Assembly: GCF_039645585.1 (NCBI RefSeq)
Contig: NZ_CP147915.1
Location: 2,294,001 to 2,358,000 of the forward strand
Source of the DNA: Sulfurimonas sp. HSL-1656
Lineage (GTDB): Bacteria; Campylobacterota; Campylobacteria; Campylobacterales; Sulfurimonadaceae
Direction of reading: 5' to 3'
Length of the DNA stretch: 64,000 nt
Below are positions 1 to 64,000 of this stretch, piece by piece. Positions within the stretch are counted from its first letter, which is position 1, and every line of letters begins with the position of its first letter. The translations under genes were made by a program, and so were the position numbers. The notes beneath the pieces were generated by a model that saw only the letters and a program-made list of their open reading frames with translations, did no database searches and was not told the DNA's origin.

Positions 1-417
1 CACGTTTGTTTTCCCGGTCTCCCCTGTCTTAGGGTTGAAGGTTCCGTAGTTCATCTCCCCCTCGAACAGTTTGAGGTCCGGGCGTGCGCGGTCGAGTTCC
101 ACCTGCGCTTTGACGGCATTGCCGAAACGGTTTTGCGTAAAGACGTTTGGGTTTGATGGGTCGTAACCTGTTTCTTTTGCGAGGGATGGATAGGCGGGTA
201 CCCCGGCTCGTGCGAACCCGCCGAGTTCAGCGTTCTTATCGGCTACGGCCTGGTCCTGCACGGACTGCCGCATGTTGAGCTCTTGCTTGACATTCTGATC
301 ATGTGTTACACTATTGCCATAATCTTGTGCAAGCTTCCCTGCGCGGTAGAAGCCGTCCCCGATAGCGCTTCCGTAGCTGGTATCGAGACGTGGTACGGTT
401 GGGCGGAACATTACCAT
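1..417 (-). CDS. Phage virion-associated protein, 5' part only
   Basis: An open frame of at least 139 codons runs off the left edge. It starts at an ATG preceded by a G-rich ribosome-binding site, 10 bp after the previous gene. The visible part is hydrophilic, rich in Gln, Asn and Tyr, without membrane segments or a motif I recognise. Its place after portal, scaffold-like and small virion genes suggests an internal-virion, ejection or head-tail protein. That is inference from position only; I cannot name the family. A second in-frame ATG lies two codons downstream. Confidence 0.6.
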   Translation of the reverse strand, partial: MVMFRPTVPRLDTSYGSAIGDGFYRAGKLAQDYGNSVTHDQNVKQELNMRQSVQDQAVADKNAELGGFARAGVPAYPSLAKETGYDPSNPNVFTQNRFGNAVKAQVELDRARPDLKLFEGEMNYGTFNPKTGETGKTNV

Positions 418-427
418 GCTATCCCCC

Positions 428-670
428 CTATACCGTCGGTACGGCGTATGTGCCGAGACCGCCGAACGCATTGGAGACGGCATCTTCGTTCTTCTTGCGC
501 TGGTTCAGGAAATCCTTGTACTGCGTGTTATACGCATTTTTCTGAAAGTTGAGCGCGTCGTTCCCGAGCTTGTAATTCATAATTCCGCCCGCAATAGAGC
601 CTAACCCTGCCCCAAATGTCCCAAGCGCTTTCATGTTGTCGGCGTTTGTAAACCAGTCCCATCCTGACAT
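428..670 (-). CDS. Small phage structural protein (hypothetical)
   Basis: 80-residue protein. A Gly/Ala-rich hydrophobic stretch (about residues 17-30) is followed by a helical, Asn/Gln/Lys-rich half. This resembles small virion proteins of podovirus-like phages that travel with the DNA, but I cannot assign a family. The start ATG follows a GGGGG run (AGGGGGTAAC) that can serve as Shine-Dalgarno. It lies between the scaffold-like gene and the partial virion gene in the same direction, so it is probably co-transcribed with the late operon. Confidence 0.6.
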   Translation of the reverse strand: MSGWDWFTNADNMKALGTFGAGLGSIAGGIMNYKLGNDALNFQKNAYNTQYKDFLNQRKKNEDAVSNAFGGLGTYAVPTV

Positions 671-767
671 GATGTTACCCCCTGAAGGTTGTTTTTACAC
701 GAATCTATCGCATCGCCCGGTGCAAAATATATGGACATTTGTACTCGGCGATAGGATAGGGAGGGCT

Positions 768-1589
768 TCAACCCCCTCCTATCATGTCGAGGATTGCACG
801 CCCCTGCTCGAGTGTGCTGTCCGCTTCTTTCAGACGATCCATGGGGCTCTTCGAAGTTGCAGCCGTGTCTGCCCCCGTTGCCTGTACGATTGGGTCAGGC
901 GTCGGTGCTGCCGGTTTGGCAAACTTCTCCGTCCAGATCTGGCGCCACCCTGCAGGGTTGTCCATCGCTGCCGCTTTTGAAATGATATTTCCGTTCGCAT
1001 CGCGGGCAGGCATTCCGTTCGGGAGCATGTAGGGCTCTTTTGCCATCGTTGCAAGCTCTTTCGCCACCAGGTCAGGGTTGAAATCCGGCACCTCCGCTTT
1101 AAGCGCGTTGATGTCGCTCTCGACCTGCTTCTGGTAAGCCTGCATCTGCTGCGCCGTCATGGTCTGCTCGTTCTGCTGCAGTTGCTGCTTCAGGCGCTCG
1201 TTTTCAGCCTGCAGATCATCGATTCCTAGGCGCTTTCTCAGTTCTGCCATAGCCTGCTCTTCTTCTGTCGGCTCCGGCTTGTTCTGTTCTGCCTGCTGCT
1301 GCATCTGCTGCTCGAATCCTGCCTGCCTTTCATTCATCTGCTGGATGGCGGCCAGGATCGCCGCAGTGTCTGCCCCGGGGACAGGTGCTGCAGGTGTAGG
1401 CTCCGGAGCCGGTTTAGGAGCTGGCGCCGCTTCAGCTGGTGGCTGAGCAGCCTGCTGAGGTTCAGGTTCCTGAGAGGGCTGTGCTGGGACCGGCTCACCC
1501 TCCCCGTCCGTGACGGCTTCAATCAGCGTGTTCAACGCCCCGACATTCCCTTCGCCGCCGAAGTCGTTCATATCGATAGGTGTGCTCAT
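768..1589 (-). CDS. Scaffold-like phage protein
   Basis: 273 residues. The first ~30 are acidic. Residues ~32-75 are a low-complexity Pro/Ala/Gln/Glu stretch, and ~80-165 are Gln/Glu-rich with coiled-coil character. The C-terminal third is ordered-looking and ends in a short helix plus Gly triplet. Disordered-plus-coiled-coil composition, length and position after portal fit a head scaffolding protein; no catalytic motif is visible. That function is inferred from architecture and order. The minus-strand sequence at its stop codon can form a ~10-bp GC-rich hairpin with one bulge, without a U-run. Confidence 0.55.
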   Translation of the reverse strand: MSTPIDMNDFGGEGNVGALNTLIEAVTDGEGEPVPAQPSQEPEPQQAAQPPAEAAPAPKPAPEPTPAAPVPGADTAAILAAIQQMNERQAGFEQQMQQQAEQNKPEPTEEEQAMAELRKRLGIDDLQAENERLKQQLQQNEQTMTAQQMQAYQKQVESDINALKAEVPDFNPDLVAKELATMAKEPYMLPNGMPARDANGNIISKAAAMDNPAGWRQIWTEKFAKPAAPTPDPIVQATGADTAATSKSPMDRLKEADSTLEQGRAILDMIGGG

Positions 1590-1594
1590 CTTAT

Positions 1595-1852
1595 TTACTC
1601 CTCAATATCGAATCCGCGCCCGTTGGCGTCTTTTTCCTGCTGGTCCTTGATAATGGCGTACGGCATCGTGATGATCTCGTCAATAACCGCAAGCTGGTCC
1701 GCAGCACTCATACGTTCGTTCACCTTGTTAGGGCCTGTAACCAATCTGTAGAGGGTTTCCCGCTTCCCCTGAAGTTCCCCCACCAGGATGGCCCACCCAT
1801 CCGATTGCGTCAGCGCCGCCAGCGCCGTGATTTTGTCCGAGTTCTGGCTCAT
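1595..1852 (-). CDS. Small phage protein overlapping portal 3' end
   Basis: 85 residues, helical and acidic, with no recognised domain. Its ATG lies inside the portal gene, and a GGAG ribosome-binding site 9 nt upstream is also within portal coding sequence. About 125 bp are therefore read in two frames. Its own stop is 5 bp before the scaffold-like start, which supports real translation in the late operon. Function unknown; a head-assembly role is inferred only from neighbours. Confidence 0.6.
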   Translation of the reverse strand: MSQNSDKITALAALTQSDGWAILVGELQGKRETLYRLVTGPNKVNERMSAADQLAVIDEIITMPYAIIKDQQEKDANGRGFDIEE

Positions 1853-3365
1853 TGTCTTCTTCTCCTAGATATTCGTCAGTGTCCTCTATGCCCATGATCG
1901 GCAGTGCGTCTCTGGTCAGCTTCTTCATGGCGTTGTAGGCTCTGCCTGCTTCTTCGACGTTCTGCGTCGCCATCGCCATTTCGAAAAGTCTTGATACCAT
2001 GCCCGCGCTGCGTTCTATACCTGCCAGTTGCACTTCTTTGTTTGTTGCGCCGAGGCCGGTATTGATCCGGGCTACAAATTCAAACTGCTCCGTGCGGCTT
2101 ACACCGGGGAAGAAGCGAGGATCGCCGTACTTCCAGACCAGACGCGCCGTGCGTTTGAAGATGAGCTTGAAGAATGTTTCGTTGAAGGACCGCATATACG
2201 CCTGCATCCGTGCGTTCCCCTCGTTGGAGAGGATGGAGCTTTCCGTAGCCGTCTGCTTCGTGTCAGTCCCGATGCCGTTCTGCTGCGCCGATACACCGAA
2301 GTTCTCACTCATGTCGCGGTCGATATTCTCAACGTCATAAGAAGAAGAGCTTATGTTCGGCGCCGGGACAGGGATGATTGGTGCATTCCCCGTCGCCGTC
2401 GTTCGGATGAAGCGGGCCCCCTTCTCAATGTCAAGCGGGTTGACCTTCGCATTGCTCGGAAGGAGAAACTGCGGGTCAAGCTGCTTCTTTACCGCATCGA
2501 TCTGTTGGTTGCGACGGATGTTCAATTCGTTCTGGAGCGCAACGATAGGTGCGATTGCCGGGTCGCCATACACCCGCACGATGTTCTCGTCAATGGGCTG
2601 CTCGATCTGCGGGACCAGGAAGCCGACAATGAACGGGTTACCGTCTTTGAGCACTACCCCCTTCCGCAGCGCATAGGACTTGTCGTAGAAGGTCGATACC
2701 GTCCACTCCCCTTTTGCGTTGATCGTGTAGACCTCCTGCAGTTTTATCCGGCTGTGGCTGTTCGTGATGAACTCGCGGTCATCCTTGACCATCTCCTCCG
2801 CATCGATGTCTCTGCGGTATACCCCTTTTTGTTGGTACGATTTGATGTCGTCGACGGTGAGGTAGATGTCGTGAACATAGAACCTGATATCTTCTACTGT
2901 GCGCGCCGAAGGGTCGAACTTGATGTCCCTGATGTGCACGTTTTCAATGACCGGTTTCCCTTTTCCCCAATAGACCCGAGCGATAACGGTCCCAAAGATG
3001 GGTGCAGCGTAGAAGGTCGGCGCGAAAGTGACAAAAAGCGGTGTCATACGTTTCTGCGTGTAGTGGTCGAGCGCCTTCTGAAGCATCTGTACCTTTTCGG
3101 CATTCTCGTCATCATCGGCATGGAGCTTTGCAAACGTATCAGTGCTGAAATAGGCTTCCTGGAAGCTCGACACGATCCGCTTAACCTTCGAGTTGATCCG
3201 CGGGAAGAACAGGCGGGACTTGTTCTTTTTCCTCAGCTCTTCGTAGAGCTCCGGATTCATTTGGGACAGGTAGTAGTCCGAAAGCTCCTGGAACAGCGGC
3301 TCGTAGTATTCATACCCGTTCTCTGCGGCGTCGATCATGTCGAGTAGATGCTGTTTATTCATCAT
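1728..3365 (-). CDS. Phage portal protein
   Basis: About 545 residues, in the size range of P22-like portals, the dodecameric ring through which DNA enters and leaves the head. It lies two genes after the large terminase subunit, the usual order. The middle has alternating beta/helical segments and a long helix-rich part (residues ~330-420) typical of portal wing and stem regions. It starts at ATG-ATG overlapping the end of the preceding gene by ~11 bp. The last ~40 residues are Gly-rich and overlap the next gene out of frame. Assignment rests on size, composition and synteny, not on a signature motif. Confidence 0.75.
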   Translation of the reverse strand: MMNKQHLLDMIDAAENGYEYYEPLFQELSDYYLSQMNPELYEELRKKNKSRLFFPRINSKVKRIVSSFQEAYFSTDTFAKLHADDDENAEKVQMLQKALDHYTQKRMTPLFVTFAPTFYAAPIFGTVIARVYWGKGKPVIENVHIRDIKFDPSARTVEDIRFYVHDIYLTVDDIKSYQQKGVYRRDIDAEEMVKDDREFITNSHSRIKLQEVYTINAKGEWTVSTFYDKSYALRKGVVLKDGNPFIVGFLVPQIEQPIDENIVRVYGDPAIAPIVALQNELNIRRNQQIDAVKKQLDPQFLLPSNAKVNPLDIEKGARFIRTTATGNAPIIPVPAPNISSSSYDVENIDRDMSENFGVSAQQNGIGTDTKQTATESSILSNEGNARMQAYMRSFNETFFKLIFKRTARLVWKYGDPRFFPGVSRTEQFEFVARINTGLGATNKEVQLAGIERSAGMVSRLFEMAMATQNVEEAGRAYNAMKKLTRDALPIMGIEDTDEYLGEEDNEPELGQNHGAGGADAIGWVGHPGGGTSGEAGNPLQIGYRP

Positions 3366-3615
3366 CTTGCAATACCTCTTTTTGGATATTCCGCAGCGTG
3401 CGGTGTTTGAGCGATACTGCCGTCTCCACCACGTCAAAATCTACGCCCTTTTTGAACATGAGCTTCGCGATCTCACGTTCCTGCATCTTCGCCGGGATCG
3501 TGATGGTGCACCCGGCCAGGTTCCGGCAGAACATCGCAGCCCACACGATCTTTTCCGTTTCGTCCTCAAACGGCATTGCCTCTACGATGAAGTCGAAGTT
3601 GGTAAGACCGTTCAT
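3355..3615 (-). CDS. Hypothetical phage protein between terminase and portal
   Basis: 86 residues if started at the ATG preceded by an AGGGGG ribosome-binding site; an ATG two codons upstream is too close to it. Mixed alpha/beta composition with two Cys (FCRNLAGC), otherwise unremarkable. It overlaps the terminase stop and the portal start by a few bases, so translation is probably coupled. Function unknown; small proteins here in other phages are often head-completion or packaging accessories. Confidence 0.55.
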   Translation of the reverse strand: MNGLTNFDFIVEAMPFEDETEKIVWAAMFCRNLAGCTITIPAKMQEREIAKLMFKKGVDFDVVETAVSLKHRTLRNIQKEVLQDDE

Positions 3616-5078
3616 GCCCATCCCCCTACTCCGTGGTCCTGCGTTTCCCCCCACTCGTCCGTTTCGTTCTGCTGGGGGACGATGGTGGTAAAGAACTGCA
3701 GTGCAAGGCTGTCGGCTTTGTCCGGGGATCGGCCGAGGATCTCTTTTATCTCCTCTTTTTTCAGAATCTTTATCCTGCTTTTCCCATTTCCGTCCGTGTA
3801 GCTATATGTGATGACGGAGAGCTCTTCGTACAGCTCATCATCTTTCGGTATGCTCCCGCCTTTTCGGATGAAGTTTGCAAGCCCGAAATACATTTCAGCG
3901 CGCTTGTTGAGGTAGGCATCATCGTCGGCAGCCATCGATGCATTTCCTTCAATAGCTGGCACGCCAAGTTCTATCAACCTGTCAAAAACGCCGGCGCCTA
4001 CTCCAATAGTGTCCACAACTACCGCATCAGGCTTATGCTCCGCCTGGGTGTATTGGTTCGCGACGAATAACGCCAACTCCATAGTGCTCTTATGCTTTTT
4101 CGGCGTCATCTCATAGACTTCGTACCCGCGTCGCTTTGTCAGTTGAGAAGTATCGTCTCCGAACCTCGCAACGTCGAGGGCCCACACATGCACACCGCTG
4201 CGATCGATGTCCGCATTGACATCCATTGCCATGGACTCGTCTACGGCGACCATGTCGAAAAGGGCATCTGTCGTTCTGTCCGGGAATTGACCGCGGACAC
4301 GCACTTTGTAGACCGATGACTCCCTGCCGTATTTCTTTGCCATCATTTCGATCCATGACGGTTTGACGTTGGCGGACTTCTCACTGTCCATGTGCACGGT
4401 GCGGTAGAGGGATTTGTTCTTGTTGTGCGAATCGAAGAATGTGCCGGCCGTCCTCGTCGGGTTAGACGTCATAACGCGCAGGTAGTCGCCGGTAAGTGCC
4501 CCCTCGATGACCTCAAAGATCCGCTGATCTACCCCGGACGCCTCGTCGATGATGTAGAGGACGAACGTTGCGTGCACCCCGGCCAATGCTTCCGTGTTCT
4601 CCTTGCGCGCGGTCCTTGCGAAACACTTATTGCCGTTCCTGAACTTCACGTCCTCCGTCAGCGGCTCTACCAGGCGGGCAAAGCGCGGGTGCATCTTCTT
4701 ATGCCACTTCTTCACTTCCGGCAGAAGCATGTTGATCAGCTGCGGGGCGGCCGGGGCCGTCGCCGGTATCTTTACATCATCGTAGACGAGTCCAACATAC
4801 AGGATCAGCCACGATAGGATCGTCGTCTTCCCGGTACCGTGTCCGGACCTAACCGATACGTCTGGCAGTACCTTCGTCGCAAGAGCATCGTCTAACTCGA
4901 AAATGAACTCCGCCTGCTGTCTATCTCTTGGTCCGACCTTCAGCGCGTATTTGATGAAGTTTGAGAATGTCTTTTTTGCGAGTTTAGCCTGGGCCTCCAG
5001 GTCGAGGAGAGCGAACGCTTCAAAGGGCATACCGTCGAGGTACTGCGACTGCCACGAGTACATTACTTCTTCAGCCAT
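3612..5078 (-). CDS. terL: Terminase large subunit
   Basis: 488 residues, the usual length for the ATP-driven DNA packaging motor. The N-terminal ATPase has a Walker A motif (RSGHGTGKT, residues 77-85) and a Walker B/catalytic carboxylate (VLYIIDEA, ~173-180). A coupling-type motif (MTSNPTR) lies near residue 210. The C-terminal half holds an RNase H-like nuclease with spaced acidic residues (WALDVARFGDD near 300, VVVDTIGVG near 355). It overlaps the small subunit gene by 16 bp. This gene places the element among tailed phages. Confidence 0.93.
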   Translation of the reverse strand: MAEEVMYSWQSQYLDGMPFEAFALLDLEAQAKLAKKTFSNFIKYALKVGPRDRQQAEFIFELDDALATKVLPDVSVRSGHGTGKTTILSWLILYVGLVYDDVKIPATAPAAPQLINMLLPEVKKWHKKMHPRFARLVEPLTEDVKFRNGNKCFARTARKENTEALAGVHATFVLYIIDEASGVDQRIFEVIEGALTGDYLRVMTSNPTRTAGTFFDSHNKNKSLYRTVHMDSEKSANVKPSWIEMMAKKYGRESSVYKVRVRGQFPDRTTDALFDMVAVDESMAMDVNADIDRSGVHVWALDVARFGDDTSQLTKRRGYEVYEMTPKKHKSTMELALFVANQYTQAEHKPDAVVVDTIGVGAGVFDRLIELGVPAIEGNASMAADDDAYLNKRAEMYFGLANFIRKGGSIPKDDELYEELSVITYSYTDGNGKSRIKILKKEEIKEILGRSPDKADSLALQFFTTIVPQQNETDEWGETQDHGVGGWA

Positions 5079-5572
5079 TGTGCCAGCTCCTCGTCCATGC
5101 TGTGCTCAACTTTGTCGGTAAACATTTTAAAGTGCCGTCCAATCAGTTCAAGCGCCTTCACCTTGTCGTGTCTACGGTACTCGTCGATGGTGTCGAACTC
5201 GTCATTTCCATCAGCGTTTTTCCCTACGCTCTCCCTTCTTGTCTTGAACGTTGCAACTGCTGCAGAAGCATTCTCTGGTAGATTCTCAGGATGAATAAGA
5301 CGACCTTCTCCATCGTAAAAATCCGTCAGCTTTGAAAATGCGATCTTGCCAAGCTCATCTAATACCATGTCTGCTGTTATCTGCGTGCGCTCCTGCTGCT
5401 TTTCGATCAACTCTGAAAGGTACGCCTGTATTTCAGGTTTTTTCAGGATATCATGCGCCTGTGACCCGGCTGTCTTCTCTTTGTACCCTGCACGGATAGC
5501 CGCCTGCGTTGCGTTCATGTCGATCATGTATTCTTCGCAGAACCGTTTTTGCTTTTCCGTGAGTTTTGCCAT
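5063..5572 (-). CDS. terS: Terminase small subunit
   Basis: 169 residues of the Terminase_2 family. The N-terminal helix-turn-helix is recognisable from 'LTEKQKRFCEEY' and 'NATQAAIRAGYKEKTA' (residues 4-35). This protein recognises the packaging site and loads the large subunit onto phage DNA. A helical oligomerisation segment follows at ~60-110. It lies directly upstream of terL with a short overlap. A GAGG ribosome-binding site precedes the ATG. Confidence 0.9.
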   Translation of the reverse strand: MAKLTEKQKRFCEEYMIDMNATQAAIRAGYKEKTAGSQAHDILKKPEIQAYLSELIEKQQERTQITADMVLDELGKIAFSKLTDFYDGEGRLIHPENLPENASAAVATFKTRRESVGKNADGNDEFDTIDEYRRHDKVKALELIGRHFKMFTDKVEHSMDEELAQWLKK

Positions 5573-5575
5573 GGG

Positions 5576-5854
5576 TTAAGCCTCGACTTCTTCCCAGTCT
5601 TCAGCAAGCATATCTGTCTGGCTTGCAAGCCATGGGACAACAGTATCTTCTGCAGTTTTCATGTCGATGTGCGGCTGATAGTCGATTGGGTGCCCCTCTT
5701 CATAAATCCCGAGCAACGGTGCGCGGTTTACTTTGAAATGGCTGCCTGGGACTAAAAAGACAAACATACCATTGCCATTCCAACCTCGGCGGGCCACCTT
5801 CGCACCGTCTTTCATGCGAGCAATAGCCCATCCAAATGTTCCAATATCTTCCAT
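5576..5854 (-). CDS. DUF2829 / Tad2-like protein (candidate anti-Thoeris)
   Basis: 92 residues matching the DUF2829 pattern: 'FGWAIARMKDGAKVARRGWNG' (residues ~8-28), 'MFVFLVPGSHF', then a 'PHIDMKTAEDTVVPWLASQTDMLAEDWE' C-terminus. Members of this family called Tad2 are established inhibitors of the Thoeris defence system and act by binding its cyclic ADP-ribose-type signal. Similarity here is by recognised motifs only, and not all DUF2829 proteins have been tested. The ATG overlaps the upstream stop (TGATG), and terS starts just after, so it would be made in the late operon. Confidence 0.85.
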   Translation of the reverse strand: MEDIGTFGWAIARMKDGAKVARRGWNGNGMFVFLVPGSHFKVNRAPLLGIYEEGHPIDYQPHIDMKTAEDTVVPWLASQTDMLAEDWEEVEA

Positions 5855-6399
5855 CACTCACTCCCTTCAGCAATCAGCTGCTTCACGCGGTTGATTGCGC
5901 TGCGGGCGCCCATGTATGCATCGTAACTGATTGGGTTCTTCTCTGCGCCGCGGCGTTGCTCGAACTCTTCCATGATCTTGTCGAGGTCGGCTTCGGTGAT
6001 GTTTGCGGTTTCGTGGGTCGGCTCTACATCAGTGAACTTGCGTGAGGGTCCTTGTCCATGTTCATCGGCAACGGCTTCATCCACATTGACTTCGGGTACA
6101 CTTGTATGCCCTCCTCCGTTACTTTCGTCACTGCCACCCCCGTTCGTACCAGTTCCGGGAACACCCTCTCCTGAAGTTGCAACGTTATCGGATTTGTCGC
6201 TGCCGATAGCATCTGCATCACCACCGGCTGCAGTGTCGGTAGGTTCATCTTGCCCGTCGGCAGTGGACTCAAGCTCTGCTTTCTTTGCATTAATACGCTC
6301 CTCAAGCTTTGCGTCTCCGATGTTCGGGGAGAACTCAACTCCCAACGTGTCTGCTTCTTCTTCGAGCGCTTTGCGTTGCTCCGTCTTTTCTGCTGCCAT
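5854..6399 (-). CDS. Acidic low-complexity phage protein
   Basis: 181 residues. Residues 1-45 are charged and helical and resemble a short SAP/HeH-like segment ('EEEADTLGVEFSPNIGDAKLEERINAK' region). Residues ~45-120 are a disordered Asp/Gly/Thr/Ser-rich linker. The C-terminal 40 residues are helical. No catalytic motif. The HeH-like reading is weak. The start codon sits at the foot of a strong RNA hairpin (separate entry). Function unknown. Confidence 0.55.
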   Translation of the reverse strand: MAAEKTEQRKALEEEADTLGVEFSPNIGDAKLEERINAKKAELESTADGQDEPTDTAAGGDADAIGSDKSDNVATSGEGVPGTGTNGGGSDESNGGGHTSVPEVNVDEAVADEHGQGPSRKFTDVEPTHETANITEADLDKIMEEFEQRRGAEKNPISYDAYMGARSAINRVKQLIAEGSE

Positions 6400-6434
6400 A
6401 ATGGTGCTCCTTTGAATTATTCAAGCACCATTAT
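6398..6434 (-). promoter_or_regulatory. Hairpin around ribosome-binding site and start codon
   Basis: On the minus strand a perfect 10-bp stem (arms 6425-6434 and 6398-6407) encloses a 5-bp inner hairpin (6420-6424 with 6412-6416, loop 3 nt). A 4-nt AGGA bulge lies between them, and that bulge is the core of the Shine-Dalgarno. The first two bases of the ATG belong to the outer stem. There is no U-run, so this is a translation-level control element rather than a terminator. The structure is seen in the sequence; regulation is inferred. Confidence 0.6.
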
Positions 6435-6461
6435 TTCTGTATCAGAAACTTTTTCGTAGGG

Positions 6462-6656
6462 TTAGGTTATTTTCGTGGTAGTTTTTGCAGGATCGTTTTG
6501 GGATACGAACTTTGCCATGATTTCATTGAGCAGGTCGGAGGGGGTAGTGTTTCGCTGTGCAGCTATCCGCTCCATTGCCAGGATGTACTTTCCTTTGAGG
6601 CACCATGACGGCACGTTGATCTTTCTTTCTTCGAACGGTAAGCTACGACGTCCCAT
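6462..6656 (-). CDS. Small phage protein, ribbon-helix-helix-like
   Basis: 64 residues: a basic N-terminal strand, then 'GKYILAMERIAAQRNTTPSDLLNEIMAKFV', which fits the helix-turn-helix half of a ribbon-helix-helix fold (residues ~22-52). It could be a small DNA-binding regulator. The ATG overlaps the upstream stop as TGATG. Assignment is from pattern only. Confidence 0.5.
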   Translation of the reverse strand: MGRRSLPFEERKINVPSWCLKGKYILAMERIAAQRNTTPSDLLNEIMAKFVSQNDPAKTTTKIT

Positions 6657-6763
6657 CACTTCCCCTTTTTTTCAATAACCAGCTTGATGCGGTCTTTCTC
6701 TCCACGACTGATGCCGCGGTAGGTCTTCAGCAGTTCCAGCATTGCTTTGTCATATTCGGTCAC
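6656..6763 (-). CDS. 35-residue phage micro-protein
   Basis: GTG start overlapping the previous gene's stop (GTGA); its stop overlaps the next start (TGATG). It is a highly charged single helix (VTEYDKAMLELLKTYRGISR, then Lys/Glu-rich). The tight coupling on both sides is the main evidence that it is a gene. Function unknown. Confidence 0.5.
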   Translation of the reverse strand: MTEYDKAMLELLKTYRGISRGEKDRIKLVIEKKGK

Positions 6764-7107
6764 GCCGCCCTCCTGCTGATAAGATACGTAACCGCCTTTC
6801 CGCGGAACCGCTTAGGCACACGCTCATCCAGGCACTCTTCCCAGTACGGTTCAAGCTTCGCGTTGTAGTACCGCGCAGCCTCTTTACGGCTCATCCGTTC
6901 GGGAAGCTTCGAGCTGGCGTGGATGAACTGGCTGAACTTACCGCCGCCTTTGACGACAAAGCCGTTATATTCGCAGCGCAGACGGTAGAGCTCACCGTGT
7001 GTCATTACGCTTATCTGCTCATCACTGATGCCTTTGCCGGAGGCCCATGCGGAAAACATATCCTCGTTGTTCTGCGCCGTGTCTTCGTCAAGCGTCTGTT
7101 GCATCAT
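6760..7107 (-). CDS. Hypothetical phage protein
   Basis: 115 residues, mostly helical, with a Gly/Lys turn near residue 55 and a basic C-terminus. No motif recognised. It overlaps the upstream gene by 20 bp and the next micro-gene by 4 bp, within the replication/late operon. An ATG-ATG pair makes the exact start uncertain by one codon. Confidence 0.55.
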   Translation of the reverse strand: MMQQTLDEDTAQNNEDMFSAWASGKGISDEQISVMTHGELYRLRCEYNGFVVKGGGKFSQFIHASSKLPERMSRKEAARYYNAKLEPYWEECLDERVPKRFRGKAVTYLISRRAA

Positions 7108-7432
7108 TGGCCTCCTCGAATACGGTATCGATGTACGACCGTGCTTCCTCCATGCTCATGAACATCGCGCTCCCACCACGTCCGTCTATCTCGACTTCCA
7201 CCTTCCCATCGTGCTCTTTGATGATGGCAGTGATGCCGTTCATCTCTGCGCGTTCACATTCGTAGACTGCCTCTCCGCGCGCGACGAAGTATTTCTTCCG
7301 GTCTGATCCTTCCAGCTTCCACACCGATTGCAGGGCCGACTCTTCATTGATGCACTTTGTTTCAACCTTGCCATGTTGCATGATTACGACAATATTGCCT
7401 TGGTGATGGATAGTGTAGTTGGTTTTAGTCAT
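7088..7432 (-). CDS. Hypothetical phage protein
   Basis: 114 residues with alternating short beta strands (e.g. 'YTIHHQGNIVVIMQHGKVETK') and a helical C-terminal quarter. No catalytic signature. ATGA overlap with the preceding DUF1064 gene. Function unknown. Confidence 0.55.
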   Translation of the reverse strand: MTKTNYTIHHQGNIVVIMQHGKVETKCINEESALQSVWKLEGSDRKKYFVARGEAVYECERAEMNGITAIIKEHDGKVEVEIDGRGGSAMFMSMEEARSYIDTVFEEANDATDA

Positions 7433-7779
7433 TTGATTTCCTTGAAGATGATTTCAGTACCGTAGATGCTGAGGAAGAGTTGCTTTTTCAGCGAGTAGAC
7501 CGGCGTGACCATGCCCTTCACATCCTCGACGATGGTGCGGCCATTCCCGTCGACGTAGCGGAAGTCGGCAACATAGTGGCGTTTCGGCATCGTTCGGTGG
7601 CCTACAACGCGCAAAGTGTCTACCAAGAGGTATCTTGGCTGAAGGGTGAGGTCTTTGATCTTCCCGGCCTTTGCAAGCGTGTGCAGCTCGTCGAAGCGGC
7701 GTGCCTCGGCGCGGCTGTCGAAGGTGACGGTTTCGCCGTTGATGATGCGGGTATCTTTGATAGCGCGATATTTGCTCAT
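7429..7779 (-). CDS. DUF1064 phage protein (nuclease-like fold)
   Basis: 116 residues matching DUF1064: 'FDSRAEARRFDELHTLAKAGKI' (residues ~20-41), 'LQPRYLL', 'HYVADFRYVD', and 'IVEDVKGM' followed by 'YSLKKQLFL'. The E...D...E-x-K arrangement (SRAE, ADFRY, VEDVKG) is that of PD-(D/E)XK-type endonucleases, and the family is often cited as Holliday-junction-resolvase-like. The active-site pattern is visible; the enzymatic role is inferred. It is coupled by 4-bp overlaps to both neighbours. Confidence 0.8.
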   Translation of the reverse strand: MSKYRAIKDTRIINGETVTFDSRAEARRFDELHTLAKAGKIKDLTLQPRYLLVDTLRVVGHRTMPKRHYVADFRYVDGNGRTIVEDVKGMVTPVYSLKKQLFLSIYGTEIIFKEIK

Positions 7780-7967
7780 TTTCTACTCTTAAAAACGTTA
7801 CAAATTGACTTAGAATCTGGGTTTATTGCTCCACTGTTAACTACGCGCAGTTTTGCCCATTTCGGAAGACAGTAAATCGGTTGTTCCAGAAATCTACACA
7901 CACCCCATGCTTCCCTGTTTTCACCCAAAAGCTCAAAGAACTCACAGTCTCTGCACTTCACTTTCAT
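7776..7967 (-). CDS. Small Cys-rich phage protein
   Basis: 63 residues if started at the ATG that overlaps the upstream stop (TAATG). CxxC near the N-terminus (KCRDCEFF), two later Cys (VCRFL, YCLPKW) and a final ICNVF suggest a small metal-binding fold. Similar 'CRDCxF' mini-proteins are common in phage replication regions. Function unknown. Confidence 0.55.
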   Translation of the reverse strand: MKVKCRDCEFFELLGENREAWGVCRFLEQPIYCLPKWAKLRVVNSGAINPDSKSICNVFKSRK

Positions 7968-8302
7968 TACATCACCTCCCCGCAATACTCTGCATAGATC
8001 TCCGCGGCGATCTGCTCCTGGAACTCCATGCTGTACTCTTCCCGCCAGCGGCGCGGCGTGCCGTGCGGAGACAGCATCGGGCCGGTGTGGTGCTCTTGGC
8101 AGAGAGGGATCATCTTGTGGTCGTCTTTCTGGTCACTTGAATCACGTTTCACATGGTGTCCTTCGATGCCGTCAGGTGTTCCGCAGACAAGGCACCGGTG
8201 CGGCTGCTGAGCGAACCAGTTGAGGTAGTCACGGTCGCGGGCTGGCTTTGGCTTGATGCGAGCATGCTTTGTCTGGTAGGCTTTGGTGTATGGTGCGTTC
8301 AT
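7967..8302 (-). CDS. HNH-type / DUF968-like nuclease
   Basis: 111 residues. A basic N-terminal tail is followed by 'CLVCGTPDGIEGHHV' (residues ~37-51) and 'KMIPLCQEHH' (~63-72). The C-x2-C, GHH and C-x2-HH residues fit a zinc-stabilised HNH (beta-beta-alpha-metal) nuclease of the DUF968/Ref-like type found in lambdoid recombination regions. Enzyme activity is inferred. ATGA overlap with the replication gene upstream. Confidence 0.78.
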   Translation of the reverse strand: MNAPYTKAYQTKHARIKPKPARDRDYLNWFAQQPHRCLVCGTPDGIEGHHVKRDSSDQKDDHKMIPLCQEHHTGPMLSPHGTPRRWREEYSMEFQEQIAAEIYAEYCGEVM

Positions 8303-8919
8303 GCTCTTACCGCCTCTGCCAAAGGGGCAATCATTCCAGCGACATCACGCTTTGGCTTGTTCAGCGCTGGTACTGATCTCACTTTTGGGATCTTATAACC
8401 CGCCTCTACGACCTCAACGGTCGGCAGATAGCGTGATGGGTCAGAGTTAGGGTCTGCCTCTGCAGTACCAGGAAGGTGATCGATATGCGTATCACGTCTC
8501 GAGTGTGTCTTGTAAAGCTGCGGGAACTCACGACGCTTGAACTCCCACTCTCTTGCCTCAAGGTTGCACAGATACACCCACCCTCCCATGGCATTGACGA
8601 CGCTGTTGATGACGACATCCTCGAATGCAACGGATGCGACACGCCCTTTCGTTTTGAAAGCACGCTCGAGGTCTTGAAGCGCGAGTGATGCGATGGCGTC
8701 GATGTCAGGGCGAACGTACTCGAGCAGCTCGGCAGGGTGCGGCATCTTGTGGAACTTCCGGTTTGCAAGAACGCTCATGACAGCACCGTCAAACTCGTCA
8801 TCACTCATCGATCTGCTGAGGATTTCGTAATGCAGTTTCATGCGGGCATCGCTCATTGTTTCACCGAACTCTTCGGCAAGAACGGTGTAGCGCTCGACGA
8901 ACTTCTTGAAATCGATCAT
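8299..8919 (-). CDS. Phage replication (helicase-loader-like) protein
   Basis: 206 residues. The N-terminal helical domain has 'LHYEILSRSMSDDEFDGAVMSVLANRKFHKMPHPAELL' features (residues ~28-66). A second domain has 'VVNAMGGWVYLC' and 'REWEFKRREFPQLYK' (~110-140), and a disordered tail follows. The 'GGW...F.R.EF...Y' pattern is typical of phage proteins that replace lambda P or DUF6475-type replisome organisers. It follows a DnaD-like/DUF6291 gene with ATGA overlap. The role is inferred from pattern and order. Confidence 0.6.
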   Translation of the reverse strand: MIDFKKFVERYTVLAEEFGETMSDARMKLHYEILSRSMSDDEFDGAVMSVLANRKFHKMPHPAELLEYVRPDIDAIASLALQDLERAFKTKGRVASVAFEDVVINSVVNAMGGWVYLCNLEAREWEFKRREFPQLYKTHSRRDTHIDHLPGTAEADPNSDPSRYLPTVEVVEAGYKIPKVRSVPALNKPKRDVAGMIAPLAEAVRA

Positions 8920-9614
8920 TGCACACCCCCAGCAAGTCTTCTGCCTGCCGCCATGGTGTGTGCAGCGTTGAAACTGATCTTGTTCGCTGCGACCATCTGG
9001 TCAAGATCGTCAAACCCTGTCGAAGACTTACCCGGTGGCGTCTTCGGCTCAAACAGCCCTTGCCACCCGTTGCGGATGCTCGTGTTGATTATTTCCCCCT
9101 GCCGGTCCTTGAAATTCTCAAGAAGTGACAGCTGCTGTTTGACAGTCGATGGCGTCATTTTCTTTCTGAGCTCTTTGCGATACTGAAGCCACTCTGACCA
9201 TGCATTCTTGTCGAGCCATTCAGGAAGGTCTTCGCTCTCACATGTGCGCGCAGGCGCATTGGCTTTCTCTTCCTCTTGTACTTCCCCTTTCTCTTTCTCT
9301 TCTTCTTTCTCTTCCTCTTGTTGGCAAGGGGCTTCATAAGGGGCTTGGCAAGGGGTTACATTTTCTTCGTAACACCCCTTGTAATCACCTTCTTTAGCCT
9401 TGTTCAAGTACCCTTCAATACTGCTTTGAAGGCTATGCTTAACCCCTTCGAATGCAAGGTCAAGCATCGGATCATCAAATGTGATTTCGTCCGGCTTCTT
9501 CTCGAGAAACTGGATCGACATGATCGCTTCGATAAATTCCGTCTTCTGCTCTGCAGTCTGCAGCTTTTCGTAGATGCGCTTGTAGCTGTTTAAAAAACTA
9601 AAACCCTTTCTCAT
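8916..9614 (-). CDS. DUF6291-type phage replication protein
   Basis: 232 residues. The N-terminal ~70 match DUF6291 ('FSFLNSYKRIYEKLQTAEQ', 'FIEAIMSIQFLE', 'FDDPMLDLAFEGVKHSLQSS'). A Glu/Lys-rich linker (~100-118) follows, then a C-terminal 'LPEWLDKNAWSEWLQYRKELRK...MTPSTVKQQL' segment seen in phage replication-initiation proteins. It is probably the origin-recognition partner of the helicase-loader-like protein it overlaps. Function is inferred. Confidence 0.7.
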   Translation of the reverse strand: MRKGFSFLNSYKRIYEKLQTAEQKTEFIEAIMSIQFLEKKPDEITFDDPMLDLAFEGVKHSLQSSIEGYLNKAKEGDYKGCYEENVTPCQAPYEAPCQQEEEKEEEKEKGEVQEEEKANAPARTCESEDLPEWLDKNAWSEWLQYRKELRKKMTPSTVKQQLSLLENFKDRQGEIINTSIRNGWQGLFEPKTPPGKSSTGFDDLDQMVAANKISFNAAHTMAAGRRLAGGVQ

Positions 9615-9961
9615 GATGCTATCTCCTCTACATGTGCCGCATATGTATGCTCTACATGCGGAATAAACCGCTTCTCGATCGACAGCAGACCTTTAAACTG
9701 GAATTCACGAGGCTGGATCCTGCACTCGAAGCAGTAGTTAATCAGCGCCTGCTTTGCCGCGAACTCGTTCATGGGGCAGAACGTCGCCACCAGACCCTTC
9801 ATGTCCCCGAAGTGGTGCAGCAGGTCAAAGTAGACGCCAGGGAGTGGACCGCCGCCGTCCTTGATCTCGATGATGCTTTCTGCCGGTACTGATGCGACGC
9901 GCATGATGTTTTGGTAGGCGGCGTGGAAAACCTGTTTTTCTTGAATGGTTAAGACTCGCAT
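9611..9961 (-). CDS. Hypothetical phage protein
   Basis: 116 residues from an ATG preceded by GAGAGG; an upstream in-frame ATG pair at 10033 would add 24 residues but overlaps the methyltransferase stop. Compact alpha/beta composition with two Cys near residues 72 and 84. No motif recognised. ATGA overlap with the DUF6291 gene. Confidence 0.55.
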   Translation of the reverse strand: MRVLTIQEKQVFHAAYQNIMRVASVPAESIIEIKDGGGPLPGVYFDLLHHFGDMKGLVATFCPMNEFAAKQALINYCFECRIQPREFQFKGLLSIEKRFIPHVEHTYAAHVEEIAS

Positions 9962-10022
9962 GGTATACCTCTCATTGGCAATGCTGCTCTCTGCGCGTTG
10001 TAGTTGATTGTTCCGTGGTTTT

Positions 10023-11048
10023 TCATGCATCATCCTTCTCGCTGAAGCATCGGCATTGATGCTTCGATGAACGTGGCCGCGACGTCGTAGTTGATGGCGT
10101 CGCCGTAGCCTTTAATCCCAATGCGGCGCCACCTGGTATACACGCGTCCCAGATCTCCGGAAGGCCCTGAAGCCAGCGGGAATGTGCCGGGTTCAACTGG
10201 CCGCCACTTTCCATCTGTGCAGTAGAGCCAGTCAGCAGCGTCCCATCCGATTTCAGGCGGGCGGGGCAGTCCATTGTCAGAACTTCGTCCGGCTGTGGGT
10301 GTCCGGCCCGTACCGAACGCTTCCGACCTCTTCTTCGACGACGCGTCGGTGTCGCCCAGCCCGTCCTTGCCGCCGCATGGTTCAGCGTCACATTCTTCGC
10401 GTCGATCGAGACGTCGCCGCGTCGGTCCGCGTCTCCGGCTGTCGCCGTCGGCCAGCCGGCCAGTGTCGCTTCCTCTCTCAGCGGTTTCCCGCGAGGGTGT
10501 GCGAACCTGGCAGCCACTTTCTCCGGAGTGGTAAGCGCTCCCGCGTAGTCCCTGGCTATCGGCGTAGCCCACCCGCTCAGCGACAAAGTAGAGCCGCTGT
10601 CTGATGTTCGGAGCGCCGACGCCCGCAGAGCACAGATCGGCCCCCCCAAGGGCATACCCCATGTTTTCCATGTCAGCGCGTACAGCGGCGAGCCACGTCC
10701 GGCCGTCGATGCTTGCAACCTGTTCTCCAAAGCAGACTGCAGGCTCAAGCTCTCCGACGATGCGCGATACTTCCGGGTAGAGGTGCCGCTCGTCGGCGAA
10801 GTGACAATGGCCGCAATCGAGGCAGATGAAATATCCGGTTCGTTTAGGATGGCAGAGATGAGATCCGCCGCCACAGTTCGGGCATGTCTGCCCGGAGCCC
10901 GCCGTGGAGAATGGAGGGCAGGGGCATGAGAAGGTGCAGGCGTATCTGTCGTCGGGCCATCCGGCACGTCGCAGTGCGGAGCTCCACACTCCGATGCCGG
11001 CGAAGAAGTGGTGCTGGCTATATCCCATAAGGTCAGATGCTTTGACAT
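10023..11048 (-). CDS. Overlapping alternative-frame protein inside the methyltransferase gene
   Basis: 341 codons open in another frame of the methyltransferase gene. The ATG is preceded by AAGGAG (11057-11062) with an 8-nt spacer. The protein carries 'YALTWKTWGMPLGG', 'PICALRASALRTSDSGS', repeated 'WATPT/WPTATAGD' and 'GGQLNPAHSRWLQGLPEIW'. I recall this layout (TLTWK...RLRAS.RT...WPTP...LNP...WLMG.P) in phage proteins annotated as hypothetical or methyltransferase-associated. Thr/Ser/Ala-rich with a disordered start. The frame and ribosome-binding site are seen directly. Translation and conservation are inference. Confidence 0.5.
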   Translation of the reverse strand: MSKHLTLWDIASTTSSPASECGAPHCDVPDGPTTDTPAPSHAPALHSPRRAPGRHARTVAADLISAILNEPDISSASIAAIVTSPTSGTSTRKYRASSESLSLQSALENRLQASTAGRGSPLYALTWKTWGMPLGGPICALRASALRTSDSGSTLSLSGWATPIARDYAGALTTPEKVAARFAHPRGKPLREEATLAGWPTATAGDADRRGDVSIDAKNVTLNHAAARTGWATPTRRRRRGRKRSVRAGHPQPDEVLTMDCPARLKSDGTLLTGSTAQMESGGQLNPAHSRWLQGLPEIWDACIPGGAALGLKATATPSTTTSRPRSSKHQCRCFSEKDDA

Positions 11049-11157
11049 CGGTAATGCTCCTTGTATCTATTGCTCCCGGGGCGATGGCCCCGGCGTTCAT
11101 GAGGTTTTGAAGCCATTCGGCTTTTTCGGGGTCGAATTCGTTGTAGTAGGCGGCCAT
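10030..11157 (-). CDS. Phage DNA cytosine-C5 methyltransferase
   Basis: 375 residues. Motif I is HHFFAGIG (residues 49-56). Motif IV, with the catalytic Cys, is SCPCPPFS (77-84). A zinc-ribbon insertion (C92, C95, C102, C112, C115) follows, a common insertion in phage enzymes. The motif VI equivalent is FGEQVAS (143-149) and the motif VIII equivalent is RQRLYFVA. The conserved C-terminus is 'WRPVEPGTFPLA...GYGDAI'. It methylates cytosine in phage DNA, probably against host restriction; no cognate nuclease is adjacent. It starts 2 bp after the helicase-methyltransferase stop. A second long frame lies within it (next entry). Confidence 0.9.
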   Translation of the reverse strand: MAAYYNEFDPEKAEWLQNLMNAGAIAPGAIDTRSITDVKASDLMGYSQHHFFAGIGVWSSALRRAGWPDDRYACTFSCPCPPFSTAGSGQTCPNCGGGSHLCHPKRTGYFICLDCGHCHFADERHLYPEVSRIVGELEPAVCFGEQVASIDGRTWLAAVRADMENMGYALGGADLCSAGVGAPNIRQRLYFVAERVGYADSQGLRGSAYHSGESGCQVRTPSRETAERGSDTGRLADGDSRRRGPTRRRLDRREECDAEPCGGKDGLGDTDASSKKRSEAFGTGRTPTAGRSSDNGLPRPPEIGWDAADWLYCTDGKWRPVEPGTFPLASGPSGDLGRVYTRWRRIGIKGYGDAINYDVAATFIEASMPMLQREG

Positions 11158-11159
11158 GT

Positions 11160-13790
11160 CTATGCACCGCACTTCTCTTCCATAAAGTCAAACAGCGTCG
11201 GCATATTTGCCTCTTTCTCTGCAGCCTGCAGGTAGTGCACCCCATCGGTGAAGTATGCGGGGTTCAGCTCGCACGCATACCCTTTACGCCCTTTCTTGAT
11301 TGCACGGTACGGCACCGTCATAATCCCGCCGAATGGATCGTAAACCGTCTCTCCCTCGTTCGAAAACCGCTCGATCAGCCGGTCGACGATATCGAACTGC
11401 AGCGGGCAAAGGTGCTGCTCCTTTCCCTTGACACTCTGGACCATATTCAGCGTGCGCATCCTGGCCACGTCGGTCCATACGTCATCCATCCAGCTCGGAG
11501 GCTGCAGGAGCATGAACGTGACCGGGAGCTTTCCTTTCGCGTCCAGGTGCTCCCCGATCTTGACATGGTGGTCGTAGTCGTATATCTCTTCGAGGTGGTA
11601 GTCGCGGAACGCGCGGAATACCTGCGCAGGTTCCATCGCCTCAAGCTCTTCCGGCAGGAGGTGACGGTCGCCGCTCGATCGCCAATATCCATGCGCGTCG
11701 GTCTGCCAGCGGGCCCGTGTATAATCCTCCTTTGAGTGCGTGACCGGTTCGTCGGCATAGGAGCGCTCGCTATTGGTCTGAGGCTTGCGGAAGAGCAGGA
11801 TGTACTCCGGGAGCCCCGCGCTGATCTTCGTGCCGTCCTTGCACACCTCTGACCACCCGAGGCGATAGGTCTGGTTATTCTCGCGGACCACGTCGGTGAC
11901 GACGGTGATCATCCCCATGTAAGCGAAGCCATGGCTAGTGTAGTGCTCGATGCATTTGACGTGGAACGGGTAGACCGTCTGAAACCCGAGGCCCGTGAGC
12001 CCCCCAGGGACGATGCGGTCCTTGACATGGATCGCAGCGATGCGCCCTGGCTTCAATGTGCGCAGCAGTTCCGGGGTCAGGTAGTCCATCTGCTCGAAAA
12101 AGTGCTCATTGGTATCCGTATGCCCGAAGTCGGCATAGTTGGGGCTGTATTCGTATTGCGTCGAGAACGGTACCGACGTGACGATAAGGTCCAGGCTGTT
12201 TTCGTCCATCCCCTTCGTCTCCTGCACACAGTCGTTGTTCACCGCGGTATAGTGATTTCCAGACACCTCAATGCGCTCGACACCCATGGATCGTTTGAGC
12301 GCGTTCGCCATTGCGGCCGATGAAAGGCCGAACTCTTTGATAATCTTCGTCATATTCAGTCCTGTCGTTCTGTGTTTTTCCCATTTCTCTTCGAGTACCT
12401 TCCGGATCTCGGACTCGGCCTCGGTGTAAATGCTGTCAATGCGGACCGACCGCGCCTGGAGGAAACGGTAGACCCGGTGGACGCCCTGAATCCAGTCGTT
12501 AAATTTGTAGTCGATGCCGAGGAAGATTTCTTTATTGCACTGCTGGAGGTTTGCCCCGGAGCCGTACATCATCGGCTTTGTGAGAAAAACGCGCGTCTCT
12601 CCGCTGAGCCATTGCTGCAGGAGCTCGTCGCGCTTTTCGATTGTCTGATTTCCTGCAAGGGATGAGAACGTGATGCCTGCAGCGCGGAGCGCCTCTTCGA
12701 CAGCCTTCTGCTCATCGTTGAGCGTACACCAGACGATAACCTGGTCTTCCTCCTCGTAGCTGTCGAAAATTTCCATCATACGGTCGATGCGGCGCCCGAT
12801 GCTGTCCCGTTTCTCCCGGGCGGCCTGCGACAGTCCGGCGGCAGCATTTTTGAAGAGCAGGCCCTGCCCATCCTTCTCCGCTTCAAATTCGGAATAGTCG
12901 TTCGGCACTTCTGACCAGTTGACCGTCATCGCGGGGAGCTCGTATCCCTCGTCGGAAAGGCCGAGGTCGGATGGCTTCTCGATGAAGAGGCCCCATGACG
13001 AAACCCACATCCAGAACTCTTTTTCTTTGTGCGGCAGCAGCGTCAGTTCATCGGCCTTCTCGCTGTTGCGCTTGAAGAAGCGCGTTTTGGCCTGCGATAC
13101 ATCCATGATGCCGAGGAAAGCAGCATAGGCGAGCAGCTCGATGTAGTCGTTCGGTGACGGCGTGGCCGTGGCGACAAAACGGTACTGCACTTCCTTTCCT
13201 CTCACCCGGGCACTCATAGTCTTCCGGTCGCCAGCAAAGATCGCCATGAATTCCCGGAAGGTCTTGGTCCCGCCGAAGCCGCGGAGGACAGACGCCTCAT
13301 CAAGACTGGCTGCATCAAAATCACGCGGGTCAAGTTTTCCGTCTCGGACCGTCTCGTAGTTGGTGATGTAGATACCATCGCCGTTGGCCTCGTCGACGCT
13401 TCTGATAAACTTGATTTTCGGTGCCGTGTTTCCATCGATCTGCAGCCATGCTTTCAACTCTTCGCGCTGTCGATCGGTGATGAAAGGGTGCTCGCCCGTC
13501 GCCAGGACCTTCGCATCATTGAAAAACTCTTGCCGTACCCCCAGCGGGGCGACGATGAGCCCCCGGCCGCCGCCGATCTTCTTGAGCACGATCCGGACGA
13601 CCTCGAGTTGCATGATCGTCTTCCCGAGCCCAAATGATGCGAATATGCCGCGGCGCCCACCTCGGACGGCCCATGCGACAATATTTTGCTGATGTGGCTT
13701 TGTGATAGGGTTGACTTCCGCTATTGTGCAGTCAAAACCTTGATTCTCTGAGAGTTTGATTTTGCTATGCAGAAACTCACTGTATTCCAT
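11160..13790 (-). CDS. SNF2-like helicase fused to DNA methyltransferase
   Basis: 876 residues. The N-terminal superfamily-2 helicase has Walker A FGLGKT (53-58), a DEAS box (164-167), TATPSP (208-213) and a motif VI-like QGVHRVYRF (435-443). The C-terminal adenine-or-N4-cytosine-type methyltransferase has TSVPFS (538-543) in place of the usual (D/N/S)PP(Y/F). Conserved 'HVKDRI', 'DVVRENNQTYRLGW' and a SAM-site-like 'YDPFGGIMTVPYRA' follow. Such fusions are known in prophages and modify phage DNA processively. Base specificity cannot be read from sequence. The start was chosen after AAAGG, which drops 23 weak upstream codons. Confidence 0.88.
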   Translation of the reverse strand: MEYSEFLHSKIKLSENQGFDCTIAEVNPITKPHQQNIVAWAVRGGRRGIFASFGLGKTIMQLEVVRIVLKKIGGGRGLIVAPLGVRQEFFNDAKVLATGEHPFITDRQREELKAWLQIDGNTAPKIKFIRSVDEANGDGIYITNYETVRDGKLDPRDFDAASLDEASVLRGFGGTKTFREFMAIFAGDRKTMSARVRGKEVQYRFVATATPSPNDYIELLAYAAFLGIMDVSQAKTRFFKRNSEKADELTLLPHKEKEFWMWVSSWGLFIEKPSDLGLSDEGYELPAMTVNWSEVPNDYSEFEAEKDGQGLLFKNAAAGLSQAAREKRDSIGRRIDRMMEIFDSYEEEDQVIVWCTLNDEQKAVEEALRAAGITFSSLAGNQTIEKRDELLQQWLSGETRVFLTKPMMYGSGANLQQCNKEIFLGIDYKFNDWIQGVHRVYRFLQARSVRIDSIYTEAESEIRKVLEEKWEKHRTTGLNMTKIIKEFGLSSAAMANALKRSMGVERIEVSGNHYTAVNNDCVQETKGMDENSLDLIVTSVPFSTQYEYSPNYADFGHTDTNEHFFEQMDYLTPELLRTLKPGRIAAIHVKDRIVPGGLTGLGFQTVYPFHVKCIEHYTSHGFAYMGMITVVTDVVRENNQTYRLGWSEVCKDGTKISAGLPEYILLFRKPQTNSERSYADEPVTHSKEDYTRARWQTDAHGYWRSSGDRHLLPEELEAMEPAQVFRAFRDYHLEEIYDYDHHVKIGEHLDAKGKLPVTFMLLQPPSWMDDVWTDVARMRTLNMVQSVKGKEQHLCPLQFDIVDRLIERFSNEGETVYDPFGGIMTVPYRAIKKGRKGYACELNPAYFTDGVHYLQAAEKEANMPTLFDFMEEKCGA

Positions 13791-13861
13791 GGATAGCCTT
13801 TGTGGGTGTGAAGCACAACGGAGGGAAGGCAGGGCACACCCCCTGTAACCCCTGCCCACCG

Positions 13862-13897
13862 TTCTGCTTGTTAAAAGGCACTGGTATAATTGCAGTG
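13862..13897 (+). promoter_or_regulatory. Possible rightward promoter, extended -10
   Basis: TGGTATAAT gives an extended -10 with a perfect TATAAT hexamer at 13885-13890. A -35 is not convincing (TTCTGC at 17-bp spacing). The region between the helicase-methyltransferase start and the small regulator genes is otherwise non-coding on the minus strand. It would drive a short transcript antisense to the genes at 14030-14429. Prediction only. Confidence 0.35.
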
Positions 13898-13995
13898 CAT
13901 CCTTATTCGGTTGCCATGCCCGTATCGCTTTGGTCGGTTGATGACGGGCGTGTTATCAGATGAGACAACACATAACGACAGGCAAGGAGGAGAGA

Positions 13996-14061
13996 ATGAA
14001 CCCGCCGTTATCTGTTGTCTTCCCCGGCGCTAACCGGGTTTGTCGCTTTCGACGCTTTTGA
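13996..14061 (+). CDS. 21-codon leader-like ORF with perfect Shine-Dalgarno
   Basis: ATG with AAGGAGG at 13984-13990. It encodes MNPPLSVVFPGANRVCRFRR plus Phe. The last 32 bp are antisense to the end of the minus-strand gene at 14030. It may be a leader peptide or chance; the ribosome-binding site is the only strong evidence. Confidence 0.25.
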   Translation: MNPPLSVVFPGANRVCRFRRF

Positions 14062-14230
14062 GAAGATCAATGAGTTTGGAATGAGGGTTGTCTTCTGACG
14101 ACTGCAGGACAGACGCGAAATCTACCGCGCACTCACCAATGAACTCTTCCACCTCTTTTCCTTCGTTCCCCGCGTGTTCCGCGAGCACCTTGTACGTTTC
14201 TTTTGGGATAAAGAAACTAAGCAGCTTCAT
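14030..14230 (-). CDS. Small phage protein of regulator region
   Basis: 66 residues: 'LLSFFIPKETYKVLAEHAGNEGKEV', then acidic helical segments. It looks like a small alpha-helical protein, possibly a partner of the ribbon-helix-helix protein encoded just upstream, which it overlaps by 14 bp. No family recognised. Confidence 0.5.
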   Translation of the reverse strand: MKLLSFFIPKETYKVLAEHAGNEGKEVEEFIGECAVDFASVLQSSEDNPHSKLIDLLKSVESDKPG

Positions 14231-14429
14231 GCATGTTGCCTCCTTGCTTTGATTTAAGGAGCATCAGCAGCACGCCGATGAAGCCCTTCTTTTCTCGCAG
14301 GAAGAACAGAAGCTCAAGTGCAGTGTCGACAAGTTCACTCTTGCTCACGCCTTCGGCTTCCGATATACGGTTAACCTTTTCTTCGAGCAGTGGATCGATT
14401 CTTACATTCAACGCTTCCGTTTTCTTCAT
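14217..14429 (-). CDS. Ribbon-helix-helix (Arc/CopG-like) protein
   Basis: 70 residues. 'ALNVRIDPLLEEKVNRISEAEGVSKSELVDTALELLFFL' (residues 5-43) is a clear strand-helix-turn-helix pattern of Arc/MetJ-type dimeric DNA-binding proteins. The AAGG ribosome-binding site is well placed. Downstream of the Cro-like gene, it is probably an early regulator of the leftward operon. Confidence 0.65.
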   Translation of the reverse strand: MKKTEALNVRIDPLLEEKVNRISEAEGVSKSELVDTALELLFFLREKKGFIGVLLMLLKSKQGGNMHEAA

Positions 14430-14441
14430 GTAATACCTTGT

Positions 14442-14735
14442 TTACACACTGTCTATACACGTGCCGTCTTGATGTTTTACAGACGGTTCTGCGACAATGC
14501 TCTTAGCTTCATTGGAAGCAGAGGAACCGACCGGGGCCGCGGCTTCGGTTGGGTTATTTTTAAAGTCCCTTCCGAACAGAAAATATTCGATAGGGTAGTT
14601 GGCATCGTAGATCTTTTTAAGCTTGTCACGGCCGAGAAGACGGGACGCGCTGAGCGCCATACTGATTTCAGGAACATTCAGTCCCGTATCGTTGGCAATT
14701 TCAGTGATCGGTTTATCAATGGATTTCTTGCTCAT
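14442..14735 (-). CDS. Cro-like transcriptional regulator
   Basis: 97 residues. Helix-turn-helix pattern 'PITEIANDTGLNVPEISMALSASRLLGRDKLKKIYD' in residues 8-43, then a disordered Pro/Ala/Ser-rich tail. It is divergent from the S24 repressor, with its start 11 bp from a perfect operator (14746-14760), exactly the Cro position of lambdoid phages. No good ribosome-binding site is visible, so a very short leader is likely. Cro role is inferred from position and size. Confidence 0.65.
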   Translation of the reverse strand: MSKKSIDKPITEIANDTGLNVPEISMALSASRLLGRDKLKKIYDANYPIEYFLFGRDFKNNPTEAAAPVGSSASNEAKSIVAEPSVKHQDGTCIDSV

Positions 14736-14745
14736 AAATTGAATG

Positions 14746-14820
14746 TTACTGTAACAGTAATTAAATGAAACTGAAATAATTTCTGTAGCAGTAATTTTAT
14801 ACGTGTTACTATTTTAGTAA
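14746..14820. promoter_or_regulatory. Immunity operators O1-O3 (left cluster)
   Basis: Three inverted repeats lie between the divergent Cro-like and repressor genes. 14746-14760 is a perfect palindrome, TTACTGTAACAGTAA. 14780-14794 is TTTCTGTAGCAGTAA, two changes. 14806-14820 is TTACTATTTTAGTAA, outer half-sites only. Centre spacings are 34 and 26 bp. The same sequence recurs at 15869-15917. The pattern is that of a repressor/Cro operator array; binding is inferred. Confidence 0.8.
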
Positions 14821-14830
14821 CTTAATAAGG

Positions 14831-15499
14831 ATGAACATGACCCCGGAAAAGAAGGTAGCTGCACTCCTGGATGACTATGGCCGTGGCGGGAAAACAAAAC
14901 TGGCCAAATTCCTGGATGTACCGCCTGTGTACATTACCAGATGGGTCGGTGAGCAGTATGTTGATTACTCGATCCCGAAAGAGTACATCGCAAATATAGA
15001 GAAATTCTTTAATAAACCGCCAGGGTTCCTACTCTCATCAGAGCACATGAGCGAAGTAAGCCTTATCCCTGTTGTTGGAACGGCAGACTGCGGCGGAGGC
15101 GATGTAAACCATTTGCAGGATCGGAGCCGGGTCTGCTATTACAATGGAGAATACTACTCCGATAAGCTGTATTGTGTCATTGCCAGTGGCGACAGCATGT
15201 CCACATTTATCGACAACGGGGACGAAGTGATTTGCGATCCAACGGTTGTGCCAGAGTCTGGTGATATTGTGCACTATCGTATCGGGAACGAAAGTGCGAT
15301 CAAGGTATTCGTTTTCGACCAGGAAGCCAACATGGTGCAGTTTGTGCCGATCAATAGCAGTGACACCTTCAAAACAAAGACGATTAGGCTGGACACCGAG
15401 GGCGACATATTTGATGAGCTGTTCATGGCTAAGGTCGTTGCTGTCAACAAACTATGTTTTTCCAATAGATCCGCAATTCTCAAGATGATAGGAAGATGA
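14831..15499 (+). CDS. CI-type repressor with S24 autocleavage domain
   Basis: 222 residues. The N-terminal ~60 form a helix-turn-helix ('TKLAKFLDVPPVYITRWVG', residues 22-40). The C-terminal LexA/UmuD-like peptidase has a nucleophile Ser in SGDSMS (S122), a Lys in NESAIKV (K158) and a likely self-cleavage bond Cys87-Gly88 in VVGTADCGGG. It keeps the prophage silent and would be cleaved after SOS induction. AAGG is better placed for the second ATG (14837) than for the first, so the true start may be two codons later. Operators lie on both sides of the gene. Confidence 0.9.
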   Translation: MNMTPEKKVAALLDDYGRGGKTKLAKFLDVPPVYITRWVGEQYVDYSIPKEYIANIEKFFNKPPGFLLSSEHMSEVSLIPVVGTADCGGGDVNHLQDRSRVCYYNGEYYSDKLYCVIASGDSMSTFIDNGDEVICDPTVVPESGDIVHYRIGNESAIKVFVFDQEANMVQFVPINSSDTFKTKTIRLDTEGDIFDELFMAKVVAVNKLCFSNRSAILKMIGR

Positions 15500-15500
15500 C

Positions 15501-15752
15501 TTGAAAAAGTTTTTTACTGCTAGGAGGGTCGCAATAGAGTGGCTATTCATTATGGCCTCCCTTATTGCTATCATACTTATAGCTGTGATTGATAGTGGTT
15601 TTTCCGCCGGAATTGCAGGTTTTACGAGACACATTGATGAAGTGCCATTGGTCATGATGGTTTTTTATTCCATCTCCGTTGGAGTAAGACTCACAATATG
15701 GTCCATTAAAACACTGCTTTCAAAAGATAATGAAAAGATATCTGGTTCATAA
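15501..15752 (+). CDS. Small membrane protein next to repressor
   Basis: 83 residues from a TTG start, one base after the repressor stop and preceded by AGGAAG. Two hydrophobic segments (residues ~13-31 and ~47-66) with a short polar loop; basic N-terminus. It is probably expressed in the lysogen with the repressor. Membrane genes in this position are often superinfection-exclusion factors; that is inference. Confidence 0.6.
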   Translation: MKKFFTARRVAIEWLFIMASLIAIILIAVIDSGFSAGIAGFTRHIDEVPLVMMVFYSISVGVRLTIWSIKTLLSKDNEKISGS

Positions 15753-15825
15753 CCTAAAATACTCAATCATACTATGGATCATCCTGGCGATGATCTACAT
15801 AATTTACACTACCATCTTCAAATAA
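15730..15825 (+). CDS. 31-residue single-pass membrane micro-protein
   Basis: ATG inside the end of the previous gene (23-bp overlap, different frame). After a basic head (MKRYLVHNLKY) comes one strongly hydrophobic helix (SIILWIILAMIYIIY). No clear ribosome-binding site, so translation would have to be coupled. The composition is unlike a chance frame but short. Confidence 0.4.
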   Translation: MKRYLVHNLKYSIILWIILAMIYIIYTTIFK

Positions 15826-15868
15826 GTACTCCGTCCCGAAAAGCTTCCCATATTATCACATGATTTAT

Positions 15869-15917
15869 TTACTGTTACAGTAACTATTTAAGAAATCTTT
15901 AATTACTGTTACAGTAA
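15869..15917. promoter_or_regulatory. Immunity operators O4-O5 (right cluster)
   Basis: Two identical perfect palindromes TTACTGTTACAGTAA at 15869-15883 and 15903-15917, centres 34 bp apart. The site pair precedes the rightward early operon; a TAAGAT -10-like hexamer at 15914-15919 overlaps the second site. Repressor binding here would silence recombination and excision genes. Confidence 0.8.
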
Positions 15918-15920
15918 GAT

Positions 15921-16115
15921 TTGAAATGCAAGCAGAGAAACCACTTGCAGACGATCCGATTGAAAAAGCATCGTTTCGTCGAGTTCAATGACTTATCAAT
16001 GTCAACAGAGCTTTCAAAAAGGCACACGTGGATCACCGGGATAAAAAGTTCATCGGTCCGAGTGGTGGAGCGGACGGCGCGTGTCTTTCAGAGAGCTTTT
16101 TATGAAGTGGTGTAG
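15921..16115 (+). CDS. Doubtful ORF ending in the tRNA-like element
   Basis: 64 codons from TTG, or 38 from the ATG at 15999. Basic protein; its stop codon TAG lies inside the D-arm side of the tRNA-like element. No good ribosome-binding site. It could be a small early regulator or non-coding sequence. Confidence 0.25.
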   Translation: MKCKQRNHLQTIRLKKHRFVEFNDLSMSTELSKRHTWITGIKSSSVRVVERTARVFQRAFYEVV

Positions 16116-16213
16116 CTCAGTTGGTAGAGCCATGGCCATAGCATTGGGATGAAGTAAATGGGAAGAGCGCGCTCCATTGAAAAGTCGGCGCAGGTTCAAG
16201 TCCTGCTACCACT
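16106..16213 (+). ncRNA. tRNA-like element with abnormal middle
   Basis: The ends are tRNA-like. The acceptor stem AGTGGTG/TACCACT extends to 10 bp with flanking TGA/TCA. The D-arm is GCTC-AGTTGGTA-GAGC (16115-16130). The T-arm is GCAGG-TTCAAGT-CCTGC (16190-16206), with the correct TTCAA signature. Between the D- and T-arms there are 59 nt where about 23 are usual, and no normal 5-bp/7-nt anticodon arm can be drawn. The insert folds into its own small hairpins (e.g. 157-161 with 174-178 of 16,000). No CCA is encoded. GAGAGCTTT repeats flank it (16091 and 16219). Interrupted or decayed tRNA, or a tRNA mimic. Confidence 0.5.
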
Positions 16214-16221
16214 TCACCGAG

Positions 16222-16466
16222 AGCTTTCACTACACGCATACCGAATGGGCATGCCAACGCCCTTTGCCGTGGCTGGTTGGGGATGCGTGTAGTGAGGGCT
16301 TACCCTCGCAAGTTGCCTACGTGCTAAATTTTACCGCCCTATACGAGCATCCATTTCTAGGTGGCGTAAAAAAACAATGGAACCGTTCACTTGCGGAGCT
16401 GGGCTTTGCTCCGCTGGAATCTATATCGGTGCTGCTGTCCGCAACTCACGGCGGCACTACCGATAT
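16222..16466 (+). ncRNA. Structured RNA leader before the pentapeptide gene
   Basis: Direct base-pairing shows several strong elements. An 18-bp stem (16222-16239 with 16283-16300, two G-U pairs) encloses a GGGC/GCCC hairpin, and that hairpin's loop CCAAC can pair with GTTGG at 16276-16280, a possible pseudoknot. GAGGG-CTTA-CCCTC (16294-16307) competes with the foot of that stem. Next is a TTTTAC..GTAAAA stem (16329-16371 region). A perfect 7-bp hairpin lies at 16393-16414. A bulged 13-bp hairpin at 16423-16466 ends 27 nt before the next start codon. I recognise no known RNA family. Confidence 0.5.
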
Positions 16467-16492
16467 GCGTTGAAGTTGCACAAGGAAAGAAA

Positions 16493-17167
16493 ATGAAAAT
16501 TGAACGCTGGGATACGAAAGAAGTTATCTTCGAAATGGAATGCGACTCATGGGTCGACTTGATAAAAGGTGCATTGAAAGCAAAAGTTTCTTTTTACTAT
16601 GCCAACCTGCGCTATGCCAACCTGAGCTATGCCGACCTGAGCTCTGCCGACCTGAGCTATGCCAACCTGAGCTCTGCCAACCTGAGCTATGCCAACCTGC
16701 GCTATGCCGACCTGAGCTCTGCCGACCTGAGCTATGCCAACCTGAGCTCTGCCAACCTGCGCTCTGCCAACCTGCGCTATGCCGACCTGAGCTCTGCCGA
16801 CCTGAGCTATGCCAACCTGAGCTCTGCCAACCTGCGCTCTGCCAACCTGCGCTATGCCGACCTGAGCTCTGCCGACCTGAGCTATGCCAACCTGAGCTAT
16901 GCCGACCTGCGCTATGCAGTTTGGAAGTGGGCTATTGGGAACATGGAAGAACTTAAAAGTATGCAACTTGATAAGTACACGATTGTTTTTAGCTCTACTG
17001 AAATGGCCATCGGGTTCCAGATGCACAGTATTGAGAAATGGAAATCTTTCACAGACAATGAAATTTCAACTATGGATGATGGCGCACTTGAATGGTGGAG
17101 AAAGTGGAAAGAGTTTATTTTTAAAGCAATCGAGCTTTCAGGTGAGGTAAAAGATGACACAGAATGA
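16493..17167 (+). CDS. Pentapeptide-repeat protein
   Basis: 224 residues from an ATG after AAGGAAAG. A ~35-residue N-terminus precedes 21 consecutive pentapeptides of the A(N/D)LxX type (residues ~36-140), which fold as a right-handed quadrilateral beta-helix. A ~80-residue Trp-rich C-terminal domain seen in phage pentapeptide proteins follows. Some family members mimic DNA and inhibit gyrase (Qnr, MfpA); whether this one does is unknown. Encoded by 15-bp DNA repeats. First protein of the rightward early operon, behind a long structured leader. Confidence 0.85.
   Translation: MKIERWDTKEVIFEMECDSWVDLIKGALKAKVSFYYANLRYANLSYADLSSADLSYANLSSANLSYANLRYADLSSADLSYANLSSANLRSANLRYADLSSADLSYANLSSANLRSANLRYADLSSADLSYANLSYADLRYAVWKWAIGNMEELKSMQLDKYTIVFSSTEMAIGFQMHSIEKWKSFTDNEISTMDDGALEWWRKWKEFIFKAIELSGEVKDDTE
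16598..16912 (+). repeat. 15-bp tandem repeats encoding pentapeptides
   Basis: 21 in-register copies of a 15-bp unit (consensus TMTGCCRACCTGMGC). A higher-order 75-bp block (five units) recurs at least twice almost unchanged, which points to recent unequal recombination. The lack of stops in several frames creates false long ORFs on both strands. Confidence 0.9.
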
Positions 17168-17288
17168 CTACGAACTTAGGTTCTTCATCATGGCCGCCGC
17201 AATAGCGATTGTCGGTCTGTTCGTATGGGTTGGATATTCAATGCGCCGGTATGAAGAAGACTGGTCGCTGGATGAGAGTGAAAGGTGA
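17154..17288 (+). CDS. 44-residue membrane micro-protein
   Basis: ATG after AGGT, overlapping the pentapeptide gene end by 14 bp. One transmembrane helix (FFIMAAAIAIVGLFVWVGY, residues 10-28) and an acidic C-terminus. Likely co-translated early-operon protein; function unknown. Confidence 0.5.
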   Translation: MTQNDYELRFFIMAAAIAIVGLFVWVGYSMRRYEEDWSLDESER

Positions 17289-17293
17289 AGAAG

Positions 17294-17389
17294 ATGAAAC
17301 AGGCCGTGGAAAGCATTATCAACTTCTTCAAGCGTGATGATACCCCATTCGATGGGTATCTGGCAAGACTGAACGAAAGGTTGCTGTGA
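17294..17389 (+). CDS. 31-residue phage micro-protein
   Basis: Starts 5 bp after the previous stop, with GAAG-type ribosome-binding sequence, and ends overlapping the next start (TGATG). Amphipathic: MKQAVESIINFFKRDD, then a Leu/Arg-rich end. Kept mainly for the tight packing with its neighbours. Confidence 0.4.
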   Translation: MKQAVESIINFFKRDDTPFDGYLARLNERLL

Positions 17390-17391
17390 TG

Positions 17392-18111
17392 ATGAACGCT
17401 AAACGAATACAAAGAGAATTGAAACAGCCATTTAGTGCAAACGATCTCGAATGGCGTGTACAGGCATCAGGAAAAGCAGGTGATCGCATCTGGTGTCGTG
17501 TTATTGCCTATGTGACAAACAGGGCGATTCAGACGAGGCTTGATAGCGTGTTCGGCATCTTCGGATGGCAGAACGAGTATAAGCCTTCCCCAAACATGGC
17601 TGGTACGATTTGTGGGATCTCCGTGAACGTAGATGGTAAGTGGGTCACGAAATGGGACGGTGCCGAAGACACTGCAATCGAATCCACCAAGGGTGGGCTG
17701 TCAGGATCAATGAAACGTGCAGCAGTTCAATGGGGCATCGGGCGGTATCTGTACGACGTCGACGCTGAATACGCACCGGTTATCACTGTTGACGATTTCA
17801 AGAAATTACAGCGCAACGAGAAAGACGAGTATAAAAAGGCAAAGACAAAGGAAGATGAATATTTCTACTGGAAGCCCCCAGTGCTCCCTGAGCGGTTCCA
17901 GCCAAAGAAGCACGTCACACCTTCCATCGTCAAGAAGATCGAAGAGCTTGCTGAGAAAACAGATACGGATGTGAAAAGCATCTGTGACAACTATGGTGTC
18001 GATGAGATCGTTGACCTTTACGGAGATGAGGCGGGTGAAGCAATCGCGCTGCTGCTCAGAAAACAAAAAGCGGAGGATGAGCATGGAACTGATGAAACGA
18101 ACAAGTCTTGA
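17392..18111 (+). CDS. Rad52/22-type single-strand annealing protein
   Basis: 239 residues. The N-terminal ~125 carry the Rad52-family pattern: 'DLEWRVQASGK', 'AYVTNRAIQTRLDSVFGIFGWQNEY', 'DGAEDTAIESTKGG', 'GSMKRAAVQWGIGRYLYD'. It anneals complementary single strands for phage recombination and concatemer formation. The C-terminal part is charged, with 'ITPSIVKKIEELAEKT'-like helices. Encoded with Gp157-like, NinB-like and SSB genes as a recombination module. Alternative starts lie one and two codons upstream. Confidence 0.88.
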   Translation: MNAKRIQRELKQPFSANDLEWRVQASGKAGDRIWCRVIAYVTNRAIQTRLDSVFGIFGWQNEYKPSPNMAGTICGISVNVDGKWVTKWDGAEDTAIESTKGGLSGSMKRAAVQWGIGRYLYDVDAEYAPVITVDDFKKLQRNEKDEYKKAKTKEDEYFYWKPPVLPERFQPKKHVTPSIVKKIEELAEKTDTDVKSICDNYGVDEIVDLYGDEAGEAIALLLRKQKAEDEHGTDETNKS

Positions 18112-18607
18112 AAAGACAGACGACGTTGCAGAAACGCTGACATGGAAGATCGCCACGATCAATGAAAAAGGGCTCCCGGTAGAAAGCAGCCTGGCGGACT
18201 ACATAGCTCTTGCTCTTCGCAACGTCGATGGAGAGCTTGCCTACCTGAAAGATATCAAGAGCCAGATCAGCGACCGTGAGAAATTCATGAAGGCACAAGC
18301 TGAGAAGATCAAGCTAGGAGGCGCAGCGTTCATGCTGGAAAATGGGCTTGAAAAGCTCGAAGGAGAAATCTGCTCGTCTATCACTGTTACTGCGGCCAAA
18401 GAAGCCACCGAAACAGAGGTAACGGAGGAAGTGTTCACGCTCCTGGTTGACGAAGCGGAAGCGCAGGAACTGCTCATCGCACTTGGCAAGGCTGAAATGC
18501 GGAAGGTGACGAAGACAAAGACGACCGAAGCAACCCCTGCGAAGATCAAGGTGAACCAGCGCCGTGTCGCAAAAGCCGAAGTGGTTGAAAGCATCGAGGC
18601 AGCATGA
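18083..18607 (+). CDS. Gp157-like phage protein
   Basis: 174 residues. A long charged helical region (residues ~35-85: 'LADYIALALRNVDGELAYLKDIKSQISDREKFMKAQAEKIK') resembles the coiled-coil of siphovirus Gp157 proteins that accompany recombinases. A beta-rich and Lys-rich C-terminus follows. It overlaps the Rad52 gene by 29 bp, with GGAGG before the ATG. Family assignment is tentative. Confidence 0.5.
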   Translation: MELMKRTSLEKTDDVAETLTWKIATINEKGLPVESSLADYIALALRNVDGELAYLKDIKSQISDREKFMKAQAEKIKLGGAAFMLENGLEKLEGEICSSITVTAAKEATETEVTEEVFTLLVDEAEAQELLIALGKAEMRKVTKTKTTEATPAKIKVNQRRVAKAEVVESIEAA

Positions 18608-19005
18608 AAATCTCACTCGTAAAACAGGGGCAGTGCCTCTACCCATATGGTGAGGCAGACCGCGAAGCACTCGAGAAGATGAACAGCGCTGTCTATGTAG
18701 CTGAGGTGCGCGACATGGATCTGCGGACACTGCAGCAGAACCGTGCGCTTCATAAGCTGTTCTCGCTGATCTCCGATGCCCTCAAAGAGAGCGGCCAGGA
18801 TATCAAGACCGTTATCAAGGCTGACGTACCGTGGACCCCTGATCATGTGAAGGAGCTTATGTGGCGCCCGGTCATGAAGATGATCACCGGCAAGGACAGC
18901 ACGACGAAGATGACCAAGCAGGAAATCGACGAAGTGTACGACGTGCTCAACCGGGCACTCGGTGAGCGGTGTGGGATTCATGTCCCGTTCCCGTCTATCA
19001 ATTGA
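18604..19005 (+). CDS. NinB-like recombination protein
   Basis: 133 residues. 'DLRTLQQNRALHKLFSLISDALKESG' (residues 38-63), 'DVPWTPDHVKELMWRPV' and a 'TKQEIDEVYDVLNRAL...HVPFPS' ending form the pattern of phage proteins usually placed near NinB, a single-strand-binding accessory of recombination. ATGA overlap with the Gp157-like gene. Fold assignment is by pattern; function inferred. Confidence 0.6.
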   Translation: MKISLVKQGQCLYPYGEADREALEKMNSAVYVAEVRDMDLRTLQQNRALHKLFSLISDALKESGQDIKTVIKADVPWTPDHVKELMWRPVMKMITGKDSTTKMTKQEIDEVYDVLNRALGERCGIHVPFPSIN

Positions 19006-19014
19006 GGGAGCCGG

Positions 19015-19119
19015 CATGAGAGTAATCGCAGACATTTTCTACCTTTGGGCCCGTCACGACATTACGCTGCGTGAAGCGTACCAGGTCGTCATGTGGCACC
19101 GGAAGCACAAGAGATATTG
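19015..19119 (+). CDS. 34-residue phage micro-protein
   Basis: Starts 9 bp after the previous stop, with GGGAG ribosome-binding sequence. Aromatic and basic: MRVIADIFYLWARHD, then 'LREAYQVVMWHRKHKRY'. The spacing to both neighbours (9 and 3 bp) is gene-like. Confidence 0.45.
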
Positions 19120-19122
19120 ATT

Positions 19123-19620
19123 ATGACCTCAAAAGAACAATCCATCAAAGTGCTCATGCTGATCGGAACGCTGATCTCCTACGTCAAGCATGGCGAGACG
19201 ACACGGAAGATCGACAGGCTCCGCAAGCATGTCCGCAAGGGACTGCAGGCGCTCTACAATGCCAACCCATCCGACTATGACCGTATCGCGAAAGAGGCCG
19301 ACATTGTCTGGGCTGGCGCAAAGCACGAACTCGACGATATGAACTACACGATCAGCCTGATTGCCACATGCCGCGCGCTGTGGTCCATGCTCGACGGATC
19401 TCCGTATCAGCAGCTGTGGTTCACCGAGCGAACGTTCACAGCGGCCATGCAGTCCATGGAAGGCGTGACAACGCGGCAGGACACCTACGAAGTAGAGCGC
19501 GACAGCAATATGCTGACCGATATCTTCGGGCGGCTGCTTGGCGTTGAGAAAAAACGATCCCTGCGCGTATTGTCGGCGCAGATCAAACTGAAACAGAAGG
19601 AGTCTGTCTATGTTCAATAA
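19123..19620 (+). CDS. Hypothetical phage protein
   Basis: 165 residues, largely helical, with 'LRKHVRKGLQALYNANPSDY' and 'VWAGAKHELDDMNYTISLIATCRALWSML' segments. No catalytic motif recognised. Its 3' end overlaps the SSB start by 11 bp, so it belongs to the recombination operon. Confidence 0.6.
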   Translation: MTSKEQSIKVLMLIGTLISYVKHGETTRKIDRLRKHVRKGLQALYNANPSDYDRIAKEADIVWAGAKHELDDMNYTISLIATCRALWSMLDGSPYQQLWFTERTFTAAMQSMEGVTTRQDTYEVERDSNMLTDIFGRLLGVEKKRSLRVLSAQIKLKQKESVYVQ

Positions 19621-20131
19621 GGTAATTTTGGCGGGGAACCTCACCCGTGATATCGAACTGCGCTATACGCAGGGGGGCACGGCGATCGGCAAAACTGGCA
19701 TCGCTACTAACCGAAAATTCAAAAAGCAGAGCGGTGAGCAGGTCGACGAGACGATGTTTATCGATATCGTGTTTTTTGGCCGCTCGGCTGAGATAGCAAA
19801 CCAGTATCTCCGCAATGGATCAAAGGTGCTCATCGAGGGGAGGTTGATGCTTGAACAATGGACAGACCAGGGCGGGCAGAAACGCTCGAAACACTCGATC
19901 AACGTTGAAGAGATGAAGATGCTGGATTCCCGCGGCGACGCGCAGCAGGGCAACGGCGGCTACAACGCCCCTAGCTCCCAGGAATATAATGCGCCGCAGC
20001 AGGGCTATACCCCGCCACCTCAGCCTCAAAACGCTTATGATTGCCCCATGACCCCACCGAGAGATCCAGGTGCTGGCAGCGGCCATCAGCAGCCAGGCTT
20101 CGATATCGATGAAGACGAAATTCCATTCTAG
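19610..20131 (+). CDS. ssb: Single-stranded DNA-binding protein
   Basis: 173 residues. OB-fold in residues 1-105 ('MFNKVILAGNLTRDIELRYT', 'DIVFFGRSAEIANQYLRNGSKVLIEGRL', 'LEQWTDQGGQKRSKHSINVEEM'). A Gly/Gln/Pro-rich linker and the acidic tip DEDEIPF follow; the tip docks partner enzymes. This phage-borne SSB coats single strands for the Rad52-type annealing protein encoded upstream. Confidence 0.95.
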   Translation: MFNKVILAGNLTRDIELRYTQGGTAIGKTGIATNRKFKKQSGEQVDETMFIDIVFFGRSAEIANQYLRNGSKVLIEGRLMLEQWTDQGGQKRSKHSINVEEMKMLDSRGDAQQGNGGYNAPSSQEYNAPQQGYTPPPQPQNAYDCPMTPPRDPGAGSGHQQPGFDIDEDEIPF

Positions 20132-20137
20132 GGATCA

Positions 20138-20257
20138 ATGATGGAAAAGTTTATTTTTGAGCCTGATATGTATGTGGTGATGGTACTGATCCTTTACCCG
20201 GTCGTGTTAGTAGGTTCCTCCTTTGGGTGGCGGTTTATTGAAAAGAGGAGAGGGTGA
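20138..20257 (+). CDS. 39-residue membrane micro-protein
   Basis: ATG 6 bp after the SSB stop; its stop overlaps the next start. One transmembrane helix (MYVVMVLILYPVVLVGSSFG, residues ~11-30) followed by a basic end. Function unknown. Confidence 0.45.
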   Translation: MMEKFIFEPDMYVVMVLILYPVVLVGSSFGWRFIEKRRG

Positions 20258-20514
20258 TGGAACGGCAGAACAAATACAAATGCGAAGAATGCGGTCATAT
20301 CTGCGAGCCTGTAGATATCCTTGAAGCGAAGCATCCGTTTATTGATGACGAAAAAGTAATGGGATGCCCAGAATGCAGAGAGATTGATAGTCTTCAGAAA
20401 ATGTGCGAAGTTGATGGATGCAACAAAGTTGCGTCATGCGGTACACCTGCAAGCGGTGGGTATCTCATTTGTTGTGGCGAGCATTCAGAGAAGTATGGCA
20501 GGAGAAATAAATGA
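20257..20514 (+). CDS. Small Cys-rich (zinc-binding) phage protein
   Basis: 85 residues with ten Cys: CEECGHIC, GCPEC, MCEVDGCNKVASCG and CCGEHSEKY. The first two CxxC pairs look like a zinc ribbon and the second group like another treble-clef-type finger. Similar mini-proteins occur in phage early regions; function unknown. A GTG one codon upstream is possible. Confidence 0.6.
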   Translation: MERQNKYKCEECGHICEPVDILEAKHPFIDDEKVMGCPECREIDSLQKMCEVDGCNKVASCGTPASGGYLICCGEHSEKYGRRNK

Positions 20515-21083
20515 AACCCTACACCACAACACCAGAAATCGCCAAAGGACTCACAAAAGAGGACATTGACTTCATCAAGGAGCTGTCCAACGAAATGAGG
20601 ACTCAGGATACACGATGCACGGCGCAACCGTATGGCCTTGTCATCCGCACAAAAAGAACAGTTTGGGGCTTTGATCCCGACTATGGTGACAGTAGCAACA
20701 TGGGGCTTATTTGGGGTGAGGAATCCTACAAGGCTGATGAATGGAGCGATTTTATCAATCAGCTCGAAGAGTATGAATACCATGACCTTCTGAAAGAAAT
20801 TGACGAGTTCGGTGTTTCAAACTTTGTAGACCTTGAAAGAATATGCGACATTAGAAGTTATGACTTCACCATAGCCTGCTATCAGGAGGGCATGGTCGCT
20901 GATTCATCGTCAGGTGGATACGAGGGAAATTTCTTCCTCACAGAGAAGGCCGCATTCGCACACATCGAACAGAATAAGCACCACTTTAACAGCCCCGACA
21001 CTTACGGGATTCATTTGTTCAGAAACCCAGAAATGAAAAGACTGCTTGAAATTGTGCATAAGATAGCGGACGGTGCTGAATGA
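20511..21083 (+). CDS. Conserved-looking phage hypothetical protein
   Basis: 190 residues. The C-terminal 'GNFFLTEKAAFAHIEQNKHH' and 'HLFRNPEMKRLLEIVHKI' segments resemble a protein often seen in phage early operons without known function. Acidic helical middle. ATGA overlaps with both neighbours show co-translation. Not an ArdA-type antirestriction protein as far as I can see. Confidence 0.6.
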   Translation: MKPYTTTPEIAKGLTKEDIDFIKELSNEMRTQDTRCTAQPYGLVIRTKRTVWGFDPDYGDSSNMGLIWGEESYKADEWSDFINQLEEYEYHDLLKEIDEFGVSNFVDLERICDIRSYDFTIACYQEGMVADSSSGGYEGNFFLTEKAAFAHIEQNKHHFNSPDTYGIHLFRNPEMKRLLEIVHKIADGAE

Positions 21084-21526
21084 AACCACAATCCTACAAA
21101 GACTACATTCCCAAAGGCGCCCGCGTCCTGCATCTCGTCGTCACTCAGCACTGGTTTGATGAGATCGCGGCGGGGCGGAAACTGGAGGACTTCAGAGTTA
21201 TCAAAGATTGTTGGTTCACTCGTATGATGCGGAAGAATGAGTCTTCTACATATAAGAAAGAAGTGATCATCGCATCACTACGGCGTGATTGTACTACCAC
21301 ATCGCTCCCTATTGAGGGGTTTGAACTTCTCGGAATTGAATATAGAGAGTTCGACTACGTTGTCCTCAGCGTCGGCTACAAAACCGTCCGCCCGCAGATC
21401 ATCAGCAAGTGGGGCGGCACACGGATCACCGGGGCGTACGAGCAGACTGACCTCGGCGTCGGTCGGTTCTTCGCGGTGGACGTTTCGGACGTCCTGCATG
21501 TTTTGAATTATGGAGGTGAAAGATGA
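21080..21526 (+). CDS. ASCH-like phage protein
   Basis: 148 residues: 'LHLVVTQHWFDEIAAGRKLEDFRVIKDCWFTRM' (residues 15-47), a middle 'VVLSVGYKTVRPQI' and 'GRFFAVDVSDVLHV' near the end. The 'W.D.I..GRK..E.R....W..R' opening is that of ASCH/PUA-fold proteins that bind modified nucleic acids; activity unknown. It sits between a hypothetical gene and the AlpA-like gene with 4-bp overlaps. Confidence 0.6.
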   Translation: MKPQSYKDYIPKGARVLHLVVTQHWFDEIAAGRKLEDFRVIKDCWFTRMMRKNESSTYKKEVIIASLRRDCTTTSLPIEGFELLGIEYREFDYVVLSVGYKTVRPQIISKWGGTRITGAYEQTDLGVGRFFAVDVSDVLHVLNYGGER

Positions 21527-21717
21527 CTGTTTTGAGAGTATCTGACTGCCTTAAAAAGGTGAAGTGCTCCCGGGCGACATTCTACCGCCGTATCAAAGAG
21601 GGGCTATACCCAGAGCCATTCTACCAGGGCGGGACGCCCTGCTGGGATGAAGAGGACATTGATGCAGCTATTGAAGCTTTAAAGCATCGAGGAAGTCCGA
21701 CCACCATTGCATCATGA
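21523..21717 (+). CDS. AlpA-type regulator / candidate excisionase
   Basis: 64 residues: a MerR-like winged helix-turn-helix, 'LKKVKCSRATFYRRIKEGLYPEP' (residues 10-32), then 'CWDEEDIDAAIEAL'. AlpA-family proteins pair with P4-type integrases as excisionases or integrase activators. Its last 50 bp overlap the convergent integrase gene tail to tail. It ends the rightward early operon, so it would be made only on induction. Confidence 0.8.
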   Translation: MTVLRVSDCLKKVKCSRATFYRRIKEGLYPEPFYQGGTPCWDEEDIDAAIEALKHRGSPTTIAS

Positions 21718-22846
21718 CCGTGCGCTCTTTCAAGTGCTGCGCGTGGTTATAGATCCCCCTCACCCCTCCTTTCTCATGGGCCATCTGCGCCTCTATCACA
21801 TCCGAATTTATGCCAATCTCATACATGTGCTCCGCCAGGAGCGTCGCCGCTGTATGCCGGAAGCCGTGCGCCGTCTGAACGTCTTTGAAGCCCATGCGCT
21901 TCATGGCGTAATTGAGCGTGTTTTCCGAAAGCGGGCTGTTCTTCGAGAATGGGCTATTAAACACATAGCGCCCCTGTGGCTCCCCCAGCTCCTTGAGCAT
22001 GGCGACGACCTGGCGGGACAGCGGGACGATGTGCGGCCGCTTCATCTTCATTTTTTCCTTCGGGATCTTCCAGGTACCAGCTTTCAGGTCCAGCTCGTCC
22101 CACTCCATAAAACGGATATTTGCCGGGCGGACGAAAACGTGCGGTAGGATACGAAGTGCCTTCGCCGTCGATGCATCACCGCGGTACTCGTCGATCACGT
22201 TGAGGATGGCGCCAAGCTCGCGCGGATCTGTGACGTGGGCGTAGTGGGACGTCTGCATCTTCCCGACGAGAACAGAGACATCGATGTCGTTGACCGGGTT
22301 CCGTCGTGCCTTGCCTGTCGTGACGGCCAGGGTGAAGATCCTGGCGGAGATACCGTGTATCCGCTTTGCCGTCTCCCAAAACTCACCTACCCCCTGGATC
22401 ATCCTGACGATATCTGACGGCTCGACTTCATCGAGATCCATTCTCCCGATCGTGCTGCCAATGTATCTGTCATAGCGCTGCTTCAGCTTATGGTAATACT
22501 TTTCCCCCACCTCGCGCTCGAGACGAGCAAAGAAGTCAGCCGCGGCGTCGTCGACGGTATGCTTCTGTACCTCCACCTTCTTTTCGACAGGCGACGTGCC
22601 GGCGGCGACCATCTCACGGTACTGCGTCCGGAGCTCCCTGGCCCTGGCCAGAGAAACATCCGGGTACTTCCCGAGTGAGACGGTATTGCGCTTCCCGCCC
22701 AGCGTATAGTCGAAGCGCCAAAGCTTCGAGCCTGTCGGCTTTATGATGATGTAAAGCCCGTCGCCGTCGCTGAGGCGCTGCTGGGCTTCGGTCGGTTTTG
22801 TGTTCCTGATCTTCCTATCAGTCAGGGGTGTAACTGGTTTGGCCAC
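21668..22846 (-). CDS. int: P4-type tyrosine integrase
   Basis: 392 residues. N-terminal DUF4102-like arm-binding domain ('LTDRKIRNTKPTEAQQRLSDGDGLYIIIKPTGSKLWR', residues 7-44), a core-binding domain, then the catalytic domain with Arg in 'HVFVRPANIRFMEWDEL', HGFRH near residue 330 and nucleophile Tyr in 'GIYNHAQHLKER'. It catalyses site-specific insertion at the tRNA-Arg gene ~190 bp away, from which it is transcribed inward, as expected for this class. Confidence 0.95.
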   Translation of the reverse strand: MAKPVTPLTDRKIRNTKPTEAQQRLSDGDGLYIIIKPTGSKLWRFDYTLGGKRNTVSLGKYPDVSLARARELRTQYREMVAAGTSPVEKKVEVQKHTVDDAAADFFARLEREVGEKYYHKLKQRYDRYIGSTIGRMDLDEVEPSDIVRMIQGVGEFWETAKRIHGISARIFTLAVTTGKARRNPVNDIDVSVLVGKMQTSHYAHVTDPRELGAILNVIDEYRGDASTAKALRILPHVFVRPANIRFMEWDELDLKAGTWKIPKEKMKMKRPHIVPLSRQVVAMLKELGEPQGRYVFNSPFSKNSPLSENTLNYAMKRMGFKDVQTAHGFRHTAATLLAEHMYEIGINSDVIEAQMAHEKGGVRGIYNHAQHLKERTVMMQWWSDFLDALKLQ

Positions 22847-22863
22847 GGTTCGAGTCCTTAACG

Positions 22864-22933
22864 TACTGCATCAAAATGGTATCAGATGACGAGCGTACTG
22901 CATGATGTACTGCAAATAGCTTGAGATACTGCG
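22864..22933. promoter_or_regulatory. TACTGC repeats, likely integrase arm sites
   Basis: TACTGCA at 22864, 22896 and 22908, and TACTGCG at 22927, all direct, between the integrase start and the tRNA 3' end. Short direct repeats here are typical arm-type sites bound by the integrase N-domain or by the excisionase. The rest of the ~190-bp gap is AT-rich, with several ATGA/ATAC motifs but no gene. Confidence 0.55.
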
Positions 22934-23038
22934 ATGCACAATGATACAACGTAAGACACTATGAAACAAAGGAAAAGGCAAAAATAGGGCGTTATTGAGA
23001 CAATATGAGGCTTTATGAAATAGTATGATTCATGTGTG

Positions 23039-23114
23039 TGGTGTCCCCACGAGGACTCGAACCTCGAGCTAGGCCTTAGGAGGGCCCTGCTTTATCCTGT
23101 TAAGCGATGAGGAC
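23039..23114 (-). tRNA. tRNA-Arg (anticodon CCT), attachment gene
   Basis: 76 nt with encoded CCA. Acceptor GTCCTCA pairs with TGGGGAC through one G-T pair. The anticodon stem GGGCC/GGCCT holds loop CTCCTAA, giving anticodon CCT. The T-arm is CGAGG-TTCGAGT-CCTCG. Its 3' end faces the prophage and integrase, so integration kept the gene intact by supplying an identical 3' segment. Confidence 0.95.
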
Positions 23115-23158
23115 GTATTGGATAGAAATGAAGAAAGACATTGTATCGAACGGAGCTT

Positions 23159-23518
23159 TCAATACTGGTAGACGCACTCTTTGTAGATGACGTTGACAAT
23201 GGGCTGGACGTTGTTGACGCGCCACTGCTCTTCGATGACGCTCTGGCGCAACCCGATGCGTTCCCGGTCCGCGGCGCGTAACTTGCGTACGATCTCCGTG
23301 TACGTGTAATTGCGCGGATCGTTGCGGCACCAGGCCATCAGCTCGCTCCCCTTGGCGATGTAACGGTAGTAGTAGTCGTAGCGCGACGTCGGGGATTGGA
23401 TGCGTTTCGCGGCGCGGTACTGTTTGTCCAAAGAAGCAAAATCGCTTTCGAGCTTTTCGCACGACACCGCCCCCACCATCACCGGGAGGAACATCAGGAC
23501 AAGGATGGTTTTTTTCAT
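23159..23518 (-). CDS. Small secreted protein (paralogue 1)
   Basis: 119 residues. Signal peptide MKKTILVLMFLPVMVGAVS, then Cys20 (possible lipidation is weak: VSC lacks a good lipobox). The mature part is helical with 'DKQYRAAKRIQSPTSRYDYYYRY' and a conserved Cys pair (AWCRND, KECVYQY). The pattern Cys-Lys/Thr-helix-'SPTS' is shared with the upstream neighbour, so the two probably arose by duplication. Periplasmic; function unknown. Confidence 0.65.
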   Translation of the reverse strand: MKKTILVLMFLPVMVGAVSCEKLESDFASLDKQYRAAKRIQSPTSRYDYYYRYIAKGSELMAWCRNDPRNYTYTEIVRKLRAADRERIGLRQSVIEEQWRVNNVQPIVNVIYKECVYQY

Positions 23519-23523
23519 GATAT

Positions 23524-23907
23524 TCACCTCGGCAAAGGGTGGACACCCTGCTGTATCGTGCCGCAGCGCACCTCGGTCACGACCGGCGGGTGGGTAATGG
23601 CGTAGCGCGTCAGCTCTGCAGCACTTTCCATGTGAAACGCAGCGATATCGGCCTTTTCCGGTGCGATCTTCTTGCCCAGCATATACCACTTCGTCGTGCT
23701 CATCCGGTCTTTGCACGCTTTGTAGATCTTCCCTCCCTCGCTCCTGAACTGCCGTATCACCTTTTCGCTCGTCGGGGAGGGTATCTCGGCTTCTATGACG
23801 GCATCATATGCCTTTTCGACCGGTGTAAAAGCTTCAAGCATCCGGGTACACTCCTGCCGTGTTGCGGCAACAAGTAGCATGGGAAAGATCAGGAAAAAAA
23901 GTTTCAT
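23524..23907 (-). CDS. Small secreted protein (paralogue 2)
   Basis: 127 residues. Signal peptide MKLFFLIFPMLLVAA, then 'CTRMLEAFTPVEKAYDAVIEAEIPSPTSEKVIRQF'. It shares layout and the 'SPTS' motif with the downstream gene, which starts 6 bp later. Cys at ~20, ~66 and ~118 may form disulphides. Function unknown; host gene, first unit beyond the attachment tRNA. Confidence 0.65.
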   Translation of the reverse strand: MKLFFLIFPMLLVAATRQECTRMLEAFTPVEKAYDAVIEAEIPSPTSEKVIRQFRSEGGKIYKACKDRMSTTKWYMLGKKIAPEKADIAAFHMESAAELTRYAITHPPVVTEVRCGTIQQGVHPLPR

Positions 23908-23930
23908 GCGAAGCCTTTACTTTAGTGCGT

Positions 23931-24001
23931 AGTAGGTAGTGAGTAGTAAGTAGTTGCTGGATGACGTGTTAGCCTTCACTACTAACTACCCACTACTCAC
24001 T
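23931..24001. repeat. Low-complexity inverted repeat (TAGT/ACTA)
   Basis: GTAGTAGGTAGTGAGTAGTA-type sequence is mirrored by ACTACTAACTACCCACTACT ~25 bp later, forming an imperfect hairpin of ~20 bp between divergent genes. It may be slippage-derived; no function is evident. Confidence 0.55.
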
Positions 24002-24056
24002 GCCAACGACTAACTCCCCACTTTTAGACATTCGCATTGGCTATAATGCGAATATC

Positions 24057-24347
24057 ATGTGGTACACCTTCGATAACGACGACCTTATTCTCTCTTTGCG
24101 TATTCAGCCGAAGGCGAGTTCGAACGAACTGGCGGAGATCATGGGAGAGGAGCGAAAACTGCGCATTACCGCCCCGCCCGTCGACGGCAAGGCCAATAAA
24201 CACATCATAGCACTGCTGGCGAAAATGTGCAAGGTGGCCAAAGGGGACGTCACGATAGAGTCGGGGGAGCTGGGAAGAAACAAGAGGGTGCGGATCAGAA
24301 CCCCCCGGCTTCTGCCTGAGGGAGTCGAGCCGCCGATGTCAGCGTAA
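24057..24347 (+). CDS. yggU: DUF167 / YggU family protein
   Basis: 96 residues: 'LSLRIQPKASSNELAEI', 'LRITAPPVDGKANKHIIALLAKMCKVAKGDVTIESGELGRNKRVRI' match the small alpha/beta DUF167 (YggU/UPF0235) family found widely in bacteria and archaea. Cytoplasmic; molecular role unknown. A repeat element lies between it and convergent argS. Confidence 0.88.
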   Translation: MWYTFDNDDLILSLRIQPKASSNELAEIMGEERKLRITAPPVDGKANKHIIALLAKMCKVAKGDVTIESGELGRNKRVRIRTPRLLPEGVEPPMSA

Positions 24348-24366
24348 TCCTTGTTATGTTTGATAA

Positions 24367-24682
24367 GAGCTTCGACATGTCGAAGCGCATCCATCAATAG
24401 ACAGAAGGTCGTTAAGCGTGCCTTGAAAGCCGCTGCGGAGGCATAAAGCCGGGAGCAGCGTGCGATTCGCGCAACGACGATTTTCTTTTGTTTCTTTTCT
24501 TTGTAAAAAGAAAAGATAGCGAAGAATGTTCATGCCACTTTTTTAGAAAAAGTAGCGCAAAAAGCGGCCTTTCACGAATCGCTCATCCCTCCCGGCTTTA
24601 TGCCTCCGGGATGGCTTACAAAGAGCGCTCAAGGCCAATTCCTGATTTGATTGAATGCGCTTCGACACCTCGAAGCTTTTTT
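24367..24682. repeat. Dispersed palindromic repeat A, copy 1
   Basis: ~316 bp, ~85-90% identical by eye to 33750-34067, same orientation. Ends are inverted (GCTTCGACATGTCGAAGCGCAT versus its near complement at 24656-24677), and 19-bp internal arms 24437-24455 and 24589-24607 pair perfectly. The end nearest argS ends in a T-run. No transposase is present. It fills the gap between convergent yggU and argS, and could end transcription from both sides. Confidence 0.85.
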
Positions 24683-24725
24683 TGTAGAAGAAAGGAATTA
24701 GTGGGTAGCGAAGCAAGCGCTTGGC

Positions 24726-26321
24726 TTACTTCTCGTCGGCGACCATCCGGTCTTTGGCCGTGATCCCCATCAGGGAGAGACCGGTTCGGATGGAAAGGGC
24801 AACCATCAGGAAAAGCTTGAGCAGTTTCGCCTCCTCCTCGGTCCCCAGTACGCGGTAGTCGTAGTAGAACTTGTGCAGACGGGCCGCGAGTGACTTGAGG
24901 TACTCCGGCAGTTTCTGCACCTGGCGCGATGCGAAGGCGTCCTCGATCACCTCGGGCAGCAGCAGCGCTTCGAAAAGCAGCGCGTCGGCGTCGGCATTGA
25001 GCCCTGTGAGCTCCGCTGCCATAATCTGCTCTTCACTCAGCTCGCTCTTGGAGAGGATCGTCTGGATCCGCGCATGGGCGTAGTTGATGTAGTAGACCGG
25101 GTTCGAGTTGTCCTGCTTCTTGAGCGTCTCCACGTCGAACTCAAGGGCCGTATCGCTCTTCTTGCTCGCGAAGATGAAGCGCAGGGCATCCGCGCCGATC
25201 TCCTCGACGATGTCGCTCATCAAAATGACGTTGCCGGCACGCTTGCTCATCTTGTACGGTTCGCCGTCTTTGAGCAGGCTGACCATCTGCGACAGCAGGA
25301 TCTCCAGCTTCTCCGGGTCGTACCCAAGGAAACGCGCCGCCGCCTTGACGCGGGCGATGTAACCGTGGTGGTCCGCGCCCCAGATGTTGATGTAGTGGTC
25401 AAACCCCTGTTCGAACTTGCGGTTATGGTAGACGATGTCACCGGCCAGGTAGGTCGGGCGGCCGTCTTCGCGCACGACGACGCGGTCTTTCTCGTCCCCG
25501 TGTTCCGTCGAACGGAGCCAGAGCTTCTCTTCGCCCTCGTAGACACCCTCGCCGAGTTTCTTCATGACCCGGTCCCAGTCGTCGTAAAGCGACGCTTCGC
25601 TGACAAAGGTATCGAAGTGGATGTTCGCATCTCCCAGGTCGGAGACGATGAGATCCATCACCTTGTCCTTCGCCCAGAGCGCGAGTTCTTTCTGGCGGTC
25701 GGCGTTGGTGAGAACATCGCTGCCGAATGCCGTGAGCGCCTCTTCGGCAAGGATCGTCATGTATTCGCCGCGGTAGTACTTCTCCGGCCACTCGACTTCC
25801 ATGTTGAGGACGCTGTGCTGCCCTTCAAGCTGCAGGCTCACTCCCAGGAGGTCGATCTGGTTGCCGGCGTCGTTGACATAGTACTCGGCCGTGATGTCGT
25901 AGCCCAGGCGGCGTCCGAGGCGCAGGAGCGTATCGCCGTAAACCGCGCCGCGGGCATGGCCGATGTGCAGCGGACCCGTCGGGTTTGCGCTGACGAACTC
26001 CAGCAGGATCTTGCCTTCGCGGTCGGCATGGCCGAAGGCGTCCGGGTTGGCAAGCGCCCAGCCGGCGTACTCGTCCATAAAGGCTTCGGAGAGACGGAAG
26101 TTGATGTACCCCTTGGTTGCTTCGACCGCGGTGAACATTGCATGCTCGCCGAAGGAGGAGGCCAGTTCATCGGCAATCACCATCGGCGATTTGCGCAGTT
26201 CCTTGGCCAGGGAGAAGGCAATGGGGGTGGCGTAGTGCCCGAAAGAGCGGTCTTTGGGCTTTTCGAGCACGACCTCGCGCTCAAATTGCGCTTTGAGAAG
26301 CGCCGATACACGCTGTTTCAA
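24726..26321 (-). CDS. argS: Arginyl-tRNA synthetase
   Basis: 531 residues, class I synthetase charging tRNA-Arg. HIGH-type motif in 'FVSANPTGPLHIGHARGAVYGD' (~residues 109-130), a catalytic-domain KMSK-type loop in 'PYKMSKRAGN', and a DALR anticodon-binding C-terminus ('INYAHARIQTIL'). TTG start, 5 bp after the tatA stop; the upstream AGGCG would serve. Last gene of the gmk-tatA-argS operon. Confidence 0.97.
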   Translation of the reverse strand: MKQRVSALLKAQFEREVVLEKPKDRSFGHYATPIAFSLAKELRKSPMVIADELASSFGEHAMFTAVEATKGYINFRLSEAFMDEYAGWALANPDAFGHADREGKILLEFVSANPTGPLHIGHARGAVYGDTLLRLGRRLGYDITAEYYVNDAGNQIDLLGVSLQLEGQHSVLNMEVEWPEKYYRGEYMTILAEEALTAFGSDVLTNADRQKELALWAKDKVMDLIVSDLGDANIHFDTFVSEASLYDDWDRVMKKLGEGVYEGEEKLWLRSTEHGDEKDRVVVREDGRPTYLAGDIVYHNRKFEQGFDHYINIWGADHHGYIARVKAAARFLGYDPEKLEILLSQMVSLLKDGEPYKMSKRAGNVILMSDIVEEIGADALRFIFASKKSDTALEFDVETLKKQDNSNPVYYINYAHARIQTILSKSELSEEQIMAAELTGLNADADALLFEALLLPEVIEDAFASRQVQKLPEYLKSLAARLHKFYYDYRVLGTEEEAKLLKLFLMVALSIRTGLSLMGITAKDRMVADEK

Positions 26322-26326
26322 ATCGA

Positions 26327-26563
26327 TTACGCCTGTTTTTCGGATTCTTTGGGTGCTTCGGAAGCCGCCGTTGCATCACCGCCCTCGACTTTCTTGGGGG
26401 CCTCGCCGCTTGCAACCTCTTCCGGTTCGTCTTTCATCTCATTCTTGAAGTTCTTGATTCCCTTGCCGATACCCTTGGCAAGATCCGGAATTTTTTTCGC
26501 ACCGAAGAGCAGGACGATGATCCCGAAAATCAACAGCAGTTCAGTTCCGCTTGGCATACCCAT
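26327..26563 (-). CDS. tatA: Twin-arginine translocase TatA/E
   Basis: 78 residues. One N-terminal membrane helix ([23 protein letters not shown], residues 5-27) ends in the FGxKKIPDLA hinge. The amphipathic helix '[16 protein letters not shown]' and an acidic tail follow. It forms the pore-lining oligomer that exports folded proteins such as molybdoenzymes. Located between gmk and argS as in relatives. Confidence 0.95.
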
Positions 26564-26659
26564 AGTAATTCCTTAGGTGGTTTTTTTGGAAATGTAATAA
26601 TAGCGAAAAAATGCGGGGATATTGGTTAGTAAAGCCGTTTTACGGCATGGAGGGCGGCG

Positions 26660-27280
26660 CTACTGCGCTTCCCAGGCCTGTACGAATTCATTGATCGTGA
26701 GCGTCGGCACTTTCAGGCGGGCGGCCCTGGCGACGGAAATGAGCACTTCCGCCGCTTCGTCGAGGTCGTCATTGATGATGATGTAGTCGTATTCGCACAT
26801 GCGCTGGACTTCGCGCTTGGCCATATCGATCCGGCGTTCGATCACCTCCGGCGCATCGGTGGCCCGTGACCGGAGACGCTGCTCGAGTTCGCTCAGGCTC
26901 GGGGTCGTAATAAAGGCCGAGGTCGTGATGTCGCCCATGCGGTTCTGGACCGCGTCGTGTCCCTGGACGTCGATGTCGAAAATGACGAGCTTCCCCTCGG
27001 AGAGGGCCTTTTTCACGGGTTTGAGCGAGGTACCGTAGTAGTTGCCGTGCACGACGGCGTATTCCAGGAAATTCTCCTCGTCGATATCGCGTTTGAAGCT
27101 CTCTTCGTCGACGAAGTGGTAGTGCACACCGTCAATTTCCCCCTCGCGCATCGGGCGTGTCGTCGTCGAGATGGAAAAGTAGTAGGGCCCGATCGCCTCG
27201 GCCACCTTCTTGATCAATGAGCTCTTCCCCGCCCCGCTTGGGCCCGAAAGCACCAGGATCGCTCCGCCGTTTTTGTTCAT
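26660..27280 (-). CDS. gmk: Guanylate kinase
   Basis: 206 residues. P-loop LSGPSGAGKSSL (residues 11-22), GMP-binding 'SISTTTRPMREGEIDGVHYHF', 'VIFDIDVQGHDAVQ', and R-rich lid 'RLRSRATDAPEVIERRI'. It converts GMP to GDP. The ATG overlaps the upstream gene end by 4 bp. The stop is followed by a short GCCGT-AAA-ACGGC hairpin. Confidence 0.97.
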   Translation of the reverse strand: MNKNGGAILVLSGPSGAGKSSLIKKVAEAIGPYYFSISTTTRPMREGEIDGVHYHFVDEESFKRDIDEENFLEYAVVHGNYYGTSLKPVKKALSEGKLVIFDIDVQGHDAVQNRMGDITTSAFITTPSLSELEQRLRSRATDAPEVIERRIDMAKREVQRMCEYDYIIINDDLDEAAEVLISVARAARLKVPTLTINEFVQAWEAQ

Positions 27281-27990
27281 GCCTTCTCCCCGAATGAAAT
27301 ATCGATGCGTACGCCCATCGCCTTGAGGGCCTGGGCAACGGATTCGTCGCTGAGGATCGCCATCAGGTCCTGCAGCGCTTCGACGCCGCGGGCATGCAGG
27401 TCGATGTCGCTGAAATCCGTTCCGCCTTCGGCGGGTTCCGGCGCATCGGCGTCATAGAGTACCTCGTCGACGGGCCGTTCCCACTCCCTCCGGTCCAGGT
27501 GCTCCATCGCCGCCTCGATCTGCTCTTCGTAGCCGGCCGCCATCTCCTCGTCGCCTTCCACGGCGTCCAGAAGCTCTTTGAGCTCGTCGATCTCCGCACT
27601 GTTGAAAACCGGAGCCGACGACTCCGCCTCCCACGCTTCGGCCGCTTCGTCGGCATCGAAAACGTCGCTGCGTTCGACCAGGGCGCTTACCGCCAGTTCC
27701 GCATCATCCAGGGCATGGCCGAGCTCTTCGGGCAGGAACGGTTTGCCGAGCACGGCATCATACCCCTGGGGCATCGTTTCGAAGCGCGATCCGATAAAGA
27801 TGGCGTAGTGCCCCTCTTTTTTTGCAGCTGCCGCGTCATAGCGCATCGCGACGCTGTCGTCGACGATCACGACATCCGCCCGTTGCCCGCCGGAGCGCTC
27901 CGTATTCAAAAAACTATCCCCGCGTTTTTGGGCCAGACGCTCGACCAGTTTAGCGACGATCGGTGTGGTGTTGAGCAGCGCGATGGTCAT
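27277..27990 (-). CDS. Acidic protein with receiver-like N-domain
   Basis: 237 residues. Residues ~1-95 have the outline of a response-regulator receiver: 'VVIVDDSVAMRYD', then 'YAIFIGSR' and 'GKPFLPEELGHAL' for the Lys loop. It is not clearly phosphorylatable. The rest is very acidic and probably disordered, ending in a helical 'LQDLMAILSDESVAQALKAMGVRIDI'. It is coupled to gmk by ATGA. I believe similar genes precede gmk in Campylobacterota; function unknown. Confidence 0.6.
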   Translation of the reverse strand: MTIALLNTTPIVAKLVERLAQKRGDSFLNTERSGGQRADVVIVDDSVAMRYDAAAAKKEGHYAIFIGSRFETMPQGYDAVLGKPFLPEELGHALDDAELAVSALVERSDVFDADEAAEAWEAESSAPVFNSAEIDELKELLDAVEGDEEMAAGYEEQIEAAMEHLDRREWERPVDEVLYDADAPEPAEGGTDFSDIDLHARGVEALQDLMAILSDESVAQALKAMGVRIDISFGEKA

Positions 27991-28056
27991 AACGTCCCTT
28001 GATTGCGGTATGAGAATACCCGTAAAAGTGTGTTAGCATTGTAACAAAAAAGCATC

Positions 28057-28533
28057 GTGATCCGAATGAAACACCTCCTCTTTGCCGGCCTTTTCCTCAT
28101 GCCCCTCTTGGGCAGCGAGGCATTTTTGCTGCCGCACCGCTGGCAGGATGCCCGGCATGTTCTCGGGGTCATGATCCGCAGTGTTGACACCCCGCTCACC
28201 ATCGTGACTGCGCGACTGGACGACCCCTATTTGCGCCGGACGCTCCGCCGTGCTCTTGAACAAGAGAAAGCGGTGACGCTCATCACGTCCTCGCCGGCAA
28301 CGGCATCGCAGTGGGCGATGTATCGTTCCCTGCAGGCCTGTATCCTTCCACCGGACAGCAACATGACCTTCAGTCTCGTCCGTTCGTCCAAGCGAGGCTG
28401 TATGCTGAGCCACACCCTCGATACGGAGTTGCTTCGAAACATCCCGGGCCTGATGCTCTGCGATGACGGCACCGTGTTCGATGAAACACTCAGACTGCTG
28501 CGCCAAGAGTGCAAACCGTATTTCGCCCCTTAG
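28057..28533 (+). CDS. Secreted, PLD-like helical protein (hypothetical)
   Basis: 158 residues from GTG, or 155 from the more likely ATG at 28066. Signal peptide 'MKHLLFAGLFLMPLLGSEA'. The mature part 'TIVTARLDDPYLRRTLRRALEQEKAVTLITSSPATASQW' resembles the first half of a phospholipase-D-like domain, but no HxKxxxxD motif is present. Probably periplasmic and non-catalytic. Stand-alone plus-strand gene between two minus operons. Confidence 0.55.
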   Translation: MIRMKHLLFAGLFLMPLLGSEAFLLPHRWQDARHVLGVMIRSVDTPLTIVTARLDDPYLRRTLRRALEQEKAVTLITSSPATASQWAMYRSLQACILPPDSNMTFSLVRSSKRGCMLSHTLDTELLRNIPGLMLCDDGTVFDETLRLLRQECKPYFAP

Positions 28534-28536
28534 CGC

Positions 28537-29181
28537 CTATTTGACCTGGACCAGCTTCTGATCTTCGAGCTTGTAGACCCGCTGGCAGCGGTCCGCCAGC
28601 TGCAGTTCATGCGTCACGAGCAGCAGACCGGCATCGTGTTCATGTATATAGCGGTCGAACAGGTCCATGACCTCGCAGGCCGTCTCCAGGTCCAGGTTCC
28701 CCGTCGGTTCGTCGGCATAGATGAGACGCGGTTTCTTTGTCAGCACCCGCGCGACGGAGAGGCGCTGCTGCTGCCCGCCGGAGAGCTCCGTCACTTTCTG
28801 GCCCACAACATGCTCGATCTTAAGCGCACGCAGCAGCTCCGATTCGACCGGTTCGTTGGAAAGGATGGAAGCGACCTCTAGGTTTTCCGCACCCGTAAAC
28901 CCTTTGAAGAGATAGTGTGACTGGAAGATGATCCCCAGCTGATGCCGGCGAAGCTCCACCAGGCCGCGGTTGGAAAGCCCCTGCATCGGTTCGCCCATCA
29001 GGGTGACACTGCCGCTGTCGGGGGAGAGCAGCGTCGAGAGGATATGCAGCAGGGTCGATTTACCGCTGCCGCTGACGCCGATGATGGCGACGGACTCGTG
29101 ACTGTCGATCGAGAGGTCGACGTCGGAAAAAAGCGGGTAATCGAAATGGTGGGCAATGCCGCTGGCTTCAAGCAGTTTCAT
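28537..29181 (-). CDS. lolD: LolD-like ABC transporter ATPase
   Basis: 214 residues. Walker A GVSGSGKSTL (residues 35-44), signature LSGGQQQRLSVAR (~133-145), Walker B LIYADEPTGNLD (~152-163) and H-loop LVTHE. The short length and 'GLVELRRHQLGIIFQSHYLFKGFTGAENL' favour the MacB/LolD type, which works with LolC/E to release lipoproteins. The permease partner is not adjacent. Convergent with the preceding plus-strand gene. Confidence 0.85.
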   Translation of the reverse strand: MKLLEASGIAHHFDYPLFSDVDLSIDSHESVAIIGVSGSGKSTLLHILSTLLSPDSGSVTLMGEPMQGLSNRGLVELRRHQLGIIFQSHYLFKGFTGAENLEVASILSNEPVESELLRALKIEHVVGQKVTELSGGQQQRLSVARVLTKKPRLIYADEPTGNLDLETACEVMDLFDRYIHEHDAGLLLVTHELQLADRCQRVYKLEDQKLVQVK

Positions 29182-29237
29182 GAATGCAATAGTAGTGCGT
29201 TTTGGGTTAGTTCTGGGTTAGTTTGAAGGGTTTTGGG

Positions 29238-29263
29238 AGAAAAGCGGGTGACGGTGTCACCCG
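29238..29263 (-). terminator. Rho-independent terminator of rpsB-tsf
   Basis: Perfect 8-bp stem CGGGTGAC/GTCACCCG with a 3-nt loop, 20 bp after the tsf stop, followed on the minus strand by GCTTTTC. Confidence 0.8.
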
Positions 29264-29282
29264 GAAGAAGGCAACAGCCGGC

Positions 29283-30350
29283 TTACGCCATCTGTGCAGC
29301 GACTTCGGCAGCGAAGTCGTCTTGTTTCTTCTCGATGCCTTCGCCGACTTCAAGGCGGATGAAGGCAACGACTTCAGCACTGCCGCCGGCAGCTTTTGCC
29401 GCGTCAGCGACTGCCTGGGCAACCGTTTTCTTGTCGTCGAGAACATAGTTCTGATCCAGGAGACACTGCTCTTTATCGAGGGTAGTGTTGTCCTCGATGT
29501 AGCGTGCAAGTTTACCCGGCAGGATGTTCGGGATGATTTTCTCCGGTTTGCCTTCGGCGAGGAGTTCTTCTTTCATCTTCGCTTCGGCCACGGCCAGGAC
29601 ATCCTCAGTCAGTTGGGACATGGAGATGTACTCCGGAACGTTTTTAAGCGGCTTTTTCAGGCGGGAGAGCTCTTCGTTCTCTTTTTTGATCGCTTCGATG
29701 CGGCCTTTTGTTTCGGCAGCAACGAAATCAGCGTCGAAGTCTTTGAAGCTCAGCGTAGACGGTTTCATTGCAGACGCGTGCATCGCGACCTGCTTGGCAA
29801 CCGGTACCATCGCTTCCGCTGTTTTCGCAGAGTCACACTCGATCGCAACGATAACACCGATGCGCGTGTTGGAGTGGATGTAACCGTTGACCGCGACGTT
29901 CTCGCTGCCGCTCAGTGCCGCGATGCGGCGCAGTTCGATCTTCTCACCGATCTTTGCGACCGCTTCGTCGAAGTAGACGCTGAACGCCTTGCCTTCGAGT
30001 TCCGTTTCGCGCAGTGCTTCCGCTGTATCGGCTTCCGTCGTGAATGCCTGCTCAACGGTTTTGGAAACGAGATTCTGGAAGCCGTCGTTTTTCGCAACGA
30101 AGTCCGTCTCGGAGTTGACTTCAACCAGAGTCGCGCGTTTGAAATCTGCAGAAATTTTCAGGCCGATAGAGCCCTCGGCAGCAACACGGTCCGCTTTTTT
30201 CGCTGCCTGAGCAATCCCGCGTTCACGCAGCCACTCTTTGGCTTTGTCCATGTCGCCGTTTGACTCGGTGAGCGCCTTTTTACAGTCCATCATCGGTGCG
30301 TCAGTTGCCTGACGCAGCTCTTTTACCATTGCTGCTGAGATTTCTGCCAT
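29283..30350 (-). CDS. tsf: Elongation factor Ts
   Basis: 355 residues, longer than E. coli EF-Ts (283) as in related bacteria. N-terminal UBA '[20 protein letters not shown]' and '[16 protein letters not shown]', TDFVAKN at residues ~80-86, and duplicated core domains. The C-terminal part has '[17 protein letters not shown]'. Guanine-nucleotide exchange factor for EF-Tu. Two bp after rpsB, same operon. Confidence 0.97.
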
Positions 30351-30352
30351 GA

Positions 30353-31120
30353 TTATGCTTCCTCTGTCGTTGTTTCTTCTGCTGCGGCTTCTACAGTTTC
30401 CGCCGCTTCAGCTTCTTCGCCTTCCGCTTCCGCGTTGTCGGCGATCATCGCTTTACCTTCGTTAACTGCTGCCGCCATCTCTTTACAGAAAAGCTGGATA
30501 GAGCGGATCGCGTCATCGTTACCCGGGATCGGGAAGTCGATCAGGTCCGGATCACAGTTTGTATCGAGCGGTGCAACAACCGGGATACCGAGGTTGCGTG
30601 CTTCTTTAACGGCGATGTGCTCTTTGACGGCGTCAACGACGAACATCATGTCCGGCAGTTTTTTCATATCGCGGATACCGCCGAGGTAGGACTCGAGCTT
30701 CTCTTTCGTACGTGCCATCATCAGCGCTTCTTTTTTGGTCAGAAGGTTGATCTGGCCGCTCTCTTGCATCTGCTCGATGACTTCAAGCTTGCGCAGAGAC
30801 TTCTGGATCGTCGGGAAGTTCGTCAGCATACCGCCGAGCCAGCGGTTGTCGACGTAAGGCATACCGCAGCTCTCAGCCGCTTCTTTGATGGCAACGCGTG
30901 CCTGCTTCTTCGTACCGACGAACATGACGGTTTTGCCTTCGGCAGCAGCATCAACGACGATCTGGTACGTGTTGCGGAAATAGCGCAGCGTCTTCTGCAG
31001 GTCGATGATGTAAATGTTCTTGCGGACACCGAAGATGTATTTTTTCATTTTCGGGTTCCAGCGGCGTGTCTGGTGACCGAAGTGGACACCGCATTCGAGA
31101 AGGTCTTTCATAGTTACCAT
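30353..31120 (-). CDS. rpsB: Small ribosomal subunit protein S2
   Basis: 255 residues from the ATG of '[25 protein letters not shown]', the canonical start; 12 upstream codons belong to the leader. Signatures 'LFVGTKKQA'-type ('[20 protein letters not shown]') and '[31 protein letters not shown]'. Acidic Glu/Ala-rich C-terminal tail. AAAGGACC precedes the start. A 21-bp palindrome lies in the leader. Confidence 0.97.
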
Positions 31121-31138
31121 AATTATGGTCCTTTCAGC

Positions 31139-31159
31139 ATCGTGCCCCGGGGGCACGAT
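31139..31159 (-). promoter_or_regulatory. Palindrome in rpsB leader
   Basis: ATCGTGCCCC-C/G-GGGGCACGAT: perfect 10-bp arms around one base, 18 bp upstream of the rpsB start and just before its Shine-Dalgarno. No U-run on the rpsB strand. It may be the site of S2 autoregulation or a protein-binding palindrome; inference. The remaining ~340 bp to the porin start hold no gene, but AT-rich promoter-like sequence for the porin. Confidence 0.5.
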
Positions 31160-31495
31160 TAAATGTAAAAAATACCGGTTCGCTTCAATGCCCCCGGCAG
31201 TCCTCTTCTATTTTTTCAGACGAGGCTGCACCGGTTTTTGGGTTTGGCACCTGAGATCTTGTTCCCCGGCATTCCAACAGAACGCATGGAGAAAATCGCG
31301 GAATTTTATCTTATAAAGACTTAAGTAATAGTTAAGCATACATATTGATATCTCCTCCCGTTTCACCGCTGTTAATTTCAATTGCGCTTTATATTTATTC
31401 TGGTAGGCTGTGTAATACTATTGTGATTAATTCGTTTTTCTTATGTTAAGGATTAGATGTCCGGAAAAACGATACACATGTTCAAGGAGATAATA

Positions 31496-33103
31496 ATGAA
31501 AACACCGTTGATCCTTTCCGTTGCCGCTGCGGCGATTCTGAGCGTCGGCCTCCAGGCCGATGAAACGACCGACCGCATGGAGGCGATGGAGGCCCAGATC
31601 GAGGCGCTGCAGGCGGAGCTTTCCGCCATGAAAGATGCCAAAGCCGACACAGCGGAAGCGGCGGTAGACGATGAAGAAGGCAGCGAAGAGGAAGGCGATG
31701 AGACCGATGAGCGTCTGACCGACCTCGAGGAACAGGTCAGCACGATCAACAAAAATACGTCGGGGAGCCACCTCAAGTTCGGCGTCGATTTCCGCACGGC
31801 CGTCGACAACCTGAACTACGAAATGGCCGGCAAGGCCTACAATCCGGACACGATGGCCTTTGACGGCGACGACACACAGAGCAACGACGCTTTCCTGACC
31901 AACCGCCTCTGGCTCAACATGGAGTGGCTGGCAACGGAAAATATGAGCTTCACCGGCCAGCTCGCCTACAACAAGGCCTACGGCTACCGCAGCGGGTTCA
32001 ATGGCGGTTACCCCGGTTTCGAGACCTTTGACTGGATCACGAACGAAAATGCCTATGACGACGTTGTCCGTGTCCGTTCCGCGTATTTCTTCTACCGCAA
32101 CGACACCTTCCTCGGTGCGGACATCCCCTGGACCTTCAGCATCGGCCGCCGCCCCTCTACGAACGGCCACCTCATCAACCTGCGCGACGATGACCGCCCT
32201 GCGTCACCGATGGGGCACAACATCAACGTCGAATTTGACGGCATGAGTTCCAAGTTCAGCTTTGAGGAGCTCACCGGTATCGACGGGATGTACATCAAGT
32301 TCTGCGCCGGCCGCGGCGGCACGAATGCCAACGCGAAGTTCTTTACGGTCAGCATGGAGAACAACAATACCCTGGGCACGGCGGCACCTTATGCCAAGAA
32401 TGACGCCGACCTCCCCGACATCGACCTGGGCGGCGTGATCTTCGTCCCCTACGATGACGGTCAGTACAGCCTCGGCACGCAGTACTACTATGCCACACAC
32501 CTCATCGACGCTTCCGTTACCCCGACTCCGGGCGGGTACGTCTTTAACGGGATGGAGGACGTCGGGAGCATGCACGCCGTCACGGCGAACTTCATGATCA
32601 ACGGTATTGGCAACGGTTGGAGCGACTTCCTCGACGATACGGTCTTCTTCGCCAGCGGCGCGATGAGCATCACCGATCCCAAAGAGAACGGCCAGGGGAT
32701 GCTGGGCTCCACCGACAGCAAAACCGGTTCGTCCTACTGGGTCGGGCTCCAGGTCCCGACGCTGTTCACCGATATGGGACGCATCGGCTTCGAATACAAC
32801 CACGGTGACAAGTACTGGCGTTCCATTACCTACGCGGAGGATACGAACATCGGTTCCAAAGTCGCCGCACGCGGTAATGCTTATGAGGCCTACTATACGG
32901 ACTACCTCATCGAAGATGTCTTCAGCTTCCAGATCCGCTATACGTACATCGACTACGAGTACACCGGTTCAAACGGCTTCTTCGGTACCGCAACGGGTGA
33001 GCCGCTCAAGATCGAAGATCTCGCGACGACCAATCCGGGACTGGCCAGCGTCACCGTCGACAAGGCCCAGGACATCCGCTTCTACCTGCGCTACCGCTAC
33101 TAA
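31496..33103 (+). CDS. DUF3373 outer-membrane protein
   Basis: 535 residues from the ATG after AAGGAGATAATA (13 upstream codons discarded). Signal peptide to about residue 20 (AAAAILSVGLQADE), a short coiled coil 'MEAMEAQIEALQAELSAM', an acidic linker, then a long aromatic beta-barrel region ending in an aromatic Tyr ('FYLRYRY'). The DUF3373 family is typical of sulphur- and hydrogen-oxidising Campylobacterota. It is probably a trimeric-porin-like channel. Own promoter region upstream, divergent from rpsB. Confidence 0.85.
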   Translation: MKTPLILSVAAAAILSVGLQADETTDRMEAMEAQIEALQAELSAMKDAKADTAEAAVDDEEGSEEEGDETDERLTDLEEQVSTINKNTSGSHLKFGVDFRTAVDNLNYEMAGKAYNPDTMAFDGDDTQSNDAFLTNRLWLNMEWLATENMSFTGQLAYNKAYGYRSGFNGGYPGFETFDWITNENAYDDVVRVRSAYFFYRNDTFLGADIPWTFSIGRRPSTNGHLINLRDDDRPASPMGHNINVEFDGMSSKFSFEELTGIDGMYIKFCAGRGGTNANAKFFTVSMENNNTLGTAAPYAKNDADLPDIDLGGVIFVPYDDGQYSLGTQYYYATHLIDASVTPTPGGYVFNGMEDVGSMHAVTANFMINGIGNGWSDFLDDTVFFASGAMSITDPKENGQGMLGSTDSKTGSSYWVGLQVPTLFTDMGRIGFEYNHGDKYWRSITYAEDTNIGSKVAARGNAYEAYYTDYLIEDVFSFQIRYTYIDYEYTGSNGFFGTATGEPLKIEDLATTNPGLASVTVDKAQDIRFYLRYRY

Positions 33104-33161
33104 GCGCCTGCCCTCCGGGCGGTGCCTTGTAACGTTTTACGTCGCCAACGGAAAAAATCCT

Positions 33162-33668
33162 TTAGCTGTTCTGCAGCTCCGCCAGCTTCTTCTTCACCTC
33201 TTCGACATGCACGATCTCGTACTTCTCACCGTTCTTTGAACGTTTCTGACGGACTTTGACATTCCCCCATGCCGCGGCAACCTTTCCTTGCGGATCGATG
33301 ATATAGGTCGTACGGACGATCCCCATATACTCTTTGCCGTAGTTCTTCTTCAAAGCCCAGACGCCGTAATCTTCCATCATGGTATGCTCCGGGTCGCTGA
33401 GCAGGGTGATCTTCAGCGACTGCTTCTCGATAAAGCCGCGGTGGACCTTGGGCGAATCGGCGCTGACGCCGAAGATGGCGGCATTCAGCCCCTTGAATTC
33501 GGGCAGCTGTTCGGTAAAGTCGCACGCTTCGGTCGTACAGCCGGGCGTATTGTCCTTGGGATAGAAGTAGAGCACGATCCACTTTCCTTTGAGATCGCGC
33601 GAACAGATCTCCACCTCGTCCTGGTTCTCCAGGCAAAAATCCGGTGCAACGGTTCCGACTTCAAGCAT
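33162..33668 (-). CDS. bcp: Bcp-type thioredoxin-dependent peroxiredoxin
   Basis: 168 residues from ATG ('MLEVGTVAPDFCLENQ'); the ~54 upstream codons are not conserved-looking. Peroxidatic Cys in 'YFYPKDNTPGCTTEACDF' (residues ~38-55), with the second Cys 5 residues later as in atypical 2-Cys Bcp. It reduces peroxides with electrons from thioredoxin, whose genes are also in this window. Convergent with the porin. Confidence 0.93.
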   Translation of the reverse strand: MLEVGTVAPDFCLENQDEVEICSRDLKGKWIVLYFYPKDNTPGCTTEACDFTEQLPEFKGLNAAIFGVSADSPKVHRGFIEKQSLKITLLSDPEHTMMEDYGVWALKKNYGKEYMGIVRTTYIIDPQGKVAAAWGNVKVRQKRSKNGEKYEIVHVEEVKKKLAELQNS

Positions 33669-33749
33669 TATTTTGTCCTTTATTTTTTGATGAATCATAG
33701 CATAGGTGCCAAGTGCAGCAACCATTCCTTCCCCGCAAAACCAATCGAA

Positions 33750-34067
33750 AGAGCTTCGGTTCCCGAAGCGCATAAAATCGATAGGCACCCTGCCGTTAAG
33801 CGTGCCGTGAAAGCCGCTGCGGAGGCACAAAGCCGGGAGCAGCGTGCGATTCGCGCAACGACGATTTTCTTTGGTTTCGTTTCTTTGTAAAAAGAAAGGA
33901 AAAGGAAAGACTCTTTGCCACTTTTTTAGAAAAAGTAGCGCAAAAAGCGGCCTTTCGCGAATCGCTCATCCCTCCCGGCTTTATGCCTCCGGGATGGCTT
34001 ACAAAGAGCGCTCAAAGCCAATTCCTGATTTGATTGAATGCGCTTCGACGTGTCGAAGCTTTTTTCC
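33750..34067. repeat. Dispersed palindromic repeat A, copy 2
   Basis: Same element as 24367-24682, same orientation, with a few indels in the A/T-rich centre. Terminal palindrome GAGCTTCGGTTCCCGAAGC is altered relative to copy 1 but still self-complementary, which suggests selection on structure. It fills most of the 445-bp gap between bcp and the DUF523 gene. Confidence 0.85.
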
Positions 34068-34113
34068 AATCGGTTTTGTTTCTTTGTAAAAGAAAGGAAA
34101 AGAACAACGGGAC

Positions 34114-34557
34114 CTATAAACTATTCTCGTCGACGATACTGATATCGGGAAAGGCATGCAGCAGCAGGTCTGCCGCAACGCCGTTGCCTTTGGCGATCTC
34201 GTTGCCCGCCTCGTCCAGAACAGGCGTCGTGCCGATCCCGCAGCTGGGGGATTTCGATTTGAGGATGACCGCCGTTGCATCCGGGTGCGCCTTGATCAGC
34301 GCCTCGGTCTGTTCGACCAGCGCCTTAGTCACGTCGGTACCGTCCGCATCCTTTTTCACGCGCAGGCCGTGATCCTCGGTCGCGACGACGCTGATCCGCC
34401 CGCGGGGTGTCCCCAGGACCGGGGCTTCCGGACAGAAGGGAATGACCTCTTTGTCTGCCAGAAAGGCGAGAACGCCGTCATCTTTTTTAGTAGCTCCATC
34501 ATATCGGCATTTTTCGCCCAGCAGACAGGCAGAGACAATCACCTTTTCCTTCCTCAT
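34114..34557 (-). CDS. DUF523 family protein
   Basis: 147 residues from 'MRKEKVIVSACLLGEKCRYDG'; an ATG four codons upstream overlaps the previous stop (TAATG) and may be used instead. DUF523 signatures: SACLLGEKCRYDG, 'CPEAPVLGTPRGRI', 'ILKSKSPSCGIG'. The conserved Cys residues suggest metal or Fe-S binding; function unknown. Directly downstream of a 38-codon partial copy of its own 5' end. Confidence 0.88.
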   Translation of the reverse strand: MRKEKVIVSACLLGEKCRYDGATKKDDGVLAFLADKEVIPFCPEAPVLGTPRGRISVVATEDHGLRVKKDADGTDVTKALVEQTEALIKAHPDATAVILKSKSPSCGIGTTPVLDEAGNEIAKGNGVAADLLLHAFPDISIVDENSL

Positions 34558-34568
34558 ATTCCATCCCA

Positions 34569-34685
34569 TTAAACTATCTTACTCTGAAAAATCGTGAGGT
34601 TGCTCACGATTCTTTCCGAGATATCATCATATCTACAAGCTTCTCCCAGCAGACAGGCGGAGACGATCACCTTCTCTTTTTGCAT
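34569..34685 (-). pseudogene. Truncated duplicate of DUF523 5' end
   Basis: ATG frame of 38 codons reading MQKEKVIVSACLLGEACRYD, nearly identical to the N-terminus of the next gene (19 of the first 21 positions similar). It then diverges and ends in TAA, overlapping the next ATG. Its DNA also matches over ~50 bp. It is a tandem partial duplication, either a remnant or a translated micro-ORF coupled to DUF523. Confidence 0.7.
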
Positions 34686-34689
34686 GGCA

Positions 34690-36105
34690 CTACGCGATGA
34701 CGACCGATTTGAGTTCCGTCATCTCCTCGATGGCGAACCGCGGTCCCTCGCGGCCGACGCCGCTGAGTTTGACCCCGCCGTAGGGCTGGATGTCGAAACG
34801 CAGGGTCGGCATGTCGTTGATGACGATCCCGCCCGCCTCGAGTTCGCTGATCGCGCGCTGCGTCAGTGCCAGGTCGTTGGTAAAGAGGGAGAACTGGAGC
34901 CCGTAGGGCGAATCGTTCATCCGGGGAGCGGCGTCATCGAAACCGTCAACCTTCACCAGGGAGACGATCGGCGCAAAAACCTCTTCGCAGACGATCGCCA
35001 TATCGTCGGTGACATCCGCCATGACGGTCGGGTAGAACATCGTCCCCTCGCACTTCACCTCCGTCATCGGACGGGCCCCTTCGTCGATGGCGCTCTGCAC
35101 CCAGGAGAGCGCCCGCTCCGCCGACTCCTCGTTGATGAGCGGTCCCATGAAGGTATCGTCTTCGTAGGGCGATCCGACAACGAGCTTCTGCGTCGCTTCG
35201 GCCATTTTCTGCGCAAACACGTCGTAGACGTCACTGTGGACATAGATGCGCTGCAGCGAGATGCAGACCTGCCCGGAGTTGACAAAGGCCCCGAGCGCAC
35301 AGCGCTGCGCGGCAAGATCAAGGTCGGCACTCTTGTCGATGAAGGTTGCCGCGTTGCCGCCCAGCTCCAGGCTCACCTTTTTGATCCCGGCACTCTTGGT
35401 GATGATGTTGCCGACCGGAACGGAACCGGTAAAGCTGATCTTGCGCGGGATATCGCTGCCGACCAGGGTGCTGCCGACTTCGGCATCGCCGTAGACGACG
35501 CTCAGCGCGTCTTTGACCGCATGGGGGCTCTCGATGAATAGTTTGGCGAACTTGTAGGCCGTCAGCGGCGCTTCCGGTGTCGGCTTGAGCACGACCGTAT
35601 TGCCGGCAACGAGGGCCGGGGCGAGCTTGTGCGCCACCAGGTTCAGCGGGAAGTTGAAGGGGGTAATCGCCGCGATAACGCCGACGGGTTCGCGGATGTA
35701 GAAGGCCGTCGTCTTACGCCCGCTGGGCATCGCATCGGTGTTGATGGTTTCGCCGTGCATGGTGCGCATGGTCTCGGCGGCGAGGGTGACCGTTTCGATG
35801 CAGCGCTCCACCTCGACCCGGGCGAACGCGATCGGTTTGCCGACCTCGTCCGTGATCGTCTTGGCAATATCCTCTTTCTGTTCCCGCAGCTTTGCCGCCA
35901 CGTCATGCAGCCAGTCGCAGCGCTGCGACAGCGTCGACACTTTAGCTGCTTTTGCGGCCGCTTTGGCGATCTCCAGTGCCCGCCGTGTCTCTTCCGCGCC
36001 GCAGTGCGGTGCCTTTGAAACGACCCGGCCGTCAAAGGGGCTGCAGCGCTCCGTCCAGCTTCCCGTCACCGCTTCGTTTGAACCGAAAAATACCTTTGCT
36101 TCCAT
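34690..36105 (-). CDS. Aldehyde dehydrogenase family protein
   Basis: 471 residues from ATG ('MEAKVFFGSNEAVTGSW'). Motifs: 'ITPFNFPLNLVAHKLAPALVAGNTVVLKPT' (cofactor), 'SFTGSVPVG', 'VSLELGGNAATFID' with catalytic Glu (~residue 247) and 'AFVNSGQVCISLQRIYV' with nucleophile Cys (~281). NAD(P)-dependent oxidation of an aldehyde; the closest named relatives are lactaldehyde or succinate-semialdehyde types, but the substrate cannot be read. Single gene. Confidence 0.93.
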   Translation of the reverse strand: MEAKVFFGSNEAVTGSWTERCSPFDGRVVSKAPHCGAEETRRALEIAKAAAKAAKVSTLSQRCDWLHDVAAKLREQKEDIAKTITDEVGKPIAFARVEVERCIETVTLAAETMRTMHGETINTDAMPSGRKTTAFYIREPVGVIAAITPFNFPLNLVAHKLAPALVAGNTVVLKPTPEAPLTAYKFAKLFIESPHAVKDALSVVYGDAEVGSTLVGSDIPRKISFTGSVPVGNIITKSAGIKKVSLELGGNAATFIDKSADLDLAAQRCALGAFVNSGQVCISLQRIYVHSDVYDVFAQKMAEATQKLVVGSPYEDDTFMGPLINEESAERALSWVQSAIDEGARPMTEVKCEGTMFYPTVMADVTDDMAIVCEEVFAPIVSLVKVDGFDDAAPRMNDSPYGLQFSLFTNDLALTQRAISELEAGGIVINDMPTLRFDIQPYGGVKLSGVGREGPRFAIEEMTELKSVVIA

Positions 36106-36257
36106 CGTCCGCTCCCAGATGTAAAGAGTGTTTCCATTATACAAAGCGCCCCGTTAAGCCATGGATTCTTCCCGGCCTTTACGCTGATTTTAGAAAAAAC
36201 CTTTTACAATCGAAACAAAAAATGCGGCATCTCCCGAATGCCGCCGTGAGGAAAACG

Positions 36258-36707
36258 ATGCTTAACCTTGAAATCATGCCCGGCCAGCTCGGCGTCCGTC
36301 CCCCGGTGACCAAACCCCACCCCGGCTTCTACCCGCAGGTCGGCGAAGAACGCTTCCGCAAGCTCGTCGACGACCACTACGAACTGATCCGCGACAGCGA
36401 TATCGCCTTTTTGTTCCCCGTCAACGACGAAGACGATTTCCAGCAGGCCAAGAACAATGCCGCCGACTTCTTTATCCAGATCTGCGGCGGCCCGGACTAC
36501 TTCAACCAGCACCGCGGCGAACCGAGAATGGTCGGCCGCCATGCCCCCTTCCGCATCGACGAAGCTGCCCGCCGCCGCTGGCTGGAGTTTTACGCCCAGC
36601 TGCTGCCCCAGCTCGTCGAAGAGGGCATAGACGAAGCCTACGTCCAGTCCTTCTGGGACTACATCAACGTCTTCTCAGGATGGATGATCAACACCCCCTC
36701 CGCTTAA
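36258..36707 (+). CDS. Truncated haemoglobin-like globin
   Basis: 149 residues. 'FRKLVDDHYELIRDSDIAFLFP' (helix B/CD), 'ADFFIQICGGPDYFNQHRGEPRMVGRHAPFRID' with proximal His in GRHAPF, and 'SFWDYINVFSGWMIN' at the end match single-domain globins common in Campylobacterota. Probably O2/NO handling. Its stop codon is the first three bases of a 7-bp tandem array. Confidence 0.85.
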   Translation: MLNLEIMPGQLGVRPPVTKPHPGFYPQVGEERFRKLVDDHYELIRDSDIAFLFPVNDEDDFQQAKNNAADFFIQICGGPDYFNQHRGEPRMVGRHAPFRIDEAARRRWLEFYAQLLPQLVEEGIDEAYVQSFWDYINVFSGWMINTPSA

Positions 36708-36795
36708 GTGCTAAGTGCTAAGTGCTAAGTGCTAAGTGCTAAGTGCTAAGTGCTAAGTGCTAAGTGCTAAGTGCTAAGTGCTAAGTGCTAAGTGA
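36705..36795. repeat. 7-bp tandem array (TAAGTGC)12
   Basis: Twelve perfect TAAGTGC units (36705-36788), then one TAAGTGA that leads into repeat B. The first unit supplies the globin stop codon. Single copies of the unit also flank repeat B at 46822 and 46862. Copy number is probably variable by slippage. Confidence 0.95.
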
Positions 36796-37000
36796 AGGGT
36801 GTGACAATCCGTTTCTTTTGTCAAGCTAGAAACGATAATTAGCGGTCGAGCGAATCTGTGATGCATGGCATGTCCCGAAAGCGACAGCCTTTTATCCTTT
36901 TTTCTTCCCGGTTCGGCTTCTTTTTTGGATAAGCATAAGTGCTAAAGCACAATACATGCGAGGCACTAAATGCCGAGTCGTAAAAAAGAAGGGGAACAAA
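36787..37000. repeat. Dispersed repeat B, copy 1
   Basis: Shares with 46861-47028 blocks such as GCTAAGTGAAG, TGTCAAG, GATAATTAGCG, ATGTCCCGAA, TTCTTCCCGGTTCGGCTTCTT and AAGAAGGGGAACAA. Copy 1 has ~45 extra bp (36930-36980) with small hairpins. No ORF. Together with the 7-bp array it fills the 383-bp gap before ade. Confidence 0.8.
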
Positions 37001-37090
37001 ACACCAATAAGAAAACGATAACGCCCCAAGTAATCCCCCCTTTATCCCATCTATGCAAAAATGTACCCGACTAAAAAGGGGTGCAAAATC

Positions 37091-38719
37091 ATGATAATCG
37101 AATCAAACTACGTCGATATCCGCCGCCGCGAGATCTACCCCGCCAAAGTCGTCATTGAAAGCGGCGTTATCGATTCCATCACGCGGATCGACACCCCCTG
37201 CTCCACCTACCTCCTCCCCGGTTTCATCGACGCACATATCCACATTGAAAGCTCCATGCTCCCGCCGAGCGAATTCGCCCGCCTCGCCACGCTCCACGGC
37301 ACCGTGGCGACCGTCTCCGACCCCCACGAGATCGCCAACGTCCTCGGGATCAAAGGCGTGGAGTTCATGCTGGAGAATGCCCAGAAGGTCCCCTTCCATT
37401 TCGCCTTCGGGGCCTCCCCCTGCGTCCCGGCGACCCCCTTTGAGACGAGCGGCGCGGCCCTCGGCATCGAGGAGGTGAAAACACTGCTGATGAACCCGCA
37501 GATCGGCTACCTCAGCGAGGTGATGAACTTCCCCGGGGTCATCGCCGGCGACGCGGAGATACTTGCCAAAATCGCGGCCGCGAAAGCGCTGGGCAAACCC
37601 GTCGACGGCCACTCCCCCGGCCTGCGCGGCGACGACCTGAAACGCTACATCGCCACCGGCATCACGACCGACCATGAGGCCTTCACCTACGAAGAGGGGC
37701 TGGAGAAGGTGCAGTCGGGGATGAAGATCCTCATCCGTGAAGGCTCCGCCGCGAAAAACTTCGAAGCCCTTGCCCCGCTGATAGGCGAATACCCCGAAAT
37801 GCTGATGTTCTGCAGCGACGACCGCCACCCCGACGACCTCCGCCGCGAACACATCAACGCCCTCGTACGGCGTGCCGTTGCAAAGGGGTATGACCTTTTC
37901 GACGCGCTCCGTATCGCCTGCCTCAACCCCATTGAACACTACGGCCTCGGCGTCGGGACGCTGCGGCCGGGGGAGAGCGCCGACCTCATCGAAGTCGACA
38001 ACCTGGAGGGTTTCACCGTTCTGCGCACCGTGATCGGCGGCCGAACAGTTGCCGAAAAAGGCAGGAGCCTGATCCCCTCCGTGCCGCTGCCGGAGCTCAA
38101 CAACTTCCATACGGCGCCGAAGCGGCCGGGGGATTTCGCCCTCCCCTCCTGTGACACTGCGGAGGTGATCCAGGCCGTCGACGGCGAACTGGTCACCCAC
38201 GAGATGATCGTCTCGCTGAAAAACGTTCCCGCCCGCCGCATCGGTGACCCCGACCACGACATTCTCAAAATTGCCGTCGTCAACCGTTACGAAGACACCC
38301 CGCCCGCCGTCGCCTATGTGAACGGTTTCGGGCTCAAAGCGGGGGCCATCGCCTCCAGTGTCGCCCATGATTCACACAACATCATCGCCGTCGGCTGCAG
38401 CGACGAAGCTATCGCCAAAGCCGTGAATCTCGTGATCTGTGCCGAAGGCGGCATCTGCGCCTTGAACGCTTCCGAGCAGCATCTCCTCCCGCTGCGTATC
38501 GCCGGGATTATGAGCGGGGAGGACGGCTTCAAAGTCGCTGAACAGTACGAAGCCCTGGATCGCTTCGTCAAAAGCGCGCTGGGTTCGAAATTGCATGCAC
38601 CGTTTATGACGCTTTCGTTTATGGCGCTGCTCGTCATCCCCGAGCTCAAGCTCAGCGACAAAGGGCTCTTCGACGCGCGGAGCTTCCACTTCATCAAAGG
38701 GTGCAAATTAGAACCATGA
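37091..38719 (+). CDS. ade: Adenine deaminase
   Basis: 542 residues from ATG after AAGGGG. Amidohydrolase metal site 'PGFIDAHIHIESSML' (~residues 45-59), 'DGHSPGLRGDDL' and 'SDDRHPDDL'; the AdeC C-terminal domain has 'HDSHNIIAVGCSDE'. Converts adenine to hypoxanthine and ammonia. It overlaps the permease start (ATGA), so uptake and deamination are translated together. Convergent with the xanthine dehydrogenase operon, which would use the product. Confidence 0.95.
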   Translation: MIIESNYVDIRRREIYPAKVVIESGVIDSITRIDTPCSTYLLPGFIDAHIHIESSMLPPSEFARLATLHGTVATVSDPHEIANVLGIKGVEFMLENAQKVPFHFAFGASPCVPATPFETSGAALGIEEVKTLLMNPQIGYLSEVMNFPGVIAGDAEILAKIAAAKALGKPVDGHSPGLRGDDLKRYIATGITTDHEAFTYEEGLEKVQSGMKILIREGSAAKNFEALAPLIGEYPEMLMFCSDDRHPDDLRREHINALVRRAVAKGYDLFDALRIACLNPIEHYGLGVGTLRPGESADLIEVDNLEGFTVLRTVIGGRTVAEKGRSLIPSVPLPELNNFHTAPKRPGDFALPSCDTAEVIQAVDGELVTHEMIVSLKNVPARRIGDPDHDILKIAVVNRYEDTPPAVAYVNGFGLKAGAIASSVAHDSHNIIAVGCSDEAIAKAVNLVICAEGGICALNASEQHLLPLRIAGIMSGEDGFKVAEQYEALDRFVKSALGSKLHAPFMTLSFMALLVIPELKLSDKGLFDARSFHFIKGCKLEP

Positions 38720-39999
38720 ACCTTTTTCAACTCCGCGACCACGGCACGGACATCCGCACCGAGATGACCGCCGGCTTTACGACCTTCCTCGCCATGCTCT
38801 ATATCGTTCCCGTCAACGCCGCGATCCTCAGTGCAGCGGGTCTCCCCTTCGATGCAGTCATTACCGCAACGGCAGTCATGACCATCATCGCTTCCGTCCT
38901 CAACGGCCTCTGGGCCAACACCCCTATAGCCATGAGCGTCGGCATGGGGCTTAACGCCTACTTCAGCTTCGGACTCGTCAAGGGGATGGGGCTGGTGTGG
39001 CAGACGGCGCTGGGGATCGTCTTCCTCTCCGGCATCCTCTATATCCTCATCAGCATCACCCCGCTGCGGCGCTGGATGATCGCAACGATCCCCATCGACG
39101 TCAAACGCGCCGTCAGCGCAGGAATCGGCGCCTTCATCGCCTTTATTGGGATGGAACAGCTCCACCTCATCACGGACAGCCCGGCGACGCTGGTCACCCT
39201 GGGGAACCTCAAAGACCCCCACCTCCTCATCGGCCTTTTCGGCCTCGCTCTGACAATCTTCCTGGTCATCAAGAAAGCCCGCGGGGCCTTTATCCTCTCC
39301 ATCACGCTGACCGCCCTGCTCGCCTGGGCGACTGGGGTGGAGCCGATGCCCGGGGCCTTTTTCTCCCTACCCGCCTCCATGGCGCCGATCGCCTTCGAAC
39401 TCGACATCGCTTCGGCCCTGAGCCTCTCGATGGCACCGCTCATCCTCATCTTCCTTATCACCGACCTCTTCGACACCCTCGGCACCCTGACCGGGGTGGG
39501 GATGCGCGCGAACCTCTTTCACGGCAAAGACTCGGTACCCCTGCAGCGCACCATCGAGGCCGATGCGGCGGCGACGATGCTCAGCGGCCTCGCCGGGGTC
39601 ACCAGCACGACCGCGTTCATCGAGAGCGCCGCGGGCGTCGAGGCAGGTGGACGGACGGGACTGACCGCCGTCGTCACCGGGCTGCTTTTCATATTGCCGC
39701 TCTTCTGGCTCCCCTTTTTCCAGGCAATCCCCTCCAACGCCATCTACCCCGTTCTTATCGTTATCGGCGTCATGATGTTCGGGGAACTGCAGCACATCGA
39801 CTATTCGGACGCGGCGGTCAAATACAGCACCTTCCTCATCGTCCTCGGGATGCCGCTCACCTACTCCATCACCGACGGGCTGCTGCTGGGGTCACTCGCC
39901 TACGTCTTTATCCGCCTCATACAGGGGCGTTTCAGACAGATCGATATCGCGATGGGCGTCCTCGCCGCCGTCGCCCTGCTCGTCTTCTTCGTCCTCTAA
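38716..39999 (+). CDS. NCS2-family purine permease (AzgA-like)
   Basis: 427 residues, about 12 membrane helices. 'EMTAGFTTFLAMLYIVPVN' near the N-terminus, 'GMGLNAYFSF', 'KRAVSAGIGAFIAFIGM', 'DLFDTLGTLTGVG', 'SALAGVTSTTAFIESAAGVEAGGRTGLTA'-like signature and 'PVLIVIGVMMF' are typical of the AzgA clade that imports adenine, guanine or hypoxanthine with protons. Coupled to ade. Confidence 0.93.
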   Translation: MNLFQLRDHGTDIRTEMTAGFTTFLAMLYIVPVNAAILSAAGLPFDAVITATAVMTIIASVLNGLWANTPIAMSVGMGLNAYFSFGLVKGMGLVWQTALGIVFLSGILYILISITPLRRWMIATIPIDVKRAVSAGIGAFIAFIGMEQLHLITDSPATLVTLGNLKDPHLLIGLFGLALTIFLVIKKARGAFILSITLTALLAWATGVEPMPGAFFSLPASMAPIAFELDIASALSLSMAPLILIFLITDLFDTLGTLTGVGMRANLFHGKDSVPLQRTIEADAAATMLSGLAGVTSTTAFIESAAGVEAGGRTGLTAVVTGLLFILPLFWLPFFQAIPSNAIYPVLIVIGVMMFGELQHIDYSDAAVKYSTFLIVLGMPLTYSITDGLLLGSLAYVFIRLIQGRFRQIDIAMGVLAAVALLVFFVL

Positions 40000-40001
40000 A
40001 C

Positions 40002-40547
40002 TCAACCGAAAATACGTCTGAGCTCCTCGTCCGTATTGGCGTTGAGCACCACCTTCGGATCGTCGACGTCAACGGCCTCTGCGATACCCGTAGCCTCGAT
40101 CCATGCATCGAGGCGTCCCGCGTCCGAGGCGAGCAGATCGCTTCTCATCACGGCACTGATGCGCTGCGGCGGGGCGCGGTGCCCCTCGAAAAAAGCCGTC
40201 GCCACGGCGCTATTACTCCGGGAGAGTGCCTCGAAGACACGTTTGTCCGGCACGGGGCGGTCCACCTGGCAAAAGTAGAGCTCCGGGGCATCAAGCGTCT
40301 CGAACGCCCTCTTGACGGAGGAGAACATCCCCTCCTCGTACACTTCGTTGCGGATCACCTTCACCCCATCGGGAAGGATGGCACTGATCTGATCAAAGGC
40401 ATGTCCCAGGACGACGGCGACGTCATAGCCGTAGCTGCGCAACTGCCGGATCTGCCGGTTGATCAGGTACTCCCCCTCCACCCTGTACAGTGATTTCAGA
40501 TCAGAGGTGCGGGAGGACCTCCCGGCGGCGAGCAGAACGACCGTCAT
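40002..40547 (-). CDS. mocA: MocA-like molybdenum-cofactor nucleotidyltransferase
   Basis: 181 residues. N-terminal NTP-transferase motif LAAGRSSR (residues 6-13) followed by Lys18; 'VVLGHAFDQI', 'VIRNEVYEEGMFSSVKRAF' and 'CQVDRPVPDKRVFEAL' (acidic metal site). MocA makes the cytosine-dinucleotide form of the cofactor, or a relative's form, for xanthine-dehydrogenase-family enzymes. Last gene of the xdh operon with 4-bp overlap, which supports that role. Confidence 0.82.
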   Translation of the reverse strand: MTVVLLAAGRSSRTSDLKSLYRVEGEYLINRQIRQLRSYGYDVAVVLGHAFDQISAILPDGVKVIRNEVYEEGMFSSVKRAFETLDAPELYFCQVDRPVPDKRVFEALSRSNSAVATAFFEGHRAPPQRISAVMRSDLLASDAGRLDAWIEATGIAEAVDVDDPKVVLNANTDEELRRIFG

Positions 40548-41350
40548 CTCTCCTCCGGCTGCGACAGCGCTTCTTTGATCATGTTGAACGCCACCCGGAG
40601 GCGGTACGCTTGCGTCGAACGGAAACCGCCTGAAGGGTCCGTATCGCTCTCAAGGGCCGCTTTGATCGCCGCATCGTCGTACACACCCCCATCCAACAGG
40701 GCCTCGAGGGTTCTGAAACGGACGGGATTCGGCCCCAGCGAGGCCCCGCTGATACGGAAACCGCCGTGGCCATGCGTCAGGGCGATGCTCACCTTTGCGA
40801 TGTTGAGCCGCTCCCGCGTTCCCGCCTTGCGGTAATACCAGCTCCCCGTCTGCAGCGGGACGGTGACGGCGGTAATAAGCTCATGGTCGAGTTTCGTGCA
40901 TCTGTAGCCGCAGAAGAGCGTTTCAAGCGGCACGCTCCGCTCCCCGTCCTGCGACGTCAGCGTCACCGTAGCCTCCAGCGCCACCAGCGCAGCCGTCAGG
41001 TCGGCCGCAGGCGAGGCGTTGGCGATGTTGCCGCCGACGGTGGCGAGGTTGCGGATCTGGTGCGAGCCGAAGGTTTCGGTACAGGCCGCCAGCAGCGGCA
41101 GGGATGCCCGGACCACATCGCTGCGGAGCAGTTCGTTGAGCGTCACAAGCGCGCCGATCCGCATGTAGTCGCCCTCCACGCTAATGCCCCGCAACTCCTC
41201 CAGGGTGTGTATGTCGATGAGAACAGTTGTTTGGGGCGCATGCCGAAGCTGCAGCGCCGCGTCGGTACTGCCGCAGAGCAGCTGGGCTTCCGGATACTGT
41301 GCCAACAGCGCCGTTGCCTCATCCAGGTTTGCCGCACGCCGATAGTTCAT
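40544..41350 (-). CDS. xdhB: Xanthine dehydrogenase FAD-binding subunit
   Basis: 268 residues. 'AQLLCGSTDAALQLRHAP' and 'TFGSHQIRNLATVGGNIANASPAADLTAAL' (residues ~95-124) are FAD-binding loops of CO-dehydrogenase/xanthine-dehydrogenase medium subunits; C-terminal CODH_FAD_C domain. It passes electrons from the Fe-S subunit to NAD via FAD. ATGA overlaps on both sides. Confidence 0.93.
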   Translation of the reverse strand: MNYRRAANLDEATALLAQYPEAQLLCGSTDAALQLRHAPQTTVLIDIHTLEELRGISVEGDYMRIGALVTLNELLRSDVVRASLPLLAACTETFGSHQIRNLATVGGNIANASPAADLTAALVALEATVTLTSQDGERSVPLETLFCGYRCTKLDHELITAVTVPLQTGSWYYRKAGTRERLNIAKVSIALTHGHGGFRISGASLGPNPVRFRTLEALLDGGVYDDAAIKAALESDTDPSGGFRSTQAYRLRVAFNMIKEALSQPEER

Positions 41351-41790
41351 GACTTTACCTTTACGATGGCCTCGACGATCTTCCGGTAGCCTGTACAGCG
41401 GCAGAGGTTACCGTCAAGGGCCGCCTTGATCGCCTCTTCACTGCGTTCTCCGCCGTGACTGAGGTAGTCGTAGGCGCGCAGGACGAAGCCCGGCGTGCAG
41501 AAGCCGCACTGCACCGCTCCGTGTTCGGCGAAGCTTTCGCGGATCGCTGCCGTCTCTTCTTGCAGCCCCTCGAGCGTCACAACCTCCGCGTCCTGTATCT
41601 GCGGGGCGAGCAGCAGGCAGGCGTTTACGAGTCTGCCGTTCACAAAAAGGCTGCAGGCGCCGCACTCCCCTTCGCCGCAGCCCGCCTTGACCGACGTCAT
41701 TCCCGCCTCGCGCACCAGGTCGAGCACCCGGCTCTCCGGGGCACAGTCAAAGCGGTGGGTGCGGCCGTTGATCGTACACGTTATCTGCAT
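41347..41790 (-). CDS. xdhC: Xanthine dehydrogenase [2Fe-2S] subunit
   Basis: 147 residues. Plant-type ferredoxin cluster 'GCGEGECGACSLFVNGRLVNACL' (~residues 38-60) and second cluster 'CGFCTPGFVLRAYDYL' with 'CRCTGYRKIVEAI' (~99-140). It carries electrons from the molybdenum site to FAD. It overlaps the large subunit gene by 10 bp. The letter follows E. coli xdhABC, not the chaperone called XdhC elsewhere. Confidence 0.93.
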   Translation of the reverse strand: MQITCTINGRTHRFDCAPESRVLDLVREAGMTSVKAGCGEGECGACSLFVNGRLVNACLLLAPQIQDAEVVTLEGLQEETAAIRESFAEHGAVQCGFCTPGFVLRAYDYLSHGGERSEEAIKAALDGNLCRCTGYRKIVEAIVKVKS

Positions 41791-43919
41791 GCTTCCTCCA
41801 CCGTTTCCGGGGTGATCGGCAAAGCGTCAAAAGCGTTTCCGAGGGCATGCCCAAGCGCGTTGGCGACGGCGGCCGCCGGACCGTCCATCGGCAGCTCCCC
41901 CAGCCCCAGCGAAGGAGCTTCCACACCAAGGAAACGCACGGAAATTTCCGGCAGGTCGGGTGCCATCGGCAGCGTATAATCACTGAAACGGGGACTTCGT
42001 ACGCGCCCCGCTTCATACACCAGGCGCTCGAAAAGGGCATACCCGATCCCCTGGGCCACCCCCCCTTCGACCTGCCCCTCCGCCATCATGGGATTGACGA
42101 CCATTCCGACATCGTTGTAGGCGTCGAAACGTACGACCCGGACGCGGTAGTCGACGGGGTCGACTTCCACCTCGGCGATGTAGCATCCCAGTCCGTACGC
42201 CTCGTAGCCGTTGCCGTAAAAGAGGTCTTCATCCCAGAGAATGTCGGCGGGCTGTTCATAGGAGGCCCCGAACTGCTGCGGAGCGCCGCTTTGCCGGTAG
42301 CGCGCCACCGCCTCCCGGTACCCGTCTGGAGTGTCGTAGTCCCCAAGCGCCGTTTTCAGCTTGCCCGCCGCCTGTGCGAGCAGGCGCCCGACGATCATCA
42401 CCGTCCGTGAGGCGACCGTCGGGCCGCTGTCGGCGACTTCGGCGGTATTCGGGGTACGGCAGGAGACCATATCAACGGGGAGGTCCAGTGCATCGGCGAC
42501 GATCTGCGGCAGCGCCGTCAGCGTTCCCTGTCCCATCTCCACGCTCCCGACGCGGATCTCGACGCTGCCGTCCGCCTCCAGGACGATCGAGACGCCGGAA
42601 GCCAGCATGCTCTCCCCGACGCCCGTGTAGCCCGCCCCGTGCATGAAGAGCGCCATCCCGACCCCTCGGTGCGGCGCCGGGGAGTCATAGAGGGCATCAA
42701 AACGACTCTCATTGCGTGCGCTCTCGAACAGATCACGCAGCCGGGCGTGTTCGGCGATCGGCACCCCCGAAACGCCGACCGATCCCGCACCGGGAAGGTT
42801 GCGTTCGCGCACAACTGCCGGCGAGAGGCCGAGCGTGCGGGCGATGTCGTCCATATGGCGCTCGATCCCGAAAAGCACCTGCGGGGCACCGAAACCGCGG
42901 AATGCTCCGTTGGGCGGGGTATTCGTCGCCACGGCGCGGGCGTCGACCCTGATGCAGCCGCAGTCGTAGAAGCCCGCCGCATGCAGAACGCAGCGCGCGA
43001 GGACAACGGGCGAGAGCGTTACATAGGCGCCGCCGTCGATCGTGATATCCACCTCAAGCGCATGAAGTTTACCCGTGGAATCAAAGCGGCTTCTGTAGCG
43101 CAGTTTTGAGGGGTGCCGCTTGGTCGTGTAGGCAATATCCTCTTCACGGTCATAGACGATTTTGACATCCTGCCCCGCCTTCTTGCAGAGCAGGTAGGCG
43201 TAGCCCGCGATCAGGGAGGGGTAATCCTCCTTGCCGCCGAAGCCGCCCCCCGTCGGGGCCTGTTCCACCTCGATCTTCTCGCCGGCCAGCCCTTCCAGCG
43301 CCGCCTCGACGAAGAAGGGGCACTGCATGGAGCCGATGATCTTTACCCTCCCGCCATCAAAGCGCGCCACCATGCTCTGCGGCTCCAGGTAGGCCTGTTC
43401 CTGATGCGGGGTCGTGTAGGTCTTTTCCAGGGTGTACAGCCCTGTCTCATCCGGAGGGTTTCCTTTTACCGTATGAATGGCTTTGAAAACATTGTCATCG
43501 CCGTAGAGCCGCTGTTTGAGTGCCAGGGACTCTTCCATGCTCAGTACCGGCGCCTGCGCGTCGTAGTCGATCATGATGTGGGCCGCCGCCTCGCGGAGCC
43601 GCCGTTTTGAACGGTGTGCCAGCAGCAGGATCGGCTCCCCGATATGCCGGACCCTCGCCTCCGCCAGGAAGGGCTGGTCGTCTGTGAGGACAACGTTGGC
43701 GTTGCGACCCTCGATGTCTCTGTGGTCGACGATGACGATATCGGAAAAGTCGAAAGAGGGGTCAAAAGTGATCGCACTGATCTTTCCGTAGGCGATCTCT
43801 GAGCGGACAACCGCCCCGTACAATCCGTCAAAAGGCAGATCATCCGTATAGCGCAGCGTCCCGTCCGCTTTCGCTGCGGCATCGACACGAACCACACTCT
43901 CGCCTAGCACTCCCATCAC
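41781..43919 (-). CDS. xdhA: Xanthine dehydrogenase molybdenum subunit
   Basis: 712 residues. Moco-binding 'APTGGGFGGKEDYPS', 'PNGAFRGFGAPQ' and 'GSVEMGQGTLTALPQIVADAL', plus catalytic Glu in 'SLGLGELPMDGPAAAVANA' near the C-terminus. Oxidises hypoxanthine and xanthine, or a related N-heterocycle, using water. Purine substrate is inferred from the adjacent adenine deaminase and permease. First gene of the operon xdhA-xdhC-xdhB-mocA. No sulphurase/XdhC-type chaperone is present in the window. Confidence 0.93.
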   Translation of the reverse strand: MMGVLGESVVRVDAAAKADGTLRYTDDLPFDGLYGAVVRSEIAYGKISAITFDPSFDFSDIVIVDHRDIEGRNANVVLTDDQPFLAEARVRHIGEPILLLAHRSKRRLREAAAHIMIDYDAQAPVLSMEESLALKQRLYGDDNVFKAIHTVKGNPPDETGLYTLEKTYTTPHQEQAYLEPQSMVARFDGGRVKIIGSMQCPFFVEAALEGLAGEKIEVEQAPTGGGFGGKEDYPSLIAGYAYLLCKKAGQDVKIVYDREEDIAYTTKRHPSKLRYRSRFDSTGKLHALEVDITIDGGAYVTLSPVVLARCVLHAAGFYDCGCIRVDARAVATNTPPNGAFRGFGAPQVLFGIERHMDDIARTLGLSPAVVRERNLPGAGSVGVSGVPIAEHARLRDLFESARNESRFDALYDSPAPHRGVGMALFMHGAGYTGVGESMLASGVSIVLEADGSVEIRVGSVEMGQGTLTALPQIVADALDLPVDMVSCRTPNTAEVADSGPTVASRTVMIVGRLLAQAAGKLKTALGDYDTPDGYREAVARYRQSGAPQQFGASYEQPADILWDEDLFYGNGYEAYGLGCYIAEVEVDPVDYRVRVVRFDAYNDVGMVVNPMMAEGQVEGGVAQGIGYALFERLVYEAGRVRSPRFSDYTLPMAPDLPEISVRFLGVEAPSLGLGELPMDGPAAAVANALGHALGNAFDALPITPETVEEACR

Positions 43920-44063
43920 GGCCTCCTCGCACGAACGGCTCCCTCCGGAGCCACCTTAAACCATTATGCCCAAACCTTCGCGAAAGCCCCATTAACACTG
44001 CCTTAAACACCTCTTGGATAAAATATCCGACTTTCGTAGAATTACCGATAATTTGGAGAACCA

Positions 44064-44981
44064 ATGAACGAAGCCAAGTACATTTGGATGAACGGCGAAT
44101 TCCTTCCATGGCACGAATCAAAAGTCCACGTACTGTCACACACGCTGCACTACGGCAACGGCGTCATCGAGGGGACCAAGGCGTATAAAACCGACAAGGG
44201 GTACGCCATCTTCCGCCTCAACGACCATACCGAGCGTCTGATCCAGTCGGGCAAAATGGTCCTGCTGAACATCCCCTACAGTGCTGAAGAGCTCAACAAT
44301 GCACAGATCGAGCTGATCCGCAAGAACGAATTCACGGGCGACAACGTCTACCTTCGCCCCTTTTCCTTCCTGGGCTACGGCGTCATGGGCCTCTACCACA
44401 AGGACGCCCCGGTCGAGACGGCCGTCGCTGCGTGGGAGTGGGGCGCCTACCTCGGCGAAGAGGGCATGCGCAAAGGGATCCGCCTCAAGATCTCCTCGTT
44501 CACCCGCCCGGCCAACACCTCCAACATGGGCAAAGCCAAGGCGGTCGCAAACTACCTGAACTCCCAGATGGCCAAGTTCGAAGCGGTCGAGTGCGGTTAC
44601 GACGAAGCCCTGCTGCTTGACGACCAGGGCTACGTCGCCGAAGCGAGCGGCGCGGGCTTTTTCATGGTCCGCGACGGCAAGCTTATCTCGCCGCCGAATG
44701 ACAACTCTCTCGAATCGATCACCCAGAAGACGATTATCGAACTGGCCCAGGATATGGGCTTCGAGGTAATCCGCCGCCGCGTCACCCGCGAAGAGGCCTA
44801 CATCGCCGATGAAGCCTTCCTGACCGGTACCGCCGCGGAGATCACCCCGGTCCGCGAGATCGATGCCCGCATCCTCGGCAACGGCGCCCGCGGCCCGATC
44901 ACGGAAAAACTGCAGAGTGCCTACTTCGACGTCGTCTTCGGACGCAACCCGAATTACACGCACTACCTGACCTACGTCTAA
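44064..44981 (+). CDS. ilvE: Branched-chain amino-acid aminotransferase
   Basis: 305 residues, fold-type IV PLP enzyme. 'SHTLHYGNGVIEGTKAYKT' (residues ~30-48), PLP Lys in 'NMGKAKAVANYLNSQMAK' (~residue 158), 'EASGAGFFMVRDGKL', and 'GTAAEITPVREID'. Last step of Leu/Ile/Val synthesis. GGAG-type ribosome-binding site; 12 bp before the SPFH gene. Confidence 0.95.
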   Translation: MNEAKYIWMNGEFLPWHESKVHVLSHTLHYGNGVIEGTKAYKTDKGYAIFRLNDHTERLIQSGKMVLLNIPYSAEELNNAQIELIRKNEFTGDNVYLRPFSFLGYGVMGLYHKDAPVETAVAAWEWGAYLGEEGMRKGIRLKISSFTRPANTSNMGKAKAVANYLNSQMAKFEAVECGYDEALLLDDQGYVAEASGAGFFMVRDGKLISPPNDNSLESITQKTIIELAQDMGFEVIRRRVTREEAYIADEAFLTGTAAEITPVREIDARILGNGARGPITEKLQSAYFDVVFGRNPNYTHYLTYV

Positions 44982-44993
44982 AGGAACGCAAGC

Positions 44994-46061
44994 ATGGCAA
45001 CAGACATGAACGACTACTTCAACAAGAAAAAAAGCAGCTCCGGCGGCAGCGGCGGCGGGTTCACCCCTCCCAAGCCCCCCAAGATGGAGTTCAACATGGG
45101 CAAAGGCAAATCGGCACTGCTCCTCCTCGGCGTTGTTATCGTCGTTTTCCTGCTGATTGCCAAACCATTCGTCATCATTACCGAAGGCGAACGCGGTATC
45201 CTCGCGACCAACGGGAAGTATGAGCCCAATGCCCTCCTCCCGGGCCTGCACTTCATCATCCCGGTAATCCAGAAGGTCTACCTCGTCGACACGAAAGTTC
45301 GTATCATCAACTACGCCAGCCGCATCGAGCGCGCCGGGGCCGAAGGCGAAGGCCTTGAAGTCCGTCCGGCGATCACCGTCCTCGATAAACGCGGTCTGCC
45401 TGTCTCGATCGAACTGACGGTCCAGTACCGCCTCAACGCCCAGTACGCGGCCCAGACAATCTCCAACTGGGGCTTCACCTGGGAAGAGAAGATCATCAAC
45501 CCCGTCGTACGCGACATCGTGCGTAACGTCGTCGGCCAGTACGAAGCGGAGTCCCTGCCGACGAACCGCAACACCATTGCGAACCAGATCGAACAGGGCA
45601 TCCGCCAGAGTATCGAGGGGCAGGAGAACTCCCCTGCCATCTTCCAGTCGGTGCAGCTGCGTGAGATCGTCCTGCCGCAGAAGGTCAAGGACCAGATCGA
45701 AAGCGTCCAGATCGCCAAGCAGCAGGTCCAGAAGGCCGAGCAGGAGGTCCAGCGCGCGAAGCAGGAAGCCCTCAAACGCGCCGCAGAAGCCCAGGGTAAA
45801 GCCGACGCCGTCCGCATCGAGGCGGAAGGTAAAGCGAATGCGATCAAGATCGAAGCCGACGCGACCGCCCAGGCCAACAAGGTGATCAGCGCGTCGCTCA
45901 CCGGCCAACTCCTGCAGATGGAGCAGATCAAGGTCCAAGGGAAGTTCAACGATGCCCTGCGCGAGAACAAAGACGCGAAGATCTTCCTGACCCCTGGCGG
46001 CTCCACGCCGAACATCTGGGTCGATATGAAAGATCCGCAGAAACAGAGCGCGATCCGCTAA
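44994..46061 (+). CDS. SPFH/prohibitin-family membrane protein
   Basis: 355 residues. Gly/Ser/Lys-rich cytoplasmic head, one membrane helix (KSALLLLGVVIVVFLLIAKPFV, residues ~39-60), an SPFH domain ('EGERGILATNGKYEPNALLPGLHFIIP' onward), then a long Gln/Glu/Lys/Ala coiled coil (~230-320). It resembles HflK/HflC and prohibitins that scaffold FtsH-type proteases. Not confidently HflC. Followed by a terminator-like hairpin. Confidence 0.88.
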   Translation: MATDMNDYFNKKKSSSGGSGGGFTPPKPPKMEFNMGKGKSALLLLGVVIVVFLLIAKPFVIITEGERGILATNGKYEPNALLPGLHFIIPVIQKVYLVDTKVRIINYASRIERAGAEGEGLEVRPAITVLDKRGLPVSIELTVQYRLNAQYAAQTISNWGFTWEEKIINPVVRDIVRNVVGQYEAESLPTNRNTIANQIEQGIRQSIEGQENSPAIFQSVQLREIVLPQKVKDQIESVQIAKQQVQKAEQEVQRAKQEALKRAAEAQGKADAVRIEAEGKANAIKIEADATAQANKVISASLTGQLLQMEQIKVQGKFNDALRENKDAKIFLTPGGSTPNIWVDMKDPQKQSAIR

Positions 46062-46083
46062 GCGCCTCCCTCCCTCCGGAGGG

Positions 46084-46127
46084 TTGAATCAAGCCGGACC
46101 AACCTCCGTTTTGATTCAATCCTTTTT
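46084..46127 (+). terminator. Terminator-like hairpin after SPFH gene
   Basis: TTGAATCAA (46084-46092) pairs with TTGATTCAA (46111-46119), with an inner CGGA/TCCG stem, and is followed by TCCTTTTTCC. Confidence 0.6.
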
Positions 46128-46139
46128 CCTGGAAACAAC

Positions 46140-46820
46140 ATGCAAGAAATTCTCAACCGGGTCGACTGGCAAAAACAGGAACTCCTTCCCGTTATCGTGC
46201 AGGACGTCCATACGAACGAAGTCCTGATGATGGCCTACATGAACCGTGAAGCCCTGAAGCTCTCCCTCGAGACGAAGCTCGCGCATTACTACTCCCGTTC
46301 CAAGCAGCGGCTGTGGAAAAAGGGCGAGAGCAGCGGCCACCTGCAGCACATCAAGCAGTTCCTCATCGACTGCGACGACGACACCCTGCTGCTCAAAGTG
46401 GAACAGGAGGGCGTCGCCTGCCACACCGGCCGCAAATCCTGTTTTTTCACCGAGCTGGACAGCGGCAGCGAGACAATGGCAGTCGAGGTCGACACGACCG
46501 CGGCCTACGGCGTTATCGACACGCTCTACCACACGATCCTCGAGCGCAAGAACGCCGACCCGGAAACGTCCTGGACGGCCAAGCTGCTGAGCAAAGGCGA
46601 AAACACGATCCTGAAAAAGGTCGTCGAAGAGGCCGGGGAGTTCAGTTTCGCCGTCAAGGATAACGACGAGGAGGAGATCGTCTACGAGGCCGCGGACCTC
46701 ACCTACCACGTCCTCGTCGCCCTGGGTTACAAGAACATCTCCCCCGACCGCATCAAGCAGGAACTGGCCCGCCGCTTCGGCATGAGCGGCATCGCGGAAA
46801 AAGCTTCACGCCCTTCATAG
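46140..46820 (+). CDS. hisI: Bifunctional histidine biosynthesis protein HisIE
   Basis: 226 residues. The HisI half (1-~125) has 'VLMMAYMNREALKLSLET', 'YYSRSKQRLWKKGESSGHLQ', metal ligands in 'DCDDDTLLLKVEQEGVACHTGRKSCFF'. The HisE half has 'SWTAKLLSKGENTILKKVVEEAGEF' and 'EEIVYEAADLTYHVLVAL'. It performs the pyrophosphohydrolase and cyclohydrolase steps 2 and 3. Downstream a CCCCGAGG/CCTCCGGGG hairpin and repeat B follow. Confidence 0.96.
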   Translation: MQEILNRVDWQKQELLPVIVQDVHTNEVLMMAYMNREALKLSLETKLAHYYSRSKQRLWKKGESSGHLQHIKQFLIDCDDDTLLLKVEQEGVACHTGRKSCFFTELDSGSETMAVEVDTTAAYGVIDTLYHTILERKNADPETSWTAKLLSKGENTILKKVVEEAGEFSFAVKDNDEEEIVYEAADLTYHVLVALGYKNISPDRIKQELARRFGMSGIAEKASRPS

Positions 46821-46860
46821 TTAAGTGCTATCCCCCGAGGGGACTTCCTCCGGGGCGAGT

Positions 46861-47028
46861 GCTAAGTGAAGCATGTGACGATCCGTCTCTTCTGTCAAGT
46901 CCGAAATGATAATTAGCGTGTCAGTCGGATCACCGGGGAATGGAATGTCCCGAACGCGGCAGCTTGTTGCCCTTTCTTCTTCCCGGTTCGGCTTCTTCTT
47001 TGGGCAAACAAAGAAGAAGGGGAACAAT
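46861..47028. repeat. Dispersed repeat B, copy 2
   Basis: 168-bp version of 36787-37000, same orientation relative to the window, lacking the ~45-bp hairpin insert. It begins with one TAAGTGA unit like copy 1. It lies between convergent hisI and the radical-SAM gene. No coding capacity. Confidence 0.8.
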
Positions 47029-47033
47029 AACCC

Positions 47034-47999
47034 CTAGTATTTCATCCCGATTGTCTTCAGCGCCGCATTGATATGCCGCACCTGCGTATTGCGGTCCCGG
47101 CACCACGCCGGCGCAATGAGGGTGTCGTTGTCGATCCCGGCGGTAATACGCTGCACGGAGACACGCTCGGGCTTCATCTCGATCGCTTTAAGCAGGGTAT
47201 CGAGGTACTCCTCCTCCGTAATCGGCGTAAACTCCCCCCGGGCGTACTCGTTGGCCAGAGCCGTGCGCGTCACCACGTAGAGGGGATGGTACTTCACGGA
47301 GTCAATCCCCCATTCATATGCCTTTGCCGCCGTCTCCAGCATCATTTCCTGCGTTTCGCCCGGCAGCCCGAAAATAAGGTGCCCGCAGACATGCAGCCCC
47401 GCCGCCTTGCTCTTCTTGATCCAGTATTCGACATTGGCGCTGTCATGACCGCGGTTGATCCGCTCGAGGGTCTCGTCGTAGACGGACTGGATGCCGTACT
47501 CGACCCAGATCTCTTTCGTTTTGGCCAACTGTGCAAGGTAGTCGAGCGTCTCGTCGGTGATACTGTCCGAACGTGTCCCGATGCTGAGCCCCACGACGTC
47601 ATCAAACGAGAGCGCTTTGTCATAGAGGGCCTTGAGGGTCTTGAAGGGAGCATAGGTGTTCGTAAAGGACTGGAAATAGACGAGGAACTTCGTCGCCCCG
47701 TATTCGCGACGGAGGCGTTTTGAGAGGACATCGAACTGCTTTTCAAGCTGCTCGAGCTGTTTGGGGAGGTAGGGGTTCTCTTTGCTCTGCAGGTTCAGGT
47801 GGAAACCCTTGAGGGGCTGCACCTTGTCGAGGCTCGGGCTGAAAGAGTCGTTCTCACAGAAGGTGCATCCCCCCCGGGCGACGGTACCGTCGATATTGGG
47901 GCAGGTAAAGCCGGAGATGGAGATGGAGACTTTGAAGACCTTCTCGCCGAATTTCTCCTGGAGATAGGTCCCGAAAGTATAGATCTGCTTCGGCTGCAA
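47034..47999 (-). CDS. TIGR01212-family radical SAM protein
   Basis: 321 residues. Cluster motif is C-x11-C-x2-C ('GFTCPNIDGTVARGGCTFCEN', residues ~28-48), the variant spacing used by the YhcC/TIGR01212 group; then 'YGIQSVYDETLERINRGHD', 'VCGHLIFGLPGET' and 'SVKYHPLYVV'. [4Fe-4S]/SAM enzyme; substrate unknown. 8 bp after purF, same strand. Confidence 0.92.
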   Translation of the reverse strand: MQPKQIYTFGTYLQEKFGEKVFKVSISISGFTCPNIDGTVARGGCTFCENDSFSPSLDKVQPLKGFHLNLQSKENPYLPKQLEQLEKQFDVLSKRLRREYGATKFLVYFQSFTNTYAPFKTLKALYDKALSFDDVVGLSIGTRSDSITDETLDYLAQLAKTKEIWVEYGIQSVYDETLERINRGHDSANVEYWIKKSKAAGLHVCGHLIFGLPGETQEMMLETAAKAYEWGIDSVKYHPLYVVTRTALANEYARGEFTPITEEEYLDTLLKAIEMKPERVSVQRITAGIDNDTLIAPAWCRDRNTQVRHINAALKTIGMKY

Positions 48000-48007
48000 A
48001 CGCGTCC

Positions 48008-49360
48008 CTAGACGATGTACTCGCCGGTAAAGCAGGCGGTACAGTATTCGCTGCCCTCGGCGCGTACCGAACGCATCAGCGCCTCGGTGCTGAGGAAGCC
48101 AAGGGAATCCGCCTCGATGTAGTGGCAGATTTCCTCGATGCTCATGTTTGCCGCGATGAGCTTCTCTTTGTTCGGCGTGTCAACGCCGTAGAAACAGGGG
48201 TCCGTCGTCGGCGGGCTGGAGATGCGCATATGCACCTCGGCCGCGCCCGCCTCTTTGAGCATACGCACGATGCGGCGGCTCGTCGTCCCGCGTACGATGG
48301 AGTCGTCGATGACGATGAGGCGTTTGCCCTCGATCAGTTCGCGGATCGGGGAGAGCTTCATCTTGACCTTGAGATCGCGCATCTCCTGCGTCGGCTCGAT
48401 GAAGGTACGGCCGATGTAGTGGTTGCGCATGATCCCCATCTCGTAGGGGATCCCGCTCTCCTGCGAATAGCCGATGGCCGCCGGAACGCCCCCGTCGGGG
48501 ACGGGCACGACCATATCCGCCTCGATCGGCTGCTCTTTGGCCAGCTGCACACCCATGTTCTTGCGCTTCTGGTAGACGTTTTTGCCGAAAACTTCGGAGT
48601 CGGGACGCGCGAAGTAGACGTATTCGAAAATACAGTGTTTCGGGGTGGCATCGAAGATCTTGAGCGACTGCGGTGCTTTCCCCTTTTCGAAGATGAGCAT
48701 TTCACCCGGCTCGACGTCCCGGATGTAGGTCGCGCCGATCAGGTCAAAGGCGCAGGTCTCGGAGGCGACGACATAACCGTCACCGATACGCCCCAGCGCC
48801 AGCGGTCTGAAACCGAAACGGTCGCGTACCGCGAACATCTTGGTGCGGCTGAGGAAAACGAGGGAGAAAGCACCTTCGATCTGCTTGACGGCATCGATGA
48901 TGCGGTCTTTGAGCTTGCCCTGGTTGCTTCTGGCGATCAGGTGGATCAGGTTCTCCGTATCCATGGAGCTCTGGAAGATCGCGCCTTCCTTGATGAGCTT
49001 GTTGCGGACCTCCTGTGCGTTGGTCAGGTTCCCGTTGTGCACGATGGAGATCTGCCCCAGGTCGTAATTGGCATGCACCGGCTGGGCATCAAGGATGGAG
49101 TCATCCCCGGCCGTCGAATAGCGGGTATGCCCGATGGCCATGTGCCCTTTGAGGGTGGCCAGCTTCTGTTCATCAAAGACCTGCGTGACAAGGCCGCGGT
49201 CCTTGATGGTATGCAGGCGCTCCCCGTCGCCGGAGCTGATCCCCGCCGCCTCCTGGCCGCGGTGCTGCAGCGAATGCAGGGAGAAATAGGCGAGCTTGGA
49301 CGCTTCGACGTGGTTGAAGATACCGACGACGGCACATTTTTCATTCAGAGATTGACGCAT
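48008..49360 (-). CDS. purF: Amidophosphoribosyltransferase
   Basis: 450 residues from 'MRQSLNEKCAVVGIF'; 30 codons further upstream are not family-like. Cys9 is the N-terminal nucleophile after removal of an 8-residue propeptide. Glutaminase motifs 'SLQHRGQEAAGI', 'GHTRYSTAG', 'HNGNLTN'; PRPP site 'RLIVIDDSIVRGTTSRRIV'; and Fe-S-type Cys near the C-terminus ('TEALMRSV...YCTACFTGEY'). First step of purine synthesis. 13 bp after dapB. Confidence 0.96.
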   Translation of the reverse strand: MRQSLNEKCAVVGIFNHVEASKLAYFSLHSLQHRGQEAAGISSGDGERLHTIKDRGLVTQVFDEQKLATLKGHMAIGHTRYSTAGDDSILDAQPVHANYDLGQISIVHNGNLTNAQEVRNKLIKEGAIFQSSMDTENLIHLIARSNQGKLKDRIIDAVKQIEGAFSLVFLSRTKMFAVRDRFGFRPLALGRIGDGYVVASETCAFDLIGATYIRDVEPGEMLIFEKGKAPQSLKIFDATPKHCIFEYVYFARPDSEVFGKNVYQKRKNMGVQLAKEQPIEADMVVPVPDGGVPAAIGYSQESGIPYEMGIMRNHYIGRTFIEPTQEMRDLKVKMKLSPIRELIEGKRLIVIDDSIVRGTTSRRIVRMLKEAGAAEVHMRISSPPTTDPCFYGVDTPNKEKLIAANMSIEEICHYIEADSLGFLSTEALMRSVRAEGSEYCTACFTGEYIV

Positions 49361-49373
49361 ATGACTCCTTTTC

Positions 49374-50147
49374 TTACAGCCCGAGGCAGTCGGCGATGGA
49401 ATAGAGGCCGCTGGGTTGGGTATGCAGCCACTTGGCCGCACGGATGGCACCCTTGGAGAAGGTGTTGCGGCTGGTGGCAGTGTGGTTCAGTTCGATAAAC
49501 TCCCCGTCGTTGTAGAAACCGACGGTGTGGCGGCCGACAATGTCGCCGCCGCGCAGCGCCATCACGGCGATCTCGTCGGCAGTGCGTTCGCCGATATTGC
49601 CGTTGCGGCCGCTGACGCGGACCTTGTCGAGGTCGAGTTCACGGCCCGCCGCCGCCGATTCGGCCAGGGTCAGCGCCGTGCCGCTCGGGGCATCTTTCTT
49701 GTGGCGGTGGTGCATCTCGACGATCTCGATGTCGAACCCTTCGAGGGTCTTGGAGGCGAGGTTGACAAGCTTGTTCAGCAGCGCCACGCCCAGAGACATG
49801 TTCGTCGCATAGAGGACGGGCGCCACGCCGCTGAGCTCTTTGAGCAGGTTGAGCTGGTGCACATTGAGGCCCGTCGTCCCGCTGACCAGCGGTTTCGGGG
49901 TCTGGAGCAGCGTTTCAAGCAGCGGCTGCGCCGCTTCGGGGAGTGAGAAGTCGATAATGATGTCAGACGCTGCGACAAAGGCCTCCACGTCATTGGTCAC
50001 CAGTGTCCCCTCCGGCAGGGAAATCTCGAGACTGTTGCGGACATAGACCGCGGAGAGCTTCAGCGTCTCCTCCGGCACCAGATCCTCAATCAGCAGTTTG
50101 CCCACACGGCCGGTCGCCCCGTATATTCCGACATTTACCATTCTCAT
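49374..50147 (-). CDS. dapB: 4-hydroxy-tetrahydrodipicolinate reductase
   Basis: 257 residues. NAD(P) site '[16 protein letters not shown]' (residues 4-19), 'SGTTGLN', and catalytic '[16 protein letters not shown]' (~149-164) with the conserved His and Lys. Lysine/diaminopimelate pathway. A start two codons later (MVNVG) is equally possible. Follows trxB with 3 bp gap. Confidence 0.96.
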
Positions 50148-50150
50148 CCT

Positions 50151-51095
50151 CTATCCGTTTTGTTTTTCATCAACGTACGTGATCACCTGCAGTGCCGCCG
50201 TGGCACCGTCGCCTGCGGCGCAGACCACCTGTTTCGGCGCTTCGATGCGCAGGTCGCCCGCGGCAAAAAGCCCCGGGGTGCTGGTACGCATACTCAGGTC
50301 TACAATGACCTGTCCCCATTCGTTGACATCACAGAGCCAGCTGCCGTCTTCTTGTTTCAGTACGGCATTGTTGACATTGTGGCCGACGAAAACAAAGACC
50401 CCGGGAATCTCCAGGTCACGGCTGACGCCGTCGCGGAAGCTAACGCGAAGCCCGGTCACGCCCATTGCGTCTCCGTGGACCTCTTCAGGCACGGCGTCAA
50501 GCAGCAGTTCGATATTTTCCGTGTTCATGATCCGCTCGATCGTGCTCGGGGCGGCACGGAACCGGTCACGGCGGTGCACCAGGTAAACCTTGGAACAGAT
50601 CTTGGAGAGGTAGAGCGCCTCTTCGAGCGCCGTATCCCCGCCGCCGATCACGGCGACTTCCTTGCCCTTGTAGAAGAAACCGTCACAGGTGGCACAGCTG
50701 CTCACCCCGCGGCCGAAGAGCTCGTTCTCGCCGTTGAAGCCCGCGCGCTTGGGCGTCGAACCGGTACAGACGATGACGCTGAGCGCTTCGTCGACCTTAC
50801 CGTCTTCGCGGGTGATGCGGAAAATCCCCTCTTCCGTGCGTGAAACGTTGGTGACTGCGACCATCTCGTGTTTGAGCCCGAAACGCATGCACTGCTCCGG
50901 CCACGGCATCATCAGGTCCATGCCGGAGATTTCGCCGGTCACACCGGGGTAGTTTTCGATTTCGCTGCTGCCCGTGATCTGGCCGCCGGGCATGCCCTGT
51001 TCGTACATGACGACATTTTTCAGGCCGCCGCGCGTGGTGTAGAGTCCGGCTGTCAACCCGGCAGGTCCGCCTCCGATAATGGCACAATCGAGCAT
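50151..51095 (-). CDS. trxB: Thioredoxin reductase
   Basis: 314 residues. FAD site '[21 protein letters not shown]' (residues 4-24), redox disulphide CATCDG (~136-141), NADPH site '[17 protein letters not shown]', and C-terminal 'GLFAAGDLR'. It reduces the thioredoxin encoded upstream. Standard trxA-trxB order. Confidence 0.97.
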
Positions 51096-51198
51096 GGAAA
51101 ACCCTTTATTCCCTTACGGTAATTAATGGAGAAATAATATCGCTAACATACTAAAGATGGACTTTGACACAGAAGCAGTGAGAAGTTTAAAGTTGGGG

Positions 51199-51216
51199 TG
51201 CAGGCGAGCGCCTGCA
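51199..51216 (-). terminator. Hairpin after trxA
   Basis: Perfect 7-bp TGCAGGC/GCCTGCA stem with GCTC loop, 6 bp past the trxA stop; only a weak U-run (AACUUUAAAC) follows. It may attenuate transcription into trxB. Confidence 0.5.
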
Positions 51217-51221
51217 GAGTA

Positions 51222-51539
51222 TTAGAGGTGTGCGTTGATTTTTTCTTCGAACGCCTGCTTGGAAGCAGCACCGATCATCTGATCAACGACTTCGCCGTTC
51301 TTGAAGATCATGACAGTCGGGATAGAGCGGATACCGAATTTAACAGCGATGTCCTGCTCTTCGTCCGTGTTCACTTTCGCGATAGTTGCTTTGCCTTCGA
51401 AATCTTCAGCAAGCTCTTCGATGACCGGAGCGATCATACGACAAGGTCCACACCACGGTGCCCAGAAGTCTACCAGTGTAACACCCTCTTTTACAGTTTC
51501 CTCAAAAGTCGCAGCCGTCAGTTCAACATATTTTCCCAT
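51222..51539 (-). CDS. trxA: Thioredoxin
   Basis: 105 residues. 'VDFWAPWCGPCRMIAPVIEELA' with the WCGPC active site (residues 29-33) and 'FGIRSIPTVMIFKNGEVV' with cis-Pro. It supplies electrons to Bcp and other reductases. Own AAAGGA ribosome-binding site; ~155 bp of AT-rich sequence separate it from yraN, probably with a promoter. Confidence 0.98.
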   Translation of the reverse strand: MGKYVELTAATFEETVKEGVTLVDFWAPWCGPCRMIAPVIEELAEDFEGKATIAKVNTDEEQDIAVKFGIRSIPTVMIFKNGEVVDQMIGAASKQAFEEKINAHL

Positions 51540-51696
51540 TTTGAATTCCTTTCATGAATATCGTGTCTTCATTATACCTGCAAAATTTATAAAGTAAACT
51601 TCGCATGATAATTTTTATTATGAAGCTTTGTCTCCGATATGTTTTTAAATCGGAGAAATATTATCCTATTTAAAATAAGTGCATTCTGAAAGATAT

Positions 51697-52026
51697 CTAC
51701 AAGGTGATATTTTCAAGTAATTCACACTCCCCGCCGCAAACAATCACCGCATCAAGCACGTAGTCAAGTTCCAGGTGATGCTTCTTCATATAGCTTTCCG
51801 CCGTCATCAGAATCTTGCGGATTTTCGCCGGTGTAACGTTGTTCGCAGCCTGTTCGAACGTCGGTGCGCTTTTGACTTCGACGATATGCAGCACCCCCTC
51901 TTTCATCGCCAGGATGTCGATCTCGCCGAAGCGGCTGCTGACGTTCCTGTCGATGATCGTGAAGCCGCGTTCCCGCAGGAAATCGACAGCCTGCTGTTCG
52001 GCGACGTCCCCTGCAGCCCGGCTCAT
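51697..52026 (-). CDS. yraN: YraN / UPF0102 family protein
   Basis: 109 residues. 'GDVAEQQAVDFLRERGFTIIDRNV', 'GEIDILAMKEGVLHIVEVKSA' with nuclease-like D-x-E-x-K (residues ~36-52), typical of UPF0102 (PD-(D/E)XK fold, function unclear). Its ATG overlaps the formate dehydrogenase stop, so it is translationally coupled to that gene. Confidence 0.92.
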   Translation of the reverse strand: MSRAAGDVAEQQAVDFLRERGFTIIDRNVSSRFGEIDILAMKEGVLHIVEVKSAPTFEQAANNVTPAKIRKILMTAESYMKKHHLELDYVLDAVIVCGGECELLENITL

Positions 52027-54101
52027 ACCGCTTCGGCCCGGACCTTGATCGATTTGAACGCCGCCGTCAGGATCAGCTCGTCGCGTTTGTCCCCGAACAG
52101 CGCATTGATGCGGGAGCCCGCATGGTGGAACGTTGCAAAGAGTGTGCCCGGCTGTACCTTGTCGGTGATCTTGACCCGCAGCGGGGCCGAGGAGCCGTAT
52201 TCGGTATGCAGGACCGCCATCTCCGTCGGGAAAGCCGCCGCGTCCGTTTCGCTCACCAGCAGAATATCTTCGTCATACCGCTTGTTCAGGCGCTCGGAGG
52301 CTTTCGTCTGGGCAGCGTTGTTGTAGTGCGCCAGGGTCCGGCCCGTCGTCAGATAGAAGCCGTCTTCCACCCGCTTTTTGGCGATCAGCTCGGGGACCAT
52401 CCCGCGGGGCTGGTACTGGTGGTAGTGGAACTGCCCCAGACCATCGGGGGTACGGAAGTCGAGCAGGTGAAGCACCGGGGTGTCTTCCGTATAGACCGGC
52501 CACTGGAGACCGCGTTTGCGGTGGCGCTCAAGCCGCATGTAGGAGGCGCCGCTGAAACGGCGGTGGGCGACTTCGCGCACCTCGTCCCACACCTCGGAAC
52601 TGTCTTTGTAGTCGTAGCTGCCGCCCATCTTGTTATCCAGCATCTGGATCACTTCCCAGTCGTCGGGGAGATCGGACTGTACCAGCGGCTGCGAGAGGTG
52701 CAGACGGCGCATCGCGTTGACGTAAACCCCGGTCTTTTCATAGGCAGATTTGACCCCGACGACGATGTCGGCGCGGTTGGCGACATCGTTCATCATGATC
52801 TCCTGCACCATCAGGAGCTCGAGCTGCTCGAATGCTTTGTCGATCTTGTTGAGGTTGGGATGGATGTGGGTAATATCCTCGCCCATGTTAAGCACCGCCT
52901 TGATCTTGCCCTCAAGCATCGCGTCAACAAGCTGCGGCGTCATCAGCCCCTCTTCCTTGGGCTTCTGGTAATCTGGGTCGTAGTAAGGCAGACACCCCAT
53001 GTCGCAGGCGCCCTGGACGTTGTTCTGGCCGCGCAGCGGCATGAGACCTGCACCGGTCTGGCCGATGTTCCCCGTCAGCAGGGCGAGGTGGGTGATCGCC
53101 ATGACCGCGTAGGAGCCGTCGAGGTGTTCGGTGATCCCCAGCCCCCAGAAGATCATCGACTTCTTCACCGCGTACTCGCGGGCGATGTTCGGGATCAGCT
53201 TGGCGAGGTGCTCGAAACCGCTGACCTGTTTGAAATACTCCGGGTCCGTATAGGGGTCGTTCAGAATCTTCTCTCTGTACTCCTCGAACCACTTCGTGCG
53301 CACGGCGATAAAATCTTTATTGTACAGCTCCTCTTCGATGATGACGCGGGCCATCATGTTGAGAATGAGCAGGTTCGCTTCGTGCGGGATGATCGCCTTG
53401 TGCTTGGCGAACTTCATCAGCTTGATGTCACGCACGTCGATGACGGTGAGGTTGTGGTGTTTCTGCGCCGCTTCGACGATGCGGTTGGCGACGATGGGGT
53501 GCGCCTCGGTCGTATTCGAGCCGATGACGACCATGAACTCCGTCTCGTAGATGTCGTTGTAAGGGTTCGTCGCCGCCCCCTCGCCGATCGTCGTGCGCAT
53601 CCCCTTGAGGCTGGGACTGTGGCAGACGCGGGCACAGTTGTCGACATGCGGGGAGTTCATCGTGTGGCGGGTGAATTTCTGGAAGAGGTAGGCACTCTCG
53701 CAGCTGGTGCGCGCCCCGCCGATCGCGCAGAAGCTCTTCTCGCCGTGCTTTGACTGGATCTCGCGCAGCTTCATCGCCGCGGCACCCACCGCCGTGTCGA
53801 CGTCGCACTCGAACCAGGTCTCATCAAAATCATGCAGTTTCCCGCCGAACGCCTCGGCGATGGCCGGGTTCTTCGCCAGGAAACTTTTACGGATACGCGG
53901 CGTACGGAGACGGTTGGCATCACTGACGAAGTCATACCCGTATTTGCCCTTGATGCAGAGCTTGCCCTGCGAGACGTAGCCGTCCGCCGATGCGCCGATC
54001 TTGACGATCTGGTTGTTCTCGACATGTCCCTCGATATCGCAGCCGACGCCGCAGTAGGTACAGACGCTGTCGATCACCTTGACCGAATTGCCCATGTTCA
54101 T
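52023..54101 (-). CDS. fdhA: Formate dehydrogenase catalytic subunit, Cys type
   Basis: 692 residues. N-terminal [4Fe-4S] ligands C14, C17, C21, C49 (CTYCGVGC...GKLCIKG). Molybdopterin domains follow. The active-site region 'VDNCARVCHSPSLKGM' has Cys160-His161 where FdhF has selenocysteine-His. 'QNNVQGACDMGCLPYY' and a C-terminal cofactor-binding cap 'LTTGRTLAHYNN' are present. Oxidises formate or reduces CO2. No electron-transfer subunit, Tat signal or chaperone is adjacent, so it is probably cytoplasmic. Confidence 0.88.
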   Translation of the reverse strand: MNMGNSVKVIDSVCTYCGVGCDIEGHVENNQIVKIGASADGYVSQGKLCIKGKYGYDFVSDANRLRTPRIRKSFLAKNPAIAEAFGGKLHDFDETWFECDVDTAVGAAAMKLREIQSKHGEKSFCAIGGARTSCESAYLFQKFTRHTMNSPHVDNCARVCHSPSLKGMRTTIGEGAATNPYNDIYETEFMVVIGSNTTEAHPIVANRIVEAAQKHHNLTVIDVRDIKLMKFAKHKAIIPHEANLLILNMMARVIIEEELYNKDFIAVRTKWFEEYREKILNDPYTDPEYFKQVSGFEHLAKLIPNIAREYAVKKSMIFWGLGITEHLDGSYAVMAITHLALLTGNIGQTGAGLMPLRGQNNVQGACDMGCLPYYDPDYQKPKEEGLMTPQLVDAMLEGKIKAVLNMGEDITHIHPNLNKIDKAFEQLELLMVQEIMMNDVANRADIVVGVKSAYEKTGVYVNAMRRLHLSQPLVQSDLPDDWEVIQMLDNKMGGSYDYKDSSEVWDEVREVAHRRFSGASYMRLERHRKRGLQWPVYTEDTPVLHLLDFRTPDGLGQFHYHQYQPRGMVPELIAKKRVEDGFYLTTGRTLAHYNNAAQTKASERLNKRYDEDILLVSETDAAAFPTEMAVLHTEYGSSAPLRVKITDKVQPGTLFATFHHAGSRINALFGDKRDELILTAAFKSIKVRAEAV

Positions 54102-54253
54102 TCCTGGAAAGCAGACGCCGATTCTGACAAACGGCGCGTGCCTGAAATTTTTAAAAAAGTCTATCGGTTAGGCGCTTAATCCGCTGTAGCCTGACCTCAT
54201 ATGGCATATTGTTTCAACATAGTATAATAAATCAAAAAAGAGAGATACATTAG

Positions 54254-54967
54254 ATGAATAACAGTCTGCAGGAACGTCACAAACTTCTGGAGATGGGGGC
54301 CTTCGCTTACGCCGTCGGCATTGCCAGTCTCGCCGTCGTACATCTTCCCCTCATACGCTACGGCGCACTGCCGCTTCTCGCCATTTCGCTGCTGGGAATA
54401 GGGTATGCCATGCTTTTTGTCGCACGGCAGTCAAGCTCTCAAGCAACGCTCTTCCAGGGCATCGCCCTGGTCGCCCTGGTCGCTCTCAGCGGTGTCCTCT
54501 ACGCCTTCGGTGCCGAATTCGCCCACTACAAGAGCCTGAAGCTGCATCACTCCCTGACCGAGGCCGACCGGGCGTCCCATATCAATACCGTCTGGATGCT
54601 CTTGGCAGCACACACCGCCGGCGCGCTGCTCTTCGTCGCGGCGCTCTGGGCGCGTACCCGTTCGTTTACGCGCACGCTTATCCCGCTCTTCGCCATCGCC
54701 TGGCTGAGCCTTCCCGTTATCTACCTGCTGATCCAGCTTTTTGAACGGCTCCTGCCCCTGCTGGAACAGAGCACTACCCTCATCCTCTTCCTCGGCTGGC
54801 TTGCCGTCACGGCCGGCGTCGGCTACGGCAGTCACCTGATGACAGGCGGCAAAAAGCTCTATGTCGGCCTGCTCACCCTGCTGACCTTCGTGCTGCCGCC
54901 CGTCGGTGCAGTTGCCTTCGTAATTTTCCTGTTTGTACGCGGGCTGATGCTGCTCAAAGAGTCGTAA
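54254..54967 (+). CDS. Multi-pass membrane protein (hypothetical)
   Basis: 237 residues with about seven hydrophobic helices (residues ~15-35, 37-55, 65-88, 112-130, 140-163, 172-190, 200-230). Basic loops, no recognised signature. It stands alone between divergent fdhA and convergent hom. Function unknown. Confidence 0.65.
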   Translation: MNNSLQERHKLLEMGAFAYAVGIASLAVVHLPLIRYGALPLLAISLLGIGYAMLFVARQSSSQATLFQGIALVALVALSGVLYAFGAEFAHYKSLKLHHSLTEADRASHINTVWMLLAAHTAGALLFVAALWARTRSFTRTLIPLFAIAWLSLPVIYLLIQLFERLLPLLEQSTTLILFLGWLAVTAGVGYGSHLMTGGKKLYVGLLTLLTFVLPPVGAVAFVIFLFVRGLMLLKES

Positions 54968-54984
54968 AGCTCAAAAAAGGTGGA

Positions 54985-55009
54985 GAAAACCGCTTCGGGT
55001 TGAAGCGGT
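54985..55009 (-). terminator. Terminator of hom operon
   Basis: ACCGCTTC/GAAGCGGT 8-bp perfect stem with 5-nt loop, 20 bp past the hom stop, followed on the minus strand by TTTTC and further on by TTTTTT. It may also serve the convergent membrane-protein gene. Confidence 0.7.
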
Positions 55010-55029
55010 GGGCGGATACCGGCTCTGGA

Positions 55030-56292
55030 TCAGACGATCCGGATCATCACCGGTTTGGATGCGACGAAGGAGAGGGCTTCGATCTGAGACAGCACCTCTT
55101 TCATATTCCCCTCTACCGCGTTGTGTGTCGAGAAGAGCAGGTTTGCGAACCCGCCCGAAGCGGGACGCTGCAGCATCGTCTCGATCGAGATCTCGTATTC
55201 GCCGAAAAGCTGGGTAATCTTCGCCAATACCCCCGGGCGGTCCTCGACACGGATGCGCAGGTAGTACTTGGTGACGATCTCATCGCTCGAACGCAGTTTC
55301 AGCCCGTGTTCCAGCGGCGTGTTGTAGCCGAGCATCGGCGAACGTTTTCCGCCGGCCCGTGCAATGTCGATGATATTCGCGACTACCGCGCTCGCCGTCG
55401 CATCACCGCCTGCTCCCGGTCCGTAGTAGAGGGTCTCGCCGACACGGTCGCCGATGACGCTGACGCCGTTCATGACGCCGTCGATCTTCGCGATCATCTG
55501 TTCCTTGCTGATCAGGGCCGCATGCACCCGCAGTTCGACCGCGTCGCCGTCGCGCTTGGCGATGCCCAGCAGTTTGACCGCGTAACCGAACTCCTTCGCA
55601 AACGCGATGTCATCCTGGGTGACGGACTCGATCCCCTCGATCAGGATATCTTCGGGTTTGACGTCGATCCCGTACGCGATGGAGGCAAGGATCAGCAGCT
55701 TGTGCGCCGCGTCGAAGCCCCCGATATCGAAGGTCGGGTCCGCCTCGGCATAGCCGAGTTCCTGGGACTCCTTCAGGATCGCGTCGAAGGCGACGCCCTC
55801 ATCCGTCATCTTCGTGAGCATGTAGTTACAGGTACCGTTCATGATCCCCTTGATGCTCTCGATGTGGTTGGCGGAGAGGCCGTCGCGCAGCGCGTTGATG
55901 ATGGGGATTCCCCCGGCGACGCTCGCTTCGTACTCGAATGCCAGGTCCCCGGCGAGCTCCTGGAGCTCATAGCGGTGGTACGCCAGCAGCGCTTTGTTCG
56001 CCGTAACGACCGCCTTGCCGTTCTCCAGCGCCTTCTTGACGATGTCGAAGGGGCCTTCGACCCCACCCATCAGTTCGACGACGATGTCGATCTCCGGGTC
56101 GTTTACGACCTCGTACGGGTCGCTGGTGAGGGCGATGTCGATCCCCCGCTCTTTGTTCAGCGTCCGGACGACACCGGTCTTGACGACGACTTCCGTCCCG
56201 GCCCGCGCCGTGATCATCTCCTTGTTGTCTTCAAGGATCTGCACCACGGCCGTACCGACGGTTCCGACACCGATGACACCGACTTTAAGCAT
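55030..56292 (-). CDS. hom: Homoserine dehydrogenase
   Basis: 420 residues. NAD(P) site 'VGVIGVGTVGTAVVQIL' (residues 3-19), 'NKALLAYH', 'SVAGGIPIINALRDGLSANHIESIKGIMNGTCNYML' and 'DIGGFDAAHKL', plus a C-terminal ACT domain (~345-420) for Thr feedback control. Threonine/methionine branch. Coupled by an 8-bp overlap to the aminotransferase upstream. Confidence 0.97.
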   Translation of the reverse strand: MLKVGVIGVGTVGTAVVQILEDNKEMITARAGTEVVVKTGVVRTLNKERGIDIALTSDPYEVVNDPEIDIVVELMGGVEGPFDIVKKALENGKAVVTANKALLAYHRYELQELAGDLAFEYEASVAGGIPIINALRDGLSANHIESIKGIMNGTCNYMLTKMTDEGVAFDAILKESQELGYAEADPTFDIGGFDAAHKLLILASIAYGIDVKPEDILIEGIESVTQDDIAFAKEFGYAVKLLGIAKRDGDAVELRVHAALISKEQMIAKIDGVMNGVSVIGDRVGETLYYGPGAGGDATASAVVANIIDIARAGGKRSPMLGYNTPLEHGLKLRSSDEIVTKYYLRIRVEDRPGVLAKITQLFGEYEISIETMLQRPASGGFANLLFSTHNAVEGNMKEVLSQIEALSFVASKPVMIRIV

Positions 56293-57508
56293 CGGCGTTT
56301 TCCTCGAACTGCTTCAGGAACTGCTTGATGTTCTTCGCCGCCTGGCGGATACGCTTGTCGTTCTCGATCAGGGCGATACGGACATACCCTTCGCCGTATT
56401 CGCCGAAGCCGATGCCCGGGGCGACCGCGACCTGTGCCTCGACCAGGAGACGCTTGGCAAATTCGAGCGAGCCCAGGTGCGCCGCGCAGTCGGGGATCTT
56501 CGCCCAGACGAACATGGAGGCGCGGTTGCGGCGGATCGGCCAGCCGGCGCGGGTAAAGGCGTCGATCAGGACGTCCTGGCGCACATCGTACTTGCGGACG
56601 ATCTCGTCCACGCAGCTCTGATCGCCGTTGAGCGCCACGGTCGCGGCGACCTGGATCGGGGTGAACATCCCGTAATCCAGCCAGCTTTTGATCTTCTGCA
56701 GTGCGCCGATGAGCTTCTTGTTCCCGACAAAGAAACCGACGCGCCATCCGGCCATGTTGTAGCTCTTTGAGAGCGTGAACGATTCGACGGCGACGTCCTT
56801 GGCCCCTTCGACGCTCATGATGGAGGGCGTCTGATAGCCGTCGAAAGTGATGTCACCGTAAGCGATGTCGGAGATGACGTAGAAACGCTCCCGCTTCGCC
56901 ATCGCGACGATACGTTCGTAGAACGCCGGTGTCACCGTTGCCGTCGAGGGGTTGTGCGGGAAGTTGACAACCACGTATTTCGGCTTCGGGAAAGCGTCCT
57001 TGAAGGCCGTCTCCAGGTGCTCGAAGAACGCGTCTTCGTCGACGTTGTAATCTTCATCAAAGATCAGCGGCATCTTCTGGACACTGCCCCCGGCGAGGAT
57101 GAACGCGTAGGAGTGGATCGGATAGGTCGGGTCCGGGACGACGGCAACGTCGCCGGGGTTGGTGATCGCATAGGCGAGGTGGGCGTACCCCTCTTTGGAG
57201 CCCATCGTGGCGACGGCTTCGGTGTCAGGATCGAGGTCGACATCGTAACGGCGCTTGTACCAGTCGCAGATGGCCAGGCGGAGCTTGTAGATCCCCTTGG
57301 ACTGCGAATAGCCCTGGGTCTTCGTTTTCATCACCGACTCGATCATCTTGTCGCGGATATGCGCCGGAGTGTCGCCGTCGGGGTTACCCATACTGAAATC
57401 GATAACATCTGCACCGGCACGGCGCTCCGCCATTTTCAGGTCGTTCACTTCTGCAAAAACATATTTAGGGAGACGGCGAATGCGGTCAAACTGGATTTCG
57501 TCAAACAT
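56285..57508 (-). CDS. Class I/II aminotransferase (AlaC / DapL-like)
   Basis: 407 residues, fold-type I PLP enzyme. 'DFSMGNPDGDTP', 'NFPHNPSTATVT' (Asn), 'SDIAYGDITFDGY' (Asp/Tyr) and PLP Lys in 'TLSKSYNMAGWRVGF' (~residue 240). Sequence type is that of the AlaC group, annotated as alanine or LL-diaminopimelate aminotransferase. Neighbours hom and, farther on, dapB suggest amino-acid synthesis; the exact substrate is uncertain. Confidence 0.88.
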   Translation of the reverse strand: MFDEIQFDRIRRLPKYVFAEVNDLKMAERRAGADVIDFSMGNPDGDTPAHIRDKMIESVMKTKTQGYSQSKGIYKLRLAICDWYKRRYDVDLDPDTEAVATMGSKEGYAHLAYAITNPGDVAVVPDPTYPIHSYAFILAGGSVQKMPLIFDEDYNVDEDAFFEHLETAFKDAFPKPKYVVVNFPHNPSTATVTPAFYERIVAMAKRERFYVISDIAYGDITFDGYQTPSIMSVEGAKDVAVESFTLSKSYNMAGWRVGFFVGNKKLIGALQKIKSWLDYGMFTPIQVAATVALNGDQSCVDEIVRKYDVRQDVLIDAFTRAGWPIRRNRASMFVWAKIPDCAAHLGSLEFAKRLLVEAQVAVAPGIGFGEYGEGYVRIALIENDKRIRQAAKNIKQFLKQFEENADA

Positions 57509-57529
57509 TGTTTTTTATCCTAGATGCGA

Positions 57530-58342
57530 CTATTGCGCTTTCACACTCAGGCCCGCATTCATGTTTTTGCGGCTGTAGAGGTCCGCAATCTTCACATAGG
57601 CGCAGCCGCTGGGAAGATTGATGGTGATCTGCCGGGTTCGCTTGTCCCTTTTGTAGAGCTTGAGCAGGCGCAAATCGTCGTCGTAAAATGCGATGTAAGG
57701 ATACCAGTTATTTCCTGACAGGCTCCAAAGGGTCAGACTTCCCGCTTTGGAAACATCCAGCCAGCGCGGATAGACGAGCCTTTTCATCCGGATCTTCTTT
57801 CCCACTTCCAGCGGGGCGAGCTCCAGATGTGCACCGCTCATGTCGACAAAATAGCGCCACTGCGTATCGCTGCTGCGCTCGATATCGAGGATACCGCAGC
57901 CCCGGCGCGAAAGCGCCTGCTGCAGGGCGGTCGGGTCCGTCGCATACTCGGACTGCATCTTGATCCGCCAGCTGTACCCGGCGTTCGTCAGCATCGCCGA
58001 ATCCGTCAGATAGTGGGTGTATCCCATCCCCCGCAGGGTCTCGTTCATCAGCATCATGAAAAACTGAGGGCTCCCGTTGGTCTCAAAGGTGAGCTCCAGT
58101 GTTTTCGGACGCTTGTAGAAGAGCGACAGCAGGCCGTTTTCCTTGAGGGTCTCCACCACGCTGACCACGTCGATCCGTTCCCCTTTGACATAGCGGCTCC
58201 GGTCGGCGAAGATGATCTTGACAAAGGCCTCGTTGCGGCTGTAAGCCTGCTCCCCGATCAGTGCACGCACCTTGTCAAACAGCGGCGACTGCCCCCACGC
58301 CGACAGCGCGACAGCGAGCAGTATAACGATCTTTTTTACCAC
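57530..58342 (-). CDS. Secreted hypothetical protein
   Basis: 270 residues. Signal peptide 'MVKKIVILLAVALSAWG', then mixed alpha/beta with 'YSRNEAFVKIIFADRSRYVKGERIDVVSVVETLKENGLLSLFYKRP'. I associate this type with Campylobacterota genomes but cannot name a family. It overlaps the RodZ-like gene by 7 bp; together they may act at the cell envelope. Confidence 0.6.
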   Translation of the reverse strand: MVKKIVILLAVALSAWGQSPLFDKVRALIGEQAYSRNEAFVKIIFADRSRYVKGERIDVVSVVETLKENGLLSLFYKRPKTLELTFETNGSPQFFMMLMNETLRGMGYTHYLTDSAMLTNAGYSWRIKMQSEYATDPTALQQALSRRGCGILDIERSSDTQWRYFVDMSGAHLELAPLEVGKKIRMKRLVYPRWLDVSKAGSLTLWSLSGNNWYPYIAFYDDDLRLLKLYKRDKRTRQITINLPSGCAYVKIADLYSRKNMNAGLSVKAQ

Positions 58343-59217
58343 ACCCGTCCCTTGTTGCGCGCTCTGAATTCCGTCTCGTCAAGCGTGCGGCATACCCCGC
58401 CTTCGTACGTCAGCAGGACCCGCTCGCTCTGTTCGAACTTCTGCTCTTCCCCGCCGCAGTCAAGGGAGAAGTAGCCGTGCCCCGTCACGATCAGCCACGC
58501 TTTCGTTCCGTCGAGGCGGACCGGTTCTTCCGTCGTATAGACGCTGCGTTTATGCGTCTTGGCATCGATAACGCCGACCCAGATGGAGGTGGACGCCGGC
58601 CGCAGGATCACATCCTCGAACGCACTGCTTTCAACCGGAACGGCGACAGCCGCAGCGTCATCCGTCCCGTTGGCTTCCGTCACGGTCGCGTTCGGATCCG
58701 CCGCAAGCAGCACACCGGCTTCGGCCTGGTGCGCCTCCTGGATGGCATCGGCCTCGTCGCGGGTACTCGGGGCCTCCGTCGTGTTCATCGCCGCCATGGT
58801 GGCACGGGCCTGGTCAATCGCCGTATTGTTCACTTCGAATTTTTCCGTTTTCCCGCCGGCGCCGAGAACGAGGTAGGTCACGACGATCACGACCAGCAGT
58901 GCTGCAACGAGCACCGCCACCGTCAGCCGCTGACGGCGCCTGGATTTTGCCGCGTTGGCAAAAGGGTCCTCGTCGGATGCGGCCAGAGGCTCCTGCGGTG
59001 CCGGGCCGGAGGCGGCGAACTGCTGTCGCCATTCGGTCAGATCGACGTCAAACTCCCGTTCGATGATCGTGACGAACCCGTTGAACTGGATGGCCGAGAA
59101 GGCATCAAAATCCCCCTCCAGCAGTCTATGCATATTGTCTGGCGAAATATGGGTCCGCATACTGAGATCGGGGACACCGATCTGCTTGAGCGTTTCAATC
59201 ACCGATACCGTGCTCAT
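58336..59217 (-). CDS. RodZ-like single-pass membrane protein
   Basis: 293 residues: a cytoplasmic N-domain with helix-turn-helix character ('SVIETLKQIGVPDLSMRTHISPDNMHRLLEGDF'), a basic stretch, one membrane helix (RLTVAVLVAALLVVIVVTYLVLG, ~96-118), a low-complexity Ala/Thr/Glu linker, and a beta-rich periplasmic domain. The order HTH-TM-beta matches RodZ, which links MreB to the envelope; the match is architectural only. ATGA overlap with rlmB. Confidence 0.6.
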   Translation of the reverse strand: MSTVSVIETLKQIGVPDLSMRTHISPDNMHRLLEGDFDAFSAIQFNGFVTIIEREFDVDLTEWRQQFAASGPAPQEPLAASDEDPFANAAKSRRRQRLTVAVLVAALLVVIVVTYLVLGAGGKTEKFEVNNTAIDQARATMAAMNTTEAPSTRDEADAIQEAHQAEAGVLLAADPNATVTEANGTDDAAAVAVPVESSAFEDVILRPASTSIWVGVIDAKTHKRSVYTTEEPVRLDGTKAWLIVTGHGYFSLDCGGEEQKFEQSERVLLTYEGGVCRTLDETEFRARNKGRVW

Positions 59218-59897
59218 ACCGTGCGCATCCTCTCCATTAAAATTGCGCCCGCAGCGCTGACATTGAGTGAGTCGAACCCATGCGCCATCGCGATACGCAC
59301 CCCCTGATCAAGACGGCGGACGGCCCGGGCCGGGATCCCTTCCCCCTCGTTGCCGAGCAGCAGTGCCCGTTTGCCCTCGAATGCAAGGGTGCGGACATCT
59401 TCCCCTTCCATGACAGCCCCATAGAGCCGGTGGCCCCGGTTTTTAAGCTCGGTGAGGACGTCGTAAAGGTTCGTCGTCACATTGAAAGGGAGGTCATAAA
59501 GCGCCCCCGTCGAACTGCGCACGACCGGTTCAAGTGCGAGGGATTTGATCCCGGTCGCGATGATGCCGTCCGCGCCCAGCGCATAGGCGCTGCGGACAAT
59601 GGCACCGATATTACCGACATCCGTAATGCCGCACAGTACGACAACGAAATCTTTCTCGGCAAGCGAATGCAGCGATGTCGGCTCGAGTGCCGCCGTTTCT
59701 GCCAGAAAACCCTGATGGTTGCCGCTGCGGCTCATCTTCTGCGCCGCCTCCTGAGGAATGCGTTTGACCTCAAACCCCATGCGCATCAGCCGGTTATACT
59801 CTTTCGCCTCCAGCTCTTTGGCGAGGTACAGCGTCTCGATCTTTTCGGGATGCCGGGAGATCAGATAATAGACCGGTTGTTTTCCATATATCAACAT
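59214..59897 (-). CDS. rlmB: TrmH-family RNA 2'-O-methyltransferase (RlmB-like)
   Basis: 227 residues. SPOUT knot motifs: 'VVLCGITDVGNIGAIVRSAYALGADGII' (with the N-x-G-x2-R motif), 'ALLLGNEGEGIPARAVRRLDQGVRIAM' and 'DSLNVSAAGAILMERM'. Predicted to methylate 23S rRNA G2251, although other TrmH members look alike. Between the RodZ-like gene and rsmI. Confidence 0.88.
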   Translation of the reverse strand: MLIYGKQPVYYLISRHPEKIETLYLAKELEAKEYNRLMRMGFEVKRIPQEAAQKMSRSGNHQGFLAETAALEPTSLHSLAEKDFVVVLCGITDVGNIGAIVRSAYALGADGIIATGIKSLALEPVVRSSTGALYDLPFNVTTNLYDVLTELKNRGHRLYGAVMEGEDVRTLAFEGKRALLLGNEGEGIPARAVRRLDQGVRIAMAHGFDSLNVSAAGAILMERMRTV

Positions 59898-59971
59898 GCT
59901 CTGATTGTAACCAATTTTCTGTTAGATAACGATTGAAATGTATGCAGGAAAGCGCTTCAATCGGCTCTGTG

Positions 59972-60790
59972 TTATTTGTCGGTTTCCAATAACCGTTGAT
60001 AACAGCTTTTCGGTGTTTCTCCCGTCAGTTTTGCGATCAGCTTCGCCGCGGCCTTCTTCGGAAGGTCAAGGGCAAGGATCTCCTTTTCGGAGAAGGTCGC
60101 ATCACGCAGCTCCCCCGCCTCGATGACAACGACCCACTCGCCTTTGTAATTGCCTCCGAGCGCTTCGAGCACTTCGGCGGCCGTGCCGTGCAGGTAGCGC
60201 TGGTGCATTTTCGTCAGTTCTTTAGCCGCAAAGAGGCGGCGTGCAGGTTCCGCTTCGGCAATTTCTCCCAGGAGTTTCTCGAGGCGATGCGGGGATTCAT
60301 ACAGTACGGTCGTATAGCCGCTGTAAAGCGCGCCGCCGAGCGCCCCGGAACGGTCACTGCCTTTATGGGGAAGGAACCCGAAAAAGAGCAGCTGCGTTTC
60401 GACAAATCCGCTGGCGGCAAAGGCCGTCAGGACGGCATTCGCCCCCGGAAGTACATCGTAGTCGATGCCGTGATCGATGCAGTAGCGCACGAGCATCTGC
60501 CCCGGGTCGCTTACCCCCGGCATCCCCGCGTCGCTGGCATAGACAACGTTCTGTTCAAAAAACGACGGATCGGTCTTCTCAAGAAAACGGTGCTCGCTGT
60601 GGGAGTGGACGGAAATGAACGACTGTTCTTTGGCGGTTTCCTTGCCGTAGCGCTCTTTGAGCAGGTGCAGCAGTTTCTTCGTCACGCGGGTGTCTTCACA
60701 GAGCAGCACGTCCGCATTGACCAGTGCGTCCATGGCACGCAGCGAAATGTCGGCAATATTTCCAATCGGGGTGGGGACAAGCGTCAGCAT
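59972..60790 (-). CDS. rsmI: 16S rRNA (cytidine1402-2'-O)-methyltransferase
   Basis: 272 residues, SAM tetrapyrrole-methylase-like fold. 'LTLVPTPIGNIADISLRAMDALVNADVLLCEDTR' (residues 2-35), 'SDAGMPGVSDPG', 'PGANAVLTAFAASGF', 'YESPHRL' and 'AKELTKMHQRYLHG'. Modifies helix 44 of 16S rRNA. Follows rpmE. Confidence 0.95.
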   Translation of the reverse strand: MLTLVPTPIGNIADISLRAMDALVNADVLLCEDTRVTKKLLHLLKERYGKETAKEQSFISVHSHSEHRFLEKTDPSFFEQNVVYASDAGMPGVSDPGQMLVRYCIDHGIDYDVLPGANAVLTAFAASGFVETQLLFFGFLPHKGSDRSGALGGALYSGYTTVLYESPHRLEKLLGEIAEAEPARRLFAAKELTKMHQRYLHGTAAEVLEALGGNYKGEWVVVIEAGELRDATFSEKEILALDLPKKAAAKLIAKLTGETPKSCYQRLLETDK

Positions 60791-60799
60791 ATTCAGAAC

Positions 60800-60930
60800 C
60801 TTTATCAGGTGAGCAAAAAGAGGGAAAAGCGCCCAAGGCGCGCCCGAAGGAAATCTCCTCGGGGGACCGGGTCCACCGCTGAGGTGACCCCGGAGTTAAT
60901 GTCGTTGCAGGGCGTTGGCGCCTGCAACGG
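60800..60930 (-). terminator. GC-rich hairpin cluster after rpmE
   Basis: CGTTGCAGG/CCTGCAACG (60903-60911 with 60921-60929, 9 bp perfect) directly follows the rpmE stop. It is followed on the minus strand by a GGGTC(A)CC-type bulged stem and a CCCGAGGA/TCCTTCGGG stem. U-runs are weak. Probably attenuates the abundant rpmE transcript before rsmI. Confidence 0.45.
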
Positions 60931-60931
60931 C

Positions 60932-61132
60932 TTATTTCATGTTGTAGCGCTGCTTGAACTTCTCGATACGTCCGGCAGTGTCTACCTGGCGCTCAGAACC
61001 GGTGAAGAACGGGTGGCACTCGTTGCAGATGTCGATACGCATCGCATCCTTCGTGCTCTTTGTCTCAAAAGTGTTGCCGCAGGCACAAGTAACTGTACAA
61101 GCCATGTATTCCGGGTGAATACCTTTTTTCAT
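60932..61132 (-). CDS. rpmE: Large ribosomal subunit protein L31
   Basis: 66 residues, zinc-binding form with C-x-C and C-x2-C (TCACGN at 16/18, NECHPF at 37/40): '[20 protein letters not shown]'. This form can store zinc on the ribosome. Confidence 0.97.
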
Positions 61133-61253
61133 CGTTAAGCCTTTTGATACACGCAGTGTACGTATATCGGTATATTTTTTAAATCCGTACGGGTGCGGAT
61201 TTTAAGACCGCAATTATAGCGGAATCTCGGTCATCGATCAAGTTTGCTCCGGT

Positions 61254-61925
61254 TTAGAGCAGGATCTTGGCCGCTGCCGCGACGGCGGCGCTCTCCGAAC
61301 GGAGGATCAGCGGCGTCTCGAAACGCACCGTACGGCAACCGGCCAGCAGGGTGCGCTCCGCTTCGCTGAAGCCCCCTTCGCAGCCGATCAGCACTGTCGC
61401 TATTCCGGTGGTGTCACGCAGCGTCTCTTCGGTGAAATCAAGCACCACGGTCTGCGGGTTCGCCGCCATGAACGCTTCGAGCGAATCCGCTGTCTCCAGC
61501 TCCATCCATTCGCTGCGGCCGCACTGCTGCATGGAGGCTTCGAGAATGCGCTTGTAACGCTCGAAGTCGGGTTTGAACTGACGCTGGCTGCGGTCACAGG
61601 CAATGAAAGTGATCCCGGAGATCCCCATCTCGTTGAGCTGCGGCAGCACTTTTTCAACGGACTTTGGGTCGATGATGCACCATCCGATATGCAGCGGCCG
61701 GGCTGCCCCGATACGGAGGGGCTCTTCCGACACCAGGGTCAGTTCCGCGCGCCGTCCGTCATTCTGCACGAGGCGGTAGGTATAGAGCATTTCGCTCTTG
61801 TCCGGGTGACGCAGGGCCACGCTGTCGCCGACACCGTGGCGCCTTACTTTCACGATGTACTTGTAGGCCTCCCCTTTGAGAGTGACCCCCGGCGCACCTG
61901 CTTCGTCGTGAAAGAGAAATCTCAC
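61254..61925 (-). CDS. rsmE: 16S rRNA (uridine1498-N3)-methyltransferase
   Basis: 223 residues. N-terminal PUA-like part ('GEAYKYIVKVRRHGVGDSVALRHPD') and C-terminal SPOUT knot with 'CDRSQRQFKPDFERYKRILEASMQQCGRSEW', 'LIGCEGGFSEAERTLL' and 'LRSESAAVAAAAKILL'. Methylates U1498. Overlaps the CopD-like gene by 4 bp. Confidence 0.95.
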   Translation of the reverse strand: MRFLFHDEAGAPGVTLKGEAYKYIVKVRRHGVGDSVALRHPDKSEMLYTYRLVQNDGRRAELTLVSEEPLRIGAARPLHIGWCIIDPKSVEKVLPQLNEMGISGITFIACDRSQRQFKPDFERYKRILEASMQQCGRSEWMELETADSLEAFMAANPQTVVLDFTEETLRDTTGIATVLIGCEGGFSEAERTLLAGCRTVRFETPLILRSESAAVAAAAKILL

Positions 61926-62332
61926 AGCAGGGACATCCAGACCGTCATCAGCATCGTCAGGACAAACTCCGCGCCTAACAGTTTCAGTGCGTAGGGGCGG
62001 TAGAGCCCAAGGGCTTCGGGCAGTTTCGTCCGCAGACGGCGTACCGTCTTGTAGCGGCGCGACTCCAGCACGATCAGCACGACGGTCAAAAGGATCATCG
62101 CAATGTTCTCAAGGGTAAACTCGAGGTGCTTTGCCGCCATCATCACGGTCCCGGTAAAGGCCATTGCCGCGATCGCCATCACCGAAAAAGGCATGGCGAT
62201 CCGCGCACGCCGCACATAATCGGGGGCCTGGACCGCGAACTGGAGCATGGCACCGTTAAAGACGATAATCCCGAGCCACACCAGAACAAAACCGAAATGC
62301 AGCTGCAGGCTCATGCTGTACATAGTATCCAT
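61922..62332 (-). CDS. CopD/DUF2269-like small membrane protein
   Basis: 136 residues, four hydrophobic helices with His near the start (LQLHFGFVLVWLGIIVFNGAML) and 'MMAAKHLEF'. The pattern resembles small CopD-like or DUF2269-type integral membrane proteins; ligand unknown. Starts upstream of rsmE in the same operon. Confidence 0.55.
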   Translation of the reverse strand: MDTMYSMSLQLHFGFVLVWLGIIVFNGAMLQFAVQAPDYVRRARIAMPFSVMAIAAMAFTGTVMMAAKHLEFTLENIAMILLTVVLIVLESRRYKTVRRLRTKLPEALGLYRPYALKLLGAEFVLTMLMTVWMSLL

Positions 62333-62385
62333 AATCCGGATTTTACCCCACTTTATCTATAATCGAACCAAAAAAGAGTCTCTCT

Positions 62386-63612
62386 ATGCCCGTTTCCGTC
62401 GAAGAAGCCCTCGCCCGCATCCACGCCCACCGTCCGAAACTGCGCCGCGAATTCGTCCCCATTGAACATGCCATCGGCCGGGTACTGGCCCAGGACGTCA
62501 CCGCCCGCTACAACCTTCCCCCCTTCGACAACTCCGCGATGGACGGGTACGCCGTCATCTGCGCCGACGCAGGCAAACGCGTTCCCGCCGAGCATACGAT
62601 CTTTGCGGGGGACCGCGAACAGATCCGTATCGTCCAGGGCCAGGCCGCCCGGATCATGACCGGGGCGCGGATCCCCGAAGGCACGGAGTGTATCGTCCCC
62701 ATCGAGGAGGTCACTGTCGACGGCGCGCATGTCACCCTGCCCGCCACCCTCAGGGCAGGCCAGCACATCCGGCTCTGCGGCGAAGACATCCAGACCGACG
62801 ACACGCTGCTGACCCTGGGGGAGACCCTTTCGGCCTACCACATCACCCTCCTCGCTTCCCAGGGGATCACCCATGTCTGCGTCTACCACCGCCCGAGGGT
62901 TGCCATTTTCGCCTCGGGGAGCGAACTGAAAATGCATCACGAACAGGTGGCGCCCTACCAGCTCTACAACACCAACTCCCCGACCTTTGCGGCCCGCGCG
63001 ACAGAGCTTGACTGCGACGTCCACTTCGTCGGGACGGCCGCTGATACCCTCGACGCCCTGCTCGAACATATCGACAGCGCCCTGCAGAGCGACCTCATCA
63101 TCACCAGCGGCGGGGTCAGTGTCGGCGATGCGGACTATACGAAAGAGGCCTTCGCCCACTTCAGCTTTGCCCCGCTGTTTGAAAAGGTCGACCTCAAGCC
63201 GGGGAAACCGACGACGGTCGGTACCATCGGCGACACGCTCGTGCTCAACCTGCCCGGGAACCCCATGGCCGCCGCCCTCTGTTTCGAACTCTTCGGGCAG
63301 GCCCTTATCGCCTGCCTGAGCGGAACCAATGCCCCGTATCACAACAGTATCGGGGCAAAGATGAAACAGGCCTGCAGCGTCCGTCCCGGCCGGCGGACGC
63401 TGCTGCCGGGCTATTACGACGGCACCCACTTCAGCGTCTGCGAGAAATTTGCCCCGGGCATGATCACGCCGCTGGCCCTTTCGAACGGTTTCATCATGCT
63501 CGATGAGGCATGCCATACGCTCGGGGAAAATGACGAGGTGCGCTTCATCCCGACCCGTTTCGTCTGGCGCAGCGGTACCCCCGTCTCCCTCGTCAGCACG
63601 ACAGAGGGGTGA
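62386..63612 (+). CDS. moeA: Molybdopterin molybdenumtransferase
   Basis: 408 residues. 'ALARIHAHRPKL', 'LPPFDNSAMDGYAV' (residues ~45-58), 'RIMTGARIPEGTECIVPIEEV', 'IFASGSEL', 'NSPTFAARA', 'ITSGGVSVGDADYTKEA' and 'NLPGNPMAAALCFELF'. Inserts molybdate (or tungstate) into molybdopterin, which xanthine and formate dehydrogenases in this window need. Confidence 0.96.
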   Translation: MPVSVEEALARIHAHRPKLRREFVPIEHAIGRVLAQDVTARYNLPPFDNSAMDGYAVICADAGKRVPAEHTIFAGDREQIRIVQGQAARIMTGARIPEGTECIVPIEEVTVDGAHVTLPATLRAGQHIRLCGEDIQTDDTLLTLGETLSAYHITLLASQGITHVCVYHRPRVAIFASGSELKMHHEQVAPYQLYNTNSPTFAARATELDCDVHFVGTAADTLDALLEHIDSALQSDLIITSGGVSVGDADYTKEAFAHFSFAPLFEKVDLKPGKPTTVGTIGDTLVLNLPGNPMAAALCFELFGQALIACLSGTNAPYHNSIGAKMKQACSVRPGRRTLLPGYYDGTHFSVCEKFAPGMITPLALSNGFIMLDEACHTLGENDEVRFIPTRFVWRSGTPVSLVSTTEG

Positions 63613-63616
63613 TGCC

Positions 63617-64000
63617 TCAGCTGTCCGGGGTCGCCTCCGGCTTCGTCCGCTTCAGCACCGCCGACAGGTAGAGCGCCCCCACGATACCCGACAACAGCGA
63701 CCCCATCAAAATCCCGATCCGCTCGTCCACCAGCGAGAAACAGACCCCTTCACTACATTCAAAGGCCAGAGAGCCGATAAAGAGACTCATCGTAAACCCG
63801 ATCCCGCCGAGGATGGCAACCCCGAACAGCTGCGCGTTCGTCACCCCTTCGGGCAGTTTTCCCAGCCGCAGGATGACGGCAAGACGGCTGAAGAGAAAGA
63901 TTCCGATGCTTTTACCGAAAAAGAGCCCGGCCGCGATCCCCATCGTCACGGAGTGCGCAAAGTCGCTCGCCGAAACGCTGCCGAAACTGACCCCCGTGTT
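63617..64000 (-). CDS. nhaA: Na+/H+ antiporter NhaA, C-terminal part
   Basis: The frame stays open from the right edge ('NTGVSFGSVSASDFAHSV') through 'GIAAGLFFGKSIGIFLFSRLAVILRLGKLPEGV' and 'AILGGIGFTMSLFIGSLAF', which are NhaA helices IX-XI. The stop is 5 bp from the moeA stop (convergent). The N-terminal part with the Asp-Asp ion site is outside the window. Confidence 0.93.
   Translation of the reverse strand, partial: NTGVSFGSVSASDFAHSVTMGIAAGLFFGKSIGIFLFSRLAVILRLGKLPEGVTNAQLFGVAILGGIGFTMSLFIGSLAFECSEGVCFSLVDERIGILMGSLLSGIVGALYLSAVLKRTKPEATPDS

Follow-up and report, generated by a model that had tools for sequence, protein, structure and literature searches.

Bacterial Y RNAs (YrlA) combine tRNA mimicry with a long stem, and in the tRNA-miRNA transcripts of murine gammaherpesvirus 68 a viral tRNA-like element is directly followed by a hairpin. 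GOLLD and ROOL RNAs span 600-800 nt or more and have their own conserved cores. Both occur in phages and prophages as large, structured RNAs, frequently near tRNA islands, and the linker of GOLLD sometimes carries tRNAs (PMC12286853). HK022 putL and putR are non-coding RNAs located right behind a lambdoid early promoter (PMC9378689). A put RNA is ~70 nt long and forms two stem-loops, each early operon having a similar copy of it; it binds the zinc-binding domain of RNA polymerase and brings about antitermination.

The locus described here lies in the window, i.e. the whole 64,000-nt stretch of Sulfurimonas sp. HSL-1656 DNA that was analysed, which is part of a complete 2.56-Mb genome. The window carries a prophage whose integrase gene (21668-22846) adjoins tRNA-Arg(CCT) (23039-23114) and whose early region includes:

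14831-15499, plus strand: gene of a CI-like repressor with an S24 peptidase domain (Pfam PF00717, 5.8e-12; PHROG 4, 4e-18).
15869-15917, plus strand: two perfect operator-like inverted repeats, TTACTGTTACAGTAA, starting at 15869 and 15903, an OL-like pair before the leader (pattern scan).
15920-16492, plus strand: the whole non-coding early leader, with a putative start of transcription; its ORFs have no family match, and its fold reaches z -2.92 (0 of 100 shuffles as good).
16493-17167, plus strand: gene of a pentapeptide-repeat protein, the first after the leader (Pfam PF00805, 5.2e-33).
17389-18111, plus strand: gene of an Erf/Rad52-like annealing protein in the same early operon (PHROG 1097, 8.1e-70).

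Directly after the repressor gene comes a small gene (15501-15752), followed by the operator-like repeats. The pattern scan also found three similar sites across the repressor gene, at 14746, 14780 and 14806; the stretch 15869-15917 matches 14742-14794 at 81% and shares a 22-nt match with the other operator region. Seen together, the clusters 14742-14820 (three sites) and 15869-15917 (two sites) flank the repressor gene with a lambda-like arrangement and a consensus near TTACTGTNACAGTAA. The gene order, repressor, operators, leader, pentapeptide-repeat, Erf/Rad52-like, Gam-like and NinB-like, is that of a lambdoid left early operon, with the structured RNA region in its leader. Within the pentapeptide gene, short DNA repeats that are nearly identical (TATGCCAACCTGAGC...) make up positions 16590-16915, which suggests a recent repeat expansion.

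The preliminary description had placed the structured stretch in a phage early leader without a plausible gene, and this agrees with what we found: the stretch sits behind the operators and ahead of the early-operon genes, and the 98-codon frame overlaps the tRNA-like element described below and has no match in Pfam or PHROG. As these collections give no family, a protein reading of this frame was rejected. The leader occupies ~570 nt between the phage operators and the pentapeptide gene, and no intrinsic terminator-like site was found within 15920-16492. This position invites comparison with put. In a put-like reading the nascent leader would stay with RNA polymerase in cis and allow it to read through early-operon terminators, replacing a protein N; no recognisable N-like gene lies between operators and operon, the leader is placed as HK022 putL, just downstream of an early promoter (PMC9378689), which here is a presumed one, two small hairpins are predicted at the leader's very start, and related prophages also have folded non-coding gaps. 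However, the operators are the only notable similarity found between the two early transcripts, leaving no put-type second copy, and such a function needs neither ~570 nt nor a tRNA-like module; put is ~70 nt long. We regard put-like antitermination as unlikely.

The predicted elements of the leader, from 5' to 3', are:

16007-16099, plus strand: hairpin A, ~90 nt, with copy 1 (16007) and copy 2 (16092) of AGAGCUUU as its base (predicted fold).
16103-16217, plus strand: tRNA-like element B (Rfam tRNA, RF00005, 43.1 bits at 16106-16214).
16222-16300, plus strand: hairpin C, a 17-bp stem (16222-16238/16284-16300) around a short hairpin with a loop able to pair with downstream sequence (predicted fold).
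16254-16280, plus strand: possible pseudoknot within hairpin C, CCAAC (16254-16258) with GUUGG (16276-16280) (sequence).
16294-16307, plus strand: GAGGG (16294-16298) with CCCUC (16303-16307), competing with the base of hairpin C (sequence; whole-leader fold).
16329-16371, plus strand, ends approximate: hairpin D, UUUUACCGCC...GGUGGCGUAAAA (predicted fold).
16393-16414, plus strand: hairpin E, GCGGAGC (16393-16399) with GCUCCGC (16408-16414) (predicted fold).
16423-16466, plus strand: hairpin F, ending 27 nt before the pentapeptide ATG at 16493 (predicted fold).

The preliminary description had singled out the 245 nt from 16222 to 16466 as highly structured, and every element that it named is present. 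On the plus strand the minimum free energy is -93.2 kcal/mol compared with -77.4 +/- 4.9 for 200 dinucleotide shuffles (z -3.24, 0/200 as good); many GC-rich stretches of the window reach lower absolute folding energies, so that only the z-score of this segment is unusual. Some details changed. The main stem of hairpin C, reported as 18 bp, is real and comprises 17 contiguous perfect pairs, two of them G-U, which read as A-C on the opposite strand. Inside it, GGGC (16247-16250) pairs with GCCC (16259-16262) under the loop AUGCCAAC, and the proposed CCAAC/GTTGG pseudoknot is available in the sequence. The competing GAGGG/CCCTC hairpin overlaps the base of the main stem and does form in the whole-leader fold, and the two further strong hairpins, E and F, are likewise real, the last beside the pentapeptide start as described. 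Dense structure had been put at ~360 nt; the structure stands, but its length is ~460-570 nt, since it begins earlier, with hairpin A.

The minus strand of the same 245 nt also folds better than its shuffles (z -2.76, 2/200 as good), and folding energy alone therefore prefers the plus strand only slightly. Such two-sided folding would fit a DNA-level element, e.g. a cruciform, replication or packaging site; the G-U pairs of the 17-bp stem and the tRNA arms, however, make sense only in plus-strand RNA, and we consider a DNA-level role very improbable. Regulation in cis of the pentapeptide gene, at the level of translation or mRNA stability, would fit the closeness of hairpin F to the start codon and the existence of alternative folds. 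Yet the ribosome-binding region of this gene is left unpaired in the predicted leader folds, and ~570 nt with a tRNA-like module would be excessive, making such regulation a rather poor candidate.

The alternative folds arise from AGAGCUUU, which is self-complementary when G-U pairs are allowed and occurs at 16007, 16092 and 16220, with a related strand closing hairpin C. In the lower-energy topology hairpins A, B and C are separate, while in the alternative fold copy 2 pairs with copy 3 around element B and copy 1 pairs with the end of hairpin C. The two folds of the leader region, at -114.8 and -110.6 kcal/mol, are only 4.2 kcal/mol apart, so on paper the region can switch between the two topologies.

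Element B had been noted as tRNA-like, and its Rfam score lies well above the RF00005 gathering score of 29. It has a 10-bp acceptor-type stem and canonical D- and T-arms, and a domain of ~60 nt stands where the anticodon arm and the variable loop would be. An anticodon stem of 5 bp with a 7-nt loop is missing, no CCA directly follows the discriminator, and ARAGORN called no tRNA at this element. As modelled, element B is a true tRNA-type fold unable to decode, because the ~60 nt replace its anticodon arm. The acceptor stem runs 3 bp past tRNA length, and these extra pairs should hinder RNase P. The closest host tRNAs share generic arms only, by which an origin from a host tRNA was ruled out. 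The retained tRNA arms could instead mark a decaying or evolving phage tRNA cluster of functionless remnants; hairpin A holds a class II D-arm-like stretch, and in large phages the tRNA arrays include hairpin-like variants of tRNAs next to the tRNAs themselves. Relics, however, should lose pairing, and here the stems are intact and stable, with acceptor and T-stem fully paired; compensatory differences separate element B from its counterparts in two viral contigs (L107 and L462, see below), and Rfam and ARAGORN found no other tRNA in the early region. We hold the relic explanation to be somewhat more doubtful than put-like antitermination.

Searching for relatives by sequence yielded little. 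Among Rfam families only tRNA reached its gathering score, in agreement with the absence of a family match reported before; integron attC sites, group I/II introns and tmRNA were ruled out by sequence features and by the lack of an Rfam match. The segment 16222-16466 is single-copy in its own genome, and no DNA homologue of it was found in 228 family genomes, a phage collection or a plasmid collection. In the family, and in a sample of ~400 genomes of the order, no further insert-bearing tRNA-like element of this pattern was found, the one additional match spanning two ordinary tRNAs. With the Erf protein as query nothing was found in viral or genome contigs, nor with the repressor in viral contigs. 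The suggestion of a possible new ncRNA class holds as far as structure, non-coding character and absence from Rfam go, but a single-copy element with no homologue found does not establish a class. The early leader is real, structured, tRNA-bearing and apparently non-coding, and belongs to no known family.

Used as a query against genomes, the repressor did lead to related prophages in the order, which often carry a long, strongly folded non-coding gap at or near operator-like repeats. One such gap (L033) has a 23-bp stem and z -3.25, and three others (L081, L083 and L091) reach z -4.0, -4.7 and -4.3 (30 shuffles each), values that are inflated in several gaps by the operator-like repeats included in them. 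No significant or convincing sequence similarity was detected between the window and the leaders of these prophages, and the word GGATCACCG common to the window and L091 was dismissed as coincidence. On another contig with a related repressor (G180), a non-coding gap holds a 117-nt hairpin with a 25-bp stem (L035:7192-7308).

Elsewhere it is the anatomy that recurs, while the sequence does not. A pattern of D-arm, 40-70 nt and T-arm, run against IMG/VR, brought up numerous phage tRNA-like elements whose anticodon domain is enlarged, and a long-hairpin score was then computed for the sequence 3' of each. In four of these (L107, L173, L290 and L178) the insert-bearing element is directly followed by a long-stem hairpin of 100-127 nt; the window likewise has tRNA arms, an enlarged anticodon domain and a long-stem hairpin directly 3'. 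The downstream hairpin scores of the window, L107, L173 and L290 are far above the rest, L178 being next; L407 and L326 have high scores too, but no acceptor stem. The anatomy thus recurs above background in unrelated phage contigs, in 4/162 viral insert-tRNAs; of random positions in the same contigs 19/12000 reach a score of 13.5, and of dinucleotide shuffles 0/2450 reach 13. Long hairpins are in excess behind ordinary phage tRNAs as well (11/1103 at 13.5). We take the likeness of the window, L107, L173 and L290 as an anatomical grouping, not as proof of descent.

In a homologue of L107, L462 (86% over 112 nt), the long-stem hairpin comes ~70 nt later. Upstream, in the same orientation, L462 encodes a protein identified by eye as repressor-like, with an S24-like C-terminus. 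Aligning the window with L107 and L462 kept all 16 acceptor, D and T pairs, with 3 double changes; this count was equalled in 40/500 shuffles, and three sequences carry little weight. The score between the window insert and L107 has rank 2/319, L239 scoring higher, and a specific kinship with L107 was not established; the link between the two rests mainly on generic tRNA arms.

Other unusual viral tRNAs were encountered along with these. Several phage tRNAs (L099, L114, L125, L132, L137, L148, L151, L167 and others) carry, in the anticodon stem's 5' strand, a ~40-nt insert made of a GNNA-capped hairpin and a single strand of the ACAGCAAU type. Where this was checked by eye, an anticodon stem of 5 bp, with an Asn, Lys or Arg anticodon, re-forms once the insert is taken out; the inserts are possibly mini-introns or extra arms. 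In a second recurrent family (L111, L130, L141, L143, L154, L158, L164, L171, L175 and L178) most members have a long variable region and a CAU-type anticodon loop lengthened by GGUGAAGGACCAAAUCGC-like sequence. Acceptor stems of 17-21 bp were seen in tRNA-like elements of phage tRNA arrays (L272:1908-2010, L307:4481-4586 and L333:7296-7384), and an element of the same group lies on the minus strand in L219, 3' of the tRNA at 550-625.

Parts of L107 and L462 match Acidovorax phage AP1, and this match forms the bridge to a separate RNA, here called R1. In AP1 a promoter-like TTGACA...TACAGT and a folded leader of ~830 nt (z -4.5, 20 shuffles) lie behind a repressor gene and two small genes, and the domain common to AP1 and L107 occurs in many enterobacterial phages. 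R1 consists, in order, of a closing stem, the hairpin GCGCA-GGCUGA-UGCGC, a variable middle and the hairpin GCCGG-AGAUCAGCA-CCGGC, the two hairpin loops being complementary; in most members a variable insert enclosed by a AAGAGCAUUG/CAGUGCUCUU stem, sometimes with a T-arm, lies directly 5' of it. Copies are located at:

L468:1202-1326; L469:1202-1355; L470:1202-1355; L471:1502-1719; L472:1082-1258.
L477:1005-1147 and 1434-1543 (P1); L478:1009-1110 (HK620); L479:1070-1197 (HK629).
L467:2580-2737 (AP1); L107:5419-5552.

Over 15 sequences 97.7% of cells pair, and 12/24 pairs show double changes, compared with 2.3 +/- 1.3 in shuffles and at most 4 in slid controls. A covariance model built from the 15 members detected two phages outside its training set, HK620 (82.2 bits) and EPP-1 (L480, 66.7 bits). 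Phages with R1 include P1, HK620, HK629, AP1, KP591P1, ep3 and ZC08, and a 243-nt ep3 query overlapping R1 matched 145 phage records, some of them solely through the domain that lies 5' of R1. In HK620 R1 is in the late leader, after pR'/qut and before the annotated late terminator; P1 has its two copies downstream of its tRNAs, KP591P1 has R1 ahead of tRNAs and ZC08 within its tRNA array. R1 has no match in Rfam 15 and was not seen in 60 relatives. As judged from these comparisons, R1 is an RNA family of its own, well supported, apparently uncatalogued and present in many phages. It is supported by covariation, occurs in the classical model phages P1 and HK620 and is directly testable in laboratory strains of Escherichia coli. 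Among open-access papers neither the anatomy nor R1 was found described; an earlier description in subscription papers is possible.

The window was ruled out as a member of R1 by a best score of 4.3 bits with filters off and the absence of the core motifs. Like the window RNA, R1 is modular: a long-stem domain, which in R1 has the complementary hairpin loops, comes after a domain that is variable or tRNA-like. R1 is placed in early or late leaders or next to tRNAs, the window RNA in an early leader. A tentative reading, which we would not call probable, puts the window RNA, as a divergent member, in a large class of modular phage RNAs that is uncatalogued and has R1 as its best-conserved branch. 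Such a class would have a tRNA-shaped or variable module and flanking strands that pair either around the module or into a neighbouring long-stem domain, and it would serve in early and late leaders of phages with distant hosts. For the leader, membership of a class finds support in the anatomy only.

The reading that we favour, at a probability of roughly 45% and ahead of put-like antitermination and a relic tRNA cluster, is that of an early ncRNA that is structured, undergoes processing and carries a tRNA-like module unable to decode. The folded gaps of the related prophages and the recurrence of the anatomy in other phage contigs lend this reading indirect support. We infer transcription, processing and a function in trans of the leader RNA as follows. 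At induction of the lambdoid-type prophage, the repressor-controlled early promoter would give rise to the long non-coding leader, which would fold into tandem hairpin modules around the non-decoding tRNA-shaped module, with alternative pairing of the AGAGCUUU copies permitting two global folds of similar energy. tRNA-processing enzymes may recognise and cut the tRNA-shaped module and double-strand-specific RNases may open the long stems, freeing at least one stable structured RNA from the operon transcript to act as a separate RNA. Its role in trans might be to bind a host protein or to serve as a decoy for enzymes acting on tRNA. If the leader does yield a processed tRNA-mimicking RNA, this would be a new strategy in phage early takeover, and the anatomy provides a search handle for similar RNAs overlooked by gene annotation.

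Among the known systems, Y RNA (YrlA) was ruled out by the lack of an Rfam match and of a TROVE (Ro) protein in the host genome. The resemblance to the murine gammaherpesvirus 68 transcripts is one of analogy only, as that system is eukaryotic and unrelated in sequence, and processing of the window RNA is hypothetical. Like HK022 put, the leader would be a non-coding RNA behind a lambdoid early promoter; it follows operators, with a putative promoter and start site, and a similar copy on the second early operon was not found. GOLLD, cited before as a precedent, fits in location but not in match, since neither GOLLD nor ROOL matched with its Rfam covariance model even at E up to 5. Unlike either of them, the window RNA consists of local hairpins strung around a single non-decoding tRNA-like module.
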